Shown here: in pieces, positions 1 to 39,523 of the stretch
Layout: each line of letters starts with the position of its first letter
Position numbering within the stretch: the first letter of the stretch is position 1
IMG/VR virus record: IMGVR_UViG_3300048930_000108
Coordinates: 1-39,523 of that record
Reading direction: 5' to 3' (one strand)
Length of the DNA: 39,523 nt
Origin: a virus
Translations under genes and position numbers: made by a program
The notes under the pieces: generated by a model
The model's database searches: none
The model's input: the letters and a program-made list of their open reading frames with translations, nothing else
Told to the model about the DNA's origin: nothing

Positions 1-131
1 GTCCCTATAACCGCGTTTCTGGTGCATCCTGAGAACATGTGCGATATTTGCGTAGCCGAGCGCCCTTCCGCCCATAGCGAAGTCACAAATTCGACGCGCT
101 GTTCGGTGGTTAGAGTTTTCCAGTCAAGCAT
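1..131 (-). CDS. gcrA: GcrA-like cell-cycle regulator, N-terminal part, cut by window edge
   Basis: The reverse strand from 131 reads M-L-D-W, then residues 13-14 R-V, L-W at 19-20, E-G-R-S-A at 22-26, and T-R-N-A-V-I-G at 37-43. This is the N-terminal helix-turn-helix signature of GcrA, the alphaproteobacterial sigma70-binding regulator that activates promoters methylated at GANTC by CcrM. Only 43 residues are in the window; the coding frame is open at the edge. The start overlaps the end of the upstream leftward gene by 8 bases, so it is probably translationally coupled and driven by the promoter at 547-576. The residue after I-G is threonine where host GcrA usually has lysine. Identity rests on motif recognition; function in the phage (for example steering host or phage promoters) is inferred. 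Confidence 0.8.
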   Translation of the reverse strand, partial: MLDWKTLTTEQRVEFVTSLWAEGRSATQISHMFSGCTRNAVIG

Positions 132-522
132 TATCCAGCGCGTCCGCGAGTTCGAGGAACGTTGCAGCGGCAGCACGGAGTTGGGCGGCGGACAAATTGC
201 CATTAACGCACACATTCGCTCTGCTGGCGCCGATCGGGCCAACCACGGCGACTTCCCCGTATACGCCCGGCACTATATCCTTTTTCGTCACGGTGCGGAC
301 GGGGCCTTCGGGCCATTCGGAGACGAGGTCAATATCGCGATCCTCGCCGGGAGTAAAAGACTGGGTGCCGTCTTCGCGCCAACTTACGGGGTATTCTGGG
401 GCTGTCCACGGCCATTCATTACCCCGAACCATATCGTCATGGGCCGGGGCGTGTCGAACCATCGGCCCAACCTTCCGCCCATCACGTGTCCGATAAAACT
501 TACCAGCTTCAATCTTGACCAT
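124..522 (-). CDS. Hypothetical phage protein (132 aa)
   Basis: Leftward gene starting at the ATG at 522, chosen because AAGGAGGG lies just upstream on that strand; an upstream ATG at 576 would lie inside the promoter. It begins M-V-K-I-E-A-G-K-F-Y-R-T-R-D-G, a beginning I associate with small phage proteins that wrap a displayed value or cofactor-like 'RTRDG' beta hairpin, and ends in an alanine-rich helix (residues about 108-132). No catalytic motif is visible. It is first in a two-gene operon with the gcrA-like gene (8-base overlap) and sits in the opposite orientation to the surrounding structural genes, which marks the pair as an inserted accessory unit. Function unknown. Confidence 0.75.
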   Translation of the reverse strand: MVKIEAGKFYRTRDGRKVGPMVRHAPAHDDMVRGNEWPWTAPEYPVSWREDGTQSFTPGEDRDIDLVSEWPEGPVRTVTKKDIVPGVYGEVAVVGPIGASRANVCVNGNLSAAQLRAAAATFLELADALDNA

Positions 523-546
523 TTCGGCCCTCCTTTTCACCGCCCA

Positions 547-576
547 ACCATGCGCACTATCCGGCCCGCTTGTCAA
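547..576 (-). promoter_or_regulatory. Predicted promoter for the leftward gcrA-like operon
   Basis: On the reverse strand, TTGACA (571-576) and CATGGT (547-552) are separated by 18 bp, placing the +1 near 540, upstream of the AAGGAGGG site and the ATG at 522. The -10 is preceded by GCG, as in the other promoters listed here. Its -35 overlaps the -35 of the rightward promoter by five bases. Confidence 0.6.
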
Positions 577-598
577 CCGACAAAATCATGCGTATGAT
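570..598 (+). promoter_or_regulatory. Predicted promoter for the rightward RHH gene; leaderless start
   Basis: TTGTCA (570-575), 17 bp, TATGAT (593-598). The expected +1 (seven bases after the -10) is at 605, the A of the start codon of the ribbon-helix-helix gene, and no Shine-Dalgarno sequence precedes that codon. The -10 lies within an odd palindrome GCGTATGATACGC (591-603 region), a plausible operator. Confidence 0.65.
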
Positions 599-604
599 AC
601 GCAC

Positions 605-778
605 ATGCATCACAATAAACTCGACCCAAACTCGCCGACAATTCGGCTCAACATGACACTTCCCGCCGCGCTGCGGGATCGGTTTCGCGCTGCAATCGGA
701 GATCAGACGGTCTCCGAGGCGGTGCGGGACTTTATGGAACGCAAGATCAAGGCCCACGAACGCGAGGCCGGCAAATGA
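605..778 (+). CDS. Ribbon-helix-helix (CopG/Arc-like) DNA-binding protein
   Basis: A 57-residue protein. Residues about 12-50 (T-I-R-L-N-M-T-L-P, then two helices ending in V-S-E-A-V-R-D-F-M) fit the beta-strand plus two-helix ribbon-helix-helix fold, which dimerises and binds operators through the strand. The start at 605 matches the predicted +1 of the promoter at 570-598; an in-frame ATG at 515 would lie upstream of that promoter and inside the divergent gene. It ends in a 4-base ATGA overlap with the next gene. Being a small DNA-binding protein transcribed from a palindrome-containing divergent promoter, it may autoregulate and control the gcrA-like operon; that is inference. Confidence 0.7.
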   Translation: MHHNKLDPNSPTIRLNMTLPAALRDRFRAAIGDQTVSEAVRDFMERKIKAHEREAGK

Positions 779-1176
779 AGGTGACGAATATCACGCCACG
801 GCCCGTGACGATCATGGCGGGCGGGAAGCCTCACGCCGTCACACCCGGCGGCACTATTGACGCGGATTTCACCGATACCGAGATCGCGTTCATGACGGCT
901 CATCCGAGTGCGTTCAAACTGGATATTCCGACGAGCGGCGAACCCGATCCGCGCATTGCCGAACTTGAAGCCAAGGTTGCCGAATTGCAGGCTTGGATAG
1001 ACGCCAAAAACGGCACCGATCTGACCGACGCAATCGAATGTCTCGATGACGCCAATGACGATCACTGGACCCGTGGCGGCGAGCCCAGCTTGGCCGCGCT
1101 ACAGGAGCTAACCGGCAATATGTCGATCACACGGGCCGACGTGAACAAGGCCAATCCCCGCCGGCGCAAAGAATAG
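775..1176 (+). CDS. Hypothetical phage protein, coiled coil plus C-terminal 'HWT' segment
   Basis: A 133-residue protein starting by ATGA overlap. Residues 1-55 look beta-rich (T-I-D-A-D-F-T-D-T-E), residues 62-75 form a short coiled coil (R-I-A-E-L-E-A-K-V-A-E-L), and residues 80-133 carry the pattern L-D-D-A-N-D-D-H-W-T followed by an R-A-D-V helix. That C-terminal arrangement recurs in small proteins just downstream of the capsid gene in alphaproteobacterial phages. The position before a DUF4054 connector supports a head-associated role, but no function is proven. Confidence 0.75.
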   Translation: MKVTNITPRPVTIMAGGKPHAVTPGGTIDADFTDTEIAFMTAHPSAFKLDIPTSGEPDPRIAELEAKVAELQAWIDAKNGTDLTDAIECLDDANDDHWTRGGEPSLAALQELTGNMSITRADVNKANPRRRKE

Positions 1177-1222
1177 CGTCGGGCGCTGATTTGGGTTATA
1201 ACGGGCCGAAAAGAGGTATCCT

Positions 1223-1675
1223 ATGGCCTATGTAAAACCGACGCCAACCGAGATGAAAGCCTTGTTCCCGGCGTTCGCGTCGGTGCCGGACCCGACAATC
1301 CAGGCTTGGCTTGATGTTGCCGCCCGATCCGTTGATGAAACGTGGATCGAGGGCGACTACAAGTACGGGATCATGCTTCTCGCCGCCCATCTGATGGTTG
1401 GCGCGGGCATCGGAACCGGCGCCGAGGCCGAGGCGAATGCGTCAGGCATGGGATCGTTCTCGACTATCCGATCCGGCCAGTTGACGCTCACTCGCGGATC
1501 GTTCGCGGATCGTGGCGTTGGCGATGTTCCGTCGCCGTGGAACGCGACACGATATGGCGTTGAATGGTACTGGCTGGCGCGCAAGAACAAGCCGCCCGCT
1601 GCTGTGACCGCTGATGCTGCGGGCGTTGGCGTATCGTATCCGTTTTTGGTTTATGAACCTTACGGAGAATTATGA
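1223..1675 (+). CDS. DUF4054 head-tail connector protein
   Basis: A 150-residue protein preceded by AAGAGG at a 7-base spacing. The N-terminus, with P-T-P-T-E-M-K-A-L-F-P-A-F, then I-Q-A-W-L-D-V-A at 33-40 and a helical A-A-H-L-M-V segment around 53-58, matches the DUF4054 family, all-helical adaptor proteins of the HK97 gp6 type that sit under the portal ring. A Gly/Ser-rich loop (G-S-F-S-T-I-R-S-G) follows, as usual in the family. It is the first of the run of connector genes. The next gene overlaps by 4 bases. Confidence 0.8.
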   Translation: MAYVKPTPTEMKALFPAFASVPDPTIQAWLDVAARSVDETWIEGDYKYGIMLLAAHLMVGAGIGTGAEAEANASGMGSFSTIRSGQLTLTRGSFADRGVGDVPSPWNATRYGVEWYWLARKNKPPAAVTADAAGVGVSYPFLVYEPYGEL

Positions 1676-1980
1676 TGCAGGTCGGACCATATATGCGACA
1701 GGCAGAAGGCGGAAGATTTTTCCATTGGTGCCCAGAATGCAAAATGGCGCATGCGTTGCCATCTGATACGGGCAGATGGATTTACAACGACAACCCATAC
1801 TCACCTACGTTCAGCCCATCGTTTAGGCAGGGGATGGGTGATGGAAAATCTTGTCATTATTTCATCAGAGACGGCTTCATAGAGTGGTGCGGAGATAGCT
1901 GGCACAGGCGAACGGGTAGGCAGAAAATGATCGAGCTTCGAGACAAGAGCGTCGATGAAGAGTTGAGTTGGCTCGACTGA
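1672..1980 (+). CDS. DUF6527-like small zinc-binding protein
   Basis: A 102-residue protein with C-P-E-C at about 20-23, then W-I-Y-N-D-N, P-T-F-S-P-S at 45-50, C-H-Y-F and I-E-W-C-G-D-S-W-H-R. This spacing matches the DUF6527 family of small phage proteins (from memory). The gene is noticeably AT-richer (about 48-53% GC by hand count of two lines) than neighbouring structural genes and interrupts the connector run, so it looks like a moron. It starts with a 4-base overlap (ATG at 1672; ATG at 1675 is possible). Biochemical role unknown. Confidence 0.7.
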   Translation: MMQVGPYMRQAEGGRFFHWCPECKMAHALPSDTGRWIYNDNPYSPTFSPSFRQGMGDGKSCHYFIRDGFIEWCGDSWHRRTGRQKMIELRDKSVDEELSWLD

Positions 1981-2330
1981 TGGGCCTTCTCGATGGCGAC
2001 ATTAAATCTCTTTTCGGGACCGTGATGGGATCGTTCTACCTGTCCGGCACGCTGGCGCGGGTTGTCGTCTCATATGACAACGAAGGCGGCACGACCGAAA
2101 CTCCGACTACGCAATCCGTCAAGGTACAGGAAAACATGATCTCCGAGGAACTGCGCGCCACGGGTAATTTCTCGCAGAACGAGAAGCAATTCATCATCCT
2201 GCAGAAGGGCGTGACGGGCGTGATCGACGGTGATGACAAGCTGACCATCGGCGGCGTCACATATGCATTGCGTGAGCCCGAGCAAGACCCGGCAAAGTCC
2301 TACTGGTTAGTGAGAGGGGTTCCGGTGTGA
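1980..2330 (+). CDS. Probable head-tail joining protein
   Basis: A 116-residue protein whose ATG at 1980 overlaps the previous stop by one base (TGATG); a TTG at 1968 is in frame but unnecessary. It is predominantly beta (strands around S-G-T-L-A-R-V-V-V-S-Y and K-Q-F-I-I-L-Q-K-G) with a G-V-T-Y-A-L-R-E-P near the C-terminus, which resembles phage head-closure or stopper proteins (small SH3-like barrels). Its place between a DUF4054 connector and a DUF3168 tail terminator fits that job. Assignment is by position and fold impression, not by a clear family signature. Confidence 0.65.
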   Translation: MGLLDGDIKSLFGTVMGSFYLSGTLARVVVSYDNEGGTTETPTTQSVKVQENMISEELRATGNFSQNEKQFIILQKGVTGVIDGDDKLTIGGVTYALREPEQDPAKSYWLVRGVPV

Positions 2331-2479
2331 TTATCGAGATGACCAAATCGGCTGACTTGCTCGCCAACATGAACGATCGTGACATTGCAATCGCCTTGTC
2401 CGGCGGATTTGGCGCGGCCCGCAAACGTCAGGTCGAAACAGCCATTCGCGCCATCATCAACGCAACCAAGTCACTGTGA
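2327..2479 (+). CDS. Small hypothetical protein (50 aa) in connector region
   Basis: Starts at a GTG that overlaps the previous stop, with GAGGGG a few bases upstream. Mainly helical and basic at the C-terminus (A-R-K-R-Q-V-E-T-A-I-R-A-I-I). It occupies the slot where an HK97 gp10-like neck protein (usually over 100 residues) would be expected, but it is too short to call as one. The following gene starts inside its stop codon (TGATG). Confidence 0.6.
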   Translation: MIIEMTKSADLLANMNDRDIAIALSGGFGAARKRQVETAIRAIINATKSL

Positions 2480-2631
2480 TGCCTTGGGTACAGTTCACGC
2501 GCGATTTTGACTGGAAGGTGCCCGGCAAGCGCGCATGGCTTGCCTTTAAGTCCGGTTCGCGCCAGTTGGTCACAACGGCTCAGGCGGACGACGCGATCAA
2601 GGCAGGCGCGGCGATAAGGGTTAAGAAATGA
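2479..2631 (+). CDS. Small basic hypothetical protein (50 aa)
   Basis: Begins M-P-W-V-Q-F-T-R-D-F-D-W and ends A-A-I-R-V-K-K. The pattern, a short beta-rich protein with a central K-R-A-W-L-A-F-K, resembles tiny phage proteins found near head-tail genes. It is joined by 1-base and 4-base overlaps to its neighbours, so it is almost certainly translated as part of the operon. Function unknown. Confidence 0.6.
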   Translation: MPWVQFTRDFDWKVPGKRAWLAFKSGSRQLVTTAQADDAIKAGAAIRVKK

Positions 2632-2813
2632 GCTATTATGTGCCACATGACGATGTTCAAAACGCGCCCCTACCCAACGCCATTGTCATTCAGACTGACC
2701 GCGTTGTGCGCGTCACATATGCGGGCGATCATGGCCATAGGTTCACTGTGAGGATGGTCCAAAAGCCAAATCCCATCGGGTTCCGAGCCAAACTTCCAGG
2801 CGACCGCAAATGA
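2628..2813 (+). CDS. Small hypothetical protein (61 aa)
   Basis: ATGA overlaps at both ends tie it into the structural operon. The sequence M-S-Y-Y-V-P-H-D-D-V is followed by beta strands (V-V-R-V-T-Y-A-G-D, F-T-V-R-M-V-Q-K) and a basic tail. No motif recognised. A role in head-tail completion is suggested only by position. Confidence 0.6.
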   Translation: MSYYVPHDDVQNAPLPNAIVIQTDRVVRVTYAGDHGHRFTVRMVQKPNPIGFRAKLPGDRK

Positions 2814-3226
2814 CCGATACCGGAACCGAATTTTCGCTTGTCACCCGCCGCGCCACGGTGTCGCATCTCAAATCGTTCACGCCGCTCACCGCGCTCATTT
2901 CGGCAAATTCGATCTATCCCGAGAACACGCCGGCGAACGCGGCATGGCCGTTCATCCGTTATTCGTCATATTCCGCGCCGTGGACGGCGCAGTGCTATTC
3001 CGGCTCGACCATGTTTGTTGATATCCACGTTTTTTCCAATGGCCCGGGAACCGATAACGTTCACAATGCTGCCGCCCAGGTTCTGGAGGCGATGAAAACG
3101 CTCGATTTCGCCGGTATGGCCGAATGCGAATGGCAAGGCACGATAGGCCCGCTGAACGACGCGCCGAGCGGCGAGACGTATAAATGGCACTCGATTGTGC
3201 AATTCAGGATTAGCGCGGCGCGTTAA
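2810..3226 (+). CDS. DUF3168 tail completion/terminator protein
   Basis: A 138-residue protein with the features of DUF3168 (HK97 gp10/lambda gpU-like tail terminators that cap the tail tube and join it to the head). These are an N-terminal helix with L-T-A-L-I-S at about 25-30, a P-F-I-R-Y-S-S strand, the V-D-I-H-V-F-S strand around 69-75, and a final strand W-H-S-I-V-Q-F-R-I. It is the last gene before the major tail protein, the usual position. About 108 non-coding bases follow before the major tail gene. Confidence 0.75.
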   Translation: MTDTGTEFSLVTRRATVSHLKSFTPLTALISANSIYPENTPANAAWPFIRYSSYSAPWTAQCYSGSTMFVDIHVFSNGPGTDNVHNAAAQVLEAMKTLDFAGMAECEWQGTIGPLNDAPSGETYKWHSIVQFRISAAR

Positions 3227-3334
3227 CCCGCCCTATTTACGCGCAACCTGTTTTCGGTTAATCTCCATCCTACACGTCGCGATGACGTCTAGTCCCCGCA
3301 GCCCGCTTCGGCGGCTCAGATGGAGTTTTTTACG

Positions 3335-4057
3335 ATGGCTCTTGCCAAGACTTTGGACTTTGGGGAGCAGTTGCTCCTTTGGGGTGACGGCAGCTCGCCC
3401 ACAGAAACCTTCACGCCGCTTTGCGGCTTCACGTCGCTCACGCTGACCGTCAACATCGAGACCAATTCGGTCAACGTTCCTGACTGCGACGATCCCGAAC
3501 TTCCCGCGTGGCTGGTGTCGCGCGAAGTCTCCAAGCAGATGCAGCTTTCCGGCAATGGTGTGATTGACACGGACGTGCTCGACGCGTTCAATGCCTGGAT
3601 TTTGGAAGGCGGCGAAAAGACTTTCCGCTGGATGACGGATGGCAAGAACGACGAGGCCAATGGGTATTGGGAGGCGTCCGGCATCTTGTCCGCCTATTCG
3701 CAGAGCGGCGAGCGCGGCAATCTGTGGACGCAGGACACGACGATCCTACTCAATGGCGCGCCGGATCGTGTTGACCTGAATGCGGCTCCGTTTGCGACGG
3801 TTGCGCCCGCCATTACCGGCACCACGGAAGTCGGTGATGTGCTGACCGTTTCGGACGGCACGTGGAGCAACTCGCCAGACAGCTACGCCTATGCGTGGTA
3901 TCGCAATGGCAGCAAGATTTCGGGCGCCGCCGCCGACACGTATACCTTGCAGGCCGGCGACGAAGGCGCAACCATCCGCGCTCGCGTAACCGCCACGAAT
4001 ACCAGCGGCTCGCGCACTGTCACGTCCAACTCGGTTGGCCCCGTCACGGCGCCGTAA
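3335..4057 (+). CDS. Major tail (tube) protein with C-terminal Ig-like domain
   Basis: A 240-residue protein. The start at 3335 is preferred because GGAG lies 9 bases upstream; the ATG at 3320 overlaps that ribosome-binding site. Residues 1-145 form the tube domain (L-D-F-G-E-Q-L-L-L-W-G-D-G, then a V-S-K-Q-M-Q-L-S-G-N-G-V-I-D-T-D strand pair typical of siphovirus tube proteins). Residues about 155-240 are an Ig-like domain: G-D-V-L-T-V, W, Y-A-W-Y-R-N-G, Y-T-L, A-R-V-T-A-T-N. Such decorations project from the tail surface and may bind host carbohydrate. The next two genes (chaperone, tape measure) confirm the module. The ATG at 4070 follows a 12-base gap. Confidence 0.85.
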   Translation: MALAKTLDFGEQLLLWGDGSSPTETFTPLCGFTSLTLTVNIETNSVNVPDCDDPELPAWLVSREVSKQMQLSGNGVIDTDVLDAFNAWILEGGEKTFRWMTDGKNDEANGYWEASGILSAYSQSGERGNLWTQDTTILLNGAPDRVDLNAAPFATVAPAITGTTEVGDVLTVSDGTWSNSPDSYAYAWYRNGSKISGAAADTYTLQAGDEGATIRARVTATNTSGSRTVTSNSVGPVTAP

Positions 4058-4069
4058 TGGAGCCGCGAC

Positions 4070-4522
4070 ATGGCAAATCTGAAAGCAGAGATCACTCTCG
4101 AATGGGGTGATGGCATCTACGATTTTGCGCTCAAGATGGCGCAGATCGAGGAGCTTGAGCATCTGTGCGATGAGGGCATCGGGCGCATTGCGGCGCGCGT
4201 GTTTTCACGGGTTGATTTCTCTTATCGCCACATTCGCGAAACCATCCGGCTCGGATTGATTGGCGGCGGCTTGCCCGCCATCGAGGCGGCTCGGTTGACC
4301 AAGATATATGTCGATGGCGTACCGATCGACACGCAGGACGACAAATCAAGCCCGCTCAAAACCGCGAACGCTGTCTTGCAAGCCGTCTATTTTGGCTGGG
4401 CGGATTTACCGGAAGTCGAACCATCGGGGGAAGCTCCGAGCCCGGAGGAAAGACCGACTTCGGGCTCTACAGGGCGGCGGCGTGGCGCTCAGGCATCAGC
4501 CCGAGTGAGATCGGCAAAATGA
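4070..4522 (+). CDS. Tail assembly chaperone (GTA gp10-like), upstream frame
   Basis: A 150-residue protein between the tube protein and the tape measure. Residues 1-115 resemble the gene-transfer-agent gp10 family: E-I-T-L-E-W-G-D-G, F-A-L-K-M-A-Q-I-E-E-L-E, I-R-E-T-I-R-L-G-L-I-G-G-G, and a C-terminal Y-F-G-W helix. Its last 30 residues are low-complexity and arginine-rich, as expected if the natural product shifts into the -1 frame. That frame is open from 4216 to 4668 and encodes a helical segment (W-R-S-G-I-S-P-S-E-I) typical of tail chaperone C-termini. Tail chaperones wrap the tape measure before tube assembly. Confidence 0.75.
   Translation: MANLKAEITLEWGDGIYDFALKMAQIEELEHLCDEGIGRIAARVFSRVDFSYRHIRETIRLGLIGGGLPAIEAARLTKIYVDGVPIDTQDDKSSPLKTANAVLQAVYFGWADLPEVEPSGEAPSPEERPTSGSTGRRRGAQASARVRSAK
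4426..4432 (+). promoter_or_regulatory. Candidate -1 ribosomal frameshift site GGGGGAA
   Basis: In the upstream frame this reads G-GGG-GAA; a -1 slip re-pairs the P-site codon perfectly with GGG. The -1 frame has no stop between 4216 and 4668, so slippage here gives one fused chaperone of about 200 residues. Placement before the tape measure matches the conserved tail-chaperone frameshift of siphoviruses. The A-site re-pairing (GAA to GGA) is imperfect, so the exact site is uncertain. Confidence 0.4.
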
Positions 4523-4668
4523 GCCTGTATGAAGTGGAGAGCATGATGCGGTCATTCTCGAAGCTCGACAAGGATAAGTCAAAATCCGCGCCGATGACGC
4601 AGGAGCGCATGACCGCGCTCAAGAGCAAGTGGGCGAATATGAATCTCCCTGATGTGACGGTGCATTGA
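4519..4668 (+). CDS. Tail assembly chaperone, downstream frame (49 aa if initiated alone)
   Basis: The first ATG in this frame is at 4519 (M-S-L-Y-E-V-E-S-M-M), but the recognisable chaperone sequence begins further upstream without a start codon (F-G-L-Y-R-A-A-A-W-R-S-G-I), as in the GTA gp10.1-type proteins. It is therefore more likely made as the C-terminal extension of the 4070 gene by -1 frameshift than as a separate protein. It ends in two residues before the tape measure ATG. Confidence 0.6.
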   Translation: MSLYEVESMMRSFSKLDKDKSKSAPMTQERMTALKSKWANMNLPDVTVH

Positions 4669-4669
4669 A

Positions 4670-6514
4670 ATGGCGGTAACGGCGGATCAGGTCCAGGTTG
4701 TTCTTGAGGCAAACGTCGCCAAGTATCAGGCGAACCTAAAGGCGGCTGACAAGACGCTTGAGCAGGTTGCCGACAATTCCGTCCGGTGGAGCAACCGTAT
4801 TGCGAATGCAAGCGCGAACAGCTTCAACACCGGCAACATTGCGGCCCAGTTTCAGGATATTGGCGTCACCGCTGCGTCGGGGATGAACCCGCTGATTATC
4901 GCCTTGCAGCAGGGTACTCAGTTGAGCGCCATTCTCAATCAGAGCCTGTCGCAGGGCATCAACCCGGCCAAAGCTCTTGGGTCGGCATTCTTGCAAGTCA
5001 TCAATCCGATTTCACTGGCAACGCTCGCCGCCGTGGCGCTGACCGCCGCCGTTTCTCAGTATGTCGCGTCGGTTGTCGATTTGGGAGGAACATCAGAGGA
5101 AGAGCTTAAAAAGCAGCAGGACGCAATCGAGGCCCTTGCGAAAAGCTGGGGCGATGTTCTGCCCTATATCTCGGAATACGTCCGCAAGAAGGAAGAGGCT
5201 GAGAGGGCGCAGCAGACAGAGGATGCTCGCGTATCCCTGATTGCCGACGCATGGGAAAAGACGCGCGAACAATTCAAACAGGCATATGCCGAATACGTCG
5301 ATTTACAAACCATCCTTGCCGATACCGGAGAGGCCCCGACTGCCGCGAACGAATTGCGTGAGGCGTGGATTGATTTGCAGAAGGGCGTCGAGGCCGGAAC
5401 CGTTACAGCCGAGCAAAATTCGCGCGTCACGGCGGCTCTTGCGGCGATACAGAAATCAACTCAGATACCGGCCATCCGCGATCTTATTGGTGCTTGGACG
5501 GCGCTTAGCGGCGCGATTGCTGCGGCCAGCGCTGCGGCTGGCGCGGCTGCTACAGAAACCGGCATGGCCGCATCCGGCGAAGCCGCTGCCCGCGCTGCGG
5601 CACGATATGTGGTCCAGCAGAAGCTCGTAAATGACATGAGCGCCGATGAACTAGAGCTTTACAAGGCGATCAATTCGGAGCGTGACAGGGCGATCAAGAA
5701 CGGGACATACCAAGCGCTTGGCGAGGAGCGGATTGTCGAACTCGCCAAGGAGCAGCTTGATGCCGAAAACCGCCGCGCCGCCGCGAAGAAGGCCGCGAGC
5801 GATGCTGAAAGCGCCGGCAAGAAGTCGGCACGCGAAGCCGAACAAGAACGCGAAGCCATCCTCAAGCTTATCGAAACGCTGGAATATGAGCGGTCAATCG
5901 TCGGCATGTCCGACGAGGATAAGGCGGTATCGAACGCCTTGCGTGAGGCGGGTGCCGCCGCGACGGATAGGCAGCGCGAGCGCATCGAAGAGCTTGTTCG
6001 CGCCACAATGCAGGAAACCGAGGCCCTTGCCGCCGCCGATGAGCAGTTGCAAGCCTTCCTCGACATGGGGAAATCTGGCCTGCAAACGTTCATTGATAAA
6101 TGGATCGAGACCGGTGATGCCGCCAAGGCGTTCGGCGCGGCGTTGAGCGATATTGGACGGCAGCTTATCAACATGGGGCTGAACAATTTGTTCTCGCAGG
6201 GCGGCCCCGTCGCATCCTTATTCGCCCCGGCTGGCGCGCGCGCATCTGGCGGCCCCGTCTCTGGCGGGCGGACATACCTTGTGGGAGAGAAGGGGCCGGA
6301 ACTGTTCACGCCATCCGGTGCCGGCAACATCACGCCCAATCATCAGATCGGCGGGGCGATGAGCCTGACTTATGCGCCCGTGATCGACAATCGCGGCGCT
6401 GACATTGACGCGGTTGCCCGGCTGGAACGCGTCATGGTGCGACAAGCCGCCGAATTTGATGGTCGCGTCAAGAAGATCGTGAGCAATGCCGGCCGAACCT
6501 GGAAGGTCGCATGA
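4670..6514 (+). CDS. Tail length tape measure protein
   Basis: A 614-residue protein. The N-terminus (V-V-L-E-A-N-V-A-K-Y-Q-A-N-L-K, then A-A-Q-F-Q-D-I-G-V-T-A, N-P-L-I-I-A-L-Q-Q-G-T-Q-L) matches prophage tape measure families. It is followed by a hydrophobic stretch (residues about 108-140), a long alanine/glutamate coiled coil (about 140-460), and the C-terminal R-A-S-G-G-P-V and V-G-E-K-G-P-E-L-F-T-P-S-G motif seen at many tape-measure C-termini. The protein sets tail length and is injected with DNA. At roughly 0.15 nm per residue it predicts a tail near 90 nm. The next gene overlaps by 4 bases. Confidence 0.9.
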   Translation: MAVTADQVQVVLEANVAKYQANLKAADKTLEQVADNSVRWSNRIANASANSFNTGNIAAQFQDIGVTAASGMNPLIIALQQGTQLSAILNQSLSQGINPAKALGSAFLQVINPISLATLAAVALTAAVSQYVASVVDLGGTSEEELKKQQDAIEALAKSWGDVLPYISEYVRKKEEAERAQQTEDARVSLIADAWEKTREQFKQAYAEYVDLQTILADTGEAPTAANELREAWIDLQKGVEAGTVTAEQNSRVTAALAAIQKSTQIPAIRDLIGAWTALSGAIAAASAAAGAAATETGMAASGEAAARAAARYVVQQKLVNDMSADELELYKAINSERDRAIKNGTYQALGEERIVELAKEQLDAENRRAAAKKAASDAESAGKKSAREAEQEREAILKLIETLEYERSIVGMSDEDKAVSNALREAGAAATDRQRERIEELVRATMQETEALAAADEQLQAFLDMGKSGLQTFIDKWIETGDAAKAFGAALSDIGRQLINMGLNNLFSQGGPVASLFAPAGARASGGPVSGGRTYLVGEKGPELFTPSGAGNITPNHQIGGAMSLTYAPVIDNRGADIDAVARLERVMVRQAAEFDGRVKKIVSNAGRTWKVA

Positions 6515-7116
6515 TGGATATGGATGACTTCCCCGGATGGTCGAATAATTTCTCGCTCATGTGGCGGCAGGAACTGTCTCGCCATGCGTCCGGTCGCGTC
6601 CGCGTCAAGGATATGGGCCGGCCAATCTGGCGTGCCGTCTGGACCAGCATTCCTATGCGCGTCAATGAGTTGGACGAATGGCGCGGTCATATCGACGCCT
6701 TGGGACAATCGCGCGACACGTTCGATGCGTGGCCGAAATCGCGGTGTTGGCCGATCAAGCATCCGAACGGCACCGGAATGACGGGGAGTGCCGTTGTGTC
6801 CGAATTGGGCTCGGGCAATTCCAGTCTCAAAATCTCCGGCGTTGATGGGCTCAAGCTATCCATTGGTGACGTAATCGGCATTGGCGGTTCGGTCTATCGG
6901 GTAACGAGCGCCACAAGCGCCGACCCGTTGACGCCATATGAAACGGGACTGTTTTCGGTAGCTCCGTATTTCTGGCCGGGCGTTGAGGTCAATGATGCGA
7001 TCACGCTGAAACAACCATCGGTCAAAATGGTGATCGATCCGGGCAGCGTGAATACCGACGCCGCCCTGAATGGCTGGGGCACCGTTTCGTTTACCAGCAT
7101 CGAGGCCCGACCATGA
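6511..7116 (+). CDS. Minor tail protein (distal tail region)
   Basis: A 201-residue protein starting in the tape measure stop (ATGATGG; ATG at 6514 is also possible). Beta-rich with conserved-looking W-R-A-V-W-T-S-I-P-M-R and a C-terminal P-S-V-K-M-V-I-D-P strand. It is the first gene after the tape measure, where distal tail or hub-joining proteins are encoded in lambda-like siphoviruses (lambda M/L positions). No family can be named with certainty; the tail role follows from order. Confidence 0.7.
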   Translation: MMDMDDFPGWSNNFSLMWRQELSRHASGRVRVKDMGRPIWRAVWTSIPMRVNELDEWRGHIDALGQSRDTFDAWPKSRCWPIKHPNGTGMTGSAVVSELGSGNSSLKISGVDGLKLSIGDVIGIGGSVYRVTSATSADPLTPYETGLFSVAPYFWPGVEVNDAITLKQPSVKMVIDPGSVNTDAALNGWGTVSFTSIEARP

Positions 7117-7799
7117 AGGATATGGACCCGGCCATCATCTCGGCCATTGCCAAGCGCACCGTCGCGGCGCGTGACTTTCTCTGGATCATCGCAAAAGACC
7201 CCTCCGACGATTATAATCCCGTTTCAGTCGGATTTTGGTCCGATCTGGCGAACGTCACGGCGTCCGTGATCGATCCTGATACCGGATCATCCGTCAGCCG
7301 CGCCTTTTATGGTGCAGGATCGCTTATCGCGATCAGCGACATTCCATCTGTCGCGCAAATCTCGACGGACAAGATCACCATCGATATGAGCCAACTTCAT
7401 GAGGAGGTCGAGAAGGCGGTCAGGCTCTATTACATCAAGCAGGCCCGCGTCGAGATTTTCAGGGGTTACGTCGATCCAAAATCCGGCCAGCTTGTCGCGC
7501 CAGCCGAGGCGCGCTTCGTCGGCTATATCGATCACGTCGAGATCATCACGCCGAGCGAAAACGAAGAGGGTTCCGTTCGGATCGAGGTCGCCAATCATTC
7601 CACGGAATTGCTGCGATCCAATCCGGCGACAAGAAGCCATGAGGATCAGCAATTGCGGTATCCGGGCGATGATTTTTTCATTGACGCCGCCGTTGTTGGC
7701 GAGTGGGGACCATTCCAGTGGGGGCCGAAACAGGTCAGCGGCAACGCGCAAAAGCCCAAAGGTCTGTTCGGCTGGAACAACTTTCTGGGGTTCCTGTGA
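7113..7799 (+). CDS. Minor tail protein
   Basis: A 228-residue protein joined by ATGA overlap to the preceding gene. The N-terminus is helical (I-I-S-A-I-A-K-R-T-V-A-A-R-D-F-L-W), then beta-rich, with V-E-I-F-R-G-Y-V-D-P around residues 110-119 and G-Y-I-D-H-V-E-I. These patterns occur in phage tail tip proteins between the distal tail and the tip attachment protein. The last 30 residues are Trp/Gly-rich (F-Q-W-G-P-K). Probably part of the tail tip; family not firmly identified. Confidence 0.7.
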   Translation: MKDMDPAIISAIAKRTVAARDFLWIIAKDPSDDYNPVSVGFWSDLANVTASVIDPDTGSSVSRAFYGAGSLIAISDIPSVAQISTDKITIDMSQLHEEVEKAVRLYYIKQARVEIFRGYVDPKSGQLVAPAEARFVGYIDHVEIITPSENEEGSVRIEVANHSTELLRSNPATRSHEDQQLRYPGDDFFIDAAVVGEWGPFQWGPKQVSGNAQKPKGLFGWNNFLGFL

Positions 7800-8218
7800 T
7801 GGATGCTCGCGTTTCCACAATCGTCCGCCTACTGAGGTCTGCGCATGAGGCGGCGGGCGAGACGTTCCCGTTCCCGTTTTCCGCGCCACACGCGGCGAAC
7901 ATCGCGGCCATGCACCTTACCGACGAGGATTGTTACGCCGATCTAGTCGGTGATTACGGCGCCCTTCTGGCGCGCCGATTGCCGCACCCGTTCGCGCCGG
8001 TTCATTTTGCGATGGAGACGGTCTGGTGGATCGATCCCACGCAACGTGGAGGGTCGCTCGCCGTGCGGATGCTGGATCGGTATGAGGATTGGTCTCGCGC
8101 GCGCGGGTGCCTGTTCGCGCAGATGGCAGCGCTTGCGACGTTCCCCGGCGCGGGCCGGATTTATGAGCGGCGCGGATACCGCCAGACGGAAACGCATTTC
8201 ATGAAGGTTCTCGCCTGA
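7799..8218 (+). CDS. GNAT-family N-acetyltransferase in tail tip module
   Basis: A 139-residue protein. The ATG at 7799 overlaps the previous stop (TGATG). The GNAT core is visible: strand M-E-T-V-W-W-I (about 76-82), the acetyl-CoA loop Q-R-G-G-S-L-A with the following helix V-R-M-L-D-R-Y (about 86-100), and a C-terminal G-A-G-R-I-Y-E-R-R-G-Y. GNAT enzymes move acetyl from acetyl-CoA to amines. It lies between a minor tail gene and the tail tip gene with 1-base overlaps on both sides, so it is co-expressed with the tip. Substrate unknown; it may modify a tail protein or a host target late in infection. Confidence 0.8.
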   Translation: MDARVSTIVRLLRSAHEAAGETFPFPFSAPHAANIAAMHLTDEDCYADLVGDYGALLARRLPHPFAPVHFAMETVWWIDPTQRGGSLAVRMLDRYEDWSRARGCLFAQMAALATFPGAGRIYERRGYRQTETHFMKVLA

Positions 8219-10674
8219 TGGCCGTTTTTACCGCAATTGGGGCGTCGATTTTCGGGGCCGGCACGTTCATGGCCGCATTGACCGCCGCCGCGCTGCAAAC
8301 CGCCGCCGGTATCGGCTTGTCGCTCATCGGCAAGGCCATTTCCGGGAACGACAACAAGAAGCGCATTTCGTCGTCGCAGGTGCAGCTTTCTGCGGGCGAG
8401 GATCAGCCTCGCACAATCGGGTTTGGTTGGTACGCGACCGGTGGATCGTTGGTTTATGCCAACACGTTCGGCGGCGATAATGCCTATATGGTGCAGGTCA
8501 TCGCGCTTGCCGACTTGCCGGTGCGCGAATTGCAGCGCGTGTTCGTGGATGGAAGCCCCGTCACGTTACTGACCGGTGATGCGACAGAACGCGGCGCGCC
8601 GGTGTCCGAGTTCCGCAAGGGCGGCACGGATCATTTGTGGATCAAGTTCTATGATGGCACGCAAACCACGGCGGATAGCTATCTGACCGGGACCGTATCC
8701 AGCACGGAAAGGCCATATTCGTCGGATCGCGTCGGGCGCGGCATCGCATATGCCATTGTCACGGCCCGCGCGCCCGTCCGCAAGGATGGTGAGGAACAGC
8801 CCCTGTTTCCGAGCGGATATCCGAAATTCAAGTTCGAGCTTTATGGGGCGCGCCTTTACGATATCAGCAAGGATACCACGGCGGGCGGGGCCGGTTCGCA
8901 ACGGTGGAATGATCCTTCGACGTGGGGCGGCGATGGTGACTTCCTGCCCGCCGTGCAGGCGTACAACATCCTGCGCGGCGTCAGATACGGCGGCGGCTGG
9001 CTGTATGGCTTGCAGGATGTGACCGCGCCCCGCCTCCCTGCTGCAAGCTGGATCGCGGCGATCGATGCGTGCCGAGAATTGATCGCCACGGACGGCGAGG
9101 ACGATGAGCCGCAATACCGTTCTGGCCGCGAGATTGCGGTGTCGGATCGCATGGCCGACATGCTCGATGAATTGATGACCGCGTGCCAAGGCCGTCTCAT
9201 CGAGACTGGTGGATCATACAAGATCACGGTCGGCGCGCCGGGATCGTCGGTTTTCTCGCTCTCGGACGGCGATATTATCAGCATAGAGGAGCAGAGTTTC
9301 TCGCCATTCTTCGGGCTGGCCGACACGATCAACGGCGTTGCCGCGACGTGGCTTAATCCCGCCGAGGGCTGGGCCAAGAAGGCTGCGCCGCCGCTCATTC
9401 GGACTGACCTTGAGGCGCTCGCCAATGGGCGTCGGCTCATGGCGAGCGTGGCACTGGATAGCGTTCCGTATGGCGGGCAGGTTCAGCGATTGCAAAAATC
9501 GGCGCTGCTTGAGGCCCAGCGGGCGCGGCGGCACACGTTTGTTCTAGGCCCCGAGGCTCAGGTTCTTGAGGCCGGCGATATTGTCTCATGGACAAGCGCG
9601 CGCAACGGCTATGTGAGCAAGCTCATGCGCGTCGATGGCGTGGCGGATCGCGCCAATCTCGACGTGATGATCGACATGACAGAAGTCGATCCCGACGATT
9701 ATGAGTGGGACCCGGAAACCGATTACACGCCAATTATTGATGGCGAGATCGGTATCGTCGGGCCGCCGGCGCTTGTCATGACCGGCTGGCAGGCTGTTCC
9801 CGCCACGATCAAGGACGATGATGGCGAGGCTCGCAGGCCGTCGATCAAGGTATCGTTCGATGGTGGGCTGTCTGACGTAAAAACGGTTCGCATCCAGGTC
9901 AGGACGGAAGGTGAGGCGGAACCGTTTTTCGACGGCGAGGTGCCCTATGCGCCGCCATATTCCGTCATCCTGAACGGCCAGTTCCCGCCGAACACGAGGC
10001 TCGAAGTGCGCGGCATTCTCGTTCGTGAGAGCGGAATGGAAAGCACCTGGTCGTCGTGGCTGCTTGTCACAACCGATGACATCAAGCTCGGCGCCAAGGA
10101 CATCAACGTCGATATCGTCGCGCTCGCCGGCGACGTTCTCAATCAGATGGGCCAAATCCGCGTTCTGATCGAGAATTTCAAGGAGCTTGGCACAACGCTC
10201 GAAGAGAGCGACCGCGAGAATTACCAGTTGCGCGAAACGTTGTCGCGCGAAATATCGGTGCGGCTTGGCAATCTGGAAGCCAGTTTTACAGAGATCATCG
10301 AGGTTGCCCTTGATCCAGACGGATCGAGTGCGATGGCAATTGCGATCCAGCAGTTGAGATCCGCGCTCGGTGACAATTCCGCCGAGATCAACATCCGATG
10401 GGATACGGCAGCGGCACCGACTGGGTATTCGGCCAGATATGTTTTGCAGGCCGCCGTGAATGATGGCACGTTCCGTTCTGCAACACTGTTTCTGGACGTT
10501 CCTTCTGATTCGGGCCAACCTACCCGTATCGGCCTCATGGCGGGCCAGACCGTGTTTTTTACCAGCGGTGGAACGCCGCTCGCATTGATCGGGGAGGATG
10601 GCGTGTTCCGATCCGCGAATGACGTGGTTCAGATAGATATGATAACCGGCAATTTCTCGATTACGGTGCCGTGA
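8218..10674 (+). CDS. Tail tip attachment (J-like) protein
   Basis: An 818-residue protein, the largest tail gene after the tape measure. The N-terminus is hydrophobic and Gly/Ala-rich (residues 1-45), then Q-L-S-A-G-E-D-Q-P-R-T-I-G-F-G and long beta-rich segments typical of lambda gpJ-like hub/host-specificity proteins. Residues about 520-620 look like a fibronectin-type module. The C-terminus (about 640-818) has a helical linker (R-E-T-L-S-R-E-I-S-V-R-L) and a DUF1983-like end (I-D-M-I-T-G-N-F-S-I). The GNAT gene overlaps its start by one base. It should form the tail tip that contacts the receptor and connects fibres. Confidence 0.8.
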   Translation: MAVFTAIGASIFGAGTFMAALTAAALQTAAGIGLSLIGKAISGNDNKKRISSSQVQLSAGEDQPRTIGFGWYATGGSLVYANTFGGDNAYMVQVIALADLPVRELQRVFVDGSPVTLLTGDATERGAPVSEFRKGGTDHLWIKFYDGTQTTADSYLTGTVSSTERPYSSDRVGRGIAYAIVTARAPVRKDGEEQPLFPSGYPKFKFELYGARLYDISKDTTAGGAGSQRWNDPSTWGGDGDFLPAVQAYNILRGVRYGGGWLYGLQDVTAPRLPAASWIAAIDACRELIATDGEDDEPQYRSGREIAVSDRMADMLDELMTACQGRLIETGGSYKITVGAPGSSVFSLSDGDIISIEEQSFSPFFGLADTINGVAATWLNPAEGWAKKAAPPLIRTDLEALANGRRLMASVALDSVPYGGQVQRLQKSALLEAQRARRHTFVLGPEAQVLEAGDIVSWTSARNGYVSKLMRVDGVADRANLDVMIDMTEVDPDDYEWDPETDYTPIIDGEIGIVGPPALVMTGWQAVPATIKDDDGEARRPSIKVSFDGGLSDVKTVRIQVRTEGEAEPFFDGEVPYAPPYSVILNGQFPPNTRLEVRGILVRESGMESTWSSWLLVTTDDIKLGAKDINVDIVALAGDVLNQMGQIRVLIENFKELGTTLEESDRENYQLRETLSREISVRLGNLEASFTEIIEVALDPDGSSAMAIAIQQLRSALGDNSAEINIRWDTAAAPTGYSARYVLQAAVNDGTFRSATLFLDVPSDSGQPTRIGLMAGQTVFFTSGGTPLALIGEDGVFRSANDVVQIDMITGNFSITVP

Positions 10675-11519
10675 TGCCGATTGCTTTTCGTGGAAACATA
10701 ACCGCAGGTGAAGTCGCGCTGTTCGATGAGCCGAACCAGACGGGCAGCGTGTTTGACATTGATGCGGCCCGGAATGCGCCGCTGAAAACGCCGGCCAGCA
10801 ATCTGGATAAGGTCTATTTTCACTCGGCGCTCGATTACATGGAAGTTCTGAGCGAGACGACAAAAACGATCAACCATGCGGCGGTGAGCGGCGCAGCGGC
10901 TGACCCTGATGCCGCCGTCCCGATGAATTTCAACAAGGCTCAGGCAACTCACACGCTTGTCACGTTCTCGCCAGCGTTGAGTTATGTGCCGGACGTTCTC
11001 ATCGTTATCGATGACAATGTGATGCAGCCCGGAATGCCGATCCAGTCGTCCGGGAACAACATGCGATACGCCATGCCGGAGGTCAGCACCAGCGCCGTCA
11101 AAATATCGGAATGGTCCATCGTCGGAACCAGTGGCCTATCGGCGGTCAGCCGTACATACAAGATCATCGTTCTCAAGCGACCGCCTGATGCGAGCGGAAA
11201 GGTTCTGTTCGATTTCGACGCCAGCACGGGCATTGTCACGATGGGGCTGGATAAATTCGATAGCTCCCGGCGTTATCTGCAAGTCGTTCCGGGCGGCTCG
11301 CCATTCGGCATCACTTATGGGCCGTCGATCGATCTCAACAACGGCGCGCCACGATCAGTAGATCCCGATGGCACGATACAGGAACCAGTGCCGGATACGG
11401 CAAAATTCAGGTGGAGGGTAGAGCATAGATTTGGCACGTATACCGGATCATACGGAGCGAGCATGAATTACAAGGGATCGTTTGCCGGCTCTCCTGCTAT
11501 TTTGGTGCAGGCGCCATGA
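10674..11519 (+). CDS. Tail tip/fibre-associated protein
   Basis: A 281-residue protein beginning in the J-like stop (GTGATG; GTG at 10671 is an alternative). Beta-rich, with V-L-I-V-I-D-D-N-V-M-Q-P-G-M and F-D-F-D-A-S-T-G-I-V-T-M-G segments. No enzymatic motif. The operon position between the tip protein and the fibre suggests a baseplate or fibre-network component. Family not recognised. Confidence 0.65.
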   Translation: MPIAFRGNITAGEVALFDEPNQTGSVFDIDAARNAPLKTPASNLDKVYFHSALDYMEVLSETTKTINHAAVSGAAADPDAAVPMNFNKAQATHTLVTFSPALSYVPDVLIVIDDNVMQPGMPIQSSGNNMRYAMPEVSTSAVKISEWSIVGTSGLSAVSRTYKIIVLKRPPDASGKVLFDFDASTGIVTMGLDKFDSSRRYLQVVPGGSPFGITYGPSIDLNNGAPRSVDPDGTIQEPVPDTAKFRWRVEHRFGTYTGSYGASMNYKGSFAGSPAILVQAP

Positions 11520-12328
11520 AGGGGATTGAGTTTGATGCCACGGACGGACGCATAACCATCGTCAATGGCGCGCGCACGGTCGCAACGACAGATGGAACGT
11601 TGATCAATCTGCTGCCTGATGAGGTTTCGATTGATGATGAGACAGCCACGTTCCCAGATTTTGACAAAAGCAATACCTATGTATGGACGTGGAGTTTTAC
11701 ATCAGTTGTTGGTGGATACGACAACAGATCTAGTTGTGTGACCAGCATATCAGTTCTGCCTCAAGAATATAGCCACACAACCACGTTAATGAGCGCTCCT
11801 GATGGCGCTGATTTTTTCATCGGCATGGTCCGTGTCAACCGCACAACCGCCCCTTCGCACACGTGGATGGACGCGACCATTGATCCGCCAGTCTCAGAGG
11901 GCGAATGGGTTCCGTGGGCCGGGTCTATGCTCATCGAGAGCGACATCAACTTCTGCCGGGCACTACATATCTACATCGACGACGATCCGCTGAGCGCGAC
12001 GTATCGCAAATTCGTAATGCGAGTTCAGCAATCGGTTGGGCCGCCGGATGGGGGCCTTGATGATGAATTTCCGAACGGTGGTAGCGGCGTAAGTGTGTCT
12101 GTAGGCGGTGTCGTAAACGGTGCCAATACAACAAGCGGTCCAACATCCGGGTTTGCCGTGGTGCAACGAGACGCAAAGCAGACACAGCAGGTGCAAGCCA
12201 ATCCAGGTACTAATTGGAAGGCGCGCCATTGGACCGCCGGATCAAATGCGTGCGCCCGCGACGATAACACTGACTACACCTCCGTCTATTCCGTCGATAT
12301 CAGGGGCCGTTTCGGTCGCCGCAGTTAA
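11516..12328 (+). CDS. Tail tip/fibre-associated protein
   Basis: A 270-residue protein joined by ATGA overlap. It opens M-K-G-I-E-F-D-A-T-D-G-R-I-T-I-V-N-G-A, a beta hairpin also seen at starts of phage tail-associated proteins, and is Gly/Ser/Asn-rich near residues 180-215 (G-G-S-G-V-S-V-S-V-G-G). Probably structural. I could not assign a family; it is separated from the fibre gene by 19 bases. Confidence 0.65.
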   Translation: MKGIEFDATDGRITIVNGARTVATTDGTLINLLPDEVSIDDETATFPDFDKSNTYVWTWSFTSVVGGYDNRSSCVTSISVLPQEYSHTTTLMSAPDGADFFIGMVRVNRTTAPSHTWMDATIDPPVSEGEWVPWAGSMLIESDINFCRALHIYIDDDPLSATYRKFVMRVQQSVGPPDGGLDDEFPNGGSGVSVSVGGVVNGANTTSGPTSGFAVVQRDAKQTQQVQANPGTNWKARHWTAGSNACARDDNTDYTSVYSVDIRGRFGRRS

Positions 12329-12347
12329 CTGATATAAGGTTCTCGCC

Positions 12348-14495
12348 ATGATCATTCCGATGCCCTCATACTACGATGTTGGAACCGCCTCGGTCGCGAA
12401 CGGTGACACGACGATCACGTTCACTGGCGCGCTTGTTGGCTCTCCATTGTCGCCAAATTTCCTGCCTAATGACCTGTTCATGGACCCGGCCCAGCCGGAC
12501 GTTCCGCCGCAGCGCATGGCGAGCATCGATTATGACGCCGCGACGGCTGAACTGGCGGTCCCGTGGCCCGGAACGACGATGACAAGCGCGGATTACGAGG
12601 TCCGCTACATTGGCGATATTATCCGATCGACGGCCCAGACGCGCCGTTATCTCGAAATGCTCGGCCAGCTTGCGGCTTTAGGCATCCAGCCCAATGCGTT
12701 TGGCGAATTTTCCGACCGTGACGCATATGACGATCAGCCCAAGGGTTTCATCTTCCTGTCGCTCAACGGTGACGCCGGGGCGACGACAACCTCGTGGACG
12801 CTCTACATCAAGCTCAGCGGCGACACGGCGGACTGGGATGCTGGAGGGGTCGTACAAGGCCCTGCCGGTGTCGGCGCAGGGGGCTACGGACTGCCTCCTA
12901 GCGGCGCGACCGGATACGCCCTCGTCAAGAAGACCGCCGCCGATGGCGATACAGAATGGGTAGCCCGGCGCGAAGTGCTTACCGCCAATCGCACCTACTA
13001 TGTCGGTTACGACATGGGATCGGCGGCGATCTCGATCGCCAGTCCGGGGGTGGTGACCAAGACCGCCCACGGGTTGGCTGCCGGGGCGCGGGTCAGCTTC
13101 GCGATCCTCGAGAACAAGAAGACGGCGGCGATCTCCCTGGCCAATCCGGCTGTGGTCACCATGGCCAATAGCTTTGCCGCCGGCCAGCCGATCAAGTTCT
13201 CGTCGACCGGCCGGCTACCCCCCGGCATCGTTGCCGGCCAAACGTACTATGTGCTCGTAGCTGGGCTCTCGGCTTCAAGCTTCCAGTTCTCGGCGACGCC
13301 TGGCGGTGCCGCAATCAGCACGGCATCAGCCCCGTCGTTCACGGTGACGATCGCCAGCCCAGGCGTCTTTACCCAGGTGGCGCATGGCCTCTCGGTGGGC
13401 ATGCCGGTGCGGTTTGCGACGACGGGAGCCCTGCCCACGGGGCTGACCGCCGGCACGATCTACTACGTCAAGACGGTGCCGAGCGCCGACACGTTCACGG
13501 TCGCGGCCACACCCGAGGGGACCGCAATCAATACGAGCGGCAGCCAGTCTGGCACTCACACCCTAACCGATTTCGGCACGGTCTACGTTGCGGAGGCGGG
13601 CACGCTGCCCACTGGCATCACCGCGGGGCAGGAGTATTACGTCCTCGCGGCCGGGCTGACCGCCAACAGCTTTCGCGTCTCGGCCACTGACGGGGGCGCG
13701 GCGGTCAACACCTCGGGGTCGACCGAGGGGACGATCGCGATGCGCACCGGCTCCGACAGCAACAACGGCCTCGCGAACTCACCGTCCGGGGCCTTCCTGA
13801 CTGTGGCGGCGGCGATCGACGTTGTGGCCGCCCTCGACATGGGGATTTACAACGTCACCATTCAGGTCGCGCGCGGTCAGTACAATGCACGGATCGAGGC
13901 CAAGCAGTTGCTCGGCAGCGGCACCGTCACCATTGTTGGCGACAATACCACGCCCAGCAACGTGGTCATCGTCTCCAGCACCAGAGGCGGCATCGTCGTC
14001 GATGGCGTCCGCGGCTATGTGATCGGCGGCTTCAAGATCAACACGACAGGAGGCTTCCAAAACCACATTCATGTGGCTAACGGCGGGGTCCTCAACATCC
14101 GGGACCAGAAGTTCGAGTTGGGTGCCAAGCAGTCAACCGCCTACTATATCAATGCTGAGGGTCCTGGGGCGATGCTGAACGGGATCGGCGCGAACTTCCT
14201 GCTCTCTGGCCCCGGTGGAGGTGGTGGCTTCGTCGAAAGGGGCTCGTTGCAGGCACTTTGCGATCTCCGTAACGCCGTGTGGGCGATGACCGACATGGCG
14301 ACAGTCGGCAGTTACTGGGCCGTTGGGCAAAGCCAGGGGCAGGGCGCGTTCGGCGGGCAGACCTTCGACGGCTATTTCCTCGGTTTACGCTACGTGATCC
14401 AGCAACTGGCGATCGTCAGTTCTAACGGAGGTGGAGCGAGCTTTTTCCCCGGCGCCAGCGCGGGATCAGCGCAAACCGGGAGCATTTACGGATGA
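12348..14495 (+). CDS. Tail fibre / receptor-binding protein with repeats and beta-helix
   Basis: A 715-residue protein with AAGG upstream. Residues 1-200 form the phage-anchoring part, containing R-S-T-A-Q-T-R-R-Y-L-E-M and the S-D-R-D-A-Y-D-D-Q fibre segment. Residues about 225-465 hold degenerate repeats with A-H-G-L, T-G-x-L-P-x-G-(I/L)-x-A-G, (T/Q)-Y-Y-V and F-x-V-S/A-A-T units, an arrangement common in fibre stalks. Residues about 466-640 start with R-T-G-S-D-S-N-N-G-L and read as a right-handed parallel beta-helix (I-Q-V-A-R-G-Q-Y, V-T-I-V-G-D-N). From about base 13010 base use is more GC-rich (65% in one 60-base line), suggesting a swapped receptor-binding part. Confidence 0.8.
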   Translation: MIIPMPSYYDVGTASVANGDTTITFTGALVGSPLSPNFLPNDLFMDPAQPDVPPQRMASIDYDAATAELAVPWPGTTMTSADYEVRYIGDIIRSTAQTRRYLEMLGQLAALGIQPNAFGEFSDRDAYDDQPKGFIFLSLNGDAGATTTSWTLYIKLSGDTADWDAGGVVQGPAGVGAGGYGLPPSGATGYALVKKTAADGDTEWVARREVLTANRTYYVGYDMGSAAISIASPGVVTKTAHGLAAGARVSFAILENKKTAAISLANPAVVTMANSFAAGQPIKFSSTGRLPPGIVAGQTYYVLVAGLSASSFQFSATPGGAAISTASAPSFTVTIASPGVFTQVAHGLSVGMPVRFATTGALPTGLTAGTIYYVKTVPSADTFTVAATPEGTAINTSGSQSGTHTLTDFGTVYVAEAGTLPTGITAGQEYYVLAAGLTANSFRVSATDGGAAVNTSGSTEGTIAMRTGSDSNNGLANSPSGAFLTVAAAIDVVAALDMGIYNVTIQVARGQYNARIEAKQLLGSGTVTIVGDNTTPSNVVIVSSTRGGIVVDGVRGYVIGGFKINTTGGFQNHIHVANGGVLNIRDQKFELGAKQSTAYYINAEGPGAMLNGIGANFLLSGPGGGGGFVERGSLQALCDLRNAVWAMTDMATVGSYWAVGQSQGQGAFGGQTFDGYFLGLRYVIQQLAIVSSNGGGASFFPGASAGSAQTGSIYG

Positions 14496-15043
14496 ATGAG
14501 TTCAATCCTCTCGACTGGTACTGGTTGGTCGGCGGCGCCGAGGCCCGCGTCTGGTCGAGCGCTCGCGCCACCTACGCCCAGGTCGACGACACCGACTATC
14601 AGGCGTGGCTCGCCGCTGGGGGTTCGGTGACGCGCATCGCCTCGGAAGAGGAGCTGACCGATGCGTTGTGCCCCTATGGCCTAAAGGGTCCGTACATCGC
14701 ACCCGCCGACGTCCACGCCGAGCGCGACCGCCGTCTCGCAGGAGGGTTCGACTACGACTTCGGCGACGATCGTGGTGTGCATCGCATCGCGACTACTCCC
14801 GGCGACATGGTTGGCTGGCAGGACGTCACCACTTGGGCAACTGTGCAGAAGCTGCTCGACAACACGTCGGCCACCCTGCCGATCAAAACCGAGACCGGCC
14901 CGACCATCGTCACGCCCGGTGACTGGTTCCTTGTCCTCGAAGCCGCCACGGCATTCCGCCAGCCTATATGGGGTGCTAGCTTCGTGCTGGAGGCGATGGA
15001 CCCGATCCCGTCCGACTATGCGGACAACCTCTACTGGGAATAA
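14492..15043 (+). CDS. Fibre-associated protein with DUF4376-like segment
   Basis: A 183-residue protein overlapping the fibre by 4 bases. It opens with D-W-Y-W-L-V-G-G, and residues 72-110 (V-H-A-E-R-D-R-R-L-A-G-G-F, then D-Y-D-F-G-D-D-R-G-V-H-R-I) resemble the DUF4376 domain found in small proteins after tail fibres. The GC-rich composition matches the fibre C-terminus, so the two were probably acquired together. It may be a fibre chaperone or tip component. Confidence 0.7.
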   Translation: MNEFNPLDWYWLVGGAEARVWSSARATYAQVDDTDYQAWLAAGGSVTRIASEEELTDALCPYGLKGPYIAPADVHAERDRRLAGGFDYDFGDDRGVHRIATTPGDMVGWQDVTTWATVQKLLDNTSATLPIKTETGPTIVTPGDWFLVLEAATAFRQPIWGASFVLEAMDPIPSDYADNLYWE

Positions 15044-15046
15044 CCC

Positions 15047-15553
15047 ATGCGCCTCCACATCATCAGCCTTCCTCACACTCAGACCACATCCGCTTACCCA
15101 TCCTGCGCCTTCACGCAAAAGGTGGTGCGCTTCTGTGCAATGATGCGCTCGCTCGGCCATCACGTCACGCTTTATTCCGGCGCGGAAAACGAGGCCGATT
15201 GCGACGAGCACGTAGAGTGCATCAGCGAAAACAAGCGCCGCAAGATGGTAGGCGACAAGCATTACACTGAGGCAGACTGGGGCCATCCGTTCTGGAATGG
15301 TTTCAACGCCCGAGTGATCGAGGAACTGCGCAAGCGCATTGAGCCACACGACTTCATTTGCCTGATTGGCGGATACGCTCACAAGCCGATTGCCGATGCG
15401 CTGGATCGCGTCGATACGCTGGACCGCGCCGCGATCCGCGATTATGCTCTGTCTCGCTTTTCAATGGCGACCGTCGCCAAGCAGTATGACGCCTATTTCC
15501 GTCGCCTATCCACCTTGTGGGACGGCGGCTGGTACGAAGGAAAGACCGCATGA
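15047..15553 (+). CDS. Glycosyltransferase-family protein lacking its catalytic middle
   Basis: A 168-residue protein. Residues 1-118 match the start of a phage glycosyltransferase family (S-L-P-H-T-Q-T-T, C-A-F-T-Q-K-V-V-R-F-C, M-M-R-S-L-G-H, D-F-I-C-L-I-G-G, I-A-D-A-L), and residues about 119-168 match its far C-terminus (A-I-R-D-Y-A-L-S-R-F-S, V-A-K-Q-Y, L-W-D-G-G-W-Y-E). Full-length members, from memory, are about 350-400 residues, so the nucleotide-sugar-binding middle is missing and the ends are joined in frame. It is probably inactive as a transferase or reduced to a new role. The next gene overlaps by 4 bases. Homology is recalled, not searched. Confidence 0.6.
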   Translation: MRLHIISLPHTQTTSAYPSCAFTQKVVRFCAMMRSLGHHVTLYSGAENEADCDEHVECISENKRRKMVGDKHYTEADWGHPFWNGFNARVIEELRKRIEPHDFICLIGGYAHKPIADALDRVDTLDRAAIRDYALSRFSMATVAKQYDAYFRRLSTLWDGGWYEGKTA

Positions 15554-16215
15554 AAAATCCCGCCGCATTCTTTTCCGCCATTCGCGCGCCACTGTTCGGC
15601 GGACGCATGACGCAAGCCCAGGTCTCGGGCACAGAGGCCATCATCGCAGAAGGCGAGCGACGTTCTGTTTCCGCGTTCTATGTCGCCTACATGCTCGCCA
15701 CGGCGTATCTCGAGACCGCCAAAACCATGCAGGCAATTAGCGAGCGTGGCGCGGTGTCATATTTCGACAAGTATGAGCCGACAACCAAGATCGGCAAAAC
15801 GCTGGGCAACACGCTCAAGGGCGACGGCTACAAATTCCGTGGACGCGGGCTGGTGCAAATCACGGGGCGCGGAAATTACGTGCTAGCGAGCAAGAAGCTG
15901 AATGTCGACTTCGTGGCCAACCCGGACAAGGCGCTCGATCCGAAATATGCGATCCCAATCATGTTTTGCGGCATGATCGAAGGCTGGTTTACCGGCAAGA
16001 AACTGAGCGACTACATTAACGGCGAAAAGGTCGATTACGTCAACGCGCGGCGAGTAGTTAACGGCACCGACAGGGCCGCCATGATCGCCGGATATGCGCG
16101 TATTTTCGAGCAGGCATTGACCGCTGGCGGATATGGCGCGAGTACTAGACCAGATAGCCTGTTTTCGGTTATTGTCGATTTCATCCGCCGGCTAATTGGG
16201 GCATTCAGGAAATGA
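15550..16215 (+). CDS. Endolysin, GH19 chitinase/lysozyme fold
   Basis: A 221-residue protein starting by ATGA overlap. The GH19 hallmarks are A-T-A-Y-L-E-T-A-K-T-M-Q (candidate catalytic Glu55), S-Y-F-D-K-Y, L-G-N-T-L-K-G-D-G, Y-K-F-R-G-R-G-L-V-Q-I-T-G-R-G-N-Y (about 94-110), and a late N-G-T-D-R. GH19 endolysins cut the peptidoglycan glycan strand at lysis. No signal peptide is seen, so export by a holin is expected. After about residue 195 there is an amphipathic hydrophobic/basic helix (V-D-F-I-R-R-L-I-G-A-F-R-K) that could touch the membrane. Holin-like genes follow directly. Confidence 0.85.
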   Translation: MKNPAAFFSAIRAPLFGGRMTQAQVSGTEAIIAEGERRSVSAFYVAYMLATAYLETAKTMQAISERGAVSYFDKYEPTTKIGKTLGNTLKGDGYKFRGRGLVQITGRGNYVLASKKLNVDFVANPDKALDPKYAIPIMFCGMIEGWFTGKKLSDYINGEKVDYVNARRVVNGTDRAAMIAGYARIFEQALTAGGYGASTRPDSLFSVIVDFIRRLIGAFRK

Positions 16216-16448
16216 TCAATCGCGTCTGGGATTTCATTGTTCGGTGGCGAACATGGCTCATGAACGTTTTTGGGGCTATCATTCTGGCGTTGCCGGACCT
16301 GATGCTGTTCCTAAATTCTCGCGAGCTTATGGAAGTTCTGCCTCTAGGCTACCAGAAGTGGCTCGCGCTCGGCTTGCTGATCGCGAATATCTGGATGCGT
16401 CCGAGACCTGCGGTGCGGGCCGGCGACCCTGAAACGACCGTCAAATGA
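16212..16448 (+). CDS. Small membrane protein, holin candidate
   Basis: A 78-residue protein overlapping the endolysin by 4 bases. One strong hydrophobic segment at about residues 17-34 (M-N-V-F-G-A-I-I-L-A-L-P-D-L-M-L-F-L) and a weaker one at 49-61 (W-L-A-L-G-L-L-I-A-N-I-W), with a charged R-P-R-P tail. Size, topology and position next to the endolysin fit a holin that opens the inner membrane at lysis. No named holin family was recognised. Confidence 0.65.
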   Translation: MINRVWDFIVRWRTWLMNVFGAIILALPDLMLFLNSRELMEVLPLGYQKWLALGLLIANIWMRPRPAVRAGDPETTVK

Positions 16449-16723
16449 ACTGCAATCTGATCGACATTTCATGCCAGATCACGCGATACCTTGATCCCGC
16501 TTTCGTGTGGTGGGCCAATGCAATCGAGTTCGTGCAATTCTGGTTTCCGCTCGCCACGTTCATCGCCGGGATGATCCTTGGTGCGTATATGGGCAAAAAG
16601 GTAGTGGCGGCTGTTCTGACACTCGGGATTGCCGCCCTAATCTGGCGCGCCACTGCGCATGAACCTGATTACGAAACCGGCGAGCCGCCGCAGAATAAGC
16701 AGGCCAAGAATGGAAGAAATTGA
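16445..16723 (+). CDS. Small membrane protein, second holin/antiholin candidate
   Basis: A 92-residue protein with two hydrophobic segments (about 30-48: F-W-F-P-L-A-T-F-I-A-G-M-I-L-G-A and 52-68: V-V-A-A-V-L-T-L-G-I-A-A-L-I-W) and a hydrophilic Glu/Lys tail. It overlaps the gene before by 4 bases and the gene after by 14. Together with the preceding gene it forms a typical two-membrane-protein lysis set, though which is the active holin cannot be told. Confidence 0.65.
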   Translation: MNCNLIDISCQITRYLDPAFVWWANAIEFVQFWFPLATFIAGMILGAYMGKKVVAAVLTLGIAALIWRATAHEPDYETGEPPQNKQAKNGRN

Positions 16724-16982
16724 GCGGATGCGTAGTGACATCATCCAGATAACCCGCCGTGTCGATGACTTCTCACTCAGGCTTGGCGCCGTCGAGGCTC
16801 AGACGCGCGGGTTTGACGACAAACTGGACGGGCTCAGGGAGCTTCTGGAGATCAAGCTCGCCACGATGAAAAGCTCAATCGACGGTTGGAATAGAATAGG
16901 CTTCTGGCTTATTACGACATTTTCAGGCGCGTTTGTCGTCTCAATCGTCGCGTTCATCACGTCCGGCGGCCTCAGGCCTTGA
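16710..16982 (+). CDS. XhlA-like protein: coiled coil with C-terminal membrane anchor
   Basis: A 90-residue protein. Residues 1-58 form heptad-rich coiled coil (M-R-S-D-I-I-Q-I-T, V-E-A-Q-T, L-D-G-L-R-E-L-L-E) and residues about 66-87 are a single membrane span (I-G-F-W-L-I-T-T-F-S-G-A-F-V-V-S-I). This layout matches hemolysin XhlA-type proteins that accompany holins. The ATG at 16710 is preferred over 16659, because the upstream 17 codons lie within the preceding membrane-protein gene. Confidence 0.65.
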   Translation: MEEIERMRSDIIQITRRVDDFSLRLGAVEAQTRGFDDKLDGLRELLEIKLATMKSSIDGWNRIGFWLITTFSGAFVVSIVAFITSGGLRP

Positions 16983-17317
16983 TACGGTTGATCGCGGCGG
17001 TTGTTGTCGCGGGGCTTCTCGCCATTCCGGTCCACGCCTGCGAGACCGTGATCGCCTCATGGTATGGCGGGAAATTCCACGGTCGCGCCACGGCATCCGG
17101 TGAACGTTTTGACAAAAATGCGATGACGGCGGCACACAAAACGCTGCCATTTGGCACTAAACTGCGCGTTTCATACAATGGTAAATCTGTGACGGTTCAC
17201 GTGAATGATCGTGGACCGTTCGTGCGCGGGCGCGACCTCGATTTGAGCGAGGCGGCGGCAAGAAAAATAGGACTTATCAAGGCCGGGCATGGCCGGGTTT
17301 GTATCGGGGCAATTTGA
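16979..17317 (+). CDS. RlpA-like double-psi beta-barrel protein, exported
   Basis: A 112-residue protein starting at TTG in a TTGA overlap with the previous stop. The signal peptide spans about residues 1-20 (I-A-A-V-V-V-A-G-L-L-A-I-P-V-H-A before Cys21); the residues before Cys21 do not form a good lipobox. The mature part is almost only the RlpA barrel: A-S-W-Y-G-G-K-F-H-G-R-A-T-A-S-G-E-R, M-T-A-A-H-K-T-L-P-F-G-T and V-N-D-R-G-P-F with the conserved acidic residue. RlpA proteins are septal lytic transglycosylases acting on denuded glycans. Here it sits in the lysis cassette, probably helping cell-wall breakdown. Confidence 0.8.
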   Translation: MIRLIAAVVVAGLLAIPVHACETVIASWYGGKFHGRATASGERFDKNAMTAAHKTLPFGTKLRVSYNGKSVTVHVNDRGPFVRGRDLDLSEAAARKIGLIKAGHGRVCIGAI

Positions 17318-17788
17318 ATGGGAATGTTACCGCGCGAATTGGCCGAGCAGGCCGTGGCGATGCTGGCCGAGAATGGCGGGTCGCAGACGAAGGCAGCAAA
17401 GGCCATGGGCCTGGCGCGAACTACATTTCAAGCACGCCTAGAAACTGCCGCACGATACGGGCTCATGCCGCTCGATCCGGTTATGCCTGGTTTCAAAATC
17501 GGCCGCGTTGTCAACGGGCCGCACGGCACGAGCGTAACGCAGGTGCCGGATGGTGGGCCGCAATTCGAGGTGCCAGAAGGGCATCGCGTCAAGGGCGTGT
17601 CGGCGCTCGTTGATCGGGATGGGCAAGAGGTTGTCAAGTGGATCAAGACAACAGCCGATCAGATTAGCGACGAAGCCATATCCGACGCAGTTCGCGCGGC
17701 GTTCGATGGCTACAAACCAGCGAAACACAAGGCGCCGGCTCGCGCCACTCATGATGAGACCATCGCAGTCTATCCTCTTCCTGACTGA
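17318..17788 (+). CDS. N-terminal part of an interrupted HTH-metallophosphoesterase
   Basis: 156 residues before a TGA. Residues 1-45 look like a helix-turn-helix (L-A-E-Q-A-V-A-M-L, G-S-Q-T-K-A-A-K-A-M-G-L-A-R-T-T-F), followed by a segment with P-E-G-H-R-V-K-G-V-S-A-L-V-D and W-I-K-T. It ends I-A-V-Y-P-L-P-D, and the same frame continues after the stop with H-I-G-L-L-A-W-E. In the phage metallophosphoesterase family that I recall, P-L-P/S-D-x-H-I-G is unbroken, with D-x-H being the first metal-binding motif. So the gene spans 17318-18514 with a stop at the x of D-x-H. As it stands the ribosome releases a DNA-binding fragment unless readthrough occurs. Confidence 0.7.
   Translation: MGMLPRELAEQAVAMLAENGGSQTKAAKAMGLARTTFQARLETAARYGLMPLDPVMPGFKIGRVVNGPHGTSVTQVPDGGPQFEVPEGHRVKGVSALVDRDGQEVVKWIKTTADQISDEAISDAVRAAFDGYKPAKHKAPARATHDETIAVYPLPD
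17786..17788 (+). other. In-frame TGA inside the D-x-H motif of the metallophosphoesterase
   Basis: TGA followed by C, a context known for relatively leaky termination. The reading frame is open on both sides (17318-17785 and 17789-18514). TGG or TGC at this place would restore an uninterrupted 398-residue protein. Confidence 0.7.
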
Positions 17789-17869
17789 CATATCGGACTT
17801 CTCGCCTGGGAAGAGGAAACGGGAGGGAATTACGATCTCAACATCGCGCGCGACACGCTGTCGTCGGCC

Positions 17870-18514
17870 ATGCGCGGGCTTATCGAGGCAACGCCGGCGT
17901 CGTCTCGCGCTCTGATCCTCGGGCTTGGCGATCTGCTCCATTTCGACGGGTATGAGCCGAAAACAGAACGATCCGGCAACGTGCTAGATGCAGACGGAAG
18001 ATACCCAAAGGTGCTCAGAGAAGCCGTCCGACTAGTCCGAATGACGATCGACATGGCGCTCGCTAAGCACGAGTTTGTGGACGTTCGGCTGCTGGCCGGC
18101 AATCATGATCGACGCGCGGCGCTCGCCGTGGCACTGGCTCTAGGCATCGGATACGAAGGTAGCGAGCGCGTTTCCGTGGACGACAGCCCATCCTATATGT
18201 GGGCGAAGAGATACGGTCGCGTCCTTCTCGGCGCAACGCATGGCGATAAGGCCAAAATGAATGACATGCCGCTCATCATGGCGACCGATAATCCGACTGA
18301 TTGGGCCGCGTCAACGCGACGGCGCATATTCACCGGCCATATCCATCATGAGCGGTTGCGCGAGATTGGCGGAGTGATCGTAGAAAGCCTTCGCTCGCCA
18401 GTGGGGCGCGATGCGTGGCATTCGTTCGAGGGATACAGGGCAGGCCGTTCGGTTTATTCGTACACGTTCTGGCTGGACGGATCGCGCTCGGCAAAAATGG
18501 AGTTTGAGCTATGA
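17870..18514 (+). CDS. Metallophosphoesterase domain (after the in-frame TGA)
   Basis: 214 residues from the first ATG after the stop; the frame itself is open from 17789. The calcineurin-like motifs are G-D-L-L-H (second metal site), G-N-H-D-R (about 79-83), A-T-H-G-D-K (about 120-125) and T-G-H-I-H-H (about 155-160). The first motif, D-x-H, lies upstream across the TGA, so a protein starting here would lack one metal ligand pair. Members are thought to act as phage phosphodiesterases or phosphatases. It ends in an ATGA overlap with the next gene. Confidence 0.75.
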   Translation: MRGLIEATPASSRALILGLGDLLHFDGYEPKTERSGNVLDADGRYPKVLREAVRLVRMTIDMALAKHEFVDVRLLAGNHDRRAALAVALALGIGYEGSERVSVDDSPSYMWAKRYGRVLLGATHGDKAKMNDMPLIMATDNPTDWAASTRRRIFTGHIHHERLREIGGVIVESLRSPVGRDAWHSFEGYRAGRSVYSYTFWLDGSRSAKMEFEL

Positions 18515-18801
18515 CAACCGTTCGCGAGCAAATCCTTGCCGAGGGTGCGGCGCTAACTGCCGGCGAGCGCGATAAAGAGTATGGTCCGCCTGCCGTCAAC
18601 ATGGCCGCGTCTGGTGCGCTCAAGGCGGCGTTTCGCGAGCACATGGTGCGCGACATATCGCTGGCCGAGCTTGAAGCAATCGACATGGCGTTGACCAAAC
18701 TGGGGCGACTGGCGACCGGAGCCGCCAAGCGCGACACGTATGTCGACTGCGCGGCCTATATCGCCATTGCCGGCGAGATTGGTTTATCGCTGCAAGACTA
18801 G
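18511..18801 (+). CDS. DUF6378 phage protein
   Basis: A 96-residue protein. Residues about 19-32 (E-R-D-K-E-Y-G-P-P-A-V-N-M) and L-A-T-G-A-A-K-R-D-T-Y-V-D-C-A-A-Y match the DUF6378 family, helical phage proteins that are probably related to MazG-like nucleotide hydrolases (inference). It is last in the rightward late operon; its end overlaps the leftward 18784-18951 gene by 18 bases tail to tail. Confidence 0.8.
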   Translation: MTTVREQILAEGAALTAGERDKEYGPPAVNMAASGALKAAFREHMVRDISLAELEAIDMALTKLGRLATGAAKRDTYVDCAAYIAIAGEIGLSLQD

Positions 18802-18951
18802 CTCGACTACCTCATGACCGTCCGGGTATCGCGCCACAATCGCGATGCGCCATTCGTCGGGTTCTGGCATAACCCATTTCTCGGTGATCGTAGCGCCGGG
18901 ATTGCGCGCGGCAAGGTCGCGTCGCAAATCGTCAACACACAAGGTTGTCAT
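18784..18951 (-). CDS. Small hypothetical protein (55 aa)
   Basis: Leftward gene opening M-T-T-L-C-V-D-D-L-R-R-D-L and containing strand-like W-R-I-A-I-V-A-R-Y and E-V-V-E-L-V-L. It overlaps the next upstream gene by ATGA, and the whole four-gene chain back to 19337 follows one promoter. It ends 18 bases inside the convergent DUF6378 gene. No family recognised, but the chained overlaps make translation likely. Confidence 0.6.
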   Translation of the reverse strand: MTTLCVDDLRRDLAARNPGATITEKWVMPEPDEWRIAIVARYPDGHEVVELVLQR

Positions 18952-19028
18952 GAGAGCGCCGCCAGAATGAGAGCGGCGGGGATCAAGATTGCGAACGCGG
19001 CGCTGATCGGCATGATAATGCGTGTCAT
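18948..19028 (-). CDS. 26-residue single-span membrane microprotein
   Basis: After M-T-R, almost the whole peptide is hydrophobic (I-I-M-P-I-S-A-A-F-A-I-L-I-P-A-A-L-I-L-A), enough for one membrane span. ATGA overlaps at both ends place it in the operon between two other short genes. Could act as a small inhibitor or antiholin-like protein; function unknown. Confidence 0.5.
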   Translation of the reverse strand: MTRIIMPISAAFAILIPAALILAALS

Positions 19029-19114
19029 AGCGCGAACCTGATGAGAATCGCGATCCAGACGGTCAGACAGACGATGCCGAGCGTGATCTGATCGATGATG
19101 CGAAAATCATTCAT
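19025..19114 (-). CDS. 29-residue single-span membrane microprotein
   Basis: Begins M-N-D-F-R-I-I-D-Q-I, followed by a hydrophobic span (T-L-G-I-V-C-L-T-V-W-I-A-I-L-I). It overlaps the upstream 19107-19337 gene by 8 bases and the downstream microprotein by 4. A longer open frame upstream to 19312 lies inside the neighbouring gene and has no support. Confidence 0.5.
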   Translation of the reverse strand: MNDFRIIDQITLGIVCLTVWIAILIRFAL

Positions 19115-19337
19115 CTTCGAACACCAAGCCAAGCTGCGAGGCGATGCCGTCGAGAGCATCCATCCAGCCATGATGCGAGATGGAATAAACGTCGCAGCAA
19201 TCCCAGTCCTTGTCGCCCTCGCAGACATAGGCGACATAGCGATGGCCGTTAGTTCCGTACGTCTCGCACATTCCAATATCGAAGCCCGTCGCGTTCTCGA
19301 TTTTGCCAGCAAGGTATTGAGCGTTTGCGAATTCCAT
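19107..19337 (-). CDS. Hypothetical phage protein (76 aa)
   Basis: First gene of the second leftward operon. The start at 19337 is chosen because GGAGG stands five bases before that ATG; the in-frame ATG at 19349 overlaps this site. Sequence: M-E-F-A-N-A-Q-Y-L-A-G-K, then Y-V-A-Y-V-C-E-G-D-K-D-W-D-C-C-D-V-Y-S-I-S-H-H-G-W-split over strands, and an acidic C-terminus E-D-E. No family recognised. The promoter is at 19361-19388. Confidence 0.7.
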   Translation of the reverse strand: MEFANAQYLAGKIENATGFDIGMCETYGTNGHRYVAYVCEGDKDWDCCDVYSISHHGWMDALDGIASQLGLVFEDE

Positions 19338-19360
19338 TTCGTCCTCCATTCGATGGTCCC

Positions 19361-19388
19361 ATTATGCGCACGAATGAGGCTGTGTCAA
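19361..19388 (-). promoter_or_regulatory. Predicted promoter for the leftward microprotein operon
   Basis: Reverse strand TTGACA (19383-19388), 16 bp, CATAAT (19361-19366). GCG precedes the -10 as in the other phage promoters. It starts one base after the poly-U tract of the preceding terminator. Confidence 0.6.
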
Positions 19389-19389
19389 C

Positions 19390-19423
19390 AAAAAAACGCG
19401 GACGGGTTATTGGCCCGTCCGCG
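19390..19423 (-). terminator. Rho-independent terminator of the recombination operon
   Basis: A perfect 10-bp stem (CGCGGACGGG / CCCGTCCGCG, 19397-19406 and 19414-19423) with a 7-base loop, followed on the reverse strand by seven U residues (19390-19396). It lies just after the stop of the 19442-20401 gene. Confidence 0.9.
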
Positions 19424-19441
19424 CCCCTTGCCGTTGATAAA

Positions 19442-20401
19442 TCAGGTGTTCTTTGATTTCGTGGCCGCCGCCGCCATTTTTTCGAGACGGTCGTCGGGGA
19501 TGGCGAGCGTGTCTCGCTCTGGCTCAGTCTCTGCCCAGAACGACGCGCCATCGCCAGATTTGATCGCGGCGGCGAGGCGCTTGGCGTAATCGTTGATCGG
19601 GTCGGCTGCAGGTTGAGACGGCGCACCACGCGCCCATCTCGCCAGTGCCGCGCCGATATCCTGACTGAGTTGCGCGCCGTCCGGCACGATGTGCGCGAGC
19701 TGATCGTTGCGCTTGACGGCCAGTCGCTCGCCGGGGTTCTCGGGGTGCCAATCCGGCACACCAGCCGACATGGGCGGCAGGAACGCGCTCAGAGCCATCT
19801 CGAACACGAACTCATCGCCCGCGATTGGCGTGAAGCCCATCTGCACGATCTTGGTTTTACCGTCAACGCGGACCGGCTTACTTGTCTCCTTGGCGCGGAA
19901 TGTCGCGATGATGTTCACATCGGCCTGCATGATGCCGCGCGTCAGAAGCTGGCGCCGTGCAGCCTTGGGCTTCTGCCACGCCAGCATGTTGTATTTGTCG
20001 GCCTTCCATGAACCATAATCGTCGCCGGCGAGGCGGCGAAGCTCCTGATCCTGGTAATCGAGCATACCGCCTTCGGATTCGTGCTCGTGCGACATGCTAT
20101 CGATGACGATGGTTTTCGCGCCCGCCTCGGTGGCTTGCTTGATGGCCGCGAGGTAGTCCAGGGAGGCGTACGGCGCGCTGAACGACATGTGCTTGATCTT
20201 GCCGCCATACCGGTCAATGTCGAGCAATCCGCGCCGGCCCTCGGTGTTGATGAATACGATATCGCCGCCGACAATTGATTGGATGCCGACAGCAAGCTCG
20301 AATGCCGAGCGGGTCTTGCCGCTGGACGATGGGCCGGTGAGGCCGATGAATAGGGGCAGGCTCTCGCGCTTGCCTTCGGTGATGGTAAACTGCCTTGTCA
20401 T
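19442..20401 (-). CDS. RecA-fold ATPase, Sak4/AAA_24-like
   Basis: A 319-residue protein joined by ATGA overlap to the exonuclease gene. Walker A G-P-S-S-S-G-K-T at residues 23-30, and a Walker B-like strand T-I-V-I-D-S at 97-102. I-N-T-E-G-R-R-G at 51-58 and A-T-F-R-A-K-E-T in the core match the AAA_24 family, which contains the phage single-strand annealing protein Sak4. The C-terminal 70 residues are Ala-rich and charged, likely a linker and tail. With the neighbouring nucleases it makes a phage recombination/repair module. A generic phage nucleotide-binding protein is the alternative. Last gene before the terminator. Confidence 0.75.
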   Translation of the reverse strand: MTRQFTITEGKRESLPLFIGLTGPSSSGKTRSAFELAVGIQSIVGGDIVFINTEGRRGLLDIDRYGGKIKHMSFSAPYASLDYLAAIKQATEAGAKTIVIDSMSHEHESEGGMLDYQDQELRRLAGDDYGSWKADKYNMLAWQKPKAARRQLLTRGIMQADVNIIATFRAKETSKPVRVDGKTKIVQMGFTPIAGDEFVFEMALSAFLPPMSAGVPDWHPENPGERLAVKRNDQLAHIVPDGAQLSQDIGAALARWARGAPSQPAADPINDYAKRLAAAIKSGDGASFWAETEPERDTLAIPDDRLEKMAAAATKSKNT

Positions 20402-21054
20402 GATGCTCTCTTTTTCAGTTCCAGACGCGCATTGGCCTTTATATCCGCCGCAACGTCATTTGGCTTGTTGGCAATCCATTCGAGATAGTCGCTCGGTACT
20501 TCGCTCCACGGCTTGCCCTTGTGCTTGTGGAGCGGGCAACGCGGATAGAGCGCGTGACCATTTGACCAACGGATCATCGTGTCAATGTCTGGCGCGTCGT
20601 GTTCGCATTGAATGCGCTCGAAAAGAAGCGCGGCCAACATTGCGTCTGGCCCCGCGCGGTGAGGCTCATCCGCTGAAAATTCCAAATCAAGCGCATATCG
20701 AAGAAATTGCAAGTTGTGCTGCGGGAGATCGGAAAAAACGCGCAATGCGACCTTCCATGTGCAAATCCATGGCTTGTCCGTCTTGTAGAACTGGCGTTCG
20801 AAATCTGCGTTGTGAGCGACGTAGATGTCTGCGCCGTCGATTTCTGACGGATCGAATTCTGGGCGCCCGAGGACCATCGCCTCGGTGATATGGTGAACCG
20901 CCATTGCCTCGAACGGAATGGGGCGACCTGGGCTATAGAGGCGCGAGTTGTATCCGGTCGCTGGAATGTCGCACCATCCAGCCTCAACGATTGCCTGGGG
21001 ATCGTCTGGGGTCGGAATTCCGGTTGTCTCGAAATCGATTGAGCGGATGATCAA
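20398..21054 (-). CDS. DnaQ-fold 3'-5' exonuclease with DUF3820-like C-terminus
   Basis: A 218-residue protein. The only usable start is TTG at 21054, in a TTGA overlap. ExoI motif D-F-E-T-T-G at 7-12 (D7, E9), ExoII H-N-A-D-F-E at about 80-85, ExoIII H-R-A-G-P-D-A near 132-138: a complete DEDDh set, so an active exonuclease is likely. The C-terminus (H-K-H-K-G-K-P-W-S-E-V-P-S-D-Y-L-E-W) is the DUF3820 pattern common on phage exonucleases. It probably trims DNA ends or proofreads during phage recombination. Confidence 0.85.
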   Translation of the reverse strand: MIIRSIDFETTGIPTPDDPQAIVEAGWCDIPATGYNSRLYSPGRPIPFEAMAVHHITEAMVLGRPEFDPSEIDGADIYVAHNADFERQFYKTDKPWICTWKVALRVFSDLPQHNLQFLRYALDLEFSADEPHRAGPDAMLAALLFERIQCEHDAPDIDTMIRWSNGHALYPRCPLHKHKGKPWSEVPSDYLEWIANKPNDVAADIKANARLELKKRAS

Positions 21055-22058
21055 AACACGATCCTCACGTTGGGGATTTCATCGGCCACGATAGCCAAGA
21101 CGATTTTCTTGGCGGCATCCTCACTGACACCGCCATGCTCCATCATCGCCTCTTTTGCGGCTTTCATGGTGGCGCTACGGTGCTTTTTGTCGGCCTCACG
21201 GGCGGCGGTTTCGCTGGCGATGCGCTCGGCTTCACGCCGGCGGGAAATCTCTGCCTGACGCAACGCCTCTGCCTCCGCATTCGCCTTGGCAATCGCTTCG
21301 TTGGCAATGCGGTCAGATTCGGCCTTGGCGGCATCGGCGGCACGCTTCTCGGCGGCAAGGATTTCAGCCCTGCGCTTTTCTTCGGCATCACGCTCAGCCT
21401 GTTCGGCTGCGGCTTTCTCGGCGGCAATATGCTCGGCTTCGATCCGTTCGGCCTCGCGCTGGCGCAGTGCGGCGAGTTCGGCGGCGTCGGCTTCCGACTG
21501 CAACTGACGGGCCAACACAGCCTGCAATTCCGTCAACGCCGATGCCTTGGCATTCACTGCAATCTCAAGCGCATCCTGAAACACATCGGCGTCAAATTCC
21601 ATGGCGGTCAGGCTGTCGATGCGCCCCTGAATTTCATCAGACGTGAGGCCGTCAGTGAAATTTGCCGAACCGTTGATGGCATTCATCGTGCCTTCAATTT
21701 TAATCCGGCGTTCATCCTCCGCCGACTCCCACTCATCCAGCGGCTTCCTGGCCTGTGCCGCCAAGTCGTCCAGTTTGGCGCGCACTTCCCTGCGAACCGC
21801 GTCCACCGCGTCGATCTCGGCGCGCTTGGCGGCGTTCAGTTCCTTGCCAGCGTCATCCAGTGCGGTCTTGGTCCGCGTGACCTTGTAGGCGAGCGACTTG
21901 ATTGCATCGCGCCCCTTCCTCGTGGTCAGGTCCGGCTTGTGCGCCGCGACTTCCTCGCGAATGCGACCAAGCAGAGCGTCGAATTGTTCTGCATTGGTCA
22001 GCACCGCAACGGGATTGTCAGGCACAAAGGTGACGAGTTCGGTTCCGATCTCACTCAT
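21051..22058 (-). CDS. Coiled-coil phage protein between exonuclease genes
   Basis: A 335-residue protein with ATG at 22058, GAGG upstream, overlapping the previous gene by 8 bases. After a short N-terminal region, residues 30-130 are charged helix (L-G-R-I-R-E-E-V, R-K-G-R-D-A-I-K-S-L-A-Y-K-V), followed by a long Ala/Glu/Arg coiled coil at about 185-300 (repeats of E-A-E-R-I-A-E type) and a globular end (M-E-H-G-G-V-S-E-D-A-A). Layout and context recall DUF1351-type proteins next to phage recombinases. It likely bridges or stimulates the nuclease; that is inferred. Confidence 0.75.
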   Translation of the reverse strand: MSEIGTELVTFVPDNPVAVLTNAEQFDALLGRIREEVAAHKPDLTTRKGRDAIKSLAYKVTRTKTALDDAGKELNAAKRAEIDAVDAVRREVRAKLDDLAAQARKPLDEWESAEDERRIKIEGTMNAINGSANFTDGLTSDEIQGRIDSLTAMEFDADVFQDALEIAVNAKASALTELQAVLARQLQSEADAAELAALRQREAERIEAEHIAAEKAAAEQAERDAEEKRRAEILAAEKRAADAAKAESDRIANEAIAKANAEAEALRQAEISRRREAERIASETAAREADKKHRSATMKAAKEAMMEHGGVSEDAAKKIVLAIVADEIPNVRIVF

Positions 22059-22905
22059 TATCCTCATCCTCCATTTCGCGCATGATCCGCGCATTCATCG
22101 CCCATGTGGGCTCGTCCAAAATCTCATCCTCGGGGTAGCCCGGCCAGATGCCTGTTGACTGGCATTCGGCGAACGTAGTGAGCGCACGCAAGCAATCCTG
22201 CTCTGCCCCTGCCCGCCATCCCTCGCTGATCTCGACAACGCGCGATGTATGCGGATCGTCGGGGTGCACGAGGATATTCTTGAACCGGACGCGGCCCTCA
22301 AGATATGGCATGATCTTGCCGATACCACGACGATACCACGCATTTTGCCAGTGCCAGCCCATGTTGCCGATATGCGCGCGAGCCTTGTCGCCATGCAGAT
22401 ATGGCGTGATCTTGGGGTCTAGAATGATGCCGCGCTCGGGGCACCAAACGTCCATCATGCCGGTGCACCACGTCTCGCCATGTTCGGTTTGCTCGATCCA
22501 GGCGAACGGCACCTCGGTCAGATAATCGGCACCGTCAAGGGCGCGATTGATGCGATATCGAATGATGATCGCGATTTCCGACGCCTCATCGAATGCATCC
22601 TGCTTGATCGGGATGATGCCGGCGCCGATCTGCTCGTCGCGCCATTCGCGAGCTTCCTTGGTGCGGTAATCGTCGTATGGCGAGATCGCAAAGCCTTTGC
22701 CCTGATTGAGCGCAATCTGGTGCGCCACATCGCCAAGCCGCATTGCGTCCGTGGCAGGCTTGCGCTTGCGATAGCGATAATCGAATGGCGTTTCGTTCAA
22801 AAGGATTTTGATGCCGGACGCGGACAGCGCGCAGTCCGGCGTAATGCCGCGATGGTATTCGGCGGGGGTGATGTTGGGGTAAATGCCGGGGGTGGTGATG
22901 GTCAC
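22051..22905 (-). CDS. PD-(D/E)XK exonuclease (RecE/exonuclease VIII-like)
   Basis: A 284-residue protein. GTG at 22905 is preferred because GGAGA is well spaced; TTG at 22911 in a TTGA overlap is possible. N-terminal segment P-A-E-Y-H-R-G-I-T-P, S-A-S-G-I-K-I-L-L is typical of phage exonuclease VIII-like enzymes. The nuclease core has G-D-V-A-H at about 60, C-T-G-M-M-D-V-W (catalytic Asp) and I-I-L-D-P-K-I-T (the D-x-K pair) around 160-168, and a following helix M-G-W-H-W-Q-N-A-W-Y-R. Such enzymes resect double-stranded DNA for annealing by a partner such as Sak4. Confidence 0.8.
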   Translation of the reverse strand: MTITTPGIYPNITPAEYHRGITPDCALSASGIKILLNETPFDYRYRKRKPATDAMRLGDVAHQIALNQGKGFAISPYDDYRTKEAREWRDEQIGAGIIPIKQDAFDEASEIAIIIRYRINRALDGADYLTEVPFAWIEQTEHGETWCTGMMDVWCPERGIILDPKITPYLHGDKARAHIGNMGWHWQNAWYRRGIGKIMPYLEGRVRFKNILVHPDDPHTSRVVEISEGWRAGAEQDCLRALTTFAECQSTGIWPGYPEDEILDEPTWAMNARIMREMEDEDNE

Positions 22906-22907
22906 GA

Positions 22908-23150
22908 TCAATCTCCGCTATCGTATGTCATGTTCATGCCGCAGTGTCGGCATTCTCCGCGATGCCATCCTCGATTAGCTTCCTCTCGGGTGGCAGTTTC
23001 GACGCGCTCGTGTCCGGGGCACGCATCCTCGCGAGCGCGCTTTTCTTTCCACTTGCGCGCAAACTCCTGACCGTCCGGGCCAAGCATGTCAATCTCGACG
23101 TCCGTGAGTAAGCCGACTGGCGTGCGGCGGATTTCTTCGATGGTTCGCAT
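22908..23150 (-). CDS. Small putative zinc-binding protein (80 aa)
   Basis: Starts inside the stop of the upstream gene (TGATG). Helical N-terminal half (M-R-T-I-E-E-I-R-R-T-P), then C-P-G-H-E at about 44-48 and C-R-H-C-G at about 67-71, which could together bind one zinc. No family recognised. It is in the recombination operon. Confidence 0.65.
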   Translation of the reverse strand: MRTIEEIRRTPVGLLTDVEIDMLGPDGQEFARKWKEKRAREDACPGHERVETATREEANRGWHRGECRHCGMNMTYDSGD

Positions 23151-23416
23151 CAGCGGCCCTCCGCCTTGGCGAGGGCGGCGTCGATCACGTCACCTCCAAA
23201 CGTAACGACTTGCTGCCGAGCGGCCGCCAGTGCCTCGTACATCTCCGGCGCTGCGGCGATCAGGCGGGCGTTGGCGACCATGCGGTCGTCGCTCTTGCAG
23301 TCGTCGCGGTCGCCATAGACGGATGCCACCATCTTGTAGGGCGCGCGTACGCCGACCCATCCGGTAGCGCCGCCGTCATGCTCCCACGGCCCCGGCGTGT
23401 GCTTGCTATCGTTCAT
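23150..23416 (-). CDS. Conserved small phage protein (88 aa)
   Basis: Opens M-N-D-S-K-H-T-P-G-P-W-E, and has M-V-A-N-A-R-L-I-A-A-A-P-E-M-Y-E-A-L near residues 46-63. This H-T-P-G-P-W ... N-A-R-L-I-A-A-A-P-E pattern is a very widespread small phage protein of unknown function. ATG at 23416 overlaps the upstream stop by one base (GTG at 23419 is an alternative). Confidence 0.8.
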   Translation of the reverse strand: MNDSKHTPGPWEHDGGATGWVGVRAPYKMVASVYGDRDDCKSDDRMVANARLIAAAPEMYEALAAARQQVVTFGGDVIDAALAKAEGR

Positions 23417-24009
23417 CACGCATCTTCCCTCTGTTCATTGGCGTCCTCGTGGACCATCGGCCTACCTGATGCCTCGCAGAGCGCAAGCAGCGTCGGCCCG
23501 AAGTCTCGCCAGAAGTGCGAGCCGGTCAGGCCATCCATCTCGGCGATGCGGCGGTCATCGAAAGCGCGCCATTCGGCGATGGCATGCATCTGGCAGCCGA
23601 TGTCCATGTGCAGATCGGTGATGGTCACAGGGTAGGTCAGGCCTGACAGATAGAGCGGAGTGATGGAGACCAACGCCTTGCCGTAGACCCACGCCTCGCC
23701 GTAGACCCACGCGTTGCCGAAGACCCGCGCCTCGCCGAAGACCCGCGCGTTGCCTAAGACCCGCGCCTCGCCGAAGACCTGCGCCTTGTCGTAGACCCGC
23801 GCCTCGCCGTAGACCCGCGCCTCGCCGGAGACCCATGCCTCGTCGGAGACGTCGATAGCCAGGTTGCGCTCATCCTCGATCCAGCCACCGAGCGCACCGG
23901 CGTCAACAACGCCAGGAATGGTGATCAGCGCGCGGATGCGCTTGAGCGTGACGCCAAATTCGACCTTGGTTTCGCCGGTGAATTCGTACTTCTTGGTGGG
24001 TTCGGTCAT
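23416..24009 (-). CDS. Hexapeptide-repeat (left-handed beta-helix) phage protein
   Basis: A 197-residue protein with GGAGG seven bases before ATG 24009. Residues about 1-50 form an N-terminal domain (L-K-R-I-R-A-L-I-T-I). Residues about 55-112 are hexads such as E-A-R-V-Y-G, K-A-Q-V-F-G, N-A-W-V-Y-G, predicting a left-handed beta-helix. Residues 113-197 contain a C-terminal domain (D-L-H-M-D-I-G-C-Q-M-H, W-R-A-F-D-D, F-W-R-D-F-G). Similar repeats occur in other phage proteins of unknown role. It is the first gene of the leftward operon after the divergent promoter at 24035-24062; the repeat copy number is probably variable. Confidence 0.75.
   Translation of the reverse strand: MTEPTKKYEFTGETKVEFGVTLKRIRALITIPGVVDAGALGGWIEDERNLAIDVSDEAWVSGEARVYGEARVYDKAQVFGEARVLGNARVFGEARVFGNAWVYGEAWVYGKALVSITPLYLSGLTYPVTITDLHMDIGCQMHAIAEWRAFDDRRIAEMDGLTGSHFWRDFGPTLLALCEASGRPMVHEDANEQREDA
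23678..23857 (-). repeat. Tandem 18-bp repeats, nine full units plus one degenerate
   Basis: Units follow (T/C)-starting 18-mers such as TTGCCGTAGACCCACGCC on the plus strand, differing at a few positions, from 23678 to 23839, with a decayed tenth unit to 23857. Each encodes one hexapeptide of the 23416-24009 protein. Head-to-tail without spacers, so not a CRISPR array. Confidence 0.9.
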
Positions 24010-24034
24010 TTCAACCTCCGTTTTCGATACCCGC

Positions 24035-24062
24035 ACGATACGCACGCCGCGCGCCCTGTCAA
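24035..24062 (-). promoter_or_regulatory. Predicted promoter for the leftward recombination operon
   Basis: Reverse strand TTGACA (24057-24062), 16 bp, TATCGT (24035-24040). GCG precedes the -10. The first gene starts at 24009 with a good ribosome-binding site. Confidence 0.6.
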
Positions 24063-24075
24063 CAAAAATTTTCGC

Positions 24076-24105
24076 TTGACGGCACGATGACGGGATGCGT
24101 ATGGT
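24076..24105 (+). promoter_or_regulatory. Predicted promoter for the rightward replication operon
   Basis: TTGACG (24076-24081), 18 bp, TATGGT (24100-24105), with GCG before the -10. The predicted +1 near 24112 is followed by TAAGGAGGTG and ATG 24130. It diverges from the promoter at 24035-24062, with 13 bases between the two -35 hexamers. Confidence 0.7.
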
Positions 24106-24129
24106 CGCGGCGAATTAAGGAGGTGCGAT

Positions 24130-24480
24130 ATGGATCGCGAAAAAATCCAGGCAGACATTCAGAAAGAAGTTGATCGACTGAAAAGGACGATCAATCAGTT
24201 CGCGAAATGGGCGGCGGATGACGACGGTATCGATGACGATCTGGCTGGCGAGATGACGGATTCGTGCATCGGCGCGATTACCGATTTGGAAGACATCGAA
24301 GCCGTGCTCGATGAAATGTCGATCGATGCCGAGCCCGATCTGGACGCCATCCACGAAGCCATTTGCGAAGGCCGCAAGCAGGATGCGCTGGATTTGCTTT
24401 CGGATATGTTCCCAAAGGCGAATTTCCGGCGCGTAGCCGATCAGAACCGTCTATTTCCGGATCGGGTAATCAAGGATTAA
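24130..24480 (+). CDS. Acidic hypothetical early protein (116 aa)
   Basis: First gene of the rightward early operon, with a strong AAGGAGG site. The N-terminus is a charged helix (I-Q-A-D-I-Q-K-E-V-D-R-L-K-R-T-I), followed by an Asp-rich middle (A-A-D-D-D-G-I-D-D-D-L) and more helix. No motif identifies it. As a first-expressed acidic protein it could be a regulator or inhibitor of a host factor; this is only a suggestion. Confidence 0.7.
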   Translation: MDREKIQADIQKEVDRLKRTINQFAKWAADDDGIDDDLAGEMTDSCIGAITDLEDIEAVLDEMSIDAEPDLDAIHEAICEGRKQDALDLLSDMFPKANFRRVADQNRLFPDRVIKD

Positions 24481-24483
24481 AGA

Positions 24484-25587
24484 ATGACATTCCAGCTTGA
24501 ATGCGATGCGGACCAGTTGGCGTCCGTTTTGAATTTGTGCGCTCATGTGGCGGGGGCGGCAAAACACGCGCCGATCTTGCGCGCGGTTCGAATTGCCATA
24601 GAAAACGGCAAGGCGAACATTTCCGCGACCGACATGGATCACGCCATCAGCGGCGAGATCGAAGTCAAGGGCGAAGGCGAGGCGTTCATTGAGATCGCGT
24701 TGATCGCGCCAAAGGTATCCGCGCTCAATGGTGGACTGCCCGTCAAGATCGTCGGTGACGGCGCGATTGCCACTATCTCGCAGGGTCGGACGCGGTGGAA
24801 GGTCCCGATGATGAACGGCGAGGGATGGCCCGCCAAGTTCATCGAAACGCCAAATGGCGGCTCTGAATTTTCGCCGTCCAGTTTCGTGACCGCGCTTGAA
24901 ACAGCATCCAGAGCCAGCGGAGGTTCGGGCGCGCATGTTACTGAGGCCGGCGTTCTGGCTGGCGACACGGGCATGGTGATCGGCGCCAGCTCATCCAAGA
25001 TGTATGTCGCGCATGGCGGTGTCGCATTTGAAAGCCCGGTCATCATTCCGCGCACATCCATTCCGGCTATCAGATCGATTTTCGGCAAGCAGGGCGAAGG
25101 CGTGATCCATGCCGATGGAACAATGTTCTCAATTCGTGTCGGGCGCACCATTTACAAGAGCAAGCTTGTAGACGGTCAGTTTCCGCCGTGGCGCAAGGTC
25201 GTTGAAAAATTCGGCGCGTCCATCGACAAGACGTTCAATGTTGACCGCAATGCGTTCTCCGAGGCGCTGGGGCGCGCCATGCTGGTGCGCGAAGACAAGA
25301 GCAAGTCTATCGGTTCGGCTCTTGGCGTCCGCCTTGTCATCGGTGATGGCGAGTGCGCCATTCGATCCGCGAACAAGGGCGCGGAGGAAGGGGAGGATTT
25401 CTGCGAAGCGATCAGTGACGATACCGGCGAGATCGGCGTGAATGCCTATGCCCTGCGCGAGGCCGTTGAAACGTTCGATTGCGACAGGATCGATATCGCG
25501 TTCAAGGACGCGGAAACGCCGATCAGGATCAGCAAGCCGGGCGAGGCGGATGCGTTTCGGTTCATCATGCCGTTCAGGGTGGCGTGA
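24484..25587 (+). CDS. dnaN: DNA polymerase III beta subunit-like sliding clamp
   Basis: A 367-residue protein, the size of bacterial beta clamps. The N-terminus (L-A-S-V-L-N-L-C-A-H-V-A) is followed by the A-P-I-L-R-A-V-R-I-A-I strand, T-D-M-D-H-A-I-S, a central G-V-L-A-G-D-T-G segment, G-A-S-S-S-K-M at about 160, and a C-terminus ending F-R-F-I-M-P-F-R-V-A, comparable to the M-P-(M/V)-R-L end of DnaN. The clamp encircles DNA and gives processivity. No polymerase or clamp loader gene is seen in the window, so it probably works with host machinery. The helicase gene starts in its stop. Confidence 0.85.
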   Translation: MTFQLECDADQLASVLNLCAHVAGAAKHAPILRAVRIAIENGKANISATDMDHAISGEIEVKGEGEAFIEIALIAPKVSALNGGLPVKIVGDGAIATISQGRTRWKVPMMNGEGWPAKFIETPNGGSEFSPSSFVTALETASRASGGSGAHVTEAGVLAGDTGMVIGASSSKMYVAHGGVAFESPVIIPRTSIPAIRSIFGKQGEGVIHADGTMFSIRVGRTIYKSKLVDGQFPPWRKVVEKFGASIDKTFNVDRNAFSEALGRAMLVREDKSKSIGSALGVRLVIGDGECAIRSANKGAEEGEDFCEAISDDTGEIGVNAYALREAVETFDCDRIDIAFKDAETPIRISKPGEADAFRFIMPFRVA

Positions 25588-26963
25588 TGGGATACGCTGA
25601 GTTTCTAGAAAACAAGCGGACCGTTGATCCTCGAACTGGCATCGAAAATCCGGGGGCAATGCCATCTGTAATGCTTGCTCATCAATCTGACATAACGTCA
25701 TGGGCATTGCGGAGGGGAAGGGCGGCGGTTTTTGCGGGAACAGGCCTTGGTAAAACGCTTATCGAGATAGCATGGGCCGATCGCGTGGCGCGACACACGA
25801 ATAAGCCTGTGCTGATTTACGCTCCGCTCGCAGTCGCGGCTCAGCATGTTCGTGAGGCGGAAAAATTCGGCATGGAATGCAAGATGGTTCGGCGGCATGC
25901 CGATTTGACGGTAGGCGTCAATGTTGCGAACTACGCCAAGATGGATCATTTTGACCATTCTGAGCTAGGCGGAATCGCGCTCGATGAGAGCAGCATTCTA
26001 AAACATCATGATGGAAAGACGCGCGGCAGGCTGATTGAAGAATGTGCGCAAATTCCATTCCGACTTGCCGCCACCGCCACGCCGGCCCCTAACGATTTTA
26101 TGGAGCTTGGAAACCACGCCGAATTTCTAGGCGTCATGTCGTTTACTGACATGCTGTCAATGTTTTTCGTTCATGACGGCGGAGAGACGCAAAAATGGCG
26201 TCTTAAAGGACACGCAGAGGATGCGTTTTGGAAGTGGATGTGCTCATGGTCCGTCATGCTGAGATCGCCGTCCGATCTTGGGTATCCAAACGACGGATAT
26301 GATTTGCCTCCGTTAATCCGACATCAGCATACGGTTGAATCCGAGCCCGAGTTCGGAAGCATGTTTTCGTCTGTAGCTGGATCGCTGCAAGAGCGCATAT
26401 CGGCACGCAGAGATACGGTTGCGGAAAGAGTTGATTTGGCGGCGAAGGTGACAGGTGAGTTACCGGACGACGAGCCGATCATGTGGTGGGCAAATTTGAA
26501 CGCAGAGGCTGATGCGCTCTGCCGAGAAATCGACGGGGCCGTGCAGGTAACTGGGTCGGAAAGGGACGAGGCGAAGGAAGAAAAAATCCTCGACTTCCTG
26601 AACGGCAAGATCAAGAGATTTGTGTCCAAGGGATCGATCATGGGATATGGATTGAACTTCCAGCATTGCGCACACACAGGCCTTGTCGGATTGAACGACA
26701 GCTTCGAGCAAACTTACCAGATCATCAGGAGGTTCTGGCGTTTCGGACAGATGAGAGACGTGCATGCCCATTTCATCGCATCGGAAAGAGAGGGCGCTGT
26801 TGTAGCAAATCTGGCGCGTAAGGAAGCTGATGCCGACAGAATGGCGGCGGCGATGGTTAGGCACATGTCCGACATATCGTCTATCGACGTTCGTGGCGCG
26901 AAACGAGACAGGCCAGACTACAATCCGCAAATGAATATGATAATTCCGGGAGCAGTACTATGA
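25587..26963 (+). CDS. SNF2-like SF2 helicase/ATPase
   Basis: A 458-residue protein; ATG 25587 overlaps the clamp stop. Motif I G-T-G-L-G-K-T at 51-57, motif II D-E-S-S at 133-136 (in place of DEAH), A-T-A-T-P-A-P-N-D as motif III near 158-166, and a C-terminal Q-T-Y-Q-I-I-R-R-F-W-R-F-G-Q segment (motif VI). This is an SNF2/helicase type that occurs directly before DNA methylases in phages. The gene and its partner are clearly AT-rich (40-52% GC in sampled lines against 60%), suggesting recent transfer. It may remodel DNA-protein complexes or act with the methylase in a modification function. Confidence 0.75.
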   Translation: MGYAEFLENKRTVDPRTGIENPGAMPSVMLAHQSDITSWALRRGRAAVFAGTGLGKTLIEIAWADRVARHTNKPVLIYAPLAVAAQHVREAEKFGMECKMVRRHADLTVGVNVANYAKMDHFDHSELGGIALDESSILKHHDGKTRGRLIEECAQIPFRLAATATPAPNDFMELGNHAEFLGVMSFTDMLSMFFVHDGGETQKWRLKGHAEDAFWKWMCSWSVMLRSPSDLGYPNDGYDLPPLIRHQHTVESEPEFGSMFSSVAGSLQERISARRDTVAERVDLAAKVTGELPDDEPIMWWANLNAEADALCREIDGAVQVTGSERDEAKEEKILDFLNGKIKRFVSKGSIMGYGLNFQHCAHTGLVGLNDSFEQTYQIIRRFWRFGQMRDVHAHFIASEREGAVVANLARKEADADRMAAAMVRHMSDISSIDVRGAKRDRPDYNPQMNMIIPGAVL

Positions 26964-27946
26964 ATAGGGTGGAGAATGCCATTTCAGAAATCAAGGTTTT
27001 CGATCAGGATGTGAATGACAGGTATGCCATTTATCACGGAGATGCATGCGAGATTATCCGCGCCGTTCCGGGCGATAGCGTTGACTTCGGCGTTCACAGC
27101 CCGCCGTTCGAGGGGCTCTATAAATTCAGCAACTCAGATCGCGACATATCGAACAACGAAGGCGATGATTTTTATGAGCATTACGGATTCTTGATCGCAG
27201 AGCTTTTCCGCGTGACAAAGCCAGGACGGCTGCATTCGGTGCATTGCATGCAGCTTCCGACGAGCAAAACCCGAGATGGGTTTATCGGAATGAGAGATTT
27301 TAGAGGCGAGATCATCCGGTCATATATTGCGGCTGGATGGATTTTTCACTCCGAGGTCTGCATCTGGAAAGATCCCGTAGTGGCCCAGCAGCGCACGAAA
27401 TCAATCCGACTGCTACATGCACAAATCGTCAAAGACAGCACGATTAGCGGACAGGGATTGGCGGATTACGTCGTTACGTTCCGCAAGCCGGGAGACAATG
27501 GGGAGGCTGTCTCCGGTGGCTTTGATCGATACATAGGCGAGCCGGAAGACGAGCCTGACAGGTCGAAATACACGATGCCAATGGACAACCGAAACTGGTA
27601 TTCCATCGAGATTTGGCAGCGATATGCATCGCCCGTATGGACAGATATACGGCAGACTAGAACGTTGCAATATAGATCGGCGCGAGATGAAAAGGACGAA
27701 CAACATATTTCGCCACTCCAACTCGATGTGATCGAAAGATGCATCGATTTGTGGAGCAATCCCGGAGACGTGGTTTTAACGCCATTCATGGGGATCGGCA
27801 GCGAGGTATTTTGTGCTGTTGAAATGGGTCGATACGGCGTCGGTTTTGAACTGAAGCCGTCCTATTTCGCGCAGGCAAAAAAGAACGTGGCAGAGGCAAG
27901 TCCCGTGAAGCCAATCGACATGATGAACATCGGAGAAAAAATCTAA
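26960..27946 (+). CDS. DNA methyltransferase, N4/N6 beta-class arrangement
   Basis: A 328-residue protein overlapping the helicase by ATGA. The catalytic motif IV S-P-P-F is at 47-50 and the SAM-binding motif (T-P-F-M-G-I-G) near 274-280, with H-I-S-P-L-Q at 249-254 in the place of H-P-x-Q-K. This IV-before-I order defines beta-class amino methyltransferases; S-P-P-F/Y is common in N4-cytosine enzymes, but N6-adenine cannot be excluded. It probably protects phage DNA or alters its recognition. It shares the low GC of the helicase before it. The SSB gene starts in its stop (TAATG). Confidence 0.8.
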
Positions 27947-28377
27947 TGGCCGGATCACTCAACAAGGTCGCGCTCATCGGACATTTGGGCAGCGATCCAG
28001 AGGTCAAAACCATGACCAATGGCAACAAGGTCGCGAACCTGTCCGTCGCCACGAGCGAAAGCTGGCGCGACAAGACGAGCGGCGAGAAGAAAGAGCGCAC
28101 GGAATGGCACCGCGTTGTCTGCTGGCAGGAGGGGTTGATCAAGGTTATCGAGCAGTACCTGCGCAAGGGCAGCAAGGTCTATCTCGAAGGCCAGTTGCAG
28201 ACCCGCAAGTGGGAGAAGGATGGCGTGGAACGGTACGCCACCGAGGTCGTGCTGCAGGGGTTTGACTGCAAGCTCATCATGCTCGACGGGCGTGGTTCGG
28301 ATAACGGATCTCCGGCGCCAAGGCAGGAGCCCGTGAAACAGGTAGCATCCGAGCCCGATGACAGCATTCCGTTCTGA
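27946..28377 (+). CDS. ssb: Single-stranded DNA-binding protein
   Basis: A 143-residue protein with the SSB start ([17 protein letters not shown]), [38 protein letters not shown] and the canonical acidic C-terminal tip D-D-S-I-P-F. It coats single-stranded DNA during replication and recruits partners through that tip. Composition returns to phage-typical GC here, marking the right border of the AT-rich cassette. Confidence 0.95.
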
Positions 28378-28378
28378 C

Positions 28379-28669
28379 ATGGCGCGTAAGGTAAAATTCG
28401 AATTGCCTCGCGAGATCGGTATGCCGGACGCATGGCGACCGATCATCGAAGAGGAAATGAACCGGGCGCAAATGTCATTTCGTGACGTGATGAGCAAGTA
28501 TCGCTCGAAGCGACACGGTAGCGTCAGGCGCGCCATCTGGAAGCGCATTTCAGACGAGCGAGGCGCTTCGGCGCCCGCGATTGCACGCGCATTTGGGTAT
28601 GACCATACGAGCGTTCTATATCAGATCGGGACGCTGAAGATGAAGCCAAGGGAGAGGAAAAAAGGATGA
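28379..28669 (+). CDS. DnaA domain IV-like DNA-binding protein
   Basis: A 96-residue protein; ATG 28379 follows the SSB stop by one base. Residues about 46-85 (V-R-R-A-I-W-K-R-I, G-A-S-A-P-A-I-A-R-A-F-G-Y-D-H-T-S-V-L-Y-Q-I) match the DnaA C-terminal DNA-binding domain, whose signature is (G-R)-D-H-T-T-V-L-H. It lacks the AAA+ domain of DnaA. It may bind DnaA-box-like sites, to regulate initiation on the phage or interfere with the host. It ends in an ATGA overlap. Confidence 0.75.
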   Translation: MARKVKFELPREIGMPDAWRPIIEEEMNRAQMSFRDVMSKYRSKRHGSVRRAIWKRISDERGASAPAIARAFGYDHTSVLYQIGTLKMKPRERKKG

Positions 28670-28761
28670 GTGTCTGGTTTCCGACGACCGGCAACGGCGA
28701 TCCGAATGAGCACAACGTCCGGCGACTGCGCGCCATGTGCGACGAAATTCTTGCCGAATGA
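28666..28761 (+). CDS. Small protein (31 aa) between DnaA-like and helicase genes
   Basis: M-S-V-W-F-P-T-T-G-N-G-D, then N-V-R-R-L-R-A-M-C-D-E-I-L. ATGA overlaps with both flanking genes and the AAAAGG site upstream support translation. Its helical C-terminus and absence of known motifs leave its role unknown. It may mainly couple translation of the next gene. Confidence 0.55.
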   Translation: MSVWFPTTGNGDPNEHNVRRLRAMCDEILAE

Positions 28762-30212
28762 TCACCCTCCGCCCAGATCAAGCCGAGACTGTCGATCGAT
28801 TGCGCGAGGCATTATCTCGCCATCAATCCGTCCTTTTGCGCGGCGCGTGCGGGTTCGGAAAAACCGTGGTCGCCGCCTACATGGCATCTGGCGCGAACGC
28901 TAAAAACAAGCGCGTGATCTTCGGGGTTCACCGGATTGAGCTTGCGCGCCAAACCGAATTGACGTTCGAAAAGTTCGGCATCCCGTTCGGCTACATCATG
29001 GCGGGAAAGCCGAGCAATCCGCTCGCCCGCGTCCAGATCGCCAGCGTGGACACCTTGCGCCGCCGCCCGGCGCTTATCGGATGCGACCTGTTCATTCCAG
29101 ACGAGGCGCATTTATGGTCAGGCGCGTCACGCAAGGCGATTATCGATCAGGTGCGCAAGGATGGCGCGCATATCGTGCCTCTCACCGCCACTCCGATGTT
29201 TCCAGATGGTCGCGCCATCGGCGACATGGCCGATGCAATCGTCAGCGGACCGTCCGAACGCTGGCTGATCGAGCAAGGACATCTGGCGCGATACCGTGCA
29301 TTCGCGCCGGCTGTCATGGATATGGCCGGCATCCACACGCGCATGGGCGACTACGTTGTGGCGGACCTGGAAGAGCGGTTTTCCAAGCCACGTCTATATG
29401 GCGATGCCGTCGCGGCGTACCGCAAATTCGCGGACGGTCGGCGGATGATCGGCTATTGCTATTCGCGCAAGCATGGCGGCGAGATGGCGGCGGCGTTCAC
29501 CGCTGCCGGCGTTCCCGCCGCGTTCATAGATGGCGAGACACCGGACGCCGAGCGCCGCCGCGTGATTGCTGATTTTGCCGATGGGCGCGTGCCAGTTCTG
29601 ATGAACTGCCAGTTGTTCCGCGAGGGGTTCGACTTGTCGGCACAAGTAGGCCGCGACGTGCCGATACAGGCGGTTGGGCTGTATAACCCGACTAAGTCTC
29701 TGCCGCTCGCCATCCAGATGATGATGCGCGGAATGAGGCCACAAGCCGAGCCGTCGATCATTCTGGATCATGCCAATGTGTTGCGCGATCACGGCCTGCC
29801 CGACGATGATCGGGAATGGTCTCTGGAGGGGGCGGGGCGCAAGAAAAAGCAGATGGACCCGACGATCCCGACGACGACGTGCGGGAGCTGCTGGGCCACG
29901 TTCAGGCCGTCGCAGCCGTGCTGCCCGTATTGCGGCCACAAGCGCGACATCCATGACCGTCAGATCGAGGTCATCACGGAAGCGCAGATCGAAGAGATCG
30001 ATCCAGACCTTGTGCGGCAGGCTCGACGTGCAGAACAGGATAAGGTGAATTTGCGCGTCAGATCGGCGCGTTCGCTGAATGATTTGTGCCGCGTTGCGAT
30101 TGAGCTTGGTCGCAATGCGGGATGGGTTTACAATGTGTATAGGAACAGGCCGGATGGGCGAAGGGATTTGCCTTATGCGGCGGTTGTTCGGGCCATGAAG
30201 GAGGCTGCTTGA
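28758..30212 (+). CDS. DEAD/DEAH-box helicase with zinc finger
   Basis: A 484-residue protein starting at ATG 28758 in an ATGA overlap. Walker A G-A-C-G-F-G-K-T at 29-36, DEAH at 115-118, T-A-T-P-M-F, C-terminal helicase half with I-G-Y-C-Y-S-R-K-H and Q-M-M-M-R-G-M-R. Residues about 375-395 hold C-G-S-C and C-P-Y-C-G, a four-cysteine zinc ribbon. The C-terminal 80 residues may form a helical domain. It likely unwinds DNA at the phage origin as a replicative or primosomal helicase; this function is inferred from its company (SSB, clamp, DnaA-like protein). Confidence 0.85.
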   Translation: MITLRPDQAETVDRLREALSRHQSVLLRGACGFGKTVVAAYMASGANAKNKRVIFGVHRIELARQTELTFEKFGIPFGYIMAGKPSNPLARVQIASVDTLRRRPALIGCDLFIPDEAHLWSGASRKAIIDQVRKDGAHIVPLTATPMFPDGRAIGDMADAIVSGPSERWLIEQGHLARYRAFAPAVMDMAGIHTRMGDYVVADLEERFSKPRLYGDAVAAYRKFADGRRMIGYCYSRKHGGEMAAAFTAAGVPAAFIDGETPDAERRRVIADFADGRVPVLMNCQLFREGFDLSAQVGRDVPIQAVGLYNPTKSLPLAIQMMMRGMRPQAEPSIILDHANVLRDHGLPDDDREWSLEGAGRKKKQMDPTIPTTTCGSCWATFRPSQPCCPYCGHKRDIHDRQIEVITEAQIEEIDPDLVRQARRAEQDKVNLRVRSARSLNDLCRVAIELGRNAGWVYNVYRNRPDGRRDLPYAAVVRAMKEAA

Positions 30213-30415
30213 TGAACTGGATTTTGGGGGCCGCGATCACGGCTGGCGGTGTGGTGGCGCTGCTTGCCGTTGTTGCGTGCATCAAGCTGGCCATCATGTG
30301 GGCCGACTTCACAACGAGACGGTGGCCAGGATGGCGCGGAGATGCTCTTTCATGGGCGCCGGTCATTTTGGTACTTTGGGTTCTGGTGTCCGTTTATATC
30401 GGTTTCAACGCATGA
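30212..30415 (+). CDS. Small two-span membrane protein (67 aa)
   Basis: Starts at ATG 30212 (TTG 30209 in a TTGA overlap is the alternative). Two hydrophobic spans, about 3-25 (I-L-G-A-A-I-T-A-G-G-V-V-A-L-L-A-V-V) and 46-63 (A-P-V-I-L-V-L-W-V-L-V-S-V-Y-I-G), with an R-R-W-P-G-W loop between them. It is early-operon-encoded, so not obviously a holin; could be a superinfection-exclusion-type protein (speculation). Confidence 0.6.
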   Translation: MNWILGAAITAGGVVALLAVVACIKLAIMWADFTTRRWPGWRGDALSWAPVILVLWVLVSVYIGFNA

Positions 30416-30942
30416 GCCGCATCGGCCCATTCATGCAGACATACACTGGACGCGCGTTCTATCCGATCGATCCGCGTACATCCGAGATCGACATTCGGGA
30501 CATTGCGCACTCGCTCGCCATGCAGTGTCGATACGCGGGGCACTCTCGATTCCATTATTCCGTCGCACAACATTGCGTGTTGCTGTCGAATGTCGTTCCA
30601 GCCGAGCACGCTCTTGATGCGCTAATGCACGACGCCGCCGAGGCTTACCTTGTGGACGTGCCGCGCCCGGTCAAATCTCAGTTGGCTGGTTATGCCGGGA
30701 TCGAGAAGAAGCTCGAGATCGCCATCGCCCAAAAATTCATGCTTAACTACCCATGGCCCAAATGCGTCAAGGAGGCCGACGAGCGCATTCTTAACGACGA
30801 GCGGGATCAACTGCTAGGCATCCCGCCGCTCGATTGGCCGGGCGACAAGGCGCCGCTCGGTGTCAAGATTTTCAGGTGGGAGCCACACATGGCTGAAACG
30901 GCGTTCTTGGATCGGTATCGCGAACTGATGGGGATGGCGTAA
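30412..30942 (+). CDS. HD-domain phosphohydrolase (YfbR-like)
   Basis: A 176-residue protein starting by ATGA overlap at 30412. HD-type metal ligands are present: F-H-Y-S-V-A-Q-H (His residues near 43-49), H-D-A-A-E-A at about 69-74 (the HD pair), then D-V-P-R-P-V-K. The family includes 5'-deoxynucleotidases such as YfbR. Phage versions probably reshape the nucleotide pool or host signalling. The ORF to its left (from 30277) overlaps the membrane gene and is not supported. Last gene of the early rightward operon. Confidence 0.8.
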   Translation: MSRIGPFMQTYTGRAFYPIDPRTSEIDIRDIAHSLAMQCRYAGHSRFHYSVAQHCVLLSNVVPAEHALDALMHDAAEAYLVDVPRPVKSQLAGYAGIEKKLEIAIAQKFMLNYPWPKCVKEADERILNDERDQLLGIPPLDWPGDKAPLGVKIFRWEPHMAETAFLDRYRELMGMA

Positions 30943-30943
30943 C

Positions 30944-30974
30944 AAAAAAAGGGCCACCCTTGCGGATAGCCCTT
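30944..30974 (-). terminator. Predicted terminator facing leftward transcription
   Basis: On the reverse strand, AAGGGC (30969-30974) and GCCCTT (30949-30954) can form a 6-bp stem with a 14-base loop, followed by a run of U residues (30944-30950). On the plus strand no U-tract follows. It would stop leftward transcripts running on from the operon that ends at 31824. Confidence 0.5.
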
Positions 30975-31050
30975 GTGTGTCGTGTGTGATGCCAGTTAAT
31001 CGTCTGGGTGGAATGAACCTCCCGTCGCCGTGTAGATCACGCGCCATTGC

Positions 31051-31078
31051 GTGACAAGCAGAGTATGATACGTATGGT
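31051..31078 (+). promoter_or_regulatory. Predicted promoter for the SLOG/VRR-NUC pair; leaderless start
   Basis: GTGACA (31051-31056), 16 bp, TATGGT (31073-31078). The predicted +1 (31085) is the A of the start codon; no Shine-Dalgarno precedes it. The spacer contains GTATGATAC (31063-31071), the same 9-mer as in the promoter at 570-598. Confidence 0.55.
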
Positions 31079-31084
31079 CGGGAC

Positions 31085-31447
31085 ATGTCAAGCTTGATGG
31101 CCATCGTCTGCGGCGGCCGAGATTATGACAACGCGGATCGCGTCAAACTCATCCTCGATGCGGCGGTTGAGCGGCTTGGCTTGCATACGATCATTGAGGG
31201 CGGATCGCGCGGTGCGGATACGCTGGCAAGAGAATGGGCCGTGGCGCGCGGAGACGTGTCGTGGATAGAGGTGCCGGCCAATTGGGAGATCGGAGCCAAG
31301 GCCGGACCGGCGCGCAATCAGATGATGCTGGCAATCTTATTGCGCGAGGAAGGCAATAAGGCCGTTATCGCGTTTCCGGGTGGCGCCGGCACGGCGCATA
31401 TGTGCAGGATAGCCGAGAAGGCTGGGATAAGGACCATACGATCATGA
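31085..31447 (+). CDS. SLOG-family (DUF2493-like) Rossmann protein
   Basis: A 120-residue protein with M-A-I-V-C-G-G-R-D-Y at 5-14, E-G-G-S-R-G-A-D-T-L-A near 38-48, the G-P-A-R-N-Q motif at about 73-78 and F-P-G-G-A-G-T-A-H at the C-terminal region: the nucleotide-binding motifs of the SLOG/YspA (DUF2493) fold. SLOG proteins bind nucleotide-derived ligands and often act in signalling or defence. It begins a two-gene rightward operon with a leaderless predicted mRNA. Ligand unknown. Confidence 0.75.
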   Translation: MSSLMAIVCGGRDYDNADRVKLILDAAVERLGLHTIIEGGSRGADTLAREWAVARGDVSWIEVPANWEIGAKAGPARNQMMLAILLREEGNKAVIAFPGGAGTAHMCRIAEKAGIRTIRS

Positions 31448-31827
31448 GCGAAAACCCGAACAACCTGGTCAAGCAAATCCTACTCGCGGCGCCGAAATAT
31501 GGTGCGCGGCTGTTCCGGCGCAACACAGGCGTGGCGTGGACCGGCAACAAGATCACCAAGAACGCGGACGGCTCGATTACCATTCACGATCCGCGCCCGT
31601 TTCAGGCAGGCGTCAAGGGGCAGTCGGATGCGTATGGTTGGGTGACAGTCACGGTGACGCCGGACATGGTTGGCGAGCGCGTGGCCGTGCATGTCGAGGC
31701 TGAGGCGAAAACGGGGTCGGGGCGCTTGACGCCGGAGCAGTCGTCGTGGTTGGACACGGTGCAAAAAGCAGGAGGCCGCGCGGGGGTTGTGCGCGGCCCT
31801 GGGGATTTGCGGACGATTTTGGGTTAG
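31444..31827 (+). CDS. VRR-NUC nuclease
   Basis: A 127-residue protein starting at ATG 31444 by overlap. R-L-F-R-R-N-T-G-V-A-W near 23-33, G-Q-S-D-A-Y-G-W near 58-65, then E-A-E-A-K-T-G-S-G-R-L-T-P-E-Q-S at about 86-101 and a final G-G-R-A-G-V-V-R. The D/E-x-K pattern plus Q is characteristic of the VRR-NUC branch of the PD-(D/E)XK fold. It may resolve or cut branched DNA. Its last four bases overlap the convergent 31824-32084 gene. Confidence 0.8.
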   Translation: MSENPNNLVKQILLAAPKYGARLFRRNTGVAWTGNKITKNADGSITIHDPRPFQAGVKGQSDAYGWVTVTVTPDMVGERVAVHVEAEAKTGSGRLTPEQSSWLDTVQKAGGRAGVVRGPGDLRTILG

Positions 31828-32084
31828 GCGGCGTCCCTGATTGATTGCGCCAGAAGCTCGGCAAGGCGTCTATTGTTTTCGTGCATGCGATCATGCGCTT
31901 CACCAGCCGAGTATCCCGTTTTTGGCATCCAAGAGATGATCTCATATGGACTGTCGTAGGCGGCGCAATTTCTATACACCGCAACAAACCACTGCGACAT
32001 GGCCATTCCGGGAAAATTCTCAGCGACAACGATTACCGCATTCTTTTCGATTGGCTGGCCAGCCTGGGTTAGGAGCGAGCTCAT
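31824..32084 (-). CDS. Hypothetical protein (86 aa)
   Basis: Leftward gene with GGAGG upstream and its own promoter. Sequence: M-S-S-L-L-T-Q-A-G-Q-P, V-I-V-V-A-E-N-F-P-G, W-F-V-A-V-Y-R-N-C-A-A-Y, then a helical end (H-E-N-N-R-R-L-A-E-L-L-A-Q-S). No family recognised. Converges with the VRR-NUC gene. Confidence 0.65.
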   Translation of the reverse strand: MSSLLTQAGQPIEKNAVIVVAENFPGMAMSQWFVAVYRNCAAYDSPYEIISWMPKTGYSAGEAHDRMHENNRRLAELLAQSIRDAA

Positions 32085-32111
32085 ATCAATTCCTCCGTTT
32101 CAACGCCAACC

Positions 32112-32139
32112 AACATAATGATTATGCGCATGGTGTCAA
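32112..32139 (-). promoter_or_regulatory. Predicted promoter for the 31824-32084 gene
   Basis: Reverse strand TTGACA (32134-32139), 16 bp, TATGTT (32112-32117). The -35 lies within the last codons of the methyltransferase. The spacer contains the odd palindrome CATAATGATTATG on the plus strand, a possible operator. Confidence 0.5.
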
Positions 32140-33206
32140 GCGGGTTTGAGAGATAATTCGTATTCGAGGATGGCGCGGCCGATTAGTTCTGGGATTTGGG
32201 GGACTACGGCGTTTCCGAGCCCTTTAAGTCGGTCCACCCTATTGGGAACCCCATGAGCCACTCGACCCACGGCGGGTTCAACTGCCCACTGTCCGTCGCC
32301 ATAACCGCATGATCCAGTCGATCGTTCGCGCGCGACTTCCCGGATTTTCTCGTCAAGGATGCTGGCGAACTGCCCTTGCTCGTGGACTGGGCTGGCGTTG
32401 GCCGGTATCGCTGCCTCTTGCTCTCCGCCGCCCGACTGGTCATCGCCTTGTATTCTTCGTAATTGTCCAGTTTTTCCGCCAGCATTTTTAGCTCGCCGTC
32501 CGACCGATACCCGATTGTGTTTGGCGTTGGCCACATACGAACCTCCGTTCCCAGCCCAAGATTGTGCTTTCCCCGTATTCCTGTACGATCCAAGGCGTGC
32601 GCCCATGCGTCTGAGCTTGTTGGGGCGGGCCACGTTATCTGCTTGGTAAAATCTCTCGGTGGCCTCCCGTTCGATCGCATCGCCGTCGCCTTCGTATTCG
32701 ACGCTTCTGGGGTAGGCAACAATCCATACCCTGTCCCTGCCGTGCGGGGCACCGACAAACCAAGCTGGAATACAGTGCCACTCCGCATCATACCCGATCT
32801 CGGCCAGCGACCCGAGAACGGCGTCAAGCCCCCGAACAAGGAGGGCTGAGACGTTCTCCACGATGACGTATCGGGGTCGAATTTCGCCAATAAGTCGGGC
32901 GAACTCGAACCATAGTCCAGATCGTTCGCCAGCGAGGCCAGCCCCTTTGCCGGCCGTCGATATGTCCTGGCACGGGAACCCGCCGCAGATGGCGTCCACC
33001 CGTATTCCGTCCAATTCAAGCTGACTTGCCGACAATCCTCTGATGTCGCCATATTGTGGCACCTCCGGCCAGTGTTTCTTCAAAACCTTGCGGCAAAACG
33101 GTTCGATCTCGCAAAACGCAACCGTCTCAAATGCGCCGGAACGCTCCAGGCCCAGCGAGAACCCGCCTATACCAGAAAATAGATCGAGCAGCTTCAATTT
33201 TTCCAT
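32136..33206 (-). CDS. C5-cytosine DNA methyltransferase (Dcm-type)
   Basis: A 356-residue protein. Motif I D-L-F-S-G-I-G-G-F at about 8-16, F-C-E-I-E-P (motif II), motif IV G-G-F-P-C-Q-D-I at about 73-80 with the catalytic Cys, E-N-V (motif VI), G-A-P-H-G-R-D-R-V-W-I (motif VIII), and a C-terminal G-L-G-N-A-V-V-P-Q (motif IX/X). The target-recognition region is the variable stretch around 165-300. It likely modifies phage DNA at cytosine C5. A second ORF (32204-33052) runs in another frame through most of it. Starts in the stop of the prim-pol gene. Confidence 0.9.
   Translation of the reverse strand: MEKLKLLDLFSGIGGFSLGLERSGAFETVAFCEIEPFCRKVLKKHWPEVPQYGDIRGLSASQLELDGIRVDAICGGFPCQDISTAGKGAGLAGERSGLWFEFARLIGEIRPRYVIVENVSALLVRGLDAVLGSLAEIGYDAEWHCIPAWFVGAPHGRDRVWIVAYPRSVEYEGDGDAIEREATERFYQADNVARPNKLRRMGARLGSYRNTGKAQSWAGNGGSYVANAKHNRVSVGRRAKNAGGKTGQLRRIQGDDQSGGGEQEAAIPANASPVHEQGQFASILDEKIREVARERSTGSCGYGDGQWAVEPAVGRVAHGVPNRVDRLKGLGNAVVPQIPELIGRAILEYELSLKPA
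32204..33052 (-). CDS. Overlapping-frame protein inside the C5 methyltransferase gene
   Basis: A 282-residue open frame, +1 relative to the methyltransferase. Its ATG at 33052 follows GGAGG (33062-33066) by nine bases. The content is not random: W-P-R-S-G-M-M-R-S-G-T-V-F near residue 86, L-L-P-T-P-E-A, W-P-A-P-T-S-S-D-A and M-W-P-T-P-N-T-I (recurring W-P-T-P-like units), and an end W-V-E-W-L-M-G-F-P-I-G-W-T-D-L. I recall these patterns from annotated phage proteins. Both frames could be conserved translations of one DNA. Whether the protein is made, or the pattern is forced by the methyltransferase, is not known. Confidence 0.45.
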   Translation of the reverse strand: MATSEDCRQVSLNWTEYGWTPSAAGSRARTYRRPAKGLASLANDLDYGSSSPDLLAKFDPDTSSWRTSQPSLFGGLTPFSGRWPRSGMMRSGTVFQLGLSVPRTAGTGYGLLPTPEASNTKATAMRSNGRPPRDFTKQITWPAPTSSDAWAHALDRTGIRGKHNLGLGTEVRMWPTPNTIGYRSDGELKMLAEKLDNYEEYKAMTSRAAESKRQRYRPTPAQSTSKGSSPASLTRKSGKSRANDRLDHAVMATDSGQLNPPWVEWLMGFPIGWTDLKGSETP

Positions 33207-35890
33207 TAATCTTCCCCCGGCTCGCGCTCATGATATGTCCCGTCCAGCAGGCCCAGAGGCACCCATGTGGCGCGGGTCAGGATGCCGGGGGCAAACCGCA
33301 TGGGCTTGCCGGCCGTCGCGCCGGGCAGGTTCCGCAACGGCCTTTTCCAGTCACCTTGCCACTGAGGTGCGTCACGCAGCAGGCCACGGACTACGCTCGC
33401 GCTGTCTGACACCGCGATCATGCCTCCTTCGACCTTGATGCCGACTTGCCCCAATGCCGCCGTGTATGGCTCCTGTCGGCCGTCCTCACGATTTGCCTCC
33501 ATGCATGCCACGCCGACCGATACGTCAAATGACCCCGAGGAGCCGTTCACGCGGATTTTCTGGCTCATCAGATGCTCCAGCAGGCGCAACTCGTCCGACA
33601 TGCTGTCTATCGCGACATAATCCGCCCAGTTGTGACGGGCGATAAATTCCCTGGCCTTGTCAACCGTGATTTTGCCCGTCGAATGGCACAAATAGTACCC
33701 GGCCAACATCGGACCCAGCTGATCGGCGGCGCGGCGGTTCCGCAGCTCGGTACTCGCGGCGGCCTTGAATGTCTCGATATTAGCCAGCAGCGCCGGCAAG
33801 TATTTGACCGTCCGCGCGAACATGGCGCTCGCATATTCCGGCGTGAACCACGCATTTATATCTCGCACCAGGTCGAGATAGTGATCGTCGGCATCGGGGG
33901 CTCGGTTCGGGACCAGAACCAGCTTGGATATGCGGCTTTCGTCGGCCTTGTGACGCACGCTCGTATTGATCGATGAGAAACAGAAACAGGATCGGATAAC
34001 GAATGTCACGGCGCGATGAGATTGCGACCCCTTGACCATGCGACCGCCGCTCGATGCCACGCGCGCCAGATCGAGCACGCCCTGCATTCGCAAAATGCCC
34101 GCCGCGTCTTCGCTCTCGGCCTCATCGAGCAGAACCGGGCGGGCATCGTAACCCATGATCTGACGGATACCGGCTTCCGTCGCCTTGCCATCAAACCGCT
34201 CGGCGGCGGGACCGACGATGCGGCCTACAATATCGTTCTGGACCGTCGATTTACCGGACCCGGACCCTCCCGTAACCCAGATGTGCGGGCGCCAATTGAG
34301 CGCCCCAGAAACCGGCGCGATGATGCAAAATCCGGCCAGCAAGGCCCCGCTGAGCTTGTCCGCCCATGTCAGTCGGTCGCATATTTCGACAAGGCGATGA
34401 GCCTCTGGCGTATTCGCGGGATCACCGAAACCGAACTCCCACGACGCGCCGCGCTCGTACACATAACGGGATTTTGCCGCGTTCAGCGCCGTCGCCTCAC
34501 CATCGATGATGACCTCCGATCCGGTATGCACAACGACACGCTTGCCGTCGATCCATGCACCGCGCCCGCGCACATTGGCGGGATCGAAAACGCCGGCCTG
34601 TTCCGATTGGCGCATGAGGCCATCGGCAATCGTCGTCCAGCTTTCCTTGTCGACCTCTTCGACGCCTAGAACGCCTCTCCAATAATCAAGGGGCGCCAAT
34701 TCAATCAGACGCAATGCGGTATGCTCACCTGATTTGAGAGTGACGATTTGTCCCTTTCCATCAGGGAGATAGTGGTATCCGTCCTTTGTGTATCCGAGAT
34801 ATTGGAACGGCTCTCTAAAACGCGGTTTCGGTTTTTCTTCTGTCTTTTCGACGGCTTTTTCGGTTTCGTCCTGATCAATTTCCGCGACCTGTTCTGGTGC
34901 GTCATCATCGCGCGGCGGAGGAGCATAGACGGGGCGATCCGGGCGCGATGCGGGAGGCGGCGTCGGATCATTCATCGCGTATGCGAAATGGCGTCGGACC
35001 TTGCTTTCCAACTCCTGCTCCGTCCATGGCGAGCGGCCGGCCTGATTTGACATCTGCATCGCCGCCGCCATGACGGACGAGAACGCCTCGTTGATCTCGA
35101 TGTTTCCGCCATAAGCCAGCGATCCGACACGGACGGCCTTGTCACGCAGCGTCACATCCTGCTGGCCGGGCGGCGCGCCGGCGATCTCGGCGCATAAATC
35201 CATCAATGCGGCGCGACCATAAGCCGATGTGGCGTCGGATCGGACTGGGCGGATGCGGTCCATGTCGGCAGGCCGTTCGCGGCGATTATAGCGGATTTGC
35301 TCAAGAAGCCATGTCGGCGCCTGGGGCGCGGCGATTATAGCAGGTGAAATCTCCCATCGGTATTCTCCGCCATCTCCGCGCCTGGACGGCGGCGCGACGA
35401 GATAGCCGCCCTTGGTGCCGCGCATGGCGAGCGCGTCAAGTCCGGGCAGGAAGCGGATGCGGCGGGGCAAATCTTGGCCATCGTCCGGCCATGCGAAGAA
35501 ATGATGCTGGCCACCGCCAGGCGTCAGCGCAATCGGATGCGGAGGCAGAGCCCCGTGCTCTTTTTTTAGGTCATCCAGCGCCTCGGTGCCGAACTCACCG
35601 GTATCGGCATCGATATCGCAATCCAGCACCCAGATGCCCGACGCCGGCGATGTGACGAGACCGATATTGCGGTCGGGCTTGGCGGCCCACCATTTGCGGA
35701 TTTGATCGGCGGCGATCGTAGCATCCAGATAGCCATGAGCGGTCGCCGGCTCCTTGCCGCTCGCCACGACTTCGATGCCGTTTTTGTCCGTGTACCGCTC
35801 GCCGGGCTCACGGATCGGAAATACGAGCCAGCCCCGCGCCGCGTAGTCGAGAGCGGCGATTAGCATGGGATTTTCAGACGTCACTTGCAC
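33206..35890 (-). CDS. Prim-pol/DUF927-type primase-polymerase with ATPase domain
   Basis: An 894-residue protein. Residues about 1-200 form a bifunctional prim-pol domain: A-L-D-Y-A-A-R-G-W-L-V-F-P-I, the metal-binding V-L-D-C-D-I-D, G-G-G-Q-H-H-F-F and A-M-R-G-T-K-G-G-Y-L-V-A-P-P-S. A charged linker (Asp/Glu/Pro-rich, about 315-355) is followed by a DUF927-like helicase/ATPase region with Walker A G-G-S-G-S-G-K-S around 545 and P-V-L-L-D-E-A-E-S as Walker B. It would prime and possibly extend DNA while unwinding it. The start is GTG (35890), with GTG 35884 or ATG 35866 also possible. Confidence 0.85.
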   Translation of the reverse strand: MQVTSENPMLIAALDYAARGWLVFPIREPGERYTDKNGIEVVASGKEPATAHGYLDATIAADQIRKWWAAKPDRNIGLVTSPASGIWVLDCDIDADTGEFGTEALDDLKKEHGALPPHPIALTPGGGQHHFFAWPDDGQDLPRRIRFLPGLDALAMRGTKGGYLVAPPSRRGDGGEYRWEISPAIIAAPQAPTWLLEQIRYNRRERPADMDRIRPVRSDATSAYGRAALMDLCAEIAGAPPGQQDVTLRDKAVRVGSLAYGGNIEINEAFSSVMAAAMQMSNQAGRSPWTEQELESKVRRHFAYAMNDPTPPPASRPDRPVYAPPPRDDDAPEQVAEIDQDETEKAVEKTEEKPKPRFREPFQYLGYTKDGYHYLPDGKGQIVTLKSGEHTALRLIELAPLDYWRGVLGVEEVDKESWTTIADGLMRQSEQAGVFDPANVRGRGAWIDGKRVVVHTGSEVIIDGEATALNAAKSRYVYERGASWEFGFGDPANTPEAHRLVEICDRLTWADKLSGALLAGFCIIAPVSGALNWRPHIWVTGGSGSGKSTVQNDIVGRIVGPAAERFDGKATEAGIRQIMGYDARPVLLDEAESEDAAGILRMQGVLDLARVASSGGRMVKGSQSHRAVTFVIRSCFCFSSINTSVRHKADESRISKLVLVPNRAPDADDHYLDLVRDINAWFTPEYASAMFARTVKYLPALLANIETFKAAASTELRNRRAADQLGPMLAGYYLCHSTGKITVDKAREFIARHNWADYVAIDSMSDELRLLEHLMSQKIRVNGSSGSFDVSVGVACMEANREDGRQEPYTAALGQVGIKVEGGMIAVSDSASVVRGLLRDAPQWQGDWKRPLRNLPGATAGKPMRFAPGILTRATWVPLGLLDGTYHEREPGED

Positions 35891-36077
35891 CCCACGGACG
35901 AAGCCCGGCCATCAGGGCCGAGCAGGCCAGTGCCACCATACCATCAGCACCATGCCGCTTGTAAAGCAAAATCTGGCGGGGAGTGCGGTTGAGCTGGCGT
36001 GCGCAATCGGCGTCTGAGCGAGAAAGGCCCGCCTCCTTCATAGAGGCGAGCCATGATTTGAACTGGTCGGCGGTCAT
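35874..36077 (-). CDS. Small HTH-type protein (67 aa)
   Basis: M-T-A-D-Q-F-K-S-W-L-A-S-M-K, then L-S-R-S-D-A-D-C-A-R-Q-L-N-R-T-P-R-Q-I-L-L-Y-K-R-H-G: two helices joined by a turn, like a phage XRE/Cro-type helix-turn-helix. GGAGGG stands before ATG 36077. Probably a DNA-binding regulator of the leftward operon; it overlaps the next gene by 17 bases. Confidence 0.65.
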   Translation of the reverse strand: MTADQFKSWLASMKEAGLSRSDADCARQLNRTPRQILLYKRHGADGMVALACSALMAGLRPWGASDV

Positions 36078-36259
36078 CAGCCCTCCACGGGGTAGACGGC
36101 GATCTCGCCTTCCTCGACCGGCATCTGGGCCGTCACATCCGCGTAGTCGACGTACCCGGCATCCTGGGCCATGGCGTCCAGCGCCGCCGCCTCATCCGCG
36201 CCCTCGTACACGCCGAGGAAAACGCCGGTCTTCGTGTTCTCGATCTGATACTTGGTCAT
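36077..36259 (-). CDS. Conserved small protein (60 aa)
   Basis: ATG 36259 is chosen since GGGAGA precedes it; ATG 36319 lies beyond the predicted promoter. M-T-K-Y-Q-I-E-N-T-K-T-G, L-G-V-Y-E-G-A-D-E-A-A-A-L-D-A-M-A-Q-D-A-G-Y is a common small bacterial/phage pattern (compact beta-alpha protein) of unknown function. First gene of the leftward operon. Confidence 0.7.
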   Translation of the reverse strand: MTKYQIENTKTGVFLGVYEGADEAAALDAMAQDAGYVDYADVTAQMPVEEGEIAVYPVEG

Positions 36260-36284
36260 TTCCATCTCCCGTTCTGATGATTTG

Positions 36285-36312
36285 AATATAGCGATATTTT
36301 CGCGCATGTAAA
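36285..36312 (-). promoter_or_regulatory. Predicted promoter for the leftward prim-pol operon
   Basis: Reverse strand TTTACA (36307-36312), 16 bp, TATATT (36285-36290). +1 is predicted near 36278, 19 bases before the first start codon. It lies at the left edge of the pentamer-rich region. Confidence 0.6.
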
Positions 36313-36461
36313 CGGCCACTGGTGGAATAAATTTCTATTTATGCGTCGTGCCCGGCGATGTGACGCAATCGACGCTCCTTTCCGAGCGTAACGGGTTTTT
36401 TTGATGTAACAGGTCATGTTACCGATATAACCATTTGATTTTTCTCGAAAATCCGTCCTAG

Positions 36462-36475
36462 CGTTACATGTAACG
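36462..36475. repeat. 14-bp perfect palindrome CGTTACATGTAACG
   Basis: Two pentamers head to head with AT between them form a perfect palindrome, a typical dimer-binding operator shape. A GATTC (GANTC class) follows at 36476-36480. Confidence 0.7.
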
Positions 36476-36511
36476 GATTCTAATCAGTTCCCCCTATATA
36501 GACCCCTCCAC

Positions 36512-36547
36512 ATACCCCCATTTTCTTCCCCCTCTTCATGGGGGTAT
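36512..36547. repeat. Hairpin with perfect 10-bp stem
   Basis: ATACCCCCAT (36512-36521) pairs with ATGGGGGTAT (36538-36547) over a 16-base pyrimidine-rich loop. No U-tract follows on either strand, so it is not an ordinary terminator. Confidence 0.7.
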
Positions 36548-36572
36548 TTATATCCGGTTACGTTTGTTACTC

Positions 36573-36622
36573 CCCCTCTTTATCTTTATCTCAATCCATT
36601 GATATAGAAAGAAAAAGAGGGG
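36573..36622. repeat. Long polypyrimidine/polypurine hairpin
   Basis: CCCTCTTTATCTTT-type strand near 36573-36587 pairs with AAGAAAAAGAGGGG-type strand near 36608-36622, a roughly 15-bp stem with one mismatch and a 20-base loop. It could be a protein-binding or strand-opening element. Confidence 0.55.
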
Positions 36623-36718
36623 TCCGGGCAGCGTAACAAACAGCGTTACAGAGCGTGACAAACTTGGAAAACCTGTTACGGGCTTGCAATTCGCGGCGGT
36701 GGGCGGTAAATCAGGGGC

Positions 36719-37219
36719 ATGAGCGAAGATCAGGAAAAATCGGCGGGAGGCAGGCCGTCTGGGTATCGGGACGAATACGCAAAGCAGGCGGCGAAGCTTT
36801 GCGAGCTAGGCGCGACGGATCGGGAGATTGCGGATTTTTTCGAGGTGGACGTTCGCACGATCTACCGATGGAAGCACGACCACGATGGCTTTTGTCATTC
36901 CCTAAAGACTGGGAAGGATGTTGCGGACGAGCGGGTAAGCCGAAGCCTCTACCAGCGAGCCATCGGGTACGAGCAGGAGGCGGTCAAGATTTTCATGCCT
37001 GCCGGTGCCGCTGAGCCGGTCTATGCGCCATACACCGAGCGGATCGCGCCAGACACAACCGCCGCCATTTTCTGGCTCAAGAACCGGCGGCCCGATTTGT
37101 GGCGCGACAAAACCGAGACTGAGCACTCTGGCACGGTCGGGCACGTGATCGACACCGCGAAACTCACCGACGAGCAGCTCGCGGCACTGGCGAGCATACC
37201 CATGGCTGACCAGAAATAA
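36719..37219 (+). CDS. terS: Terminase small subunit
   Basis: A 166-residue protein. The N-terminal half holds a helix-turn-helix (A-A-K-L-C-E-L-G-A-T-D-R-E-I-A-D-F-F-E-V-D-V-R-T-I-Y-R-W, shown as residues about 23-50), then L-Y-Q-R-A-I-G-Y near 80-87 and W-L-K-N-R-R-P-D-L-W-R-D-K, the usual hinge of small terminases. It recognises the packaging site and regulates the large subunit. AGGGG precedes the start. The pentamer-rich region upstream would be a natural target. Confidence 0.85.
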   Translation: MSEDQEKSAGGRPSGYRDEYAKQAAKLCELGATDREIADFFEVDVRTIYRWKHDHDGFCHSLKTGKDVADERVSRSLYQRAIGYEQEAVKIFMPAGAAEPVYAPYTERIAPDTTAAIFWLKNRRPDLWRDKTETEHSGTVGHVIDTAKLTDEQLAALASIPMADQK

Positions 37220-37221
37220 CC

Positions 37222-38664
37222 ATGAAATTTACGGCGGCTGACGTATATGCGGCTCAGGCCGAATTATCGCGCCGTCACCTGATCGAGTTCGTGAAACTCG
37301 GCTGGCATACCATCGAGCCGGCCCAGCCCTACGTTCACGGCTGGCACATGGACGCCATCGCTCAGCACCTTGAGGCGGTGGCGAGCGGTGAGATTACGCG
37401 GCTCCTGATCAACGTTCCGCCGGGCACGTCAAAATCAACGCTGGTCGGGGTGTTTTTTCCGATGTGGCTGTGGGGACCGCAGGACAGGCCGTCAACGCGA
37501 ATCGTCGGCGTTGCGCATGAGCAGTCGCTTGGCGTGCGCGACAACCTGAAATGCCGGCGCCTGGTATCGTCTGACTGGTACTCCCGGCTTTGGGGCGACC
37601 GCGTGAAGCTCATGCGGGACCAGAACGAGAAAATCAACTTCGAGAATGCCGCGACCGGGTTTCGGCAGGTGGCCACGCCATCGAACATCACGGGCCGCAG
37701 GGGCGATATCGTGATCCTCGACGATCCGCTGAGCGCCGAGAACGCCAACTCCGAAGTCGAGCGCGAGAAGGTTAACCTGTGGTTCCGCGAGGCCCTGCCG
37801 ACGCGCCTGAATAACCCGGACAGTTCGGCTATCGTTGTCGTCATGCAGCGGCTGCACGAGCGCGACGTATCGGGGCTGATCCTGACCGAGGGGCTGGGAT
37901 ACGAGCACCTGATGTTGCCGATGGAGTTCGAGCCAGAGCGGAAGTGTTACACGTCCATCGGGTTTGAAGACCCGCGCACCGAGGACGGCGAGTTGCTGTT
38001 TCCTGAGCGGTTCCCGCCAGAGGTGGTTGAGCGCGACAAGAAGGTCATGGGCTCATACGCATGGGCAGGGCAGGCGCAGCAGAGGCCGGCGCCGCGCGAG
38101 GGCGGGTTGTTTAAGCTGTCATGGTTCGCTGACAAGATCGTTGATGTTGCGCCTGAAGGCGGGCGGACCTGCAGGGCGTGGGATTTGGCCGGCACGGTGA
38201 AGAAATCGGGGAACCGTCCTGACTGGACGGTAGGGGTCAAGGTCCGTCGCGTGGGATCGTCGTACTACGTCGAGGGTGTATCGCGGTTTCAGGATAGCCC
38301 CGGCGTCGTGGCGAGCACGATCAAGACATGGGCCGCGACCGACCCTCGCGGGACGATTATCAGGTTGCCGCAAGACCCCGGACAGGCCGGGAAAGCGCAG
38401 GCCGAGAGCTTAATTGCGATGCTGGCTGGATATGACGTCCGCACGTCGCCTGTGACCGGCGACAAGGAAACGAGGGCGAGACCCGCTGCTGTGCAGGCCG
38501 AGGCGGGGAACGTGTATCTGGTACGCGGCGAGTGGAACCAGACGTTTCTCGATGAACTGTGCACGTTCCCGATGGGCACGCACGACGACCAGGTTGACGC
38601 GTTCGCTGATGCGTTGAACGAGTTGGCGCTGGGCGCCGGCTATGACTGGGACGCTTTTTTGTAG
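37222..38664 (+). CDS. terL: Terminase large subunit
   Basis: A 480-residue protein. The ATPase has P-P-G-T-S-K-S-T (66-73) and V-I-L-D-D-P-L (Walker B, D167-D168), and G-V-A-H-E-Q around 96-101. The RNase H-like nuclease shows A-W-D-L-A-G-T (about 313-319) and H-D-D-Q-V-D-A-F (about 454-461). It cuts concatemers and drives DNA into procapsids. Following genes are small and not structural, so portal and capsid must lie beyond the right edge. Confidence 0.95.
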   Translation: MKFTAADVYAAQAELSRRHLIEFVKLGWHTIEPAQPYVHGWHMDAIAQHLEAVASGEITRLLINVPPGTSKSTLVGVFFPMWLWGPQDRPSTRIVGVAHEQSLGVRDNLKCRRLVSSDWYSRLWGDRVKLMRDQNEKINFENAATGFRQVATPSNITGRRGDIVILDDPLSAENANSEVEREKVNLWFREALPTRLNNPDSSAIVVVMQRLHERDVSGLILTEGLGYEHLMLPMEFEPERKCYTSIGFEDPRTEDGELLFPERFPPEVVERDKKVMGSYAWAGQAQQRPAPREGGLFKLSWFADKIVDVAPEGGRTCRAWDLAGTVKKSGNRPDWTVGVKVRRVGSSYYVEGVSRFQDSPGVVASTIKTWAATDPRGTIIRLPQDPGQAGKAQAESLIAMLAGYDVRTSPVTGDKETRARPAAVQAEAGNVYLVRGEWNQTFLDELCTFPMGTHDDQVDAFADALNELALGAGYDWDAFL

Positions 38665-38694
38665 TTGACGGCACGGCGCAAGTGTGCGCATGAT
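38665..38694 (+). promoter_or_regulatory. Predicted promoter after terminase; leaderless start
   Basis: TTGACG (38665-38670), 18 bp, CATGAT (38689-38694), with GCG before the -10. The predicted +1 (38701) is the first base of a GTG codon that opens the next gene. The -35 lies right after the terminase stop. Confidence 0.6.
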
Positions 38695-38700
38695 CTACCG

Positions 38701-39108
38701 GTGTCAACAGCGGTGCAAAACGAAATGACCAAAATTCTCGGATGGACAGACGAAATCACCAACTGTGATTGCTGCGGCAAGGTTGACCTGTCCGGCACAT
38801 TCGGCGTTGAACTGGATGACGGTTCAATCCTCCATTACGGTTCGGTTTGCGTGAAGCGCAACACCGGCATCAAAAACCCCGTCAAAGCCTCTAACGACTA
38901 TCGGAAAGAGCGTATTGAAGCCGCCCGCCGTGAATACCGCGCATCGGCCTCGTGGCAAGCTTATTTCGCTCGACAGAAGCGCGGTCACGCACTCGGGATT
39001 GTTCCCGGTCCGGCGTTCCGCGAATGGATGGCCGAAGTTGCCGAGAACGATACTGCCACGCGCACCGCAATTGCTGCCGCATACAATCTCAATCCGCATG
39101 AGGTATGA
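38701..39108 (+). CDS. Small zinc-ribbon-like protein (135 aa)
   Basis: Start at GTG 38701 is chosen because it falls on the predicted +1; an ATG at 38725 (no clear ribosome site) is the alternative. C-D-C-C-G-K near residues 22-27 and a further Cys in Y-G-S-V-C-V-K suggest a zinc site. The rest is helical and basic (R-K-E-R-I-E-A-A-R-R-E-Y-R, A-R-Q-K-R). No family named. Possibly an accessory protein expressed on its own before late genes. Confidence 0.65.
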   Translation: MSTAVQNEMTKILGWTDEITNCDCCGKVDLSGTFGVELDDGSILHYGSVCVKRNTGIKNPVKASNDYRKERIEAARREYRASASWQAYFARQKRGHALGIVPGPAFREWMAEVAENDTATRTAIAAAYNLNPHEV

Positions 39109-39189
39109 AAAATGATGTTACAGCACATTCGCCTCATGCTCGGCTTTACACAACGGCGAATGGCCGCATCGAAGCCTTGGAGGTCGAGA

Positions 39190-39312
39190 ATGCGCGACTG
39201 GTTCGCGTGGCAGGCTTTAGCCCATACGCCGCGCGACGGGCAACCGTCCGAGCGGGCTGCTTGGGCATACGCCCTCGCCGATGCCATGCTCGCAGAGAGG
39301 AGCAAGCGGTGA
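39190..39312 (+). CDS. Small phage protein (40 aa)
   Basis: ATG 39190 with GGAGG six bases upstream. M-R-D-W-F-A-W-Q-A-L-A-H-T-P ... A-Y-A-L-A-D-A-M-L-A-E-R-S-K-R is a pattern seen in many small phage proteins (R-D-(W/Y)-F-A-x-x-A-L ... A-D-A-M-L-A-E-R). It overlaps the following GTG by 4 bases (GTGA). A frame from 39105 runs through it in another register. Confidence 0.65.
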   Translation: MRDWFAWQALAHTPRDGQPSERAAWAYALADAMLAERSKR

Positions 39313-39523
39313 CCCACGCGAACGACGATCTGGTGAAGCGGCTGCGCTACGAGGCCGCCCAACCGCTCAGCGACAGACCTCATGCGCAATCGACGCGACG
39401 GGCGACACTCATGCTGGAAGCCGCCGACCGCCTTTCTCAGGGCGAGCCGGTAGCGTGGCAGTACCGCTGTCATCATGATGATCCAAATACGGAAATCTGG
39501 TGGAATTGGTGCGAAACGACTAA
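39309..39523 (+). CDS. Phage protein, C-terminus cut by window edge
   Basis: GTG start in a GTGA overlap, with GAGAGGAG upstream. N-terminus T-H-A-N-D-D-L-V-K-R-L-R, then T-L-M-L-E-A-A-D-R-L, like small phage proteins that pair 'D-L-V-x-R-L-R' with 'A-A-D-R-I', followed by P-V-A-W-Q-Y-R. 71 codons are visible; the frame is open at the edge. Function unknown. Confidence 0.7.
   Translation, partial: MTHANDDLVKRLRYEAAQPLSDRPHAQSTRRATLMLEAADRLSQGEPVAWQYRCHHDDPNTEIWWNWCETT

Follow-up and report, generated by a model that had tools for sequence, protein, structure and literature searches.

The window analysed here, a whole IMG/VR virus record of 39.5 kb with tail, terminase and replication genes, contains a C5 cytosine methyltransferase gene through which a second long open reading frame runs in the +1 frame. 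This raises the question of whether both frames are used as protein and, if so, what the second protein does. We find that selection has maintained the overlap in related genes of phages and prophages, which number in the hundreds, and that one enzyme is very probably divided between the frames, its catalytic half coming from frame 0 and its DNA-recognising half from the +1 frame.

Organisation of the locus

The frame-0 product, alpha (32136–33206, minus strand, as are all features of this locus given below), is a C5 cytosine methyltransferase of 356 residues carrying motifs I–VIII and X, which matches PF00145 (E=1.6e-44) and aligns with M.HhaI over residues 4–168. Specifically, motif I (DLFSGIGGF, 33159–33185) and motif VIII (RDRVWIV, 32718–32738) are read from the sequence and placed by the M.HhaI alignment, the motif IV PCQ with catalytic Cys79 (32967–32975) is invariant in homologue alignment A3, and motif X (GLGNAVVPQI, 32193–32222) contains the beta stop codon. 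The AlphaFold model is confident over motifs I–VIII and X, with a confident helix after motif X, and its best fold match is M.HhaI. Alpha therefore has what defines the PF00145 large domain, namely motifs I, IV (PCQ), VI (ENV) and VIII and the fold. It does not qualify as a single-chain enzyme with a target-recognition domain (TRD) and a canonical motif IX, because the selected recognition region and motif IX lie in the +1 frame. Opposite that region, alpha residues 192–275 (32382–32633) are predicted to form a disordered linker (pLDDT < 50).

The nested +1 product, beta (32204–33052), comprises 282 residues plus a stop, starts with ATG and matches phrog_1008 (E=1.2e-29). A Shine-Dalgarno (SD) sequence, GGAGGTG (33060–33066), lies 7 nt upstream of its ATG. 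Beta is composed of an N-terminal module A (GSSSPDLLAKFDPDTSSWRTSQ..WPRSGMMRSG..GLLPTP, 32702–32911; consensus of 76 homologues) opposite alpha motifs V–VIII, a variable region with P-T-P units (32288–32701) that is likely the target-recognition region, and a motif IX (LNPPWVEWLMGFPIGWTDL, 32225–32281) with near-invariant columns. Our results bear out what a sequence-only reading had described at this locus: a 282-codon ORF with an ATG start inside the methyltransferase gene, GGAGG nine bases before that ATG (33062–33066, which becomes a 7-nt gap when counted as GGAGGTG), P-T-P repeats (LLPTP, MWPTP and RPTP) and WLMGFP in the +1 frame, and GLGNAVVP in frame 0. Searches of Pfam, NCBIfam and the PDB returned nothing for window beta, its AlphaFold model is of low confidence (pLDDT 62), and a scan of viral contigs with the beta of phage Samy gave no match.

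None of the proteins scanned around the locus was recognised as a restriction endonuclease. The window encodes a second DNA methyltransferase, of N6/N4 type, at 26960–27946 (plus strand; PF01555, E=1.1e-17), and the reading frames adjoining the C5 methyltransferase on the opposite strand (31085–31447 and 31402–31827, plus strand) give a protein of the SLOG family (YspA) and a VRR-NUC nuclease match that is weak and falls short of the Pfam cut-off.

Stop codons are depleted in the +1 frame across the family

For the window gene, none of 5000 synonym shuffles, which keep protein and codon usage, yields an open +1 run of at least 282 codons, and 3.4% of stricter shuffles, which also preserve codon-junction dinucleotides, reach one (P=0.03), so that the evidence from this single gene is only moderate. 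The family-wide evidence for +1 coding is decisive. In a first set, made up of the window gene and 80 homologues (81 genes, non-redundant), there are 68 +1 stops, compared with 405±14 in synonym shuffles and 178±6 in junction-preserving ones, whereas the +2 control frame shows no depletion (909 stops against 877 expected). Nearly all of these genes were fetched via the frame-0 protein and were thus mostly not picked for their +1 frame; neither this set nor the substitution test described below was built on +1 stops.

In line with this, the depletion in 165–166 non-redundant nested loci, a larger set that is biased in being partly fetched via the +1 frame and defined by a motif in that frame, has sharp edges, beginning between codons 51 and 70 and ending with WLMGFP. 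From residue 60 to motif VIII there are 22 +1 stops (383 in synonym shuffles, 115 in the stricter shuffle), from motif VIII to IX 2 (164 in synonym shuffles) and in motif IX 1 (40 in shuffles), and 3' of WLMGFP there are 282 against 225 in shuffles. The +1 frame is fully open from codon 62 through WLMGFP in 152 of 165 loci, and 55 of 166 have an SD-preceded +1 ATG near codons 44–67, where 20±4 are expected. Depletion against synonym-shuffled controls, which the sequence-only reading had put forward as a check, is thus present in both sets. Just outside beta, the first ten codons of the nested loci carry a +1 stop excess (144 against 107), as does the region 3' of beta, partly because shuffling spreads codons that are avoided inside the overlap; perhaps this excess is also a real barrier.

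Could the open +1 frame be a by-product of codon bias and conservation of the frame-0 protein? The strict-shuffle result for the window gene alone would allow it, and the +1 similarity between distant families is reproduced by synonym-shuffled genes. However, shuffles that keep protein and codon usage still predict many stops, the +2 frame shows none of the depletion, unrelated single-chain C5 genes also lack it, and substitution periodicity tracks the +1 frame. Chance openness or codon bias is accordingly rejected, and we give this explanation practically no credence. The resemblance of both readings to known phage proteins, offered earlier as an argument for dual coding, is weak by itself, since synonym-shuffled genes give equal between-family similarity.

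The selected frame switches along the gene

In 46 disjoint pairs of close homologues, substitutions were counted where local identity is at least 0.8 and expressed as rates at frame-0 codon positions 1/2/3. Over residues 1–50 the rates are 0.049/0.025/0.226, and from residue 55 to motif VIII they are 0.083/0.029/0.160. In the recognition region they become 0.220/0.054/0.028 and in WLMGFP 0.130/0.035/0.030, before returning to 0.047/0.019/0.174 3' of the end of beta. These position-specific rates indicate that the recognition region and WLMGFP evolve as a +1 protein and the flanks as a frame-0 protein, and the selected frame therefore runs from 0 (motifs I–VIII) to +1 (recognition region and WLMGFP) and back to 0 (motif X). 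The pattern is unchanged without the identity filter, and the recognition region shows +1 selection in 20 of 20 pairs (local identity 0.8). Additionally, the sharing of synonymous codons at conserved residues is about as expected over residues 1–50 and after residue 341 and up to 3 times higher in between, including the stretch from residue 55 to motif VIII that covers module A.

Per-frame constraint across diverged homologues, the other check put forward earlier, is thus found by both substitution periodicity and synonymous constraint. The proposal that the gene is dual-coding if both frames are selected holds in that both are, but unevenly: frame 0 dominates over motifs I–VIII and X, and the +1 frame over the recognition region and motif IX.

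The WLMGFP motif is motif IX, found in three gene layouts

The domain plan of C5 enzymes assigns most motifs to a large domain, and motif IX and the variable region to a small one (PMC3404938). Among the fetched loci, which are counted as loci and include some copies of one contig, 229 are nested, with a WLMGFP-type motif in the +1 frame and motif X in frame 0; 22 are staggered, with motifs IX and X both in +1 and a frame-0 ORF that ends after motif VIII; and 21 are fused, with both motifs in frame 0. A further 58 loci are unclassed, one motif pattern being missing or the frames odd. In staggered loci (Paraburkholderia adhaesiva L224 and actinophages Samy, Euratis, Krili and Artemis2UCLA), the +1 ORF carries the remainder including motif X, and in fused enzymes, of which Tweety gp72 is one, this remainder continues in frame.

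The C-terminal profile of fused enzymes falls in the right place on M.HhaI 274–309 (motifs IX–X), in an alignment that is not significant alone, and a profile alignment matches the WLMGFP motif of the window family to the motif IX of fused enzymes at 98% probability. In L332, GLNPNWVEWLMGFPVGWT stands immediately 5' of SLGNAVVP in the same frame. From the positions in fused and staggered relatives, the profile alignment and this adjacency, we identify WLMGFP as C5 motif IX.

L332 (1992–2978) is itself of the fused form, with motifs IX and X adjacent in that order in frame 0 and traces of the beta reading surviving in +1, and is a possible snapshot of re-fusion. Because its motif IX is joined to the frame-0 middle region, the middle region of alpha may have a recognition role in some loci. 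The nested type also occurs in E. coli prophages (L334 1200–1961 and L335 1200–1937), where RefSeq annotates alpha alone; in L334 a stop interrupts alpha, which is marked as a pseudogene, and another interrupts beta.

A probable two-subunit methyltransferase encoded in overlapping frames

Taken together, we consider it highly likely that the two overlapping frames of the locus specify the subunits of a two-chain C5 cytosine DNA methyltransferase. Alpha would provide the large catalytic domain with motifs I–VIII and X, the latter tethered by the disordered linker, and beta, from its own start at 33052, would provide the small DNA-reading domain, composed of the target-recognition region and motif IX, behind its N-terminal module. 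Once expressed, the two chains would assemble into one active methyltransferase that may methylate the phage DNA, probably against host restriction. Sister loci have the C-terminal half solely in a +1 ORF, and there is precedent both for C5 enzymes that naturally consist of two chains and for complementation between fragments (PMC3404938; PMC3439449).

The same halves could be joined in one chain by programmed ribosomal frameshifting, which would fuse the N-terminal half read in frame 0 with the recognition region read in +1 and make one or two versions of the enzyme. Staggered loci, which carry motifs I–VIII and IX–X in different frames with a long overlap, are in line with such a mechanism, as are the fused homologues, which indicate that a single-chain arrangement works. 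However, +1 selection starts from about codon 55, 5' of motif VIII, where the +1 reading would be of no use to a transframe chain, and SD-preceded ATGs are enriched in that upstream stretch; nested loci would moreover require a second shift back to frame 0 for motif X. Frameshifting is therefore very unlikely in our estimation.

Alternatively, beta may be an overprinted protein unrelated to the methyltransferase, for instance an anti-restriction or regulatory one, as the lack of Pfam, NCBIfam and PDB matches for window beta would permit and as the selection of a nested +1 ORF over motifs IV–VIII in single-chain enzymes that do not need motif IX from +1 would favour. Against this, the C-terminal part of beta supplies a motif IX that is otherwise absent from most such loci, and in fused relatives it occurs in frame with motifs I–VIII and X. 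We regard an unrelated function of the whole protein as unlikely; such a role could still apply to module A alone. Beta is most readily understood as a component of the methyltransferase itself, and the two-subunit reading is the one we carry forward.

A nested ORF in other phage C5 families

Single-chain enzymes of streptococcal phages, one of which is annotated RCRGC in SpSL1, carry, overlapping motifs IV–VIII, a +1 ORF some 140 codons long (codons ~45–180; L252 1598–2017 and L336–L414), without the recognition region. This ORF matches phrog_16143 from its first residue and has 9 stops against 262±12 in shuffles, with sharp depletion edges near codons 45 and 180. Third-position rates drop within it from ~0.2 to ~0.06–0.13, and +1 periodicity appears at its end. 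Because they have this nested ORF of their own, these enzymes failed as the intended negative control. In the replacement controls, chosen after the fact (HhaI-like, Rho11sI-like, RB43 and CcrMagneto genes), no +1 depletion is found in the C5 genes of PhiSepi-HH3, phiSP119-3, RB43 and CcrMagneto (28 stops observed and 25.9 expected, summed).

A selected +1 ORF in single-chain enzymes, without the recognition region, suggests that module A of beta may be a nested protein of greater age, with a role of its own that lies outside the two-subunit model. Sequence similarity is unusable for homology of module A between families, as shuffled genes score equally on the profile. We tentatively propose, as a scenario we hold somewhat short of even chances, that the +1 ORF over motifs IV–VIII is an old, separately functional small protein in several phage C5 families, including single-chain ones, and that two-chain enzymes, the window's among them, originated through an indel downstream of motif VIII whose frameshift brought the recognition region and motif IX into that ORF, which was already translated. 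If so, the loss of a reading frame created a subunit rather than killing the enzyme.

The nested layout is also seen in a second C5 family (L206 1815–2777; L417, from phage epsilon15; L422–L501), in which +1 stops number 10 against ~134 expected over deciles 2–9, the middle of the gene. Here motif LNPEHSRWLMGLP lies in +1 and motif X in frame 0, and the substitutions show the same frame switch as in the window family.

Implications

Long nested genes that clearly bear the mark of selection, and in which both products would act in one enzyme, are rare, and this one can be tested directly. Many phage and prophage "Dcm" genes would thus be annotated with half of the product missing, target specificity should be looked for in the unannotated frame, and cloned "orphan" enzymes of the two-frame type may seem inactive only because beta was recoded away. 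The nested, staggered and fused layouts form a natural series for the gain and loss of an overlapping subunit.

Comparison with known systems

Within the literature searched, which was mostly non-subscription, we found no description of the nested arrangement in phages, of how widely phages carry it, of the frame switch or of a nested ORF in single-chain enzymes. An out-of-frame protein within a phage C5 methyltransferase gene is known from the ShiLan-domain hidden HNH endonuclease (PMC11855218). That HNH protein is read in the third frame and belongs to a homing element that has inserted there, whereas the window ORF runs across motifs of the methyltransferase itself and shows no match to HNH. 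The same nested ORF is annotated within the methyltransferase gene of Paenibacillus phage Diva as DIVA_50, "g49 internal gene", a record that calls it hypothetical and proposes no function. Actinophage "DNA methylase" pairs (Samy gp49/gp50, Euratis 33/34, Artemis2UCLA 90/89 and ArV1 067a/067b) resemble the window in having the N-terminal half in one frame and the C-terminal half, a phrog_1008 member, in +1. They differ in being staggered: frame 0 closes after motif VIII, and motif X falls in the second ORF.

M.AquI and other split C5 enzymes consist of two mutually complementing chains (PMC3404938). In M.AquI, motifs IX and X lie together on the small chain, as they do only in the staggered relatives here, whereas motif X of the window stays on alpha. 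In M.EcoHK31I, the large chain carries motifs I–VIII and X, to which the TRD is also assigned, and the small chain carries motif IX (PMC3404938). The window likewise has motifs I–VIII and X on one chain and motif IX on the other, and since motif IX lies on the small subunit of M.EcoHK31I (YGGCCR; relative M.EaeI), this kind of enzyme is already known. A small chain nested in the large one in another frame, as in the window, is reportedly also a property of M.EcoHK31I, an observation ascribed to Lee, Kam and Shaw in 1995, and that small chain is said to be 176 residues long. Unlike in M.EcoHK31I, the recognition region of the window is selected in the nested chain, of 282 residues, rather than placed on the large one. 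Furthermore, M.EcoHK31I is a bacterial restriction-modification enzyme and the window gene is viral, and the two are likened by description rather than by sequence.
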